Source: Bacteroidota bacterium (GTDB lineage Bacteria > Bacteroidota > Bacteroidia > Sphingobacteriales > Sphingobacteriaceae). Taken from it: a stretch of DNA of 41,461 bases. Positions 1 to 41,461 of the stretch are shown piece after piece (positions within the stretch are counted from its first letter, which is position 1; each line of letters begins with the position of its first letter). Both the position numbers and the translations under genes were made by a program. The stretch is taken from positions 1-41,461 of the forward strand of contig JABDHD010000026.1 of NCBI GenBank assembly GCA_013285685.1, given 5' to 3'. Below the pieces are notes generated by a model. That model was not told the DNA's origin and did no database searches. It was given only the letters and a program-made list of their open reading frames with translations.

Positions 1-826
1 TCTTTACCGAGGGATCGTCCAGGGTTTCGTTAAAAACGAAAAGCATTTTTCCGTCAAGGTCAAAGTGTGGCGCTATCATCCTGAATTTGTCCGGTCTTGC
101 TTTAAAGAGTTTGAGTTCGACGTTCTGGGTATCCCGCACCAGGTGAATAACCCTTTTGCTGAATGCGATCAAATCTTTGTTATAGTCGTAAATTTTATTT
201 GCAGTTGTTTGTTTCAGTGCGTAAATGCGGTAATCACCCGCGTGAAGGTTATTCAATGAAAAGTTCCCCGCGCTGTCTACAGTTGCATATATCGACGGTC
301 TCTTTTTTCCAAACAGAAGGGAGTCCTGTTTAAGTGTAAAAAGCATCACTGTGGCATCCTTGTCCCGCTCGCCGGTTTCAGTATTGATGACCCGCCCTGA
401 TATGCTGAGTGAGTCGATGTGGGGGCCGGTCGAAAAAACGTAGGTAAAGTTTTTTAAGACATTGCCCTCGGTAACATCGGCGATCGCCTTACCAAAGTTG
501 ATCACATAAGTAGTATTTTTTTCCAGGGAATCCTTAAGCGTAATGACGATACTTTTTTGGACCGTCTTATACTCCGGGATTTTGGTAGGAGTCGGGCTCA
601 TGGTAATTTCAGTGTAAGGGTTGGCGAGTTTGAAATATTCGTCAAAATCGAGCCGAATCACTTTGCCCTTAAAAAAGCGGGTCATGTTTGGTGGGGTTGC
701 CTTCAATAATTTTGGAGGATCATGGTCGCGGGGCCCGCCACCAGGCGGCTGACGGTTTGCGCAGCCAAAAATCATCAAAAGGAGGGGTAACAGCAGCCCC
801 AAAAATGAGCACTTTTTATTTAACAT
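1..826 (-). CDS. Ig-like domain lipoprotein, 3' end cut by window
   Basis: Read on the minus strand from an ATG at 824-826, the frame stays open to the window edge (275 residues), so the C-terminus is missing. The first 22 residues are a lysine start, a leucine-rich stretch and Cys22 after Ile-Phe-Gly, which looks like a lipoprotein signal. After a proline/glycine-rich linker comes a segment with the SbsA-type Ig fold pattern (Big_5 family: a strand with 'RLDFDEYF', 'ITLKDSLEKNTTYVINFG', 'FSTG'), then a region resembling a carboxypeptidase-like regulatory fold ('ISGRVINTETGE'). Such proteins are common surface lipoproteins in Bacteroidota; the molecular role is unknown. It lies downstream of mnmG on the same strand, 236 bp away. 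Confidence is good for a real lipoprotein gene and moderate for the domain name. Confidence 0.85.
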   Translation of the reverse strand, partial: MLNKKCSFLGLLLPLLLMIFGCANRQPPGGGPRDHDPPKLLKATPPNMTRFFKGKVIRLDFDEYFKLANPYTEITMSPTPTKIPEYKTVQKSIVITLKDSLEKNTTYVINFGKAIADVTEGNVLKNFTYVFSTGPHIDSLSISGRVINTETGERDKDATVMLFTLKQDSLLFGKKRPSIYATVDSAGNFSLNNLHAGDYRIYALKQTTANKIYDYNKDLIAFSKRVIHLVRDTQNVELKLFKARPDKFRMIAPHFDLDGKMLFVFNETLDDPSVK

Positions 827-979
827 TATTTTTAGGCGATATAGGCGATTTTTTTATTTTAATGAAGACTGATATTAAAAATCAAAAATAATCAATCTAA
901 TGCGATATTTTATAACTAATTATAAATCAAATATTTATAAGGTGTTTTCGTGTCATTTTCATGTTTGCCTTAGTCTTGA

Positions 980-1051
980 GTCGAAAGTCTTAAGTAATCA
1001 ATGAGAAATCAGTAAAATTCGACTTTAGACTTCCAACTAAAGACTTTCGAC
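980..1051. repeat. Inverted repeat downstream of mnmG (GTCGAAAGTCTT family)
   Basis: GTCGAAAGTCTT at 980-991 is perfectly complementary to AAGACTTTCGAC at 1040-1051, with further partial copies of the same words between them. It begins 11 bases past the mnmG stop and may act as a 3'-end hairpin, although no strong T tract follows. The same words recur at 22295-22394. Confidence 0.6.
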
Positions 1052-1062
1052 TTTCAAATAGA

Positions 1063-2925
1063 CTATCTTGCAATATGAACCATCAATACCGAAATGTCAG
1101 ACGGCGTGACTCCCGAAATCCGGGAAGCCTGGCCCAGCGTGCGCGGTTTTACTTTCATCAATTTTTCGCGCGCTTCTTTTGACAGCGAAACCAAACCTTG
1201 ATAATCAAACATCGGGTTGATCTCTTTGTCTTCCATTTTTTTCATCCGGTCAACGATATCCATTTCCTTCTCAAAATAACTCTCATATTTGATTTTTATT
1301 TCAGCCTGCTCGATAGTTTCTTTATCAAAGGCGGATAACAGATCATCTAAGGTAGCATCCGCTTTTCGCAGGTCGTTTAACCCCACCTGCGGCCGGCTAA
1401 CCAGGTTAAACAGTTTGGTATTTTGGCTGAGGGCGCTTGTCTCCAAATCTTCCAACAAGTTATTTACCGAAGCAGGGTCGATTGATTTCGCTTTGGTAAA
1501 CGCAACAATGTCATCCGAGTTTTTGATCTTTTGATTTACCTTTTCCAAACGCTCATCGCTGATCAACCCTAATTCATGTCCCATCGGGCTGAGCCGGATA
1601 TCGGCATTGTCCTGGCGCAGGAGCAAGCGGTGTTCGGCACGTGATGTGAACATGCGGTACGGTTCTTCAGTGCCCTTGGTTACCAGGTCGTCAATCAATA
1701 CCCCAATATACGAATCAGACCGCTTCATGATCAGCTCGTGCTTGTCGTTTAGTTTTTGATGTGCGTTAATGCCGGCAATAAAGCCCTGGGATGCCGCTTC
1801 TTCATAACCGGTGGTGCCGTTGATCTGTCCCGCGAAATATAAATTATCGATCAGTTTGGTTTCTAAAGTGAGGCCAAGCTGGGTAGGAGGGAAATAATCA
1901 TATTCAATAGCATACCCCGGCCTGAACATTTTGGCCTTTTGGAAACCCGGAATTTGTACGAGAGCTTTATATTGTACATCTTCCGGCAGGGAGGTAGAGA
2001 AGCCGTTGACGTATATTTCAACCGTATTCCAACCCTCCGGTTCAACAAATATCTGGTGACGGTCGCGCTCGGCAAAGCGGTTGATCTTGTCTTCAATAGA
2101 TGGACAATACCGCGGGCCCAGGCCTTTTATCCGGCCGGTAAACATGGGCGATTTTTCGAAGCCCTCTTTTAATGTTTCGTGCACGTTGGTATTGGTGTAG
2201 GTGGTCCAGCAGCAGCGCTGTTCTTTGGCAAGTTCTACATCGGTAAAGGAAAACCGCCCGCGTTCTTCATCGCCCCATTGTTCTTCCATCAGTGCGTAGT
2301 TGAGGCTTCTGCCGTCAACACGGGGTGGTGTGCCGGTTTTCATCCGGCCTGATTCAAAGCCAAGTTCAACTAATTGCTCGGTTAAGCCGGTCGCGGCTTT
2401 TTCAGCTGTACGGCCGCCGCCGAAACGTTTTTCGCCGATATGGATGATGCCGTTAAGGAACGTGCCGTTGGTTAAAACAACTGCGTCCGATTCGATCTCT
2501 ATTCCAAGTGATGTGCGTACACCGGCGATTGTTCTGTTCTTAACCAGCAGAGAAGTAACGGTGTCTTGCCAAAAGTCTACGTTTGGCGTTCTTTCCAGCG
2601 CTAAACGCCATTCTTCCGCAAAGCGCATACGGTCGCTTTGGGCCCTGGGGCTCCACATCGCGGGGCCTTTTGAGCGGTTCAGCATCCTGAATTGCAGCGA
2701 TGTTTTATCCGTGATGATACCTGAATATCCCCCTAATGCATCAATCTCGCGTACAATTTGTCCTTTTGCAACGCCGCCCATAGCGGGGTTGCAGCTCATT
2801 TGGGCGATGACCCCCATATTCATGGTGACCAAAAGCACTGATGAACCCAGGTTTGCCGCCGCCGCCGCCGCTTCACAGCCGGCATGGCCGGCGCCAACAA
2901 CTATTACATCATATTTCTTAAACAT
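1063..2925 (-). CDS. mnmG: tRNA uridine-5-carboxymethylaminomethyl(34) synthesis enzyme MnmG
   Basis: MnmG (GidA) binds FAD and, with the GTPase MnmE, installs the carboxymethylaminomethyl group on the wobble uridine of several tRNAs. The 620-residue length is normal for the family. The N-terminus has the Rossmann motif '[12 protein letters not shown]' (about residues 9-20), followed by '[13 protein letters not shown]' and '[13 protein letters not shown]', all hallmark MnmG blocks. '[10 protein letters not shown]' and '[16 protein letters not shown]' lie mid-protein, and the C-terminal GidA-associated helical domain ends with '[16 protein letters not shown]'. The ATG at 2923-2925 gives the expected start just before the Rossmann motif. 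Upstream lies the parS-rich segment. In many bacteria gidA is close to the replication origin, which fits those sites. Confidence 0.97.
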
Positions 2926-2956
2926 CTTCTACCGATATATTGCGCCGATGGCGCAT

Positions 2957-2976
2957 GATGTTCCACGTGGAACATC
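2957..2976. other. parS-type ParB binding site 1
   Basis: A perfect 20-bp palindrome, with core ATGTTCCACGTGGAACAT flanked by G and C. The core TGTTCCACGTGGAACA matches the established bacterial parS consensus (TGTTTCACGTGAAACA type, with the C/G variant found in Pseudomonas and others). It sits 32 bp upstream of the mnmG start codon. ParB would load here for chromosome partitioning; the role is inferred from the motif and its triplication. Confidence 0.88.
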
Positions 2977-2997
2977 TGTTTATTCTTAAACCGCACG

Positions 2998-3068
2998 CGG
3001 CGAATGCAATTCGCCGTTAAAGAGGGCTGCCTTTGGACGTCCTCCGTTAGGGCGTATCGCATACGCCC
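2998..3068. repeat. Two short REP-like hairpins between parS sites
   Basis: CGGCGAAT-gca-ATTCGCCG at 2998-3016 and GGGCGTAT-cgc-ATACGCCC at 3050-3068 are perfect hairpins with 3-base loops and similar design (GGCG-nAT arms). A smaller one, GCGCC-gat-GGCGC, is at 2942-2954. They look like repetitive extragenic palindromes rather than terminators, since no T tract follows. Confidence 0.7.
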
Positions 3069-3093
3069 CCTATGTTCCACGTGGAACATAGGG
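3068..3093. other. parS-type ParB binding site 2
   Basis: The same 18-bp core as site 1 (ATGTTCCACGTGGAACAT, 3072-3089), extended by complementary flanks into a perfect 26-bp palindrome beginning CCCT and ending AGGG. It lies in the intergenic segment between mnmG and the small membrane protein gene. Confidence 0.88.
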
Positions 3094-3094
3094 T

Positions 3095-3120
3095 TAGAGA
3101 CGCGATGCATCGCGTCTCTA
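3095..3120. repeat. 26-bp perfect palindrome (REP-like)
   Basis: TAGAGACGCGATG followed by its exact reverse complement, one base after parS site 2. It has no loop and no T tract. The arm design (GAGACGCGATG) suggests a dispersed extragenic palindrome; only this copy is present in the window. Confidence 0.7.
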
Positions 3121-3140
3121 CGGCGCTTGTTTGTACAAAA

Positions 3141-3395
3141 TTATTCATTAACCCGCGATGTTCCACGTGGAACATTAAATAATGATAATAACGCTACAAG
3201 AGCCCAAACGCCTTCTAAGGCTACAAACGGATAAAACCGTATCAAATACGATGAAAAGCAGCATATGCCCGCCCCAATAAGGTTCATCGCTTTATAGGTA
3301 TTGCTTTGCGCCGGCATCTTTTTATATAGATTCAGCAGAAAAGCAATTAATAAAATGATCACGCCAATTGATGCCAGTATGTCGGGTGCTTTCAT
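3141..3395 (-). CDS. Small CBU_0592-type membrane protein
   Basis: An 84-residue protein with about three hydrophobic segments (roughly residues 7-23, 37-52 and 55-73). Its pattern ('GVIILLIAFLLNL', 'NLIGAGICCFSSYLI', 'PFVALEGVWALVALLSL') resembles the CBU_0592 family of small membrane proteins of unknown function. The start at 3393-3395 abuts the stop of the upstream ABC-F gene (3396), so the two are probably co-transcribed. The last eleven residues ('NVPRGTSRVNE') are encoded across parS site 3 and do not look like family sequence, so the C-terminus seems to have been shaped by that palindrome. Function unknown. Confidence 0.75.
   Translation of the reverse strand: MKAPDILASIGVIILLIAFLLNLYKKMPAQSNTYKAMNLIGAGICCFSSYLIRFYPFVALEGVWALVALLSLFNVPRGTSRVNE
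3158..3175. other. parS-type ParB binding site 3, inside a coding region
   Basis: A third exact copy of ATGTTCCACGTGGAACAT (perfect 18-bp palindrome). It overlaps the 3' end of the small membrane protein gene, where on the minus strand it is read as Asn-Val-Pro-Arg-Gly-Thr. It lies about 85 bp from site 2 and 200 bp from site 1. Confidence 0.88.
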
Positions 3396-5261
3396 TTAGG
3401 CCTCTTTTAACTCAGTTAATTCCAACCAACGTGCACTTTTTGCATCCAAACGGCTATTTAATGCGTCAATTTGTTTCAGTATTTCAGCAAGTTTTTCAGG
3501 ATCAATTCCCGAAATATTCAATTCATCGTTCTTTTGTATTAGCTGCTGTTCTATTTCGGGTATCTCTTTTTCCAGCGTTTCCAACTCCTGGCTATCTTTA
3601 AAGCTCAGCTTGTTTTTCTTTGACGCCGGTACTGCGGAAGTATCAACAGCCACACCTTTCTTGCTTTGTTGTTTGTTTTCCTCCTGTTCTAACCGGTATG
3701 CCGAGTAATTGCCATTGTATATTCTTATGTCTTGGCCGGCCTCCAGTATAAATAGCTGGTCGGTTAGCTTATCCAACAAGTACCTGTCGTGCGAAACCAG
3801 CATCAAAACACCGGTGTAATTGGTTAAAAACTCTTCCAATACATTCAGGGTATCAATATCCAAATCGTTTGTAGGCTCATCCAGTATCAAAAAGTTTGGA
3901 TTTTTCATCAATACCTGCATCAGCAACAGGCGCTTTTTCTCGCCGCCGCTTAGCTTTGAGATAAATCCGTGTTGTTTTGCCGGCGGAAAAAGGAACAAAG
4001 TGAGCAGCGCGGAGGCCGAAATGGTTTTTCCGTCGGCCATGGTAATAAACTCCGCCACATTTTTTACCACATCGATAACCCGTTCCGTCTCTTTAAAAAC
4101 CATGCCGCCCTGCTGAAAATAACCCATAACCGTTGTTTCACCCTTGATTATTGCGCCACGGTCGGGGTTTATTGCCCCGGTGAGCAGATTTAACAGGGTT
4201 GATTTGCCGCTGCCGTTTTTACCTGCCACACCAATGCGGTCTCCTTTCTTAAAAACATAGCTAAAATCAGTGATAACATTTTTATTGTTAAACGACTTGT
4301 AGACATGTTCGATCTCCATAATCTTATTGCCCTGGCGCGCCGTTTTTACCGAAAGTTCTACCTTTTGCTTTGGACCGCCGTTTTTGGTTTTATCTTCCAG
4401 GTCATAATAGGCGTCAATCCGCGCTTTTGATTTGGTTCCCCTGGCCTGTGGCTGGCGGCGCATCCATTCCAGCTCTTTTCGCAATAAATTACTGTTTTTT
4501 TGAAATGCTGCCGCGTCTGCACTTTCGCGTTCGGCTTTCTTCTCCAGGTAATATTCGTAGTTGCCGGCGTAGGGGATGAGTTTCCCTTTATCTATTTCCA
4601 GTATCTCGTTGCAAACATTATCCAGGAAATACCGGTCGTGGGTAACCATCAGGATGGTTTTGGTGCCGTCGGTCAGTAATTTCTCCAGCCATTCAATGGT
4701 ATCGATGTCCAAATGGTTGGTCGGCTCGTCCAAAATATACAGGTCGGGGTCTTCTATCAGCAGTTTGGCCAGCGCGAGCCGCTTCTTTTGGCCGCCGCTA
4801 AGGGTGGTGATCCTTTGATCGAGGTGATGAATATCCAGCCTTCCGAGGATGGTTTTAATCATATACTCGTATTCCCACGCATTGATCATGCTCATTTCTT
4901 CCATCACCACCTCGATGGCCTTATGGTTTTCCGGGTCGTTTTCCAGCAATTCCTCGTATTTCCGGATCAGTTGCTGCTGTTTGTCGTCCGCATGGAAAAT
5001 ATAATCGCTGATGGTGATGGCATCCTTAAAGCCCGGGTCCTGTTCCAGGTAGCCCGAACGCAGATCGCGCATCTGCGCAACTTTTCCTTCGGTTGGCTGC
5101 AGCTGGCCGGCCAGCAATTTCAGCAGGGTTGATTTACCGGCTCCGTTTATACCCACCAGGGCTACCCTGCGCCCGCGGTTTATGCCGATGGACGCGTTTT
5201 TAAATAGCCAGTGGTCATGAAATGAATGGCCGAGGTTTTCGGCCGAGATATATGTGCTCAC
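3396..5261 (-). CDS. ABC-F family ATPase, Uup-like
   Basis: A soluble protein with two ABC domains and no membrane segments. It has Walker A 'GINGAGKST' and 'GKNGSGKST', signatures 'LSGGQKKRLALAK' and 'LSGGEKKRLLLM', and Walker B 'LYILDEPTNHLD' and 'FLILDEPTNDLD'. A basic linker ('QPQARGTKSKARIDAYYDLE') separates the domains, and a lysine/glutamate-rich coiled coil ends the protein (about residues 550-620), which is typical of Uup rather than EttA. ABC-F proteins act on the ribosome to relieve stalled or awkward states; some protect from antibiotics. The 621-residue length is normal. Its start overlaps the end of the upstream SDR gene by 4 bp (ATGA), and the downstream membrane protein gene follows without a gap, so the three form one operon. 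Confidence 0.92.
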   Translation of the reverse strand: MSTYISAENLGHSFHDHWLFKNASIGINRGRRVALVGINGAGKSTLLKLLAGQLQPTEGKVAQMRDLRSGYLEQDPGFKDAITISDYIFHADDKQQQLIRKYEELLENDPENHKAIEVVMEEMSMINAWEYEYMIKTILGRLDIHHLDQRITTLSGGQKKRLALAKLLIEDPDLYILDEPTNHLDIDTIEWLEKLLTDGTKTILMVTHDRYFLDNVCNEILEIDKGKLIPYAGNYEYYLEKKAERESADAAAFQKNSNLLRKELEWMRRQPQARGTKSKARIDAYYDLEDKTKNGGPKQKVELSVKTARQGNKIMEIEHVYKSFNNKNVITDFSYVFKKGDRIGVAGKNGSGKSTLLNLLTGAINPDRGAIIKGETTVMGYFQQGGMVFKETERVIDVVKNVAEFITMADGKTISASALLTLFLFPPAKQHGFISKLSGGEKKRLLLMQVLMKNPNFLILDEPTNDLDIDTLNVLEEFLTNYTGVLMLVSHDRYLLDKLTDQLFILEAGQDIRIYNGNYSAYRLEQEENKQQSKKGVAVDTSAVPASKKNKLSFKDSQELETLEKEIPEIEQQLIQKNDELNISGIDPEKLAEILKQIDALNSRLDAKSARWLELTELKEA

Positions 5262-5911
5262 GCGATTTCTTTTATTTCGTCGGAAGCGTGAATAAAAACG
5301 CCTTCCTGTTTTATTAATGATTGTTTGTACATCGCACTGGCGACGGTTGCAGCCGGAATACTCCTGTATTTTCTGAGGCCGCCAATTAACAAAGGGTCAA
5401 TTAGTTTAGATAATCCGAAAAGAAAGCGTTCCCCGGCCCTTTTTTCTGTCCTGTCACCTGTTAACAAGGCCGGCCGGTAAATGTGCAGGCAATTCAAACC
5501 GACACCCATTAGGTCATTTTCGATCTCGCCTTTCATTTTGGTATAAAAATTTGACGAAGCGGCATTAGCGCCAAGCGATGAGACCAAATGAAATTGGGCC
5601 ATTCCGTTTTTCTTTGCTATCTGTGCCAGCTGCAAAGGATAGTCGTGGTCGATTTTTCGGTATGCCGTCAGGTCCGGCGTTTTCTTTCGTGTTGAGCCTA
5701 AACAAGAAAATAAGGCGTGCCCGTTTATCTCGCCCTCATATTCTGAAAGCGCGTCAAAATCAACTAAAACTTGATTAAGCCTGGGATGCGTCAAAGGCAA
5801 TTCTTTTCGAACTAAAACTACAACTTCCTGGTATGCAGGGCTTTGTAATAAAATATCGAGCAGATACCCGCCTATTAGCCCGCTTGCCCCGGCTATTATT
5901 GCTTTTGCCAC
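5258..5911 (-). CDS. NAD(P)-binding atypical SDR (NAD-dependent epimerase/TIP30-like)
   Basis: A 217-residue single Rossmann protein. The glycine motif 'AGASGLIGGYLLDILL' (residues 8-23) marks NAD(P) binding. 'SCLGSTRKK', 'VSSLGANA' and 'YTKMKGEIE' (Y-x3-K like) follow in the order seen in atypical short-chain dehydrogenases related to TIP30/HTATIP2. The substrate cannot be read from the sequence. It is the first gene of a minus-strand operon with the ABC-F gene (ATGA overlap) and the small membrane protein. The start directly precedes the Rossmann strand, and the 256-bp gap before the divergent mlaE gene can hold both promoters. Confidence 0.85.
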   Translation of the reverse strand: MAKAIIAGASGLIGGYLLDILLQSPAYQEVVVLVRKELPLTHPRLNQVLVDFDALSEYEGEINGHALFSCLGSTRKKTPDLTAYRKIDHDYPLQLAQIAKKNGMAQFHLVSSLGANAASSNFYTKMKGEIENDLMGVGLNCLHIYRPALLTGDRTEKRAGERFLFGLSKLIDPLLIGGLRKYRSIPAATVASAMYKQSLIKQEGVFIHASDEIKEIA

Positions 5912-6167
5912 AACCTGTTAATTTTTTGCAAAAATACGCATAATTTAATTTGCACCGGGCTTTGATAATCGCCCTAAATTTTTGTTGACGAGGGGCTTCC
6001 GAAATATAGCCGTCGATTGTTATAAACAAAACGTACGGTTTGAGGTTGTATTACAAGTTAGTAACATCGAAACCAAGGCACAATCCCGTTTCCTGAAAGT
6101 ATTTACCCCATGTTTAAGGCGATGCTGATTTTACCGGGAGTGCAGGTGGAATAATTAAAGACTAAAT

Positions 6168-6947
6168 ATGGCAGAAGAGATTGCAATTCCATCATGGAAG
6201 AAATGGTTTGAAGGCATCGGCGACCAGGTCGGGTTTTTCATCGACTTTTTCAGGAATATTTTTACCGGCGGGTTTGAATGGTCGGAATTTGTACGGCAAT
6301 GTTACGAGATCGGGTACCGATCCATAATGTTGGTTGGCATCACCTCGTTTATTATGGGCGTTGTGCTTATCCTGCAGCTGCGGCCAACCCTTATATCTTT
6401 TGGCGCAGCCAGCATGCTGCCCAAAACGCTCGCCGTTTCGTTTATCAGGGAAATAGGCCCCGTTATTATCGGGCTGATTTGCGCCGGTAAAGTGGCGTCA
6501 TCTATCGGGGCCGAACTGGGGAGCATGAAGGTTACTGAACAATTGGACGCCATGGAGGTATCGGGCGCAAACCCGCTGCAATACCTGGTTGTTACCCGTA
6601 TACTCGCCACAACGATTATGGTGCCCATACTATCGATAATAGGCGACGTAATAGGCCTTTTTGGTGGTTTCCTGGCGTTAAACTTAAGGGATAACATGAG
6701 TTTTTCCCTCTATTTTACAAAAGTGATCGCATCCATCGATTTTTCTGATTTTTTACCCGCCCTGGTTAAAACTATATTTTTCGGCTTCGCCATCGGCTTT
6801 GTGGGCTGTTATAAGGGGTTTCATTCAAACAAAGGGACAGAGAGTGTGGGCATAGCAGCCAATTCAGCAGTAGTAACAGCTTCCTTATGGATTTTTATAA
6901 TTGATGCCATTGCTGTTCAGATCACGAGTTTATTGTTTTATAGATAA
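6168..6947 (+). CDS. mlaE: MlaE-family lipid ABC transporter permease
   Basis: A 259-residue polytopic inner-membrane protein with about five to six hydrophobic segments. It has the family block 'REIGPVIIGLICAGKVASSIGAELGSMKVTEQLDAMEVSG' split by the conserved EQLDAM element (about residues 104-145) and 'GCYKGFHSNKGTESVGIAA' near the C-terminus, both diagnostic for the MlaE/YrbE permease. With the ATPase and MCE protein that follow, it should move phospholipids between the inner membrane and the envelope. The two partner genes lie downstream on the same strand, but a 213-bp gap containing an inverted repeat separates them from this gene, which is unusual for an mla operon. Confidence 0.94.
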   Translation: MAEEIAIPSWKKWFEGIGDQVGFFIDFFRNIFTGGFEWSEFVRQCYEIGYRSIMLVGITSFIMGVVLILQLRPTLISFGAASMLPKTLAVSFIREIGPVIIGLICAGKVASSIGAELGSMKVTEQLDAMEVSGANPLQYLVVTRILATTIMVPILSIIGDVIGLFGGFLALNLRDNMSFSLYFTKVIASIDFSDFLPALVKTIFFGFAIGFVGCYKGFHSNKGTESVGIAANSAVVTASLWIFIIDAIAVQITSLLFYR

Positions 6948-7028
6948 ATCCGAAAGTCGGCAAAGTCAGCAAAGTTTGAAGAAGCTGCAACGGAGGTTTT
7001 CGGTAAAATAAAGTCAAAAAAAGAAATG

Positions 7029-7127
7029 TAATCGCAAAGATTGCTAAGAAGGCACAGGGAAAAAATTGACAAACTATTAAGGCTTTGTGGCCAACGTGTT
7101 TTGGCCTTTGTGTTCGTTGTGGTTAAA
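7029..7127. repeat. Degenerate AACCACAAAG-type inverted repeat
   Basis: The left arm around TAATCGCAAAGATTGCTAAG and the right arm ending CTTTGTGTTCGTTGTGGTTAAA pair imperfectly. The right arm, read as its complement, begins TTTAACCACAACGAACACAAAG, matching the ends of the related elements at 14222-14315 and 23817-23930. It lies in the gap between mlaE and mlaF. Confidence 0.6.
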
Positions 7128-7160
7128 TCCGGTACAGTTTAGTTATAGTAGAAGAAAGAA

Positions 7161-7949
7161 ATGGACGAAGTGAATGTAGATACCGAAAAAAAAAGCAAGC
7201 CGGAAAGCCGTGAGGGTATTGTAATAGCCATAAAGGGCCTGAAAAAGTCATTTGGGGCGAAACATGTTTTAAAAGACATCAACCTGGAGGTAAAAAAAGG
7301 GGAGAACGTGGTGATATTGGGAAGATCAGGCACAGGTAAATCGGTGGCTATACAATGTATCGTGGGGTTGCTAAAACCCGACGGGGGCTCGCTGAAAGTG
7401 TTTGGCGATGAGGTTGCCGGAATGACAGATAAAGAACTGAAACAATTGCGGATAAAAATCGGGTTTTTGTTTCAGAGCGGAGCCTTATATGATTCGATGA
7501 CCGTACGCGAAAATCTTGAATTCCCATTAACGAGGGTATTAAAAATTAAGGACCAGCAGGAAATTGATAAACGTGTAGAAGAAGCTTTGGATAGTGTGGG
7601 TTTGCTGGAAGCGATAGATAAATTACCGTCAGATCTGTCGGGCGGCATGCGAAAGCGGGCCGGCCTTGCGCGCACCATTATCGTAAACCCCGAAATTATA
7701 TTATATGACGAGCCCACAACAGGGCTTGATCCGATCACTTCAAGGGAAATCAGCGATCTGATAACAAGTATTCAAAAGAAATATAAAACCTCATCCATTA
7801 TTATTACGCACGACATGGAATGTGCACGAATTGCATCTGACCGGATGTTAATTATGGATGACGGCGTATTTATAGCGGAAGGTTCATTTGATGGCCTTCA
7901 TAAATCAACAAACAAAACAGTGAGAGAATTTTTTAAAGATATATTATGA
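7161..7949 (+). CDS. mlaF: MlaF-family ABC transporter ATPase
   Basis: A 262-residue ABC ATPase: Walker A 'GRSGTGKS', Q-loop 'FLFQSGALYDSMTVREN', signature 'LSGGMRKRAGLAR', Walker B 'IILYDEPTTGLDP' and switch histidine in 'IIITHDM'. The signature with Met-Arg-Lys-Arg and 'GALYDSMTVRENLEFPL' are typical of MlaF/MKL ATPases that power lipid transport. The first 20 residues form a charged extension before the ATPase fold. Its end overlaps the start of the MCE gene by 4 bp (ATGA), showing translational coupling. An ATG at 7161 after an A-rich stretch is the likely start. Confidence 0.93.
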   Translation: MDEVNVDTEKKSKPESREGIVIAIKGLKKSFGAKHVLKDINLEVKKGENVVILGRSGTGKSVAIQCIVGLLKPDGGSLKVFGDEVAGMTDKELKQLRIKIGFLFQSGALYDSMTVRENLEFPLTRVLKIKDQQEIDKRVEEALDSVGLLEAIDKLPSDLSGGMRKRAGLARTIIVNPEIILYDEPTTGLDPITSREISDLITSIQKKYKTSSIIITHDMECARIASDRMLIMDDGVFIAEGSFDGLHKSTNKTVREFFKDIL

Positions 7950-8689
7950 AAACTACATCGGGACAAAAAATAAAAATCGGCGCTTTTACATTTGTGGGGC
8001 TGTTAGTGCTGGTGTTGGCTATTTTTTTTATCGGGAACAGGAAAAACCTTTTCAGCTCGACATTTACTATATACGGAACATTTAAGAATGTCAACGGCTT
8101 GCAGGTTGGAAACAATGTGCGCTTTGCAGGCATCAATGTAGGCGTTGTTGAAGCCATTAACATCGTGACAGACAGTTCGGCGCGTGTGGATATTACGTTG
8201 AACAACAGCGTTAGAAAATTTATTGAAAAAGACGCCAAATTAAGCATCGGGAGCGATGGATTAATGGGCGATAAGCTGGTGGTTATAGCGCCTGGGGGAA
8301 TAACCAGCCGGCAGGAAGTGCAGAACGGCGACCAACTGGCGGCGGTTAACCCGGTAGACGTTGACAAAATAATTGCTAAATTTACCACAGTGATTGATAA
8401 TGCTGCGGCGCTTACCGGCGGGTTATCAGATATTGTAGCAAAAGTCAATAGCGGCCACGGAAGCCTCGGCAAATTATTGAACAATGACGACCTGTCCAAA
8501 AACCTGAATGCGACCGTTAGGCAGGCGCAAACCACCATGAAAAATGTACATGCCACAACCACGACCTTAAACACGGATTTGAAAGCGGCACAAAGCAATT
8601 TCCTGTTAAAAGGGTTTTTTAACAAGAAGAAGAAAAAAGCGCAGCAGGATTCGATAAAAAAGGCACAGGGAACCACCCAAAAGCAATAG
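7946..8689 (+). CDS. mlaD: MlaD-family MCE domain protein
   Basis: A 247-residue membrane-anchored substrate-binding subunit of the lipid transporter. Residues 8-28 are a single N-terminal transmembrane helix ('GAFTFVGLLVLVLAIFFIG'), followed by the MCE domain (about 35-115: 'FKNVNGLQVGNNVRFAGINVGVVEAI', 'IGSDGLMGDKLVVIAPG') and a long helical region. The C-terminus is strongly basic ('FFNKKKKKAQQDSIKKAQ'). MCE proteins form a periplasmic ring that carries phospholipids. The start overlaps mlaF by 4 bp. The gene set lacks MlaB and MlaC equivalents nearby, as is usual in Bacteroidota. Confidence 0.92.
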   Translation: MKTTSGQKIKIGAFTFVGLLVLVLAIFFIGNRKNLFSSTFTIYGTFKNVNGLQVGNNVRFAGINVGVVEAINIVTDSSARVDITLNNSVRKFIEKDAKLSIGSDGLMGDKLVVIAPGGITSRQEVQNGDQLAAVNPVDVDKIIAKFTTVIDNAAALTGGLSDIVAKVNSGHGSLGKLLNNDDLSKNLNATVRQAQTTMKNVHATTTTLNTDLKAAQSNFLLKGFFNKKKKKAQQDSIKKAQGTTQKQ

Positions 8690-8821
8690 AAAGGCATCAG
8701 CAGAAAACCTGGCAAATGTTTTCCCCAAAACGCATTGTCAGATCGCCGAACAAACAAATTATAATGGGCACAGCAGCGGGAGTTGGATAAGATGGCCGCG
8801 TCGATAAACGCCGTTTTTAAT

Positions 8822-8856
8822 AAGCCCGACGGTCCCGACAGGGAGACGCCGGGCTT
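8822..8856. terminator. Possible hairpin terminator between convergent genes
   Basis: AAGCCCG at 8822-8828 pairs with CGGGCTT at 8850-8856, with additional pairing inside (GTCCC with GGGAG). It lies between the ends of mlaD (+) and the OmpA-family gene (-). The flanks have no long T tract, so termination is plausible but not proven. The rest of the 288-bp gap shows nothing else recognisable. Confidence 0.4.
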
Positions 8857-8977
8857 TCGGCAATAAATATTGTTTGGGCCGCTTAAGAAAAAAAACCGGC
8901 AAAATATTATATAGTCAGATCATCAGATGTGTTACTTAGTGTACTGACATAGGGCGCCGGACCACCCCGGCCACTGG

Positions 8978-10276
8978 TTATATCTTCACAAATTCTACCC
9001 TCCGGTTGTTGGCTTTGCCTTCCAGCGTGCTATTATCAGCAATAGGCTTTGTATCGCCAAATCCCTTTGAAGTTAGCCGGGATGCATCAATACCCATTAC
9101 AATAAGCTGCGCCTTTACAGCATCTGCGCGTTGCTGCGAGAGGGTTGTATTGCGCGCATCGGTACCGGTATTATCGGTATGGCCGTCAACTTCAAACTTA
9201 ATATCGGGGTTGTCTTTCATCACCCGCACTACCATATTAAGCGTGCCCATACTTTCGGGCCGTATAGTCGCTTTGTCTACATCGAAGTTTATCCCGTGGG
9301 TAACCAGCTTGGCATCAGTGAATTTTTGCCCCGTCATATAAAACTGTACGCCGTCCGCAACTTTAAAATTTTTGAATATTATAGGTTTGTCCTGGCCGCC
9401 TATCCCTTCTATTTCCAGGTTGGCAGGTACAATCCCCACCTGGGGTATAAGAAGCACCCGGTATTTATCTACGTATACCTTTACCTGATTGTTTTTAAAT
9501 GCCACCGCGACATGATGCCATTTGTGCGTGAAGTTATTGCCGCCGATATCAGCGGGCAGGGCTGCGCTAAAGTCGCTTACCCCGCTAAATTCCGCACTGC
9601 CGGTTTTTATAGTTACAGTGAAGGATTTGCTCCCGCTCGCGTCGTGAAAAGCGAGTATGGCGGGGTACCCCTCGCTACCATAGTCATCATATTCAACTGA
9701 AAAACTGCCGGTGAGATAGGAACTATTTTTCATAAGCGGCGATACATGGACATAATTGCCATCGGTCAGAAAAAAAGCCTTATCCGGCCCAACCATGTTG
9801 AGGATAGCCTGACCTCCTTTAAGGTTCCAGTGAGTGGGAAATTCGCCACTTTGGTCGTCAGTAAACTCATCCTCAAATAGTACATTATTGCCGGGCACGA
9901 AATCGTAGTTTTGATAGGAGGCCAAACTTGCCCCTGTTGATGTTCCGCCTGCAGGCTGGGCATTAGCGGATGCCGGTGCGGACTCTTGCGGATTTGTTGC
10001 CTGGGGCTGGGCGCCGTTGGGGTTAGCCTGCTGCTGTTGCGGCATCATCTGTAGCGAATCGGCATGGGTCATCTTCTTTTTCTTTTTGAAAAGACCCTTT
10101 ACACCATTGGCTACATTGTTCAATCCATTGTTTACCGAATTGTTGACGTTGTTGTTGGCCTGGTTAGACGCATCGGTTGTTACCACCGTACCCGGATTGT
10201 TCACCTGGCCGTTGCTTTTAGCTGCCGAGAGCAAAAAAAATAGCAAGGGAGTGGTAAAAAGAAAAAATTTTTTCAT
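8978..10276 (-). CDS. OmpA-family protein with LamG-like domain
   Basis: A 432-residue envelope protein. A signal peptide (residues 1-23, 'FLFTTPLLFFLLSAAKSNG') is followed by an Asn-rich stretch, a lysine run ('LFKKKKKMTHADSL') and a Gln/Pro/Ala-rich linker to about residue 115. The middle part (about 130-305, 'NVLFEDEFTDDQSGEFPTHW' to 'IIFKNFKVADG') looks like a concanavalin/LamG-type jelly roll. The C-terminal 110 residues are an OmpA peptidoglycan-binding domain ('GINFDVDKATIRPES', 'VDGHTDNTG', 'LSQQRADAVKAQL', 'NNRRVEFVKI'). It probably anchors the outer membrane or a surface structure to peptidoglycan. It lies downstream of the two-component genes on the same strand, separated by a repeat element. 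Confidence 0.9.
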   Translation of the reverse strand: MKKFFLFTTPLLFFLLSAAKSNGQVNNPGTVVTTDASNQANNNVNNSVNNGLNNVANGVKGLFKKKKKMTHADSLQMMPQQQQANPNGAQPQATNPQESAPASANAQPAGGTSTGASLASYQNYDFVPGNNVLFEDEFTDDQSGEFPTHWNLKGGQAILNMVGPDKAFFLTDGNYVHVSPLMKNSSYLTGSFSVEYDDYGSEGYPAILAFHDASGSKSFTVTIKTGSAEFSGVSDFSAALPADIGGNNFTHKWHHVAVAFKNNQVKVYVDKYRVLLIPQVGIVPANLEIEGIGGQDKPIIFKNFKVADGVQFYMTGQKFTDAKLVTHGINFDVDKATIRPESMGTLNMVVRVMKDNPDIKFEVDGHTDNTGTDARNTTLSQQRADAVKAQLIVMGIDASRLTSKGFGDTKPIADNSTLEGKANNRRVEFVKI

Positions 10277-10374
10277 GGCTAAAATGTTTTTTAATAAAGT
10301 GACGAATAATACCGATAGCGTTCAATGGGACATTTATCCCATATTATTAATCACTTATGCAGTAGTAAAAAGGG

Positions 10375-10507
10375 TGTTTGAAAATGGAAACACGTTGCAC
10401 TTGCCCTTTTCCGCTGCAGGCAAAGAGCGGGTCGACCATCCGTCTAAAGGGGGATCGACATCCCTCTCTTCGGCAAGCGGGAAAGAGGGCTGGGAATGTT
10501 TCGAACA
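10375..10507. repeat. Inverted-repeat element A (MITE-like, short copy)
   Basis: About 133 bp bounded by TGTTTGAAAATG on the left and the complement of TGTTCGAAACATT on the right. Inside are CCGCTGCAGGCAAAGAGCGG, TCTAAAGGGGGATCGACATC and AAGCGGGAAAGAGGG, which match the larger element at 29706-29960 in the same order. No reading frame or transposase is present. It lies between the response regulator gene and the OmpA-family gene. Confidence 0.65.
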
Positions 10508-10528
10508 AACAGGAGAAAAAACCGAAAG

Positions 10529-11164
10529 CTATTTGCCCTTATTGCCGTGGAGTACCTTTGCAACGGCTTGCGATTTAGAATGCACGTGCAGCTTTTCGTA
10601 AATGTTGGAGATATGTTTACGGATGGTATGCACGCTGAGGTAATACTTATCGGCTATTTTTTTGTAGCTAAGGCCATCTACCAGCGCAAAAAGGATCTCT
10701 TTTTCGCGGGTGGTCAGTTGGTAGTCTTCTTCTTTCAGCGGCGGCCCGGCCTGGAAAAACTGTATCACCCGGCGCGCTACAGAGGGGCTCATCGGCGAGC
10801 CGCCCTGGTTAAGGTCGCGGATAGCGTCGATGATCTCCTGCGGGCGGCTTTTTTTGAGGAGGTAGCCTGAAGCGCCCTCCCGGATAGCTTCAAATATCTT
10901 GTCGTCATCGTCAAATACGGTGAACATCAGGATTTGCATATTATCAAAATTGCTCTTTAGCGTCCGTACGCCCTCAATGCCCGAAATGTCGGGCAGGCCG
11001 ATGTCCATGATAACAATATCCGGCTTTGCTTTTTGGAAAGTGCTGACTACGTTGAGCAGATTTTTGATAGATGCCACACAGCGGATGTCGTCAGTTTGCG
11101 CAAAAAGCTGCTCCATGCTTTTCGCAAGCACCTGGTTATCTTCAACGATGGCTACCCTGATCAT
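10529..11164 (-). CDS. NarL/LuxR-type response regulator
   Basis: 211 residues. The N-terminal receiver domain (1-120) has the acidic pair near 'VEDNQ', the phosphoacceptor Asp in 'IVIMDIGLPDISG' and Lys in 'LLKKSRPQE'. The C-terminal LuxR helix-turn-helix has 'LTTREKEILFALVDGLSYKKIADKYYLSVHTIRKHISNI', broken here by its turn at 'GLSYKKIA'. It should be phosphorylated by the kinase encoded immediately upstream (45-bp gap, same strand). Target genes are unknown; nearby OmpA-family and mla genes are candidates only by position. Confidence 0.93.
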   Translation of the reverse strand: MIRVAIVEDNQVLAKSMEQLFAQTDDIRCVASIKNLLNVVSTFQKAKPDIVIMDIGLPDISGIEGVRTLKSNFDNMQILMFTVFDDDDKIFEAIREGASGYLLKKSRPQEIIDAIRDLNQGGSPMSPSVARRVIQFFQAGPPLKEEDYQLTTREKEILFALVDGLSYKKIADKYYLSVHTIRKHISNIYEKLHVHSKSQAVAKVLHGNKGK

Positions 11165-11209
11165 ATTTTCTAAATCTCCTCAATAATTCCCGTCTGTTCA
11201 ATAACACAT

Positions 11210-14098
11210 TTATTCTATTTGTACGGCCAGGCTCACCCTTGTTCCTTTGCCCGGTGATGAGGCGATGCAAAGCTTTCCGCACATGGCTTCCGCCCGTTTT
11301 TGCATGTTCATTAAGCCATTTCCGGATGAAAGCTGATTCGTATCGAAGCCTTTGCCGTCGTCAGCCACCTCGATTTTCAATAATCCCCCGGTATATTCCG
11401 CAAGTATGCAAACGGTTGTACATCCTGAGTATTTGATCAGGTTGTTAATCGCCTCCTTCAGTACCAGGTAAATATGCTGCCGGCGCTGCATATCCAGTTT
11501 CATCTCTTTTAGCTTATCCGGCACACGAAACTCATAATCGATATCCCGGGCTTCAAGGATGGTTGATGCGAACTGCTGTATCCGGCTAAAGAGGTTTCCC
11601 ACCGTGTCGTTTTGCGTGCTGATGCTCCATACGATGTCGTCCATTTTTTCCATCAGCAAATGGCTTCGTTCATTAATTTCTCCAAGAATGCTTTTTGATT
11701 TTTGTTCTTTTTCCCGCGCCGCGACTTCGCTTAAAATAGAGATGGAGCTTAATGTCGACCCGATATCATCATGCAGGTCGGTTGATATTTTGTTTCGGAG
11801 CAGCTCAAGGGCCAGGGCCTTGCTTAATTTATAGCGGTAAGCGGTATAAGCCACAAATACCATTAATGCGGTCATCAATAGTATAAACCACCAGGATAGC
11901 CAAAACGGCGGCTTAATGGTGAAGTGGAAAACTGCCGGACGCCGGCTCCATACGCCGTCTTCATTCATGGCCGCAACTTTAAAGGTATAATAGCCAGGTT
12001 TCAGGTCAAATGCCACATCGTTATGGCTTGTTAACGGGCTCCAACCATTATCCTGGCCGGTTAGCATGTAGTGATACGAGAGTTTTTCAGGATTTTTTAA
12101 ACTGATGCCGGCGAATTCAAATGAAATGAAATGCTGATCGTACGGCAATTCAATCTCGCCCGCATCCATGGTGTAGGGTGCGATAGAGAAGCCTTTGCGG
12201 CCCTGGATATCGATTTTAGTAAGGTAAACGGGCGGCGGGACGGTATCCTTGTGCAGGCTGGCGGGCATCCATTTTAATATGCCCTCATTTGTGCCGATAA
12301 AAAACTGGTTGCCGTCTTTTATGATGCGGTTCGTCTCGCGGTTGATATTGTCATCGTCTATTTTGACATGGGTTACTACTGGCTTTCTGTAGCCACCAGT
12401 TACAATATTGATACCGTTGTTAGTGGCCAGGTACATGATATTAGCATCGAAGACAATGTCTCTAATCCAGTTGGCATTTAATCCGTTTTGTGTGCCGATG
12501 TGTGCAACAGGTTTTTTTGCGCCGGGGGAAAAGACGTATACGCCGCTGGTCCGGGTTCCAAAAAGGATGTTTCCTTTATTGTCGCTTGCGCAGCACCTGA
12601 TCCGCAGATCCGGATAACCGGTTGTTGCACTAAACTCGTCGGTGATACGCAAACTATCGCCCCGCAGGACGTAGCGAATGATACCCTTATCACGAAATCC
12701 AACCCAAACCTGATCATTGTTAGCGTATATTGCCGTGATCATTTCGGGGACCGGCGCCGGCAGCCTTAGTTGCTTAAGACCGTTGGCCTGGTATTTCCAA
12801 ACCTCTCCGGTAACACCTCCAAACCATAGGCTGCCGCTGGCGCTCTCGCAAAAGGCGGTAGCCTGAATATCAAGATATTTTGTAATTTTATTTTGATCGA
12901 TCTTTAAGACACCAGCCACCGTTCCGGCAAGGCAAGGTCCATTCGCGGGCCGGGTGATCCAGGAAACATAGCCAATAGACGATGATCCGACAGTAGAGAA
13001 AAAAAGATACCGGTTCTCTTTCTGCCGCGCTAAACCGTTGATGGAACCGGCCCATAGCTTGTTTTGATCGCCCACGAACAGTGCAGTAATGGGGTCGTTG
13101 TGCCCGCCGCTTATAATTTTGTTAAAAGTGTAATATTCATCGGCAAGTGTGCTTAGTCCCTTGCGGTTGGCAAACCAAACAATGCCTTCATCATCTGAAT
13201 ATATTTGCTGAACATTTTCGGGCAAACCGTTTGATCTGCTGTACGAAGTTAGCTTTCCGCTTTTTATTCTATAGACGGTATCGGCAATATCCCAAAACGA
13301 TCCGTTGCTTCCTATGATCCATACTTCGCCGTTTTTGTCGGCGCTTATCTCTGTTAAGTCTTTGCCCGGTAAGTAAACCGAGGGTTTGGCTAAAAAAGAA
13401 GTATTGGTATGGTAGGGGAAGCTTAAGACGCCCCTGGTTGAAACAGCCCACAAAAGATTTTTTGCCGCGGCGACCCGCTTGATAAAGGCGCCCGGCAAAA
13501 AGTGTTTACTCATTACCAGCTTTTCTTTATGATACCTGAGCAGAAAGATGCCATCATCAGTGCCCAATACCGTTGTCGTATCGGGCATTTGCGTTACGCC
13601 ATTGACGCTACCTTTAACGAAAATATGTTCCGACTCAAGCGGAAAAAACCTGCCCCCATCAAAAATATACGTCCGGTTTTGAGTTACGACAAGATATTTG
13701 CCGGGGGAAAGCTGCGTCATCCCGGTAATGGAATTCGTGGTAGCGTCTTTTAGCGCAGGGTCGACCATGTAATTGGTGAAGCGGCCGTTTTCGTATTTAA
13801 AAATGCCGTTAAAGAAAGTGAGTATCCAGATGGTGCCCTTAAAGTCTTTGTAAAAGCCGGTCACGTATAACTGGCCGACAGTCGCTTTTATTTGCGGCCT
13901 GTAAAACCGGGCCCCGTCAAACCAGTAGATGCCAAAGTCGGTGCCAACCCACAGCAATCCGCGGTTATCCCTGATCACCGCCTGCACATTATTTTCGCTC
14001 AATCCATCCTTTATGCCATAATTTTTAAAAGGCATCATCTGCGCATCAGCGCGGAGGCAAAATAAAAGGGCAAGGGCTAAAAAAACCGGGCGGAACAT
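11210..14098 (-). CDS. Beta-propeller sensor histidine kinase (HisKA_3 type)
   Basis: A 962-residue membrane sensor. The signal peptide (1-19) is followed by a large periplasmic region made of two-component propeller repeats (for example 'YGIKDGLSENNVQAVIRD' and 'LLWVGTDFGIYWFDGARF'), a Y_Y_Y domain (about 640-725, 'SYHYMLTGQDNGWSPL', 'YYTFKVAAMNEDGVW'), a transmembrane helix ('WWFILLMTALMVFVAYTAY', about 735-755) and a cytoplasmic kinase. The phosphorylated His is in 'STDLHDDIGSTLSSIS', and the ATPase motifs are 'LKEAINNLIKYSG' and 'VADDGKGFD...GNGLMNM'. Unlike SusR-type hybrids it has no fused receiver; the NarL-type regulator is a separate gene just downstream. Such sensors often detect glycans or other extracellular ligands; the ligand is unknown here. 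Confidence 0.93.
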   Translation of the reverse strand: MFRPVFLALALLFCLRADAQMMPFKNYGIKDGLSENNVQAVIRDNRGLLWVGTDFGIYWFDGARFYRPQIKATVGQLYVTGFYKDFKGTIWILTFFNGIFKYENGRFTNYMVDPALKDATTNSITGMTQLSPGKYLVVTQNRTYIFDGGRFFPLESEHIFVKGSVNGVTQMPDTTTVLGTDDGIFLLRYHKEKLVMSKHFLPGAFIKRVAAAKNLLWAVSTRGVLSFPYHTNTSFLAKPSVYLPGKDLTEISADKNGEVWIIGSNGSFWDIADTVYRIKSGKLTSYSRSNGLPENVQQIYSDDEGIVWFANRKGLSTLADEYYTFNKIISGGHNDPITALFVGDQNKLWAGSINGLARQKENRYLFFSTVGSSSIGYVSWITRPANGPCLAGTVAGVLKIDQNKITKYLDIQATAFCESASGSLWFGGVTGEVWKYQANGLKQLRLPAPVPEMITAIYANNDQVWVGFRDKGIIRYVLRGDSLRITDEFSATTGYPDLRIRCCASDNKGNILFGTRTSGVYVFSPGAKKPVAHIGTQNGLNANWIRDIVFDANIMYLATNNGINIVTGGYRKPVVTHVKIDDDNINRETNRIIKDGNQFFIGTNEGILKWMPASLHKDTVPPPVYLTKIDIQGRKGFSIAPYTMDAGEIELPYDQHFISFEFAGISLKNPEKLSYHYMLTGQDNGWSPLTSHNDVAFDLKPGYYTFKVAAMNEDGVWSRRPAVFHFTIKPPFWLSWWFILLMTALMVFVAYTAYRYKLSKALALELLRNKISTDLHDDIGSTLSSISILSEVAAREKEQKSKSILGEINERSHLLMEKMDDIVWSISTQNDTVGNLFSRIQQFASTILEARDIDYEFRVPDKLKEMKLDMQRRQHIYLVLKEAINNLIKYSGCTTVCILAEYTGGLLKIEVADDGKGFDTNQLSSGNGLMNMQKRAEAMCGKLCIASSPGKGTRVSLAVQIE

Positions 14099-14221
14099 GC
14101 ATATAAATATAGGGATTTACAGAACAGTATTTTATAGCTGAGATACTGCGGGAAGCCAGGCACTGGTCAGGGCAGAAGCATTAAAATAGCTTTAGGCTTA
14201 TTTGCCATGTAAAGCTTAGAT

Positions 14222-14315
14222 TTTTAACCAAGGGCGCAAAGATTTCGCAAAGAGCACAAAGCTAAGCACTTTGCCACCTTCGCGGTTTTCTCTTTGAGCC
14301 CTTTGCAGTTAAGAT
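14222..14315. repeat. AACCACAAAG-type inverted repeat, copy 2
   Basis: Left arm TTTTTAACCAAGGGCGCAAAG and right arm CCCTTTGCAGTTAAGATT pair imperfectly, with repeats of GCAAAGA and CACAAAG inside. It is related to the elements at 7029-7127 and 23817-23930. It occupies the 300-bp gap between the toxin gene and the start of the histidine kinase gene. Apart from this element I see only A/T-rich sequence there. Confidence 0.65.
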
Positions 14316-14398
14316 TACACATCATAAAAGTAAAAGGTAATTTTATTCAGGATAATTCTATCAAAATAATTTTTAATGCGTTTGCCATGAGGCACTGG

Positions 14399-14722
14399 TT
14401 AAGTTAGTAGTGTTTGAATTACATTTACTACCTGCGCTTTAATAGTATTATCAACCTCTCCGAGCTTTCGGTCAATCATGTTTTTTTCAATTGAAGCCAT
14501 TTTGTGCACTCTTATTACCGATGGGAGCTGCAAACCGTTTTGGCTCCAGGTCTTTAATTCAATATCATAAAGAGAGTAATATAACTTACTCGTAATTCGG
14601 CACATGATAACGTCGCCGTCATTGGTGTCCTTAATAATTAGCGCGGGACGTTTTTTAAAACCAATATTGCTTGTGAAAGGAAATTTTACGAGTACAATAT
14701 CACCTAATTTGTAGTTTGCCAT
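14399..14722 (-). CDS. MazF/PemK-family toxin
   Basis: 107 residues with the classic MazF/PemK opening 'GDIVLVKFPFT' and 'KKRPALIIKD', then 'VIMCRITS' and a C-terminal helix. Proteins of this fold are sequence-specific mRNA endoribonucleases that stop growth when freed from their antitoxin. The gene begins 2 bp after the stop codon of the small upstream gene, the standard antitoxin-then-toxin layout. The length is normal and no frame damage is seen, so it looks intact. Cleavage specificity cannot be read from sequence. Confidence 0.87.
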   Translation of the reverse strand: MANYKLGDIVLVKFPFTSNIGFKKRPALIIKDTNDGDVIMCRITSKLYYSLYDIELKTWSQNGLQLPSVIRVHKMASIEKNMIDRKLGEVDNTIKAQVVNVIQTLLT

Positions 14723-14724
14723 AG

Positions 14725-14943
14725 CTACAGTTTATCATAAACCGAATCCGTTTCATCATAACCTTTCAGAAACTGGGCGCTTGCCATATTTTTGAATTCA
14801 GCTTCTTCGTTTGTTTCAAATTCATCAATCAATACAATAACGCGTACATGCTTGTCTTTTGATAAAGACAACTCTAACTGAAAATTTTCAGGGATCTTAA
14901 TAGTGTTATCTGATAATTCCGATTCAAACTCAACTGCTTTCAT
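14725..14943 (-). CDS. Putative antitoxin partner of the MazF/PemK toxin
   Basis: 72 residues, acidic. It begins with a short beta-rich segment ('VEFESELSDNTIKIPENF') that resembles the start of small antitoxins of the DUF2281 kind, then 'VRVIVLIDEFE' and an acidic C-terminal tail ending 'GYDETDSVYDKL', which would be the part that wraps the toxin. It is not clearly MazE, PemI or RHH type by eye. The assignment rests mainly on its position 2 bp before the toxin gene, its size and its charge. Confidence 0.65.
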   Translation of the reverse strand: MKAVEFESELSDNTIKIPENFQLELSLSKDKHVRVIVLIDEFETNEEAEFKNMASAQFLKGYDETDSVYDKL

Positions 14944-14961
14944 ATCCGTTTGTACTTATTA

Positions 14962-14992
14962 CAAATTTACCTTTATATATTTAGGTATGCAA
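14962..14992 (-). promoter_or_regulatory. Bacteroidota-type promoter of the toxin-antitoxin pair
   Basis: On the minus strand, TTG (14990-14992) is followed after 20 bases by TAAATTTG (14962-14969), an exact match to the Bacteroidota -7 consensus TAnnTTTG with normal spacing. Transcription would start about a dozen bases before the antitoxin ATG at 14943. Confidence 0.6.
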
Positions 14993-15051
14993 GTGTGATG
15001 AGTAAGCGCGCGTCACTTCTTTTTGGGATCGATCGCAAATTATCCGTGAGT

Positions 15052-15089
15052 GGCGAGATCTCGCCTATAGCGTAGTAGCCGATAGGCGA
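15052..15089. repeat. Overlapping palindromes downstream of the oxidase gene
   Basis: GGCGAGATCTCGCC (15052-15065) is a perfect 14-bp palindrome. TCGCCTAT (15061-15068) also pairs with ATAGGCGA (15082-15089), so two mutually exclusive hairpins are possible. It looks REP-like. It lies between the oxidase terminator and the toxin-antitoxin promoter. Confidence 0.55.
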
Positions 15090-15116
15090 AGACGTAAACA
15101 GCGGGGAATGCGGTAT

Positions 15117-15150
15117 AAAAAAGCCGCCCCATGGAATAATTCGGGACGGC
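15117..15150 (-). terminator. Rho-independent terminator of the oxidase gene
   Basis: Read on the minus strand, GCCGTCCC pairs with GGGGCGGC (one G-T pair) around a 12-base loop and is followed directly by TTTTTT. It begins about 28 bp after the oxidase stop codon. Confidence 0.8.
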
Positions 15151-15177
15151 CGGTCAGCTATTGTAGTTTTTGTTTTT

Positions 15178-17196
15178 TTAACAACATGGGCATATAAATG
15201 GGTAATAGGTATCGTCGATAATTGGGGCCATGCCAAAAAAGTCTTTTAAAACCGACTCGGCAGTGCAATAAGCGCCCTCAACCCAGGCCTGGTCGTTCGA
15301 AAAAGCCTCGCCGACGATAAAAATATTGGCATCGGCACCATCGATAAGTTGCGAGGGTTTCCGTATTTTTTGCTGTACATCGCAAACGTCATAATGTGCA
15401 GCATAAGCGTGGTACCCGGCATTAAACGGCGGCAGCGACCAATCCATGTATTTACATTCCAGCGGCGCGGGCACAATGCTGTAGTCTGCCTGCGGGCCAA
15501 AATGCAGGGCGGCCAACTGTTGGCGCAGCATTTTTATCATTACCCCGGTAGCTTTTTTGGGGCCGTTGAGCGGCTGATAATTTTCGGAGAATGGCACCTT
15601 TTCGGCATCGTTGTTACCGTATTCCAACTCCTCCCAAAAACTGGTGAACTGTTCGTCGTCATAACTGGCAAGGATGCCGTAAATTGGTTTTTCCTTTTTC
15701 TCGATGGCGTTGTTGCCGAAATAAACGACCTGCCTTATCGGGGTATCGGTTACGCTCGGGCCGATGGTATTGCGCTGCGAGGCGGCGAGTAACGCGTTTT
15801 CCTGGCGGATAGTGAGCCGCTCGCCGATGCACTGCTGCACATTATTGATGATCTCCCGCGTAGAGGTGAAAGGCGTTTGCAGGATAGACGGGCATTTCGC
15901 CATCTTTTCTATATAGGTTTCAGGGAAGCCGCCTTTCTCCAGTGCTGCCAGCACCGAATCCGTAAGTTCCCATGCCAGAATTTTGGCCGGATAGGTTGCC
16001 GAGACGGTATTGTTAGGATCCTTTATCCACCAGGGCGAATCAAAAAACATCCCGATCTTATAGGAAGGCTGCTGAATGGCCGAGCTAAGATAATTCTGAA
16101 CTTTTTCGTGGTTCAGCACATCAATGCCATCGTGGTCGGTATAGCGGGTTGCCTGCGCCACCAGGTCCAGTGCGTAGGGCGGCATGGCCATCCAGGCAAA
16201 ATTGCACACACCCGAAGCTGCCTTTTTATTTGGGTTTTCGCGGGTGGCCACAGTAAAATGAACTTCGGCCCCTTTTTGCAGGATAGAATGCAGCCGGGTG
16301 TTGTAGACATATTTGAAGATGACGCCTTTTTTAGCTGCCAGCTTTACGATATCATCATACATGGCATTAAACATGTAGGAATAGCCTTTGGTAAGCGTTT
16401 TGTATTGGCTGCCTGGTGTAAACTCATCATTCGATTGTATAGCAACAGCCGCGTTCCAGTTGATAACGTTCGAGGTATAGCCGTTTCCGTCGGCGGTATA
16501 GGCAAAGCCTTCCGCCCCCAGTTGGTCGAACATCAAATCCCAGTAACCTATATTTTTCAGCTTGTCGCCTTTTTGGTAAACCGACGATTCCGGCAGCTCG
16601 ACAATGATTTCGCCGTCCTGGTAAAACTTGCACCAATCCTGCCGGGTATTCGCCTGGCCCTGCGGAATAGCCAGGCTTTCGATCACCCCAAAACCGTTAT
16701 CCGGCGAAACGGCAGCGCCGAAATTATTAACGTTATATGGCGCCGGGTTAGTGGAGTTTATATCTTTCAGGTAGATATTTTTTGAACGAAGGCAGAATAA
16801 TGTGTTTAGCGATACGTTAAACGGCACCGAATATCTATCCAGCCCAAGCCGTTGGATAACATTCGTTACTACGCGCTGCCCCGGGTTATTGGCAGCGTTC
16901 GGGTCGGGAACATTCACATTCCATTCCGAGTAGCGCATACCGCCAAGCTCGAGGTAAGAATTGGTTTCGTCGTCATTAAAGTGCCAGGTGCAAACGCGCG
17001 CGCCGGGTACACGGGCGCCGGCCTCTTTTTGGTCGGAGAAATCGTAATGGCCCCAATCGTATAGTTCGATCACATCGCCGCTTACAGGCAGATTGGCTCC
17101 ATCCTGTCCGGGGGCTGGTTCGCCCCACAATAAACGCCAGGCAGTATACAGGCCCGAAGCGCCGGCGCCAAATATGGAATAGGTTTTATTTTTCAT
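15178..17196 (-). CDS. FAD-dependent L-amino-acid oxidase-like protein
   Basis: 672 residues, no signal peptide. The N-terminal dinucleotide motif is 'IFGAGASGLYTAWRL' (residues 8-22). 'ELGGMRYS' (83-90) matches the GG-x-R segment of the flavin amine-oxidase family, where Arg usually binds the substrate carboxylate, pointing to amino acids rather than simple amines. The C-terminal FAD block 'GEAFSNDQAWVEGAY' starts at about residue 629. The expected reaction is oxidative deamination of an L-amino acid to the 2-oxo acid with ammonia and hydrogen peroxide. The protein ends in 'ICPCC', an odd cysteine tail. It follows a 2-oxo-acid decarboxylase gene on the same strand (152-bp gap with a strong hairpin), suggesting consecutive steps. 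The exact substrate is unknown, and an amine oxidase or dehydrogenase role is possible. Confidence 0.82.
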   Translation of the reverse strand: MKNKTYSIFGAGASGLYTAWRLLWGEPAPGQDGANLPVSGDVIELYDWGHYDFSDQKEAGARVPGARVCTWHFNDDETNSYLELGGMRYSEWNVNVPDPNAANNPGQRVVTNVIQRLGLDRYSVPFNVSLNTLFCLRSKNIYLKDINSTNPAPYNVNNFGAAVSPDNGFGVIESLAIPQGQANTRQDWCKFYQDGEIIVELPESSVYQKGDKLKNIGYWDLMFDQLGAEGFAYTADGNGYTSNVINWNAAVAIQSNDEFTPGSQYKTLTKGYSYMFNAMYDDIVKLAAKKGVIFKYVYNTRLHSILQKGAEVHFTVATRENPNKKAASGVCNFAWMAMPPYALDLVAQATRYTDHDGIDVLNHEKVQNYLSSAIQQPSYKIGMFFDSPWWIKDPNNTVSATYPAKILAWELTDSVLAALEKGGFPETYIEKMAKCPSILQTPFTSTREIINNVQQCIGERLTIRQENALLAASQRNTIGPSVTDTPIRQVVYFGNNAIEKKEKPIYGILASYDDEQFTSFWEELEYGNNDAEKVPFSENYQPLNGPKKATGVMIKMLRQQLAALHFGPQADYSIVPAPLECKYMDWSLPPFNAGYHAYAAHYDVCDVQQKIRKPSQLIDGADANIFIVGEAFSNDQAWVEGAYCTAESVLKDFFGMAPIIDDTYYPFICPCC

Positions 17197-17294
17197 ATGG
17201 ATATAAGTTTTGTCAAATATTATACAAGGTAACTAACTGATAATAGCAACGTTATGTGACTCCCCTCTTGAGAGGGGGTGCGACAAGTTGTGTT

Positions 17295-17340
17295 GTGGCG
17301 GGGTGTGTTAACCGGCGCGCCGAGTGACACACCCCGCCAC
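17295..17340. repeat. Strong GC-rich hairpin between decarboxylase and oxidase genes
   Basis: GTGGCGGGGTGTGT (17295-17308) pairs perfectly with ACACACCCCGCCAC (17327-17340). The loop contains the palindrome CGGCGCGCCG. A CCCCTCTTGAGAGGGG-like hairpin lies just beyond it at about 17263-17279. There is no T tract on either strand. It could attenuate or stabilise transcript between the two genes. Confidence 0.75.
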
Positions 17341-17348
17341 CCCCGCTT

Positions 17349-19073
17349 TTACTCCAACCCCAGCCTTTTCATTTGGCCGGGCAAATCCTTTTGCGGGATC
17401 ACTACCTCCACCAGGGTCGGCTTGCCGGTCGTGTTTTTTATTTTGTCGAGCACGGCGTTTAGCTGCGTTATGGTATTCACGCTGTACCCGTTTGCCCCAA
17501 AGGCTTTGGCCAGCGCCAGGTAATCCCACTTCGGCAGGATATCGAATGCATCGAATTTGTTCTCCGGGCCGGGTTCAAATGAAGTCATATCCACGTAAAC
17601 CTGCTCGATGGCGTACACGCCGTTGCTGATCACAAATATTACCGCGTTAAGCTTGTTGCGCGCCAATGTTGAAAGCGACTGGCAAACCATCATAAATCCG
17701 CCGTCGCCGGCAATCGTCCAGGCGCGTTTGCCGCTGCCCAGCTGGGCTCCCGAGGCTGCGCCTGTTTCAAAACCGATACATTGCCAGGCGGCCGAGCCGA
17801 TAAAACTGTTTTGGTACAAACCATACGCATTAGTTGCTACATATAGCGAAGAGCTTACGCCAAGTGTAATGACAATATCCTTCAGCATGTTGTTGTCCTG
17901 CAAAAACTTCATGGAATGCTGGAAAAAGCGGTTGTAAGTAATTACATCGGGCTGCTCGCTCCAAATCGGATCGGAGTTTGACCGCCAGGGCTCGGGATAA
18001 ACGGGCGGCGGCGGAGCGAGTGTATTCAGCGGATATTTTTTGTCGGCCTTAAACTTCAGCAGCAGCGCTTCCATAAAGTCTTTCATGGTCACGTTTTCGT
18101 AAATAAAATAGCCCGAGCGGATTTGCTGCGTGGTGGCCAGTACCATATCGGGGTATTTGCTCCCGATGAAAACAAGATAGTCATCGGTCATGATCGTGCC
18201 GAAAGTTAGAAAACAGTCAGCTGCTGTAACCAGCTCCTGTACGCTTTTTATGGAGGCGGCATCTGAATAAGTACCGATAAATTTGTCGCCCTTTTCATCA
18301 AGAACGGTTTTTCCTTCGGTAGTTGTGGTGTAAAGGATACCGCTGGCATCGATGATCCGCTGCAGCAGGTCTGAAAGCCCAAAGCGCAGCAGCTCCACCC
18401 CTGCAAATATTAGCGGATTTTTTGCGGCAAGTATTTGCGTCCACGCGGTCGCCAGAGCATTTTCCAATGCCAATGGGTCGCTTTTGGCTATGATCGGCTC
18501 CAATGGGATATTCGACGGTCGGGGACAGGGTTCGCCCCAAACTTCTTTGTAGCAGGCAATGTAAACCGGGCGTTTATGGGTGATGGCCGCAATAAGCAGG
18601 TTGTCGATCTTTTCCGCCGCGCCAACGGAAGTGCTCAGAGTGATTGCGCCAACGGTAACATGTTCGTAAACCTGCTGGTCCGCGGCCATGTTGCCGGTGG
18701 AATGATGATAAAGCACATCATACATTTTGGTCATCTGCCGCGCATCGGCCCCGGGACATGCGCTGATGACTACCACCGGGCTAAATTCGACATATGCGCC
18801 CGCTATTGCATTCAAAGCGCTAAAAGTGCTTACGCCATATTGCAGCGATACCGCGCCCAGGCCCCGCGTACGGCCATACGCGTCTGCAGCATAAGCGGCA
18901 TCCAGCTCATTAATTGCACCGATTGCATTGACGCCGTCAAAATACTCCAGCGCCTGCGTAAAATGCTTTACATAGTCGCCCGGTATCTGGAATATTTCAG
19001 TCACATTTAATTGTTTCAGGCGGGTCAACAGGTAGTCGGCCACCGTAAACGGCTGGGTTTGCATTATGGTCAT
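17349..19073 (-). CDS. Thiamine-diphosphate 2-oxo-acid decarboxylase (pyruvate/indolepyruvate decarboxylase family)
   Basis: 574 residues, the usual length. The catalytic residues of the PDC/IPDC family are all visible: Asp33 in 'IPGDYVKHF', Glu56 in 'NELDAAYAADAYGR', the His pair 123-124 in 'YHHSTGNM', the cofactor motif from 'GDGGFMMV' (456) to Asn484, and Glu490 in 'GVYAIEQ'. The expected reaction is non-oxidative decarboxylation of a 2-oxo acid to an aldehyde. It is upstream of the amino-acid oxidase gene on the same strand, so the pair could convert an L-amino acid to the aldehyde one carbon shorter, as in the Ehrlich or indole-3-pyruvate routes. Met4 is an alternative start. Whether pyruvate, an aromatic or a branched 2-oxo acid is preferred cannot be told. 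Confidence 0.9.
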   Translation of the reverse strand: MTIMQTQPFTVADYLLTRLKQLNVTEIFQIPGDYVKHFTQALEYFDGVNAIGAINELDAAYAADAYGRTRGLGAVSLQYGVSTFSALNAIAGAYVEFSPVVVISACPGADARQMTKMYDVLYHHSTGNMAADQQVYEHVTVGAITLSTSVGAAEKIDNLLIAAITHKRPVYIACYKEVWGEPCPRPSNIPLEPIIAKSDPLALENALATAWTQILAAKNPLIFAGVELLRFGLSDLLQRIIDASGILYTTTTEGKTVLDEKGDKFIGTYSDAASIKSVQELVTAADCFLTFGTIMTDDYLVFIGSKYPDMVLATTQQIRSGYFIYENVTMKDFMEALLLKFKADKKYPLNTLAPPPPVYPEPWRSNSDPIWSEQPDVITYNRFFQHSMKFLQDNNMLKDIVITLGVSSSLYVATNAYGLYQNSFIGSAAWQCIGFETGAASGAQLGSGKRAWTIAGDGGFMMVCQSLSTLARNKLNAVIFVISNGVYAIEQVYVDMTSFEPGPENKFDAFDILPKWDYLALAKAFGANGYSVNTITQLNAVLDKIKNTTGKPTLVEVVIPQKDLPGQMKRLGLE

Positions 19074-19302
19074 ATAGGCGTAATCAATAGGTATAGGGGA
19101 AAGATCAGGATAAAGCTAAGTGAAAAAAGAATAGTCAGTTAGTTAATTACACCAACGGATGGATGAGATATACGAACGGGGGGATTTGCTATGTGAGTGG
19201 GAAAAAGGGGAGTGGGGGGGCAGGGATTGATGGGATTTAATTTGCAGGATCTTCGATTATTGTTTTAAATTTTATAAGTCTCTTTGTTTTAAAGAATCGA
19301 TT

Positions 19303-19569
19303 ATGACAACTATAGCAATCAGGGAGAAACGCTATGATTATATCAGGGTGGCTGATGATGAAAAGATAAAAAATATATACCCGCTTTTCGAAGACCAGAT
19401 GGCCCCTTCGGTTGATTGGTCGGAAGATGAGGAGTTTGTTGCTGAACTTGATGAACGTGTGATGCGATGGGAAGCGGGAATTGATAAAGGCGTTACCATG
19501 GATGAAGTTAAAGCAGAGTTGGCCCGTTTAAAGAATGAACGGTCAAATAGCCCCGGAAAATTTGATTAA
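19303..19569 (+). CDS. Orphan addiction-module antitoxin-like protein
   Basis: 88 residues. The C-terminal half ('FVAELDERVMRWEAGIDKGVTMDEVKAELARL') contains the pattern E-L-x-x-R-x3-x-E-x-G and a closing helix 'VTMDEVKAELARL', which is characteristic of small addiction-module components (RelB/ParD-like antitoxins paired with RelE/ParE). The N-terminus ('IAIREKRYDYIRVADD') is less usual. No RelE/ParE-like frame follows; the next 120 bp contain only short frames. It therefore seems to be an orphan or the remnant of a broken pair. Antitoxin is the best guess; function unproven. Confidence 0.6.
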   Translation: MTTIAIREKRYDYIRVADDEKIKNIYPLFEDQMAPSVDWSEDEEFVAELDERVMRWEAGIDKGVTMDEVKAELARLKNERSNSPGKFD

Positions 19570-19689
19570 AAAGGTAAATGCCTATAAATACAGCTATTGT
19601 ATGGTGAAACTTATAACGGACGATTAAGTTTCCACCCAGGCAGGCGGGAGACGCAAAATATTGCGGCAACGAGAGCGACCCTGCGGCGA

Positions 19690-22254
19690 CTATTCCTGCA
19701 CAGGCTGCCCCTGCTGGGTTTTATTAAGCGGCGCCTTAATTTTGCTGGTATCGGTTACGGGCTTTGGCGCCTTTACTTTATTGGTGTCAATTACCGGCTT
19801 TGGTGCCTTAAGTTTTGCAGTGTCAAGTTTGAGTGTACTATCCTTACCGGTTTTCAGGCCCGGTAATTTGGCAGGCGTTGTTTTTAAGCTATCGGTCACT
19901 GCCGGTTTGGCGCCCGGGGCTTTGCCTGTGCCCGCCTTGCCGGGAACTTGTTTGCCTTTTTTCGATTTGTCGGCCGCGGCTTTTGCGGCGGCTTTCTTTT
20001 TATCGGCATCGGCCTTCAGTTTACTGAATGACGGGATGATGGACTCTTTCGATACCGGCCGGTCCTTCGGTTTCCAGATAAAAGCCTTCAGCAGCTTGTC
20101 CTCCGCGGTAAATTTCTTTTCCGGGCCGTAACGGTTCTCGGGCTTATTGTAAAAGCCCATATTGGTTACTTTGTTATCCTTAAAATCGGCCGTAATGCGG
20201 GTGCTGAGCGAACGCTGTATCCCGCTAATGGTCATTTTTCCGCTGTCGCGGGCAAAGTAAATACTCTCGGCATTGCCCGAAAATATTATCCGGTTTAGCT
20301 TGTCATTCTTAAAATAGCCCCACATTCGCTTGCCGCCCAGCTGGTTAAAATGCACTGAATCCGTTTTTTCAATATTAACGATGAAGGCATGGGGGAACAT
20401 GGTCATATTATCCAGCTTTTTATGCTTCATCTGCATATAAATGGTATCGCCGGAAAGCTGGGAACCCTGGGTCCACATCATCGGGTTTACAAAACAGCGT
20501 ATTGTAGAGTCGCTGCTCGCATAAAACATCGAATCGGATTTGGCTTGCAGGTCAGATTTGAACATTTTGAAATGATGATAGCCGATGAGTATCCTTATCC
20601 GCGCCGTATCACTCGGCTCAGCGGCTTTTGCCAGCGCTACGGAATCAGCCAGGCGTTTTCGTTCCAGGCTGTCGCGCAGTAATTGTTGCTTTGTGGGCGG
20701 CTTTTTCTTTATCACAACCACTTTTGGTTTGCCAAAAATATCGGGCTGCCGGTAGCTGGTATCCAGCCTTACGCCTTGCTGGTGGCCTTCCAAAAACTTC
20801 GATTCCTTAACTTTTTTCGCCTTTTTGTATATCCCCGTGTCGGGCAGGTGGGCCAGCCGCTGTTTTTCAAAATATACCTTCAGGTTCTTATAGGTCATGA
20901 TCTGCGTCTCGATCGTATCCGCCGACATGTAGATCGTGTCCGTCTTAACCTTCTTTTTGGTGGTGTCGGTAACAACGGGCTTTGCCGGTGGCTTTTCTTT
21001 GCCGGGCGGCTTTTTCGCGACCTTGCCCGGGCTGACGCCTTTCGTATTGGGCGCATTGCCTTTCAGCCGTCTTAGCGCCTCATCTTTACTGACGGTGGTT
21101 TTACCCGTTAGCTTTTTGGTGATGGCATCGGCAACGGCGGGGTCAATTTTTGTTGCTGCTTTCAGGCTGTCCAGGTCAACCGGCTTTGATTTAAGCAGCG
21201 CGGTCGCCTGTTTGGTAAGCGAGTCGGTTTTGCCCGGTATCGTCTGCTTGATCAGCTGGTTCATGGTGATCTGCCCCTTTTGATCCGGCTTTGCGACCTT
21301 ATGCAGCGAGTCCGCTTTTTTTATCGAATCGGCTTTTGCCGTCGAATCCGTTTTGGTGGAATCTTCCGTTACCATCACCACGTAAGGGTCCTCGGTCACG
21401 ATGGTATGTTCATCAGCCTTAACATAAGTGCCCAAATTGCCTTTTATAACGGTGCGCTGTTCCTTGTCTTCAAAGGTGATGTGCATAACCGCCCGGCCAA
21501 GGCCCTTCAGTTTATCGTAAAATAAGCTGTCGCCCTTTAAGCTGCGCGTGCCGGTATGATAAAGGTTGTTTTTGCCGAATGCGCCCTGCTCGGTCTGGGT
21601 GTTATATTGGCCGTTTTCTGTGTAAAGAGTGTCGCGGTCCTTTTTGTCGCCTTTTGTGCCATAAATATTCGTCGGCCCATAAAAATAGGATATCCGGCTG
21701 CCTGTATTATAGCGCATGGTATCGGTGATCACCAGGGCATCAGGGGTGGTAAGCGAAACGTTGTACCTGAAATAGGAATCGCGCGATTTGGCAAAATAAT
21801 AGCCGTTCTTGCTGAGCAGAGTGTTATCTTTATTCACCAGCTTGCCACCATCGGTATAGGTGCCGATTCGTGTTGCAGTATTGTAAACCAGGTGATTGGT
21901 GGTTAAAGTGGCATCCTTATCCACCATCCTGACATTATTGGTAAGGATAGCGATCTTGGTATTTCCGTTATAGTTCAGCAGGTCCGAATAGATGTTCAGC
22001 GTATCGCCCTGGTTGATATTTACATCGCCGAAGGCGTCAAAAGCATTTTCCTTGGGATAGAAATATGCGCTATCCGACGAAAGCAGCGAAAAATCCTGCT
22101 TAAATGTCCCTTTATAAACCTTGATGATGTCGCGGCCATTGAGCTTTATACCCGTGCTGCTTTCGGATTTGATCAGCAGCACGACCGACTTTTTTTGGCC
22201 AAAGGCTGCAGCAGTCAGCAGGATAAAACAAAGGCATAAAACGTATTTCCTCAC
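19690..22254 (-). CDS. OstA-like (LptA/LptD N-terminal fold) protein
   Basis: 854 residues with a signal peptide (1-19). The first 300 residues are repeating beta-strands with the OstA pattern: 'GDVNINQGDTLNIYSDLLNY', 'AILTNNVRMVDKDATLTT', 'LVYNTATRIGTYTDGGKL'. In other bacteria this beta-jellyroll fold carries lipopolysaccharide across the periplasm (LptA) or forms the plug domain of LptD. A lysine/proline/threonine-rich region follows (about 310-460), then a second beta-rich part, and a low-complexity C-terminus with near-repeats of 'KAPKPV-DT-K'. No LptD barrel is evident. It is a Bacteroidota-type envelope protein, presumably in lipopolysaccharide transport. It is divergent from tilS with a repeat-containing 181-bp gap. 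Confidence 0.85.
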   Translation of the reverse strand: MRKYVLCLCFILLTAAAFGQKKSVVLLIKSESSTGIKLNGRDIIKVYKGTFKQDFSLLSSDSAYFYPKENAFDAFGDVNINQGDTLNIYSDLLNYNGNTKIAILTNNVRMVDKDATLTTNHLVYNTATRIGTYTDGGKLVNKDNTLLSKNGYYFAKSRDSYFRYNVSLTTPDALVITDTMRYNTGSRISYFYGPTNIYGTKGDKKDRDTLYTENGQYNTQTEQGAFGKNNLYHTGTRSLKGDSLFYDKLKGLGRAVMHITFEDKEQRTVIKGNLGTYVKADEHTIVTEDPYVVMVTEDSTKTDSTAKADSIKKADSLHKVAKPDQKGQITMNQLIKQTIPGKTDSLTKQATALLKSKPVDLDSLKAATKIDPAVADAITKKLTGKTTVSKDEALRRLKGNAPNTKGVSPGKVAKKPPGKEKPPAKPVVTDTTKKKVKTDTIYMSADTIETQIMTYKNLKVYFEKQRLAHLPDTGIYKKAKKVKESKFLEGHQQGVRLDTSYRQPDIFGKPKVVVIKKKPPTKQQLLRDSLERKRLADSVALAKAAEPSDTARIRILIGYHHFKMFKSDLQAKSDSMFYASSDSTIRCFVNPMMWTQGSQLSGDTIYMQMKHKKLDNMTMFPHAFIVNIEKTDSVHFNQLGGKRMWGYFKNDKLNRIIFSGNAESIYFARDSGKMTISGIQRSLSTRITADFKDNKVTNMGFYNKPENRYGPEKKFTAEDKLLKAFIWKPKDRPVSKESIIPSFSKLKADADKKKAAAKAAADKSKKGKQVPGKAGTGKAPGAKPAVTDSLKTTPAKLPGLKTGKDSTLKLDTAKLKAPKPVIDTNKVKAPKPVTDTSKIKAPLNKTQQGQPVQE

Positions 22255-22294
22255 GGCGGCAAAATTAGTTTTTTGTAAGGGGATTGCGTAATGT

Positions 22295-22394
22295 TAAGTC
22301 GAAAGCCTTAAGCCCTAAGTCAAAAGTCGTTTTTTTGATTTTTTTGACTTTCGACTCAAGTCCCGATAGCTATCGGGATTCGACTTAAGACTTA
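22295..22394. repeat. AGTCGAAAG/CTTTCGACT repeat region between ostA-like gene and tilS
   Basis: Contains AAGTCGAAAGCCTTAAG (22295-22311), GACTTTCGACTCAAG (22346-22360), a perfect 18-bp palindrome TCCCGATAGCTATCGGGA (22361-22378) and CGACTTAAGACTTA. The words match the inverted repeat near 980-1051. It lies between divergent genes, so it is not a simple terminator. Confidence 0.6.
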
Positions 22395-22399
22395 AATTC

Positions 22400-22431
22400 T
22401 TGTAAGTACTTGTTTTAAATCGATAATTTTG
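22400..22431 (+). promoter_or_regulatory. Candidate tilS promoter, very close to the start codon
   Basis: TTG (22400-22402), 21 bases, then TAATTTTG (22424-22431), an exact TAnnTTTG match. The tilS ATG begins only 5 bases later (22436), so a transcript from here would be leaderless or nearly so. The match may be chance. Confidence 0.4.
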
Positions 22432-22435
22432 AGGG

Positions 22436-23770
22436 ATGCTGCCGGTTAAAGGTTTTACCGAATTTATTGAACGTCATGATCTTTTCAATCACGACAACAA
22501 AATCCTTGCCGCAGTTAGCGGGGGGATGGATTCGGTTTTGATGGTTCATCTTTTAAAAGCTGCGGGCTTTAGTTTTGGTATTGCCCATTGTAATTTCCAG
22601 TTGCGCGGCGACGAGTCCCTCCGCGACCAGGAGTTTTGCAACCACCTGGCCGAAAAGCTGCGTGTGCCATTTCATACCGTTAATTTCGACACTGCAAAAT
22701 ATGTGGCGGATGAAAAGATATCTACGCAAATGGCGGCCCGGCAGCTGCGTTACCAATGGTTTGAAGAGGTAAGGCAGCAATCGGGGTATGACCTTATCGC
22801 GCTTGCGCATCACCAAAACGATGCAATTGAAACAATATTGTTAAACTTAACCCGCGGAACCGGAATAGCGGGAATTCACGGCATTTTACCGAAAAATGGC
22901 CTGCTGGTACGCCCGCTTTTGTTTTTGAACAGGCAAGAGATACAGGCTGTTATTGATAGAAACCACTTAGCTTATGTGGAGGATAGCTCAAATGCGTCGA
23001 CTAAATATGCGCGCAACAAACTGAGGCTGGAGGTGATCCCCAAACTAAAGGATCTGAACCCGGCGCTGGAAGAAACATTCGAAAAAAACCTGCACCGTTT
23101 CAGGGATCTGGAAGTTTTGCTGGAAAAACAGGTTGAGCAATTAAAAAGCCGGTTGTTTGAATTTCATGATGGGGAAGTCCATGTTTTACTGGCTGAAATA
23201 AAAAAACTCGAACCGCAACGGTTGCTGCTGTTTAAGTTGCTGCAGGAATATGGGGCGAATGAAACCATTGTGGACGACCTGATCGAAGCATTGGATAAAC
23301 ATCCGGGCAGGGTATTTGAAACATCAGGACATCAAATGGTGCTGGATAGGGGAAAGCTGATCATTAGCAATAACAACAATATGCTTCCGGTTGAGCAGGT
23401 GATCAATATCAGCGTCAGGGAGATCAATTACGGCAGGTATAAGCTGACCATTTTGCATGACGATAGCCCGCTGATTGTGAAAGATAACCCAATGGCCGTA
23501 TCGGTTGACTCGGAATTATTAAGCTACCCGCTAACAGTAAGGAGCTGGAAGCAGGGCGATACGTTTTGCCCGCTTGGTATGAAAGGAAGTAAAAAAGTAA
23601 GCGATTTTTTTGTGGGCGAGAAAATACCTTTGCATAAGAAGCAGGAAATACCTTTACTGGTAAACGGCAACGGAGAGATTGCCTGGATAGGGGGTTACCG
23701 GCTTGATGATCGTTATAAAGTAAGCGTGAAAACCAAAAAAGTAACTATATTCGAACTGAATTTGATTTGA
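22436..23770 (+). CDS. tilS: tRNA(Ile)-lysidine synthase TilS
   Basis: TilS uses ATP and lysine to change C34 of the minor tRNA-Ile (CAU) to lysidine, switching its reading from AUG to AUA; it is normally essential. The N-terminal PP-loop is 'AAVSGGMDS' (residues 25-33). It is followed by 'GIAHCNFQLRGDES', 'AHHQNDAIETILLNLTRGTG' with the family turn 'GIAGIHGI', and 'NKLRLEVIPKL'. The C-terminal domain ('SWKQGDTFCPLGMKGSKKVSDFF', split by its conserved glycine at 'GMKG') is also present, giving a full-length 444-residue enzyme. The start 27 residues before the PP-loop fits the family. It is divergent from the OstA-like gene. Confidence 0.96.
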   Translation: MLPVKGFTEFIERHDLFNHDNKILAAVSGGMDSVLMVHLLKAAGFSFGIAHCNFQLRGDESLRDQEFCNHLAEKLRVPFHTVNFDTAKYVADEKISTQMAARQLRYQWFEEVRQQSGYDLIALAHHQNDAIETILLNLTRGTGIAGIHGILPKNGLLVRPLLFLNRQEIQAVIDRNHLAYVEDSSNASTKYARNKLRLEVIPKLKDLNPALEETFEKNLHRFRDLEVLLEKQVEQLKSRLFEFHDGEVHVLLAEIKKLEPQRLLLFKLLQEYGANETIVDDLIEALDKHPGRVFETSGHQMVLDRGKLIISNNNNMLPVEQVINISVREINYGRYKLTILHDDSPLIVKDNPMAVSVDSELLSYPLTVRSWKQGDTFCPLGMKGSKKVSDFFVGEKIPLHKKQEIPLLVNGNGEIAWIGGYRLDDRYKVSVKTKKVTIFELNLI

Positions 23771-23816
23771 AGAGTCTTATTTGGAGATATCTTCGGTATA
23801 ACTAAACTGCTAAAAG

Positions 23817-23930
23817 TTTTACCACAGAGAGACACAAAGAAGACGCAGAGGGCACAAAGTTTTAATGGTTTTTCAGCTTATTTTTTCTCTGTGTTCTTTG
23901 CGCCTTCTCAGTGGTCTTTGTGGTTAAAAT
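23817..23930. repeat. AACCACAAAG-type inverted repeat, copy 3 (best preserved)
   Basis: The left arm 23817-23859 (TTTTACCACAGAGAGACACA onward) pairs imperfectly over about 43 bases with the right arm 23885-23930, whose complement starts ATTTTAACCACAAAGACCAC. A T-rich loop lies between. It is related to the copies at 7029-7127 and 14222-14315 and follows the tilS stop by 46 bp, where it may also act as a 3'-end structure. Confidence 0.75.
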
Positions 23931-23966
23931 TAAGCGTGCAAATAATCATATTATCAAGTTAACAAC

Positions 23967-24452
23967 ATGGGCGATAAACCGGTCTTTACGGAAAAGCAAT
24001 ACCTGGGCAGGGAGTGGATCCCCGTTACGATACGGCTGGTGCTGGCGGCTTGCTGTTTTGCCGCCTATACGTTTAATTTTTTTAATGATCCGGCAAATAA
24101 GGCCGATATTTTGGCGCTGGTAGGGATGGGGATCATTGTTATTTCAATCATTATGGGTTTTTTGCTGCACTACCGAACCCGCGTTCAAAATAAAAGCGTG
24201 CTGATCGACGGGCTTTGGACCACACGGCTGGTAAAGATCGATTTGAACAGCATCGTAAAAGTTGAAAAAAAAGAATATAGCCGCTACCTTTTTAACAATC
24301 CCGTTTACAACCTCCACTCTAAAGGCACCATTCGCTTTTTCGCCTCCGGCAAATACGCCATCTACCTCACTGACCGCGACGACCTGGTGTATATCATCGG
24401 CTCGCAGCATGCAAACGAACTTTTGAGGGCGATAGAGGGGGAGATGCACTAA
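23967..24452 (+). CDS. Small membrane protein, PH-like, unknown function
   Basis: 161 residues. Two transmembrane helices near the N-terminus (about 22-44 and 52-72, 'IRLVLAACCFAAYTFNFF' and 'GMGIIVISIIMGFLLHY') are followed by a roughly 85-residue soluble part with 'LNSIVKVEKKEYSRYLFNNP' and 'YAIYLTDRDDLVYIIGSQ', resembling the bacterial PH-like modules found after paired helices. I do not recognise a specific family. The start at 23967 was preferred because it precedes the hydrophobic segments. Its last codon and stop (His-TAA) lie inside the left arm of an inverted repeat. Confidence 0.7.
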   Translation: MGDKPVFTEKQYLGREWIPVTIRLVLAACCFAAYTFNFFNDPANKADILALVGMGIIVISIIMGFLLHYRTRVQNKSVLIDGLWTTRLVKIDLNSIVKVEKKEYSRYLFNNPVYNLHSKGTIRFFASGKYAIYLTDRDDLVYIIGSQHANELLRAIEGEMH

Positions 24453-24543
24453 GATTTATAGGATGTAAAGGATTTTAGGATTAGCTATTTTCAAATATCA
24501 AAGCGTCCTGTAAATCCTAAACCATCTTAAAAATCTTAGTGCA
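24445..24543. terminator. Inverted repeat spanning both stop codons of convergent genes
   Basis: TGCACTAAGATTT (24445-24457) is exactly complementary to AAATCTTAGTGCA (24531-24543), and pairing continues imperfectly inward (TAGGATG..., ...TTTAGGATT). Both convergent genes end with a His codon and TAA inside these arms. It probably works as a two-way transcript end. Confidence 0.65.
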
Positions 24544-25648
24544 AGACAAGGTCGCTCGTCACCGGGTAATGATCGGACAGTTGTTTTTCGGTAACCTTGT
24601 AACTGGCGACATCGAATTGGGGGCTGCCCATAATGTAGTCGATCTGGTAATTGGGAAATTTGCCGTTATAGGTACGGCCGATACCCGAGCCTTTTTGGCG
24701 AAAGGCGTTTTTTAATCCTTCGGCCATAAAGTTTACGGCATATGAGGATGGGGTATCATTAAAGTCACCGGCAATGATATAAGGGTAGGGGCATTTTACC
24801 GCATCTTGCTTAACCTTTTCCACCTGGGTGCTTCGTTTAATAAATGCGGCTTTTAGTTTGCTGCCCAACCGGCGTGCCGAAGTCATGTCGGTATTTCCCT
24901 CGTGCGTGATGCTGTTGATGTATTTGTAGTCTTCCGGGTCGAAACGGATGGATTGCAGATGAACGCTATAGATCCGGAATTTTTTATCCCCTTTTGCCAG
25001 GTCGATATAAATGCATTCATTTTCACTCGCCTTGCCGGTAAAGCTGATCAAGCCGTGGCCGATGATATCATACTTCGAAAAAATAGCGATGCCGATCGCT
25101 TCGGTGCTGTTGTATATGGCCGGCTCAAAATAGTAATGGCCGGCGCCCGTAACCTGAACAATGGAATCGCGCATATCATACTGTCCGTGCATGCGCGAAT
25201 AAAACTCCTGAAAACAGATCACGTCGGGTTGTTCCTGCCGGATGATCTCCAGTATTTCATGTTTGGTTGAAACGTCGTTACTTGCGCCGTAACGTTTAAA
25301 GTTATGCACATTATAGGTCATCACACGGATGTTGTTGGTATCAGCCGGCTTAACGGCGCCGTTGGACGAGGCGCGAAAACCTATGGTGTTGTTGAGCGTG
25401 TTCCATCCGCACAAAACACAAACGACAGAAATAAGCCAAAGCCATTTGCGGCGGAGCAGCCACCAGGCGACGAGGATGAGATTGGCTGTTAATAAAACAG
25501 GATAGGCTAAACCGAAAAACGAAAACTCCCAAATGGTTTTAGGATTGATAGCGGCGGCAAAGTAGCTGAATAGGAGCGACAGGGACAAGAGGACATTTAA
25601 CCATAAGATGATCTTATCAAGAAAGGTCAATTTGGTTTTAGCCTTCAT
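24536..25648 (-). CDS. Membrane-anchored endonuclease/exonuclease/phosphatase family protein
   Basis: 370 residues. Three hydrophobic segments fill the first 90 residues (for example 'IILWLNVLLSLSLLFSYFAAA' less its last residue, and 'WLWLISVVCVLCGW'). From residue 108 comes an EEP domain: 'RVMTYNVHNFKRYG', 'PDVICFQEFYS', 'FRIYSVHLQSIRF', 'YIIAGDFNDTPSS', 'IDYIMGS' and the closing 'LSDHYPVTSDL'. All expected metal and catalytic residues (N, E, D-x-N, D, DH) are visible. EEP enzymes cut phosphodiester or phosphate-ester bonds in nucleic acids or lipids; the substrate is unknown. Its start overlaps the upstream rhomboid gene by 11 bp, so they are co-transcribed. Confidence 0.88.
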   Translation of the reverse strand: MKAKTKLTFLDKIILWLNVLLSLSLLFSYFAAAINPKTIWEFSFFGLAYPVLLTANLILVAWWLLRRKWLWLISVVCVLCGWNTLNNTIGFRASSNGAVKPADTNNIRVMTYNVHNFKRYGASNDVSTKHEILEIIRQEQPDVICFQEFYSRMHGQYDMRDSIVQVTGAGHYYFEPAIYNSTEAIGIAIFSKYDIIGHGLISFTGKASENECIYIDLAKGDKKFRIYSVHLQSIRFDPEDYKYINSITHEGNTDMTSARRLGSKLKAAFIKRSTQVEKVKQDAVKCPYPYIIAGDFNDTPSSYAVNFMAEGLKNAFRQKGSGIGRTYNGKFPNYQIDYIMGSPQFDVASYKVTEKQLSDHYPVTSDLVLH

Positions 25649-26507
25649 TATTGCTTGCCCGGAATAATATTTCTTTTTCCTGTTTGGTAAGGCTGTCGTA
25701 GCCTGATTTTGAAATTTTGTCTAATATCATGTCAATTTCTTCCTGTCGCGGAAGTTCGTTGCGGCCTCTTGATGGGTTTTTGGCAACAACCTTCAGCTTT
25801 GGCCTCGGCTTGAACAGGTTGGTGATGCCGGCTATCCAATCATGGCCATTTTGAAGTTGCCGTATATAAATAAAGCCCATAAGCGCGCCGCCCAGGTGCG
25901 ACAATTCGCCACCTGCATTAAAGCCGGTGATGCCCAGGAAGTCAATGATCACAAAAAACAAAGCCAGCCATTTCAATTTTACCGGGCCGATCAAAATTAA
26001 GGGGATGGTATAATCGGGCAGTAATGTTGCCGTGGCGACAATAATAGCCATAACGCCCGCCGATGCGCCCGCAAGAATGCTGGTGTCGGCAAGGTGATTC
26101 TGCGTGTAAAACGGGAATAAATTGTACGAAACCACAAAGAAAATGGCGCCCGCAAAGCCCCCCATAAGATACAACCCCATGGTGCGGTTTTTACCAAGAT
26201 ACTCTTCAAATATCTGGCCTATCCAGTAAAGCCATAGCATATTGAAAAGAATGTGAAAAACGCCGTCATGAAGAAACATGTAAGTAAGCGGCGTCCAAAA
26301 ATGCCTGGCCAGAACAGGTAACGATGCGGGAAGCTGTAGGTAATGATCGCTAAAATAGTCGATGAACCCTGAGCGGAAAATGAAACGCTCCAACACCGAA
26401 AGGATATTCACCAGTAAATAAACAATAATATTAATTCCGATCAGCAGGTTTAGCTTGCTGCCGGAGTGAAGCATTTTGTGTTGAATATCTTTCCAGAGGG
26501 TGCTCAT
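25638..26507 (-). CDS. Rhomboid-family intramembrane serine protease (copy 2)
   Basis: 289 residues with about six transmembrane helices and a 70-residue basic cytoplasmic tail. The rhomboid signatures are present: 'FHILFNMLWLYWIG' (helix 2), the catalytic Ser in 'GASAGVMA', and the catalytic His in 'ELSHLGGALMGF'. Rhomboids cut transmembrane helices of other proteins within the membrane. The C-terminal tail ends in 'SKSGYDSLTKQEKEILFRA', which is common in Bacteroidota rhomboids. The gene sits downstream of a second rhomboid gene (118-bp gap) and overlaps the EEP gene by 11 bp. Targets are unknown. Confidence 0.9.
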   Translation of the reverse strand: MSTLWKDIQHKMLHSGSKLNLLIGINIIVYLLVNILSVLERFIFRSGFIDYFSDHYLQLPASLPVLARHFWTPLTYMFLHDGVFHILFNMLWLYWIGQIFEEYLGKNRTMGLYLMGGFAGAIFFVVSYNLFPFYTQNHLADTSILAGASAGVMAIIVATATLLPDYTIPLILIGPVKLKWLALFFVIIDFLGITGFNAGGELSHLGGALMGFIYIRQLQNGHDWIAGITNLFKPRPKLKVVAKNPSRGRNELPRQEEIDMILDKISKSGYDSLTKQEKEILFRASNNEG

Positions 26508-26625
26508 AAAGCCTAAAAACGCTTACCTAAGATAACCATATTTTTCAAAAAAAGTTGCATGCTTTTTTCATTTTACAATTAATAAACAGTAACGATATTT
26601 CGGGCTGGTTTGTAACAAGACCAGG

Positions 26626-27333
26626 CTACCGGTAACGCCATATTTTTATCAGCAAAAACCCAAGCAGCGCGCCGCCCAGGTGAGCAAAATGCGCAACGTT
26701 ATCGCCGCTAAATTGCCCGAAACCCGAGATAATTTCAATAACAATGTAAACCGGGATAATGTATTTTGCCTTAACCGGAACGGGAATAAACATGATCATC
26801 AGTTCCAGGTCGGGGTAAAGCATAGCGAAAGCCACAACCACTCCAAATATTGCACCCGATGCGCCGACAGTAGGGCCGCGGTATATATCGAACAGTTTTT
26901 GGGCGTGATCACCGAATTGCAAATAGGTCGATTCCAGGTTTGGTTGTAAAATGGTGAATCCACCGGTGATATTATGTACCTCAACAGCCTGTGCAAACAT
27001 CTGAATTAAAGCGGCGCCGATGCCGCAGATAAAGTAAAGGTTAAAAAACTTCTTCGGCCCGATAGCGTATTCCAATATCGGCCCAAACGAAAACAGCGCA
27101 AACATATTGAACAGGATATGCGCCCAGCCACCATGAACAAACATGTAAGTAAGCAGCTGCCATACCCGGAAATGTGGCGAATCAAAATAAAATAATCCAA
27201 AATTACTAACAACCACGTCATTGTACTTGCCTTCGCTCCATATAATGAATGGGATAAAACAGATCAGGTTAATGATCAGCAGATTTTTTACAACAGGAGT
27301 AAGATTTGCGAAAGGGGATTGCCTGTAAGCCAT
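26626..27333 (-). CDS. Rhomboid-family intramembrane serine protease (copy 1)
   Basis: 235 residues. It has a short N-terminus, about six transmembrane helices, 'VHGGWAHILFNMFALFSFG', the catalytic Ser in 'GASGAIFG' and the catalytic His in 'HFAHLGGALLGF'. All active-site residues are present, so it should be an active protease. Compared with the neighbouring rhomboid it lacks the cytoplasmic tail and has an extra loop of about 35 residues before the Ser motif. It lies 30 bp downstream of mutL on the same strand, the first of three genes (rhomboid, rhomboid, EEP) in a likely operon. Confidence 0.92.
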   Translation of the reverse strand: MAYRQSPFANLTPVVKNLLIINLICFIPFIIWSEGKYNDVVVSNFGLFYFDSPHFRVWQLLTYMFVHGGWAHILFNMFALFSFGPILEYAIGPKKFFNLYFICGIGAALIQMFAQAVEVHNITGGFTILQPNLESTYLQFGDHAQKLFDIYRGPTVGASGAIFGVVVAFAMLYPDLELMIMFIPVPVKAKYIIPVYIVIEIISGFGQFSGDNVAHFAHLGGALLGFLLIKIWRYR

Positions 27334-27363
27334 AGTTATAAGTTAAACCCCGCACCGGCGGGA

Positions 27364-29220
27364 TCATTTTTCAAATCGTTCTAATAGTTCTTCAACGGTA
27401 AAAGTGGTGATCACCTGCTTGCCATTCAATGCAACATTCGGCATCTGGCAGGCAAAAAGCTGGTCGATCAATAAATTCATTTCCTCCAATGACATCTTTG
27501 TGCCCGCTTTCGTTGCAGCGTTGCGCGCTAATGACCGTGCCAGGCTATCGCGCTTATCCAGCTTTAATACGGCCTGGTTGTTTTTATAGCCCTCTATCAG
27601 CTGCTCCAGTATCTCGCCTTCCGCCGCATTTCCCAGGTCGGCCGGCACGCCTTCAACAACAACGCTATTCTTTCCAAACTCGCGGATGTCAAATCCGAGC
27701 GCACGAATATCGGGTAAAAGTTCCTTTAATAACTCAAAATCACCGCTATTTAATGTAACAGATTGCGGAAAAAGGCTTTGCTGGCTCACCCCTGAGTGAT
27801 TTTGCAGCTGCTGCAGGAAACGCTCGTACAAAATTCGCTCATGGGCAGCCTGCTGGTTGATCACCATAAAGCCTGATTTTATCTGCGACAGGATAAACCG
27901 GTTATGTATCTGGAAAAGCTGCCGCTCGCTGGGTTTGTTCAACTCCTGGTCATCAACTGCTATGCTTTTTTCGGTATGCATTTGCTGCTGAATGATCACC
28001 TCTTTTTTACTGATCTCGTACAGCGTGTCCCAGTTTTGGGGTATCGGCGAATCCCGGTATCCGCCTGTATTTCGCAAAAAAGGGATTTCCCTTTCCACCT
28101 TTTTTTCAGCGAGGAACGGGTTATAATCGGGGTTGAACGCAATGGTAGGCGCAACGATCTCCTCAAACGGCTTAGGTGTTACCAAATGCTCAATACTGTT
28201 TTCCTGGTCGAAGTCCAGGCTTGGGGTGATATTATATCGGCCCAGTGAGCGCTTTACCGCCGAGCGGACTATTGCATAAATGGTTTGCTCATCCTGGTAT
28301 TTGATCTCGGTTTTTGTTGGATGAACATTGATATCAATTTTAGCGGGGTCTATCTCGATAAAAAGCACATACAGCGGGAAGGTATCTTCAGGCAATAGCT
28401 CCTTAAAAGCCATCAGCACAGCATGATTCAGGTAGGCATCGCGTATAAAGCGGTTGTTGACGAAAAAGAACTGTTCGCCGCGGGTTTTTTTGGCGAATTC
28501 GGGCTTGCCCACAAATCCGCGAAGTTTGATCACATTGGTATCTTCCTCAACCGGCACCAGGCGCTCGTTATAATTATTACCGAAAAGATGAACGATCCTT
28601 TGCTTAAGCGTTGCTGCCGGCAGGTGATAAATTTCCTGCCCGTCGTGATGCAGGCTAAAGAATACCAGGGGATTTGCCAATGCTACCCGCTGAAATTCGT
28701 CGATGATGTGACGCATCTCCACCGGGTTGCTCTTTAAAAAGTTGCGGCGCGCGGGGGTATTGAAAAAAAGATTTTTAACGCAGATAGAGGTCCCTGTTTT
28801 AACCGAACAGGCTTGCTGGCTCAATACCTCCGAACCCTCGATGATGATGCAGGTGCCCAGTTCGTCTTCATGGCGGCGGGTTTTTAGCTCCACCTGTGCT
28901 ATCGCCGCGATGGAAGCCAGCGCTTCACCCCTGAAACCCATGGTCCGGATGGCAAAAAGGTCTTCCGCTTTGCGGATCTTCGACGTGGCATGGCGCTCAA
29001 AGCTCATGCGGGCATCAGTCAGGCTCATGCCGCCGCCGTTATCGATCACCTGTATCAGCGATTTTCCGCCGTCTTTGATGATCAGCTGTATCTTGTCTGC
29101 TCCCGAATCCAATGAATTCTCAACCAGTTCCTTTACCGCCGAGGCGGGCCGTTGCACCACTTCGCCGGCAGCTATCTGGTTAGCTACGGCATCCGGTAAA
29201 AGCTGTATAATATCTGGCAT
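27364..29220 (-). CDS. mutL: DNA mismatch repair protein MutL
   Basis: 618 residues from the chosen ATG at 29218-29220, which gives the family start 'MPDIIQLLPDAVANQIAAGEV'; an in-frame ATG seven codons upstream is less likely. The N-terminal GHKL ATPase is complete: 'VKELVENSLDSGA', 'VIDNGGGM', 'RHATSKI', 'GFRGEALASIAAI'. The dimerisation and possible endonuclease domain is at the C-terminus. There the endonuclease motif DQHA(x)2E(x)4E is changed to 'NQQAAHERILYE' (about residue 455), and the usual ACK and CPHGRP elements read 'ARNAA' and 'CQMPN', so nicking activity is uncertain. MutL links MutS mismatch recognition to repair. Confidence 0.95.
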   Translation of the reverse strand: MPDIIQLLPDAVANQIAAGEVVQRPASAVKELVENSLDSGADKIQLIIKDGGKSLIQVIDNGGGMSLTDARMSFERHATSKIRKAEDLFAIRTMGFRGEALASIAAIAQVELKTRRHEDELGTCIIIEGSEVLSQQACSVKTGTSICVKNLFFNTPARRNFLKSNPVEMRHIIDEFQRVALANPLVFFSLHHDGQEIYHLPAATLKQRIVHLFGNNYNERLVPVEEDTNVIKLRGFVGKPEFAKKTRGEQFFFVNNRFIRDAYLNHAVLMAFKELLPEDTFPLYVLFIEIDPAKIDINVHPTKTEIKYQDEQTIYAIVRSAVKRSLGRYNITPSLDFDQENSIEHLVTPKPFEEIVAPTIAFNPDYNPFLAEKKVEREIPFLRNTGGYRDSPIPQNWDTLYEISKKEVIIQQQMHTEKSIAVDDQELNKPSERQLFQIHNRFILSQIKSGFMVINQQAAHERILYERFLQQLQNHSGVSQQSLFPQSVTLNSGDFELLKELLPDIRALGFDIREFGKNSVVVEGVPADLGNAAEGEILEQLIEGYKNNQAVLKLDKRDSLARSLARNAATKAGTKMSLEEMNLLIDQLFACQMPNVALNGKQVITTFTVEELLERFEK

Positions 29221-29255
29221 CGTGTAAAAATTCCCTTGCAATCTCTTTTCGACGC

Positions 29256-29285
29256 GAAATTAATTATTTGATACCATAACTTTAT
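29256..29285 (+). repeat. Promoter-like 30-bp repeat, copy 1
   Basis: An A/T-rich block with GAAATTAATTATTT then CATAACTTTAT. It is identical at 25 of 30 positions, without gaps, to copy 3 (30016-30045) and related to copy 2 (29641-29670). It lies 32 bp before the small unknown gene and could be an UP-like element plus a -33 region. Confidence 0.6.
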
Positions 29286-29317
29286 CGTTTGATGCGTATA
29301 GTTAAAGCTTATGACGT

Positions 29318-29644
29318 ATGGCTGGTTTAAATTCAGTTTTTGACGATTTTCAAAAGATAGCGGAGATATTGATTACGATCAGGAACAAGATTAATCTGAA
29401 GACGGATGTGGCATGGACTGGCAATGATAGCCCGGAGCAACTTATCGATTACCTGAACGGCTATATTCAAAAGATTCTGGCGGGAGACTCTGAAACACAT
29501 TCGAAAGTTTGGGAGAAATTCACCGCCACAGGCACTTACCAGGAATTATCCATCTCCAATGGTTGGGAAAATGAGTACATAGAACTGTCAAAGCAATTTG
29601 ATTACTATCATGAAAGGATCAGAGCGGTAATTCCCGCAACATAA
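29318..29644 (+). CDS. Unknown 108-residue protein
   Basis: 108 residues, acidic, without signal peptide or membrane segments, predicted mostly helical ('VFDDFQKIAEILITIRNKINL', less its last residue; 'QLIDYLNGYIQKI'). I do not recognise a family. It is divergent from mutL and is preceded by the promoter-like repeat copy 1. Its stop codon overlaps the start of repeat copy 2. The frame, codon use and upstream signal make it more likely real than chance, but this cannot be shown from one sequence. Confidence 0.55.
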   Translation: MAGLNSVFDDFQKIAEILITIRNKINLKTDVAWTGNDSPEQLIDYLNGYIQKILAGDSETHSKVWEKFTATGTYQELSISNGWENEYIELSKQFDYYHERIRAVIPAT

Positions 29645-29670
29645 TTAATTATCTGAAGGCATAACTTTGT
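29641..29670 (+). repeat. Promoter-like 30-bp repeat, copy 2
   Basis: ATAATTAATTATCTGAAGGC followed by ATAACTTTGT. It matches copy 3 at 23 of 30 positions. It starts at the stop codon of the unknown gene and is followed by the inverted-repeat element instead of a gene. Confidence 0.6.
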
Positions 29671-29705
29671 TGGGTTTGGTTCCGTCGTAGAAAGGTGTGG
29701 TGAAT

Positions 29706-29960
29706 GGTTTAAAACCAGGAATGTTCGAAACGTTAAAATAATTGCAGCCGCGCTCTTTCCGCCGCAGGCGAAGAGAGGGTCGAGCAGCGCAGCGCACTCG
29801 GGGTGAGTCAACCCAGCGGACATTACCGCTAATGCATTAGCGCCACTGTCCGCCGGGTTGACTCACCCTGCCACTCCGCCTAAAGGCGGATCGGCATCCC
29901 TCTCTTCCACAAGCGGGAAAGAGGGATAAGGAACGTTTCGAACACGCAAGGGTTTAAACC
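29706..29960. mobile_element. Inverted-repeat element B (MITE-like) with nested cruciform
   Basis: The 255-bp segment is bounded by imperfect 29-base inverted ends (GGTTTAAAaCC...TGTTCGAAACGTT and its complement). The innermost 13 bases, TGTTCGAAACGTT (29722-29734) and AACGTTTCGAACA (29932-29944), are perfect. The centre is a nested palindrome: GGGTGAGTCAACCC/GGGTTGACTCACCC (29801-29814 and 29855-29868), GCGGACA/TGTCCGC, then CGCTAATGCATTAGCG (29827-29842). There is no coding frame. Parts match element A at 10375-10507. It occupies most of the 455-bp gap before the amidohydrolase gene. Mobility is inferred from structure only. Confidence 0.65.
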
Positions 29961-30015
29961 TATCACTATCCGGCATTTCTTTAGAACCAGAGATACTGAG
30001 AAACGAACCGACATA

Positions 30016-30045
30016 GAAATTAATTATTTAGCGGCATAACTTTAT
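30016..30045 (+). repeat. Promoter-like 30-bp repeat, copy 3
   Basis: GAAATTAATTATTTAGCGGC followed by ATAACTTTAT, closest to copy 1. It sits 55 bp upstream of the amidohydrolase start and overlaps a candidate -33 region. Confidence 0.6.
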
Positions 30046-30070
30046 GCGCTTCGTATTGTATATACTTTTG
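30041..30070 (+). promoter_or_regulatory. Candidate promoter of the amidohydrolase operon
   Basis: TTTA (30041-30044, one base off TTTG), 18 bases, then TACTTTTG (30063-30070), an exact TAnnTTTG match. The predicted leader to the ATG at 30100 is about 24 bases. Confidence 0.5.
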
Positions 30071-30099
30071 TAGCTTACGCACTTTTTACAAATCGCCTT

Positions 30100-31740
30100 A
30101 TGAAGAGATTTTTGCCCATGCTTCTGCCCTTGCTTCTGTTTGCCGCCGCATGTAAAAACAAAGAGTATAACGCCGACCTTATCATCAAAAATGCCGTCGT
30201 TTATACGGTCGACAGTAGCTTTAGCACAGCTGACGCTATCGTTGTTAAGGGCGGCAAGATCATTTCGGTTGGCAAGGGCGACACCATTGAGCAAACCTAC
30301 CTGGCGAAGGAAGTCATCGATGCCGGGGGCAAACCGGTTTATCCGGGGTTTATTGATGCCCATGCCCACTTTTACGAATACGGATTAAGCTTGCAGGAAG
30401 TGAGGCTTGAAAATACAAAAAGCTGGCGCGAGGTTTTAGACTCTGTTGGCGCCTATGCCCGCAGGAACCCGGAAGGCTGGATTACGGGCCGCGGATGGGA
30501 TCAGAACAAGTGGGTTGGGAAAGAATTCCCGGATAAAGCTAAGTTAGACTCGATGTTCCCCGTGCGGCCGGTAATACTGACACGTATTGACGGGCACGCG
30601 CTGATAGCTAACCAGGCTGCCCTCAATATAGCAGGCATTAAACCGGGCCAGGCAATAGCAGGCGGAGTAATTGAAACGATCAATGGTAAATTGACCGGCG
30701 TACTGGTTGATAATGCAAAAGGCCTGGTTTTGAAGAAAGTACCACCGCCCAATGACAGTGTTACCAATAAAGCGCTGCTGGCGGCCCAAAAAAACTGTTT
30801 CGGCGTAGGGCTAACCACTGTTGAAGATTGCGGCCTGCCCTATACCATGATAAATACCATTGCGCAGCTGCAGCATAAAGGCCAATTAAAGATGAGGCTG
30901 TATGTAATGCTGTCGGACAGTCCCGACGATTATGCCTATCTGTTTAAACGCGGTGTTTACAAAACTCCGGGATTGGACGTTCGCGCCTTTAAAATGTATG
31001 CCGATGGCGCTTTGGGCTCTCGCGGGGCCTGCCTGTTACAGCCTTACAGCGATCAGAAAAACGCAAGCGGCTTTTTGCTGAGCAGCCAGCAGCACTTTCA
31101 GCAGGTGGCTGAAAAACTGGCTGCAAAAGGATTCCAATTATGCACCCATGCCATCGGGGATTCTGCTAACAGGGTAATTTTGAAAGTGTACGCCAGTGTT
31201 TTAAAAGGCAAAAACGATCGCCGCTGGCGCATCGAACACGCCCAGGTTTTGGCGCCCGAAGATATTCACATGTTTGGCGATTATAGCATCATCCCCTCTG
31301 TTCAACCCACGCATGCTACCTCGGATATGTACTGGGCTGGGGAAAGGCTGGGAAAGAAACGGTTGAAAACCTCGTATGCGTATAAACAACTCCTGCAGCA
31401 AAATGGCTGGCTGCCGCTTGGAACGGATTTCCCGGTTGAAAATATTAGTCCCATCTATACGTTTTATGCCGCGGTGGAACGCAGAGATTTGAAAGGCTTT
31501 CCGACAGGCGGATTTCAGCCCGAAAATGCGCTTACGCGCGAGGAAGCGCTAAAAGGTATGACCATATGGGCGGCAAAGGCAAACTTCGAAGAAAAAGAAA
31601 AAGGCAGCATTGAGACTGGCAAATATGCCGACTTTGTAATATTGGATAACGACATCATGAAAATTGACGGGGCAAACATCCCCCACGTTAAAGTGTTGAA
31701 GACTTATATAAACGGCGAAAAGGTTTATGAGAAAAAATAA
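30100..31740 (+). CDS. Amidohydrolase lipoprotein (YtcJ-like, amidohydrolase 3 family)
   Basis: 546 residues. The N-terminus 'LLPLLLFAAAC' is a lipoprotein signal with Cys18. The metal-dependent hydrolase fold follows: 'PGFIDAHAHF' (HxH metal ligands), 'GRGWDQNKW' and 'DGHALIANQAAL' typical of the YtcJ group, 'KMYADGALGSRGA', 'THAIGD', 'IEHAQV' and 'GTDFPVE' with the closing Asp ligand. Such enzymes hydrolyse N-substituted amides or cyclic amides; the substrate is unknown. Its end overlaps the next gene by 14 bp, so the two are translated from one mRNA. The location would be the periplasm or an outer lipid leaflet. Confidence 0.92.
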   Translation: MKRFLPMLLPLLLFAAACKNKEYNADLIIKNAVVYTVDSSFSTADAIVVKGGKIISVGKGDTIEQTYLAKEVIDAGGKPVYPGFIDAHAHFYEYGLSLQEVRLENTKSWREVLDSVGAYARRNPEGWITGRGWDQNKWVGKEFPDKAKLDSMFPVRPVILTRIDGHALIANQAALNIAGIKPGQAIAGGVIETINGKLTGVLVDNAKGLVLKKVPPPNDSVTNKALLAAQKNCFGVGLTTVEDCGLPYTMINTIAQLQHKGQLKMRLYVMLSDSPDDYAYLFKRGVYKTPGLDVRAFKMYADGALGSRGACLLQPYSDQKNASGFLLSSQQHFQQVAEKLAAKGFQLCTHAIGDSANRVILKVYASVLKGKNDRRWRIEHAQVLAPEDIHMFGDYSIIPSVQPTHATSDMYWAGERLGKKRLKTSYAYKQLLQQNGWLPLGTDFPVENISPIYTFYAAVERRDLKGFPTGGFQPENALTREEALKGMTIWAAKANFEEKEKGSIETGKYADFVILDNDIMKIDGANIPHVKVLKTYINGEKVYEKK

Positions 31741-33541
31741 AAGCGTCCTCTACACTTTAATACTATCCGGCTTTATCCTAATCAATTCAGCATGCGCGCA
31801 GAACCCGCCATTGGGCAAGGCGTATATAGATGAAGAGCACCTGGCAGAACAATCCACGGTTTTGCTGAACAACGGCACCTATATGATCCCGTTGCAAAAC
31901 CTGGATGAATTAAAGATCGCGAGCGTACATTTCACAAATGCGTATGCCGCCGGGTTCGACAGCCTGTTGAGCAAGTACGATAATATCACCACATTTAATG
32001 GCAACACTTACGGGGCGCCAAAAAGCCTGAACGATCTTTCAAATGACCTCCGGTTTTTCAACACCATTATCATTCAGCTTAATGAGGCCGACCTGGATAA
32101 CCCGGCTTTAGCCAGCTTTGTCAGCTATAATCAGAAAATAAAGAATGTTATCATAGCATTGTTTGGCGCCAGTAACGCGCTGGTTAAACTCAACAACTTC
32201 ACGGTGCCGGTGATTTGGAGTAGTCGCGTTACGCCGGTATCGGCCTTTTACAGCGCGCAGGCAATTTTTGGCGGCGTACCGGTCACACAAAAGCTTAAAC
32301 AGAACATATCAGCTGTTTACCGCAAAGACATGGGTTTCACGACCGACAAAATACGCCTGCAATATACTGTTCCGGAAGAGGCCGGCATCAACGCCAATAA
32401 TTTATTGGGTATTGACAGTGTTGCCAACGAAGCCATAATGGACCAGGCCACGCCGGGCTGCGTAGTGCTGGTGGCAAAGGACGGCAAAGTGATATTTAAT
32501 AAGGCCTATGGCTACCATACCTACGACAAGAACGAACCCGATCAACTGACAGACATTTTCGACCTGGCATCCATGACCAAAGTTTCGGCGACAACCATGG
32601 AAACGATGCAGCTGTATGATCAGCACAAATTAAACATCGATACCACGCTTGGTTATTATTTACCCCAGGCACAAAACACGAACAAGAACGATATTCATAT
32701 CCGCGAAGTTTTAGAGCACCAGGCCGGGTTGATACCGGATATTCCGACCGTGGAGGCAGTTAAACCCACGGACTATACCGTGGATTCATCTGCGGATTTT
32801 CCAACGAAGGTGAACGAAAACTACTACCTGAGGAAGGATTATTTTAAAGAGGTGATGTGGCCGGAAATTTTGAATTCTCCGCTCAGAACGAGGGGGCAAT
32901 ACGTGTACAGCGATTTGAGCATGATCATCATGCAGCAAGTAGTTGAAACGATTACGGCGACGCCCGAGAATGTTTATGTGCAACGGCAGCTATACGCGCC
33001 CCTGGGGATGCAGCGTGCCGGTTTTTTACCGCTTTACCGTTTTAAGCCGGACGAGATCATCCCCACGGAAAACGAACAGGTTTATCGCCATGCCCTGCTG
33101 GACGGTTATGTGCACGACCCGACGGCGGCCTTAATGGGTGGCGTGGCGGGCCATGCAGGCCTGTTTGCCAGCGCCAACGACCTGGCAATATTATACCAGA
33201 TGATGCTGAACCGGGGCACCTATGGCGGCGTTCAATATATCCAGCCCGAAACCGTCGACCTGTTTACAGCGAAACAATCAGCCATCAGCCGCCGGGGGCT
33301 TGGATTCGACCGATGGGACCCGATCCCGGAGCATCATTACCCGTCCGAACTGGCTTCTCCTCAAGCCTACGGGCATACGGGATTTACGGGCACCTGCGTA
33401 TGGGTAGATCCGAAATATAACCTGGTGTATATTTTCCTTTCCAATCGTGTAAACCCAAGCGTAAGCAACAAGCTGTCGAGCCTGAATGTCCGTCCGCGTA
33501 TCCAGGACGTGGTTTACCAGGCCATTACGAAAGGGATGTGA
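31727..33541 (+). CDS. Serine hydrolase (beta-lactamase fold) with GH3-C-like N-terminal domain
   Basis: 604 residues with a signal sequence (1-24, ending 'LINSACAQ', possibly a lipobox). Residues about 35-205 ('QSTVLLNNGTYMIPLQNLDE', 'KIASVHFTNAY', 'NVIIALFGASNALV', 'AQAIFGGVPVT') resemble the C-terminal sandwich of glycoside hydrolase family 3. From about 220 to the end comes a class C beta-lactamase/esterase domain: 'PGCVVLVAKDGKVIFNKAYG', S-x-x-K in 'LASMTKVSAT', 'YSDLSM' for the Tyr motif and 'HTGFTGT' for the KTG-like motif. In related Bacteroidota fusions a GH3 TIM barrel precedes these parts; here it is absent. It probably acts on peptidoglycan-related or ester substrates. It overlaps the amidohydrolase by 14 bp. 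Confidence 0.88.
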   Translation: MRKNKSVLYTLILSGFILINSACAQNPPLGKAYIDEEHLAEQSTVLLNNGTYMIPLQNLDELKIASVHFTNAYAAGFDSLLSKYDNITTFNGNTYGAPKSLNDLSNDLRFFNTIIIQLNEADLDNPALASFVSYNQKIKNVIIALFGASNALVKLNNFTVPVIWSSRVTPVSAFYSAQAIFGGVPVTQKLKQNISAVYRKDMGFTTDKIRLQYTVPEEAGINANNLLGIDSVANEAIMDQATPGCVVLVAKDGKVIFNKAYGYHTYDKNEPDQLTDIFDLASMTKVSATTMETMQLYDQHKLNIDTTLGYYLPQAQNTNKNDIHIREVLEHQAGLIPDIPTVEAVKPTDYTVDSSADFPTKVNENYYLRKDYFKEVMWPEILNSPLRTRGQYVYSDLSMIIMQQVVETITATPENVYVQRQLYAPLGMQRAGFLPLYRFKPDEIIPTENEQVYRHALLDGYVHDPTAALMGGVAGHAGLFASANDLAILYQMMLNRGTYGGVQYIQPETVDLFTAKQSAISRRGLGFDRWDPIPEHHYPSELASPQAYGHTGFTGTCVWVDPKYNLVYIFLSNRVNPSVSNKLSSLNVRPRIQDVVYQAITKGM

Positions 33542-33680
33542 TTTCGGATTTCGGATTTTCGATTTCGGATTTATCTAAATGCCCGTTCAAAATTCGTAAA
33601 TTTGGATATGCAGCGGGTGTTCGATAAATTCAGGGTAGAACCAAGTGTAAAATCCGAAATCGAAAATCCAAAATCCAAAA
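33542..33680. repeat. Inverted repeat with 19-bp perfect arms (TTTCGGATT family)
   Basis: The arms at 33553-33571 (GGATTTTCGATTTCGGATT) and 33651-33669 are exact complements, extended by further GGATT/AATCC words. They begin immediately after the serine hydrolase stop codon and end 5 bp before the AraC gene start. It is likely a transcript-end hairpin and a dispersed repeat. Nothing else is seen in this 143-bp gap. Confidence 0.7.
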
Positions 33681-33684
33681 TAAA

Positions 33685-34497
33685 ATGAAATACCTCACCA
33701 TTCCACCGCCAGATTCCCTAAAGCCTTTCGTGAGGTGCTTTTGGGTATTGGAGCATGATTTTGGAGCGGGTGAAAGCAGCTATGTTTACCGGTCGATTGC
33801 CGATAGCTGTGTGGAAATGGTATTTCACTACCGGGCCGGGTTTAACGAATTGGGCTATTCCGGGCAGCCCCGCAACTGGCTGTCGGGGATTCACTTTCAA
33901 ACAGACCGTTACACCCGCTTCGAAGCCAAAGAAAGCTTCGGGATATTCGGTGTTTATATCTATCCGTTTGCCGTGCCATTGCTTTTTAATGTTCCTTCGG
34001 AAAAGACCAGCAACGAGCTCCTCGACCTGGATACATTTTTTGGCCTCGCCGGCCGGGAGCTGCAAGAGCGGATGATGATTGCACCCGATAATGAAACGCG
34101 GGTGACGATATTGAGCAATTTCCTTGAAAAATGCCTTTCGCAGGCGCGTATCCGGGATAATACCATCGCGGCGGCCATCAAACACGTTATTCACGCAAAG
34201 CAGGTGGGCACCGTAGGCGAATTGGCCGAAACCTTCAACCTTTCCACACGTCAATTCGACCGTAAGTTTAAAGAATATGCCGGTTTCAGCCCCAAAACTT
34301 ATTTGCGGCTGGTGCGGCTGAACAATGCCATTAAGGGGCACAAAACCAATAAATCGCTCACCCAAATAGCCTATGAATGCGGCTATTATGACCAGTCGCA
34401 TTTTATTCATGATGTAAAAGCGTTTACCGGTTATCACCCAGGATTTTATTTTTCGGGTAAAGCGGAAGGAACTGAGTATTTGTATATCACAGATTAA
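33685..34497 (+). CDS. AraC-family transcriptional regulator
   Basis: 270 residues. The N-terminal domain ('MKYLTIPPPDSLKPFVRCFW', 'SCVEMVFHYR') matches the DUF6597-type sensing domain frequent in Bacteroidota. The C-terminal AraC helix-turn-helix pair has 'VGELAETFNLSTRQFDRKF', 'GFSPKTYLRLVRLNNAI' and 'LTQIAYECGYYDQSHFIHDV'. It should bind DNA and respond to an unknown ligand. The last residues 'ITD' and the stop codon lie inside the first unit of the tandem repeat array that follows, so the natural C-terminus may once have been longer or different. The inverted repeat before it separates it from the hydrolase operon. Confidence 0.9.
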   Translation: MKYLTIPPPDSLKPFVRCFWVLEHDFGAGESSYVYRSIADSCVEMVFHYRAGFNELGYSGQPRNWLSGIHFQTDRYTRFEAKESFGIFGVYIYPFAVPLLFNVPSEKTSNELLDLDTFFGLAGRELQERMMIAPDNETRVTILSNFLEKCLSQARIRDNTIAAAIKHVIHAKQVGTVGELAETFNLSTRQFDRKFKEYAGFSPKTYLRLVRLNNAIKGHKTNKSLTQIAYECGYYDQSHFIHDVKAFTGYHPGFYFSGKAEGTEYLYITD

Positions 34498-34877
34498 AGG
34501 ATGATTTATATGATTCCGCAGATTACTAACCGGTAAAACCCAGCTACAAGGGATCACAGATTAAGGGATGATTTATATGATTCCACAGATTACTAACCGG
34601 TATAACCCCAGCTACAAGGGATCACAGATTATAAGGGATGATTTATATGATTCCACAGATTACTAACCGGTATAACCTCAGCTAAAGGGATCACAGATTA
34701 AGGGATGATTTATATGATTCCACAGATTACTAACCGCTATAACCCCAGCTACAAGGGATCACAGATTATAAGGGCTGATTTATATGATTCCACAGATTAC
34801 TAACCGCTATAACCCCAGCTACAAGGGATCACAGATTATAAGGGCTGATTTATATGATTACACAGATTACTAATCGG
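34486..34877 (+). repeat. Tandem array of about 5.7 units of 67-70 bp
   Basis: Units start at 34486, 34553, 34621, 34690, 34758 and 34828 (last one partial). Each unit reads ATCACAGATT, ATAAGGGATGATTTATATGA, TTCCACAGATTACTAACCGG, TATAACCCCAGCTACAAGGG, with small indels. Each carries CACAGATTA twice. The first unit is the most diverged and supplies the stop of the AraC gene. Neighbouring units 4 and 5 share changes (CCGCTAT), suggesting recent duplication. No spacers, so not a CRISPR. No coding frame runs through. Confidence 0.9.
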
Positions 34878-34929
34878 TGAAATCACTTTAAAAAATCGGT
34901 GAAATCCCAGAAATAAAATCGGTGAAATC
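34872..34929 (+). repeat. Three copies of AATCGGTGAAATC
   Basis: The 13-mer occurs at 34872-34884, 34894-34906 and 34917-34929 (spacing 22-23 bases), the last two followed by CCAG. It starts inside the last partial unit of the 70-bp array. Confidence 0.8.
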
Positions 34930-34943
34930 CCAGGAAATGTGAT

Positions 34944-34980
34944 AAAAAAAAGCAAGGGAAGGTTTTGGGTAACCTTCCCT
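34944..34980 (-). terminator. Rho-independent terminator of the receiver gene
   Basis: On the minus strand AGGGAAGGTT pairs with AACCTTCCCT (10-bp perfect stem, 6-base loop), followed by GCTTTTTTTA. It lies about 45 bp after the receiver gene stop codon. Confidence 0.85.
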
Positions 34981-35023
34981 GCACTCAAGGTATTGCTCAA
35001 AAATAATTTTAAAGGGGAAGCGG

Positions 35024-35434
35024 TCAGGCAACATCTCTGCGACCAGGCCCTGCCTGCTCGCAAATTTTGTTGATCTCATCGCGGGACAAAGGCTTCGTCA
35101 TGAAAGAATTAACGCAGGCGTATTTTTTTGAATGAAAAACGTCTGCCGACCGGATGGACGAACTCATAATATGCACCTGAACGGTTTTTTTCGACTGCCG
35201 GTTGAATGTTTCCAATTCATCCAGGAACTCCCAGCCGGTAAGCTCGGGCATATCCAGGTCTAAAAATATTACGTCGGGTAATGCCGCGGTTTCTTTATTT
35301 TGCTCCAAAAAGTCTAAAACTAACCGGCCATCATAAGTATAGGTAGCCTGCTCACAGTTATAATTATTATGCAATAACCTTTGCATAATATAGTGATCCG
35401 TGGGATTATCATCAATTACTACAAGTTTGCACAT
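35024..35434 (-). CDS. Single-domain response regulator (receiver only)
   Basis: 136 residues made up only of a receiver domain: acidic pocket 'VIDDNPTDHY', phosphoacceptor Asp in 'IFLDLDMPELTGWEF', Ser in 'HIMSSSIRS' and Lys in 'FMTKPLSRDE'. There is no output domain, so it likely passes phosphate on or binds a partner protein. Its kinase is not in the window. The C-terminal tail 'EQAGPGRRDVA' extends beyond the fold. It has its own terminator, and a 432-bp non-coding stretch lies upstream. Confidence 0.93.
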   Translation of the reverse strand: MCKLVVIDDNPTDHYIMQRLLHNNYNCEQATYTYDGRLVLDFLEQNKETAALPDVIFLDLDMPELTGWEFLDELETFNRQSKKTVQVHIMSSSIRSADVFHSKKYACVNSFMTKPLSRDEINKICEQAGPGRRDVA

Positions 35435-35739
35435 AGCTGCTTAGGGTTTGGAATAGCTTAAATTACCTGGGGTTAAATATAATATTAAATATCATAAGTA
35501 TAAAGAACAATAATACGGCAAGCGCCTTACAATATCATGAATGGTTTTTACCGTATTATATTAATTATTACGCAATAGCTGTGCCAAGCTTATTATAGCG
35601 CGGTTTTAACCAATATGACACGATCTGCGGGGCGGGCGAGCTGTGGAGTGTGGAAAAAAGGGAAGCATTTGGGGCAAAATAGCCGCTAAACGCCTGTTCC
35701 CATTGTGGCGATTCAAATAGAGACGCTGCCTAAAGAAGA

Positions 35740-35773
35740 AAACGGGGAATATCGGCGATGCCATTCCCCGTTT
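35740..35773. terminator. 11-bp perfect hairpin, likely two-way terminator
   Basis: AAACGGGGAAT (35740-35750) pairs with ATTCCCCGTTT (35763-35773) around a 12-base loop, with T-rich sequence on both outer sides. It lies about 95 bp past the VWA gene stop on the minus strand. The rest of the 432-bp gap up to the receiver gene is A/T-rich without recognisable features. Confidence 0.65.
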
Positions 35774-35789
35774 AATTTTCCCGCCGCGC

Positions 35790-35832
35790 GCCCCTTTCCG
35801 CCATCCGCGCCCACAGATGGCTTGAAAGGGGC
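35790..35832. repeat. Two-part hairpin after the VWA gene
   Basis: GCCCCTTTC (35790-35798) pairs with GAAAGGGGC (35824-35832), and GCCATC (35800-35805) with GATGGC (35816-35821), with small internal mismatches. It starts 35 bp after the VWA gene stop on the minus strand and may be part of its transcript end. Confidence 0.6.
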
Positions 35833-35866
35833 CTTCAGTCGCCTAAACAATAATCAACCTTCACAC

Positions 35867-37792
35867 TTAGTACGCGGCGAGGCTGGTTTTAACCAGCAAT
35901 TTTGCGCTTTGTGCAAGCCGGATAAACTCGGCGCGGTAGCCGTCGGCATCCTCGCCTTTGGCTGTTTTTGCAATACCAATAGCCTGGTCAAAGGTGGATT
36001 GCTGTTTGAATTGCGAATCGCGCAGCAGCATCCCGAATTCAGCTACTGCCGCGGCAAAGCGAAGATCCGTTGATGATGCGCCGAACGCTGCGGGCGTATC
36101 CTTTACTACCACCTGTTCCATTTTACTGGGCGAAGAGTCCGTTGGTTTGTAACGAAACTTAACCGTTGCCAATTCATCCGATCCGTTTCTGGCCGGCGCC
36201 GGCCCGGATTTTTGGTATTTCAGCGGATCAACGCTGCCGGCATAATCATCTTTTATCCCCGCCGGGACGATCTCATACAAAGCGGTAACCGTGTGTCCCG
36301 ATCCCATATCACCGGCGTCCTTGCGGTCATTATTAAAATCTTCCTTATTCAGCATCCGGTCTTCGTACCCAAGCAGCCTGTAAGCCCGCACTTTGGCCGG
36401 GTTAAACTCTATCTGTATCTTAACGTCTTTGGCAACGGTGTACAATGTGCCCGCAAACTCGGATACAAATGCTTTCGTTGCCTCGGTGATATTGTCGATA
36501 TAGGCATAGTTGCCATTGCCTTTATCGGCCATGGTTTCCATCTTGCTGTCTTTCAGATTACCCATGCCAAAACCCATTATAGAAATGGCTACCCTGCTTT
36601 CACGTTCCCTTATGATCAGGTGCTCCATATCCTCGTCACTGTTCGGGCCCACGTTAAAGTCACCGTCGGTAGCCAGGATGATGCGATTGTTGCCTTTTTC
36701 CACAAAATTCTCGCGGGCTATCCTGTATGCCATCTTTATGCCTTCACCCCCATTGGTTGAACCACCAGCCTCCAGGGCCTCGATGGCATCAATTATTTTC
36801 CGTTTTTCATTTCCGGGTGTCGAACCGAGCGCTATGCCTGCGTTGCCCGCATAGGTTACGATAGCAACTTTATCTTCCGCGCGTAACTGCCCGGTCAGCA
36901 GCTTCATCGATGCCTTTACCAGGGGCAGTTTGTTGGGCTGGGCCATAGAGCCGGATACATCGATTAGGAAGACCAGGTTAGAGGGTGGCAGGTTGTCGGT
37001 ATTGAGCGTTTTGGCTTTAAGACCGATGCGAAGCAGCCGGTGTTTGGGGTTCCAGGGCGCCGAGGAAAGCTCGGTGTGAATGGCAACCGGATCGCCATTG
37101 GTCGGCCCTTTTAAATCATATTTAAAATAGTTGATCATTTCCTCGATCCTGACGGCATCGGCCGGCGGCAACTCACCGTTATTAATAAACCGGCGCACAT
37201 TGCTGTATGAGGCAGCATCCACATCAACAGAGAATGTGGAGAGCGGATTGCTTTTTGCATCGCTAAATTCATTTTCATCGATGCTCTTGTAGCTTTCATC
37301 CCTATTGGCGGCAAGGGGCGCATACCTGTTTGACGGGACGGATGCCCGGTTAGCCATTGGATGTGATAGCTTGCCAAGGTCGCTCTTATAAAAAGTAGTC
37401 GCGGTAACATTTTTGTCCTGGGTGGCGGCCGTTGCATATCCCATTTGTCGGGCTTCTGTTTGTATGCCCATAGGTTGCGTAACAACCACTTCGCCCATCG
37501 ACACGGACGAGGCCTCGAGATATACGTCAATAATGTCCTTATCTTTAACGGTTACCTCCTTTGTAGCATAGCCGACAAAGCTGTAAACCAACACAGCGCC
37601 GCCAGGCACGCTAATGCTATAAGCCCCGCTCGAATTAGTTTGTACGCCGGAGTTCGTTCCTTTTATCCGGACAGAAACGCCGGGAATGGGCAGGCCGTCA
37701 TCTTTCGCAAAAACGCGGCCGCTAATATGGGTGTTTTGACCGAACCCGCTCAGGCCTGCAGCAATTAAAAGAAATACTAAAAGCTTTTTCAT
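35867..37792 (-). CDS. Secreted VWA-domain protein with carboxypeptidase-like regulatory domain
   Basis: 641 residues from the ATG at 37790-37792, which gives a clean signal peptide ('MKKLLVFLLIAAGLSGFGQ'); a longer frame upstream is unlikely to be translated. Residues 22-95 form a carboxypeptidase-D regulatory-like domain ('ISGRVFAKDDGLPIPGVSV', 'GYATKEVTVKDK') followed by 'GEVVVTQP', as in SusC-like receptors. About 185-265 is the YfbK-type region preceding the VWA domain ('STFSVDVDAASYSNVRRFIN'). The VWA domain begins about 272 with a metal-site motif DVSGS (278-282) and 'LATDGDFNVG'. The C-terminal part is DUF3520-like. Likely a surface adhesion or complex-scaffold protein. It is divergent from the sigma factor gene (82-bp gap). 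Confidence 0.9.
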   Translation of the reverse strand: MKKLLVFLLIAAGLSGFGQNTHISGRVFAKDDGLPIPGVSVRIKGTNSGVQTNSSGAYSISVPGGAVLVYSFVGYATKEVTVKDKDIIDVYLEASSVSMGEVVVTQPMGIQTEARQMGYATAATQDKNVTATTFYKSDLGKLSHPMANRASVPSNRYAPLAANRDESYKSIDENEFSDAKSNPLSTFSVDVDAASYSNVRRFINNGELPPADAVRIEEMINYFKYDLKGPTNGDPVAIHTELSSAPWNPKHRLLRIGLKAKTLNTDNLPPSNLVFLIDVSGSMAQPNKLPLVKASMKLLTGQLRAEDKVAIVTYAGNAGIALGSTPGNEKRKIIDAIEALEAGGSTNGGEGIKMAYRIARENFVEKGNNRIILATDGDFNVGPNSDEDMEHLIIRERESRVAISIMGFGMGNLKDSKMETMADKGNGNYAYIDNITEATKAFVSEFAGTLYTVAKDVKIQIEFNPAKVRAYRLLGYEDRMLNKEDFNNDRKDAGDMGSGHTVTALYEIVPAGIKDDYAGSVDPLKYQKSGPAPARNGSDELATVKFRYKPTDSSPSKMEQVVVKDTPAAFGASSTDLRFAAAVAEFGMLLRDSQFKQQSTFDQAIGIAKTAKGEDADGYRAEFIRLAQSAKLLVKTSLAAY

Positions 37793-37874
37793 TATGTTAT
37801 GTTTTTTATGAATGATGCACCAAACAGCCGATTTCCATAAACCGCTAAAAAATTTTATTTTAGTCACCCCGTAA

Positions 37875-38444
37875 ATGAATTTTTTTAACCGGTCGAAAAA
37901 CCTGAAGGAAGCAGATGATAATGAACTGCTGAGCGCCTACCGCGAAACCGGTGATCTTTCGGTTTTGGGGCGTTTATTTGAAAAACAAATGCCTTTGGTG
38001 TATGGCGTTTGCCTTAAATACCTGCAGGACGAAGAGCTGGCAAAGGATGCCGTAATGGGGATATTTGAACAGCTCATCGGCAAGGCTAAACAGCACGATA
38101 TTAAGCAGTTCCAAAGCTGGCTGTACGTGGTGAGCCGTAACTATTGTTTAATGGAGCTGCGGTCGGGGAAAAAGGCAGAAGTGATTAGTTTGGACGGGCT
38201 TATGGAATTTACTCCTTTTTTGCATCATACTGATGATAACCGGGAAGTGGTGATGAAGACACTGGAAGATTGTATGGAAAAACTGCCCAAAAATCAGCGC
38301 CAGAGCATCGACTTGTTTTACTTAAAAGAAAAATGCTATAAGGAAATAGCCGATGTGATGGGTTTTAGTTTAAACGAGGTGAAAAGTTACATTCAAAACG
38401 GCAAACGCAACCTGAAAATTTGCATGGAGAAAAGCGATGGGTAA
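37875..38444 (+). CDS. ECF-type RNA polymerase sigma factor
   Basis: 189 residues. The region 2 core is 'GRLFEKQMPLVYGVCLKYLQ' then 'ELAKDAVMGIFEQL' and 'FQSWLYVVSRNYCLMELR'. Region 4 is 'LEDCMEKLPKNQRQSIDLFY' and 'KCYKEIADVMGFSLNEVKSYIQNGKRNL'-like (helix-turn-helix, quoted in part). It would direct RNA polymerase to a small regulon. It overlaps the downstream membrane-partner gene by 8 bp and is divergent from the VWA gene, which may be a target. The start at 37875 directly follows the spacer, giving a usual-length factor. Confidence 0.92.
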   Translation: MNFFNRSKNLKEADDNELLSAYRETGDLSVLGRLFEKQMPLVYGVCLKYLQDEELAKDAVMGIFEQLIGKAKQHDIKQFQSWLYVVSRNYCLMELRSGKKAEVISLDGLMEFTPFLHHTDDNREVVMKTLEDCMEKLPKNQRQSIDLFYLKEKCYKEIADVMGFSLNEVKSYIQNGKRNLKICMEKSDG

Positions 38445-39852
38445 ACAGGAGACCGACATATCGCTAATAAGGAAGTACCTGAACGGGGAACTGGATGCCC
38501 GCGCTATGCACAAACTGGAACGCCGGGCACAGGACGACCCGTTTTTGATGGATGCGATTGAAGGTTATCAAAAGGTTAAAGCTGATCAGCAGGCAAACCT
38601 GGATGAACTTGCAGGCCGCCTGGATAAACGCATTGCTGAAAAAAGGCCGCGCATTATTTCATTTGGAGCGATCGGTATTGCTGCGTCGGTGTTGATAATT
38701 TGTTCGGCGGGTGTTTGGTGGCTATACCAGGGACGCGGGCCTGTAAATAACCCGGTAAAAAGTGAATTGAAGCGCCCCGACACCTTGCAGGCGGTAAAGC
38801 GGGCGACTGACACTTTGGATAAAACCGCAGCGAAGTCGTCAAAACAATATGCCGGAAATTTACCGGCAACAGCGCCGCCCAAAACAATTACCCGGGAAAA
38901 CGCCGTGCAACCGGTGATTGCTGAAGATAAAACGGTAAGACCTCCCGCTGCGAGCAGTACAGCATCGGCGCGGCCCATCCTGGCTGAAGCGAAAGCAGCC
39001 AGTCCCATTGACAAGGACAAGAATGCGGACACCACGCCTCTCAATGAAATGATCGTGATGAATTATAAGTCATCAAAGAAGAAGGATACCGCCGGCTTAA
39101 TTAGCCTGCATGAGGTCCGCATAAAAACAAAACCGGATACGGCGCCTGAACAGCGCTTGCAGGCAAATGTGCCCGGCGTAAAAGTATACCCCAATGCACA
39201 ATCTGCGGAGGACCTGAACCGCTTAATTACGCGGGGAAACCTGGGCACCGCGGGCATTACCCAGCTGATGACAAGCCGGGTGATACAGGGGAAAGTTATA
39301 GCAGAGAATAACGGCCTGCCGATACAGGGAGCGTCAGTAAAAGTATCCGGAACAAACCAGGCTACCAAAACGGACGCATCGGGCTTCTTTAAGCTCAGGG
39401 CGGATACCAGCCATGCGAAGCTTGAAATTACTGATCATGGCTACAAGGGCCGCCAGGTAAGTGCAGGCGTAAATGCCCGCGATTCGGTAAAGACGATAGC
39501 GCTTGCACCTGATGAAAATGACGACCTTAGCGAAACGGTTGTGACAGGATATACCTCGCAGCCGAGGGATGCTAATTCGGATTATATAACGGCGCGCCCG
39601 CAAAAAGGCTGGACTGCCTTCAAAAAATATTTAAAAATTAATGCGATATCGCCCGATAAGGCCATTGGAGCAGTGAAAGTTACTTTCAGCGTCGACAAGT
39701 TTGGCAGTATCAGCGACATCAGGATTATAAAAGGGTTGAGCGATGCCGCCAACAAAAAAGCGATAAGCCTGGTTAAAGATGGACCCGACTGGGTGGGCAA
39801 TTCAAATAAACGGCCCGAAACAATTACCCTCAGAATAAAATTCGGGGAATAA
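38437..39852 (+). CDS. Membrane partner of the sigma factor, with plug-like and TonB-C-like domains
   Basis: 471 residues. The cytoplasmic N-terminus (1-70, 'ISLIRKYLNGELDARAMHKL', 'DPFLMDAIEGY') resembles the anti-sigma segments common in Bacteroidota. One transmembrane helix lies at 74-97. A Pro/Ala/Lys/Thr-rich periplasmic linker spans 100-240. Residues 282-356 form a carboxypeptidase-D regulatory-like domain ('VIQGKVIAENNGLPIQGASV', 'GTNQATKTDASGFFKL'), followed by 'SETVVTGYTSQ' as in TonB-dependent receptors. The last 80 residues (390-471) look like a TonB C-terminal domain ('GAVKVTFSVDKFGSISDIRI'). It probably senses an envelope state and controls the sigma factor. Its stop lies 5 bp from the convergent phosphate transporter gene. 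Confidence 0.85.
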   Translation: MGKQETDISLIRKYLNGELDARAMHKLERRAQDDPFLMDAIEGYQKVKADQQANLDELAGRLDKRIAEKRPRIISFGAIGIAASVLIICSAGVWWLYQGRGPVNNPVKSELKRPDTLQAVKRATDTLDKTAAKSSKQYAGNLPATAPPKTITRENAVQPVIAEDKTVRPPAASSTASARPILAEAKAASPIDKDKNADTTPLNEMIVMNYKSSKKKDTAGLISLHEVRIKTKPDTAPEQRLQANVPGVKVYPNAQSAEDLNRLITRGNLGTAGITQLMTSRVIQGKVIAENNGLPIQGASVKVSGTNQATKTDASGFFKLRADTSHAKLEITDHGYKGRQVSAGVNARDSVKTIALAPDENDDLSETVVTGYTSQPRDANSDYITARPQKGWTAFKKYLKINAISPDKAIGAVKVTFSVDKFGSISDIRIIKGLSDAANKKAISLVKDGPDWVGNSNKRPETITLRIKFGE

Positions 39853-39857
39853 ACCTG

Positions 39858-40871
39858 TTATAAATGTAATGCCCTAAGCAATACAAATATCAGCCCTGCT
39901 ACCACTGCTGATACCGGTATGGTGATGATCCAGGCCCAAATGATATTGATGGTTAACCCCCAGCGCACAGCCGACAAACGTTTGGTGAGGCCCACGCCAA
40001 TGATGGAGCCGGTGATGGTATGCGTTGTAGATACTGGTATGCCGAAGTATTGCGTAAAAAACAAAGTGATGGCGCCGGCTGATTCAGCGGCGACGCCCTC
40101 CAGCGGGGTTATTTTGGTGATCCGCGATCCCATGGTTTTTACAATCCGCCAACCACCCGACATTGTGCCCAATGCGATGGCCGAATAACAAGCCAGCGGT
40201 ATCCAATGGGGCAGCGGGGCGCCGGTCTTTACCACGTGCGCGGTCACTACGGCCACATATATAATACCCATCACCTTCTGCGCGTCGTTGCCGCCATGTG
40301 CGTAGCTAAGCGCCGCCGATGACACAAGCTGCAGCCGCTTAAACCAGCGCTCGGCATTTGCCGGCCTCGAATTTTTGCAGACGTACAGGATGAGAATGGT
40401 TACCAGGTAACCTAATACCAAACCCATAATCGGCGCAAGCACGATATATGCCAGGATTGTTAGGATGTACGACATATTAACGGCACTTAGGGCTGTTGAA
40501 CCCATATACAAGGCGTTGGTTATGGCTGCGCCTGCAAAACTGCCGATAAGCGTGTGCGACGAGCTGGAGGGTATGCCGAACCACCAGGTTGCCAGGTTCC
40601 ACGTTATTGCCGCGACCAGGGCGGCAAGCAACACATTCATGGTGATGAAATGCTCCTGCACAATTTTCGAAACGGTGTGGGCAACCTTATACTCTTTGGT
40701 AAAAAAGTAAACCATGAAATTGAATGCCGCGGCCCATAAAACGGCTTGGAATGGGGTTAAAACTTTGGTTGAAACGATAGTGGCGATAGAGTTTGCCGCA
40801 TCGTGAAATCCGTTGGTGTAATCAAATACCAGGGCGAGGCATACAACAACAATAAGGATGGGTGTAACCAT
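39858..40871 (-). CDS. PiT-family inorganic phosphate transporter
   Basis: 337 residues, about ten transmembrane helices. The two inverted PiT signature blocks are clear: 'DYTNGFHDAANSIATIVST' with 'GIPSSSSHTLIGSFAGAAI' in the first half, and 'LSYAHGGNDAQKVMG' with 'GIPVSTTHTITGSIIGVG' in the second. It takes up phosphate (as metal phosphate) with protons or sodium. It lies 7 bp downstream of the DUF47 gene, the usual pairing for Bacteroidota. Its stop is 5 bp from the stop of the convergent membrane-partner gene, with no room for a separate terminator. Confidence 0.95.
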   Translation of the reverse strand: MVTPILIVVVCLALVFDYTNGFHDAANSIATIVSTKVLTPFQAVLWAAAFNFMVYFFTKEYKVAHTVSKIVQEHFITMNVLLAALVAAITWNLATWWFGIPSSSSHTLIGSFAGAAITNALYMGSTALSAVNMSYILTILAYIVLAPIMGLVLGYLVTILILYVCKNSRPANAERWFKRLQLVSSAALSYAHGGNDAQKVMGIIYVAVVTAHVVKTGAPLPHWIPLACYSAIALGTMSGGWRIVKTMGSRITKITPLEGVAAESAGAITLFFTQYFGIPVSTTHTITGSIIGVGLTKRLSAVRWGLTINIIWAWIITIPVSAVVAGLIFVLLRALHL

Positions 40872-40878
40872 TAAGCGA

Positions 40879-41461
40879 TCAGGCGTTTTTAACTAAAATT
40901 GATTCCATAACATTTGCTGCGTCCTCACACATATCGGTAGCCGTTTCCAGCGATGACAATATCTCTTTATATTTTATCAGCCTAATGGCATCGGTTTCAT
41001 ATAAAAAAAGGTCGGCAACGGCGCGGTCAAACACATGATCGGCCTGGTTTTCAACGCTGTTTATGCGGATGCAGGAATCGGCAATGGCTCTTACATTTTT
41101 CAAATCTCTCAATTCCTTTACCGCCTTTTCCAGGTCCGTGCTGCACTGCAATATCAGTTCCGAAAGCTTTTTGATATGATCGTTAAAATCATCTATCCGG
41201 TATAAACTCATCCGGTTTGCAGCGCCCTGTATGTTATCGGCAACATCGTCAATTGCCGAGGCAAGCTGGTGGATGTCTTCGCGGTCAAATGGCGTAATAA
41301 AGTTTTTCCCCAATTCCAAGTAAAGTTGGTGGGTGATCTCGTCGCCTTTGCTTTCCAGTTTGTCGATCTGCCTGATCAGCTCTTCGCGGGTAGCGGGATT
41401 GGTCGAATTAACGGTCTCGACAAGCATTGTTGCCATCACGACAACGTTATTCGCGGCCTGT
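40879..41461 (-). CDS. DUF47 (PhoU-like) regulator of PiT transport, 5' end cut by window
   Basis: The frame stays open to the window edge (about 193 residues seen); the true N-terminus is outside. The sequence is all-helical, with 'IRQIDKLESKGDEITHQLYL' and 'FITPFDREDIHQLASAIDDV', both hallmarks of the DUF47/PhoU-like family, and a second repeat 'INSVENQADHVFDRAVADLF'. Members are encoded beside PiT transporters and are thought to regulate them. An internal GTG/ATG near 41436-41439 is not the real start, since family sequence continues upstream of it. Confidence 0.93.
   Translation of the reverse strand, partial: QAANNVVVMATMLVETVNSTNPATREELIRQIDKLESKGDEITHQLYLELGKNFITPFDREDIHQLASAIDDVADNIQGAANRMSLYRIDDFNDHIKKLSELILQCSTDLEKAVKELRDLKNVRAIADSCIRINSVENQADHVFDRAVADLFLYETDAIRLIKYKEILSSLETATDMCEDAANVMESILVKNA

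Follow-up and report, generated by a model that had tools for sequence, protein, structure and literature searches.

Upstream of mnmG in a Sphingobacteriaceae genome, one perfect palindrome is repeated three times. This raises the question of whether the sequence serves the adjoining gene or the chromosome that carries it. The stretch of DNA under study, here called the window, is 41,461 nucleotides long and forms the whole of contig C26 of a fragmented MAG. The three palindromes upstream of mnmG are very probably a parS centromere onto which ParB would load, and this predicted centromere lies beside a replication origin that is placed through relatives.

The palindromes and their neighbouring genes

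The 16-mer TGTTCCACGTGGAACA occurs in three exact copies at 2959-2974, 3073-3088 and 3159-3174, which together span 216 bp upstream of mnmG. In its 18-mer form, ATGTTCCACGTGGAACAT, the sequence occupies 2958-2975 (site 1), 3072-3089 (site 2) and 3158-3175 (site 3), in each case as an exact match to which no strand is assigned. Site 1, an 18-bp palindrome, lies in a 20-bp perfect inverted repeat (2957-2976), with 32 bp between the 18-mer and the mnmG start codon. Site 2 falls within a 26-bp perfect inverted repeat (3068-3093), and site 3 is the centre of an 18-bp perfect inverted repeat. A first-pass annotation of the window had described an 18-mer present three times, as perfect palindromes and nowhere else in the window, and this description holds; as the copies begin at 2958, its start coordinate of 2957 is one base early. 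It had also read the parS consensus core in the motif, and the 16-bp palindrome does fit the parS consensus, TGTTTCACGTGAAACA, from which it is two symmetric changes away.

A scan of the window for further copies of TGTTCCACGTGGAACA at up to three mismatches gave none; 100 dinucleotide shuffles averaged 0.10. Mapping of the motif genome-wide, which had been proposed as a check, returned only the three copies, not scattered: no further TGTTCCACGTGGAACA at up to two mismatches is present in the assembled genome (4.29 Mb, 206 contigs). This genome is 71% complete, so more parS-type sites could exist.

The mnmG gene (1063-2925, minus strand), the conserved neighbour of the sites, encodes a tRNA-modifying enzyme, also named GidA, with PF01134, PF13932 and PF21680 over the cut-off. 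Among the best matches listed, the closest named relatives of the window MnmG are Mucilaginibacter MnmG proteins, with up to 92% identity. On the other side of the sites is an 84-codon ORF (3141-3395, minus strand) for a small hydrophobic protein without a Pfam family, the last codons of which run through site 3. The conserved next neighbour is an ABC-F type ATPase gene (3396-5261, minus strand) with PF00005 in two stretches, PF12848 and PF16326. The earlier description of sites clustered beside mnmG is thus borne out, but that of a pure gap is not, as site 3 reaches into the 3′ end of the 84-codon ORF.

Between sites 2 and 3, TAATTTTG (3136-3143, minus strand) matches TAnnTTTG, the Bacteroidetes -7 promoter motif. 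The match is weak evidence, and TAATTTTG is a possible mnmG promoter. TAnnTTTG was rejected as an mnmG promoter common to relatives, since no more than 19 of 79 loci carry it in the 130 bp preceding mnmG. Elsewhere in the window, a 107-codon ORF (14399-14722, minus strand) looks PemK/MazF-like by eye.

Conservation of the sites among close relatives

The mnmG loci used for comparison are the best 80 of 561 confirmed mnmG relatives in named genomes. Every one of these 80 loci has a parS-type site in the 600 bp upstream of mnmG, at two or fewer mismatches in 79; in the remaining locus (L111) the site is CGTTTCACGTGAAACA, with three mismatches. Twenty shuffled palindromes, run as a control on the 80 loci, gave no matches at up to one mismatch. 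The sites of the relatives number 181, of which 176 read GTTYCACGTGRAAC, and their variation is nearly confined to the outermost bases and one symmetric C/T and G/A position. Therefore, bar the outermost bases, the variation falls where the consensus TGTTTCACGTGAAACA, as given in an excerpt of PMC10197239, differs.

A search of 60 whole genomes, the window's own included, gave matches at up to one mismatch in 50. These comprise all 37 same-genus genomes, with one to five sites each, and 13 of the 23 genomes from other families. mnmG was located within 1.5 kb on either side in all 30 loci cut from the whole-genome matches. The sites form clusters, with some exceptions: among the matches listed, one of the three 1-mismatch copies in a same-genus genome (G007) is on another contig, and two genomes (G020 and G036) have one stray copy each about 5.6 kb away. 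Single imperfect parS-like copies, with one or two mismatches, were also seen about 5.6-6.7 kb upstream of mnmG in loci L053, L055, L056, L061 and L071. In two further loci (L045 and L060) the parS site is in frame with mnmG, where an earlier ATG would add the N-terminal residues MFHVEH if translated.

This conservation bears on the possibility that the copies are the debris of a palindromic, REP-like element that spread in the spacer. Other perfect palindromes or hairpins do lie between the sites, at 2998-3016, 3050-3068 and 3095-3120, as such an element might leave behind. Yet the window has a single copy of the 26-bp palindrome at 3095-3120, TAGAGACGCGATGCATCGCGTCTCTA, and the other 269 loci have none if three cuts from the same spot are set aside. 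The 16-mer, moreover, is found only at this place in the assembled genome, while parS-type cores hold a fixed place in 80 of 80 relatives (best 80 of 561). Repeat debris is thus hardly credible as the source of the three copies.

The position of the sites relative to mnmG bears on a second alternative, in which an operator or an RNA hairpin in the mnmG leader would control mnmG expression, either by the binding of a regulator or by folding of the transcript. Such control would be compatible with the distance of 14 bp or less that separates the nearest site from the mnmG ATG in 65 of 79 loci, and with the capacity of a palindrome to fold in RNA. In the window, however, 33 bp and not about 10 bp separate the 16-mer from the ATG, and the letters of the palindrome are those of parS. 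Furthermore, 11 loci of other families have the located site downstream of mnmG in seven cases and upstream in four; one of these loci, L007, depends on a match of 22 residues at the edge of a contig. Two genomes counted as downstream (G048 and G058) carry another copy at the opposite end of mnmG, about 1.9 kb away.

The sites in the wider class and phylum

Across the phylum, exact TGTTYCACGTGRAACA was found in 221 of 296 genomes and was absent from 75, with a reversed control pattern matching one. The set used for the wider class consists of 40 of the 221 genomes, with listed coordinates, outside the window's family and all of the same class. The position of mnmG was established in every one of the 40, and in 33 a site lies within 1 kb of the gene. 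Sites are found on both sides of mnmG in five of the 40, and in one genome (G076) one of the three sites is inside mnmG.

In the seven genomes without a site within 1 kb of mnmG, the sites are at 25-118 kb (three genomes) or on other contigs (four genomes). Neither of the two genomes of family f29 has a site beside mnmG, the sites being 25-27 kb off. The same holds for all four of family f27 (G219, G235, G215 and G121), with one site at 118 kb and three on other contigs, and mnmG and parS seem to be separated in this family. In G084, of family f26, the site is on another contig, near its end.

The downstream sites and these exceptions argue that the palindrome serves the chromosome and not mnmG. 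Sites on both sides of the gene in five class genomes, and none within 1 kb in seven, are difficult to reconcile with an operator or leader hairpin, which is accordingly very improbable. Both roles could also be combined: the sites would be true parS sites, and ParB loading would in addition dampen or time mnmG transcription, so that a tRNA-modification gene would respond to the copying of the origin. Such a dual role would suit the sites just upstream of mnmG in 80 of 80 loci (best 80 of 561), as well as the sliding of ParB from parS into adjoining DNA described in an excerpt of PMC8367383. It is rather unlikely nonetheless, given that sites are downstream of mnmG in several families.

ParA, ParB and the predicted centromere

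The parS reading presupposes a ParB, and one is encoded in the genome (TIGR00180, E 4e-39). The gene stands at the end of contig C16 and is cut off early in the helix-turn-helix, with the fragment retaining the ParB N-terminal domain and a GERR motif. A ParA-like frame with KGGVGKTT adjoins parB. Within this MAG, parAB is therefore on C16, dnaA on C20 and the parS-type sites on C26.

Noc and ParB are related, and the ParB of one relative has sequence matches to Noc chains, which raises the alternative that the palindromes are Noc-type (nucleoid occlusion) sites instead of parS. The letters point the other way. An excerpt of PMC7383237 gives the letters that set the two kinds of site apart: position 1 of the 14-mer is G and position 6 is A (with T at -6), as in parS, whereas an NBS would carry A and C there. 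The same excerpt ties the preference for parS to R173 and G201, where Noc has Q and R. The ParB proteins of eight relatives (L124-L131) have R at the 173-equivalent and G at the 201-equivalent in 8 of 8, in ungapped stretches mapped by eye, and thus not the Noc residues. All eight have S at residue 170 and N at 172, where the excerpt of PMC7383237 has a conserved G and S, and position 204 is K in six and R in two. Noc-type sites are accordingly extremely unlikely, and the reading as parS is retained. A second ParB-like protein of 631 residues, unlike the chromosomal ParB, was observed in one relative (L132, at G060:C1:2245918).

The location of parS near replication origins is textbook knowledge. 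At the present locus, ParB dimers would recognise each site, bind CTP, close into clamps and slide onto the flanking DNA, and several sites close together would raise ParB loading. ParA would draw the ParB-coated region along the nucleoid, allowing the freshly copied origin region to separate first. This scheme follows the ParABS system as described in an excerpt of PMC7333895, with ParB nucleation, CTP-dependent spreading and ParA-driven movement. An SMC complex may or may not be loaded at such sites: for two gut Bacteroidetes, the excerpt of PMC10197239 reports no known condensin. In the present genome, the binding of ParB, the function in segregation and the oriC in the nadB-nadA gap considered below are all putative. 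The earlier suggestion that the gap is a centromere-like locus gains support through relatives, from the match to parS, the single location, the conservation, the ParA and ParB genes and the skew.

Position of the replication origin

GC skew was sampled around parS in six Mucilaginibacter genomes in one or two contigs, with 20 stretches of 20 kb in each. The right-minus-left contrast was largest when split at parS, as compared with dnaA or parB, in all six genomes. Out of 5000 shuffles, the parS contrast was reached by 23 in G009, where the skew is weak, by one in G035 and by none in G021, G010, G002 and G008. In G021 the parS contrast exceeded the others only slightly, since both dnaA and parB are there within 180 kb of parS.

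A free fit of the origin gave offsets from parS of -85, -136, -119, +520, +142 and -104 kb, values that are coarse and have wide bootstrap ranges. The offset of +520 kb, which has a wide interval, belongs to G010. In contiguous 200-kb stretches, the minimum of cumulative skew was offset from parS by -16 kb in G035 and by +15 kb in G021, which in each genome is the side that carries nadA.

The loci themselves allow a finer comparison of GC skew at third codon positions, taken on the plus strand with mnmG forward. Between mnmG and the nadB-nadA gap the skew is -0.06 for plus genes and -0.11 for minus genes, and beyond the gap it is +0.08 and +0.11, respectively. The sign thus changes in both orientations across 64 loci, which contain the same orthologues in each locus and hence few independent genes. 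Beyond parS, over the 10 kb that precede mnmG, the skew is about zero (+0.03, -0.02) and not negative. The window has a mean GC skew of +0.025, which fits a position in the right replichore.

Both dnaA and parAB were rejected as markers of the origin. The dnaA gene is 158-1451 kb from the sites in the six skew genomes, about 1.28 Mb in G060 and about 0.90 Mb in G061, that is, far from them in eight of eight relatives. parB is 176-1748 kb off in the six genomes; in G060 the distance is about 1.2 Mb, and in G061 it is 0.58 Mb. The skew contrast was smaller than at parS in 6 of 6 genomes, whether centred on dnaA or on parB. In nine genomes of other families, dnaA is about 0.4-1.7 Mb off in eight and on another contig in the ninth.

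The first-pass annotation had placed the window near oriC and had named GC skew and the location of dnaA and oriC as a means of verifying this. In relatives, and in relatives only, the placement agrees with the GC skew of six genomes and the third-codon skew of 64 loci. GC skew changes sign around the locus in the six relatives, but dnaA would be a misleading guide, being 0.16-1.45 Mb off in 8 of 8. It appears that mnmG, and not the usual marker dnaA, marks the origin, which quite probably lies within a few tens of kb of mnmG.

A candidate oriC between nadB and nadA

In the relatives, nadB and nadA diverge from a gap that lies past mnmG, on the opposite side from the sites, and starts 5.7-9.0 kb from the mnmG ATG, at a distance of 6-9 kb from parS. 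The gap could be measured in 64 of 80 loci (L036-L115), of which 51 have a gap of 406-411 bp and 13 a longer one (442-715 bp). All 64 gaps are AT-rich, at 0.70-0.81. The nadB-nadA pair is inverted in L106, and 15 loci are without one or both of the genes, mostly at contig ends, with both missing across the full 11.8 kb in L041 and L091. In all eight Mucilaginibacter genomes, nadA is 6.4-7.2 kb from parS.

An alignment of 57 of the 64 gaps, with the seven longest left out, contains conserved short words such as TGTTAATAA. DnaA boxes within one mismatch of TTATCCACA number 39 in the gaps, as compared with 8.2 in mononucleotide shuffles, and exact TTATCCACA boxes number seven, as compared with 0.25. 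At least one box at up to one mismatch is present in 31 of the 57 gaps. The excess stands out less in a stricter control with 1680 words of the same composition, TTATCCACA included, of which 42 reach a count of 39 at up to one mismatch and five reach a count of seven exact matches. Three exact TTATCCACA boxes stand where other species have TGTTAATAA, at aligned positions 35 and 282. Only boxes within the gap were used for these counts. DnaA boxes at +5.0 to +6.5 kb were rejected as evidence for oriC, as most of the exact ones are inside the nadB coding sequence, chiefly at fixed positions (-163 and -505/-508).

On balance, these observations lean towards an oriC in or very near the nadB-nadA gap. 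Extrapolated to the window, the gap is predicted to start about 2.8-6.1 kb beyond base 1 at the left end, the base at which the contig ends. A 2.9-kb DNA query, used without a positive control, gave no nadB-nadA gap in the window's own MAG. A NadA family search of this 71% complete MAG likewise returned nothing, and the same search detects NadA in 12 of 14 control genomes.

In the complete genome of Mucilaginibacter sp. SMC90 (G060:C1), coordinate 1 falls within about 0.7 kb before nadA, and nadB is at the end of the record. This arrangement suggests that the record begins close to the candidate oriC, though dnaA is at 1.27 Mb.

A broader proposal, which is tentative and slightly more open to doubt than to acceptance, concerns Mucilaginibacter and its kin as a whole. 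Here, nadB-oriC-nadA and mnmG-parS, about 6 kb apart, would form a fixed module that is entirely unlinked from dnaA and parAB. The oriC would be a gap that hardly varies in length (about 407 bp), with DnaA boxes that have drifted towards TGTTAATAA, and mnmG-parS would be, for much of the class, the ancestral landmark of the origin.

Significance and comparison with known systems

It is common for chromosome records to be oriented by dnaA, a gene that in the relatives compared here is far from the predicted origin. With a parS pair beside mnmG as landmark, the origin side of the chromosome could be recognised from sequence alone in much of the class. Such a landmark would be usable on fragmented assemblies and would point to a defined candidate oriC. 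That origins of Bacteroidetes can be far from dnaA, and that parS serves as an origin marker, is already published. A literature search did not find mnmG as a standing parS partner in the class; the main parS survey (Livny 2007) was outside this search and may report it. The use of the nadB-nadA gap as oriC was likewise not found in the literature search.

The closest parallel for the candidate oriC is that of Prevotella intermedia OMA14, an origin with DnaA boxes far from dnaA. The paper that describes it, PMC4755523, regards an oriC far from dnaA as common in Bacteroidetes and makes no mention of parS. The parS clusters of Bacteroides caecimuris and Muribaculum intestinale, treated in the excerpt of PMC10197239, belong to the same phylum. 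There, the parS cluster and a shift in GC skew together place the origin, which does not systematically coincide with dnaA. These are other organisms, however, and mnmG is not named in that excerpt.

With the chromosomal parS of ParABS systems (consensus TGTTTCACGTGAAACA), the present locus shares a palindromic 16-mer, the CACGTG core and a small number of clustered copies. It also shares the presence of ParA and ParB in the genome and a location on the origin side, here known from relatives. It differs in the arms of the palindrome, which in the window are GTTCC/GGAAC instead of GTTTC/GAAAC, and in its setting, which is beside mnmG and, in relatives, far from parAB and dnaA.
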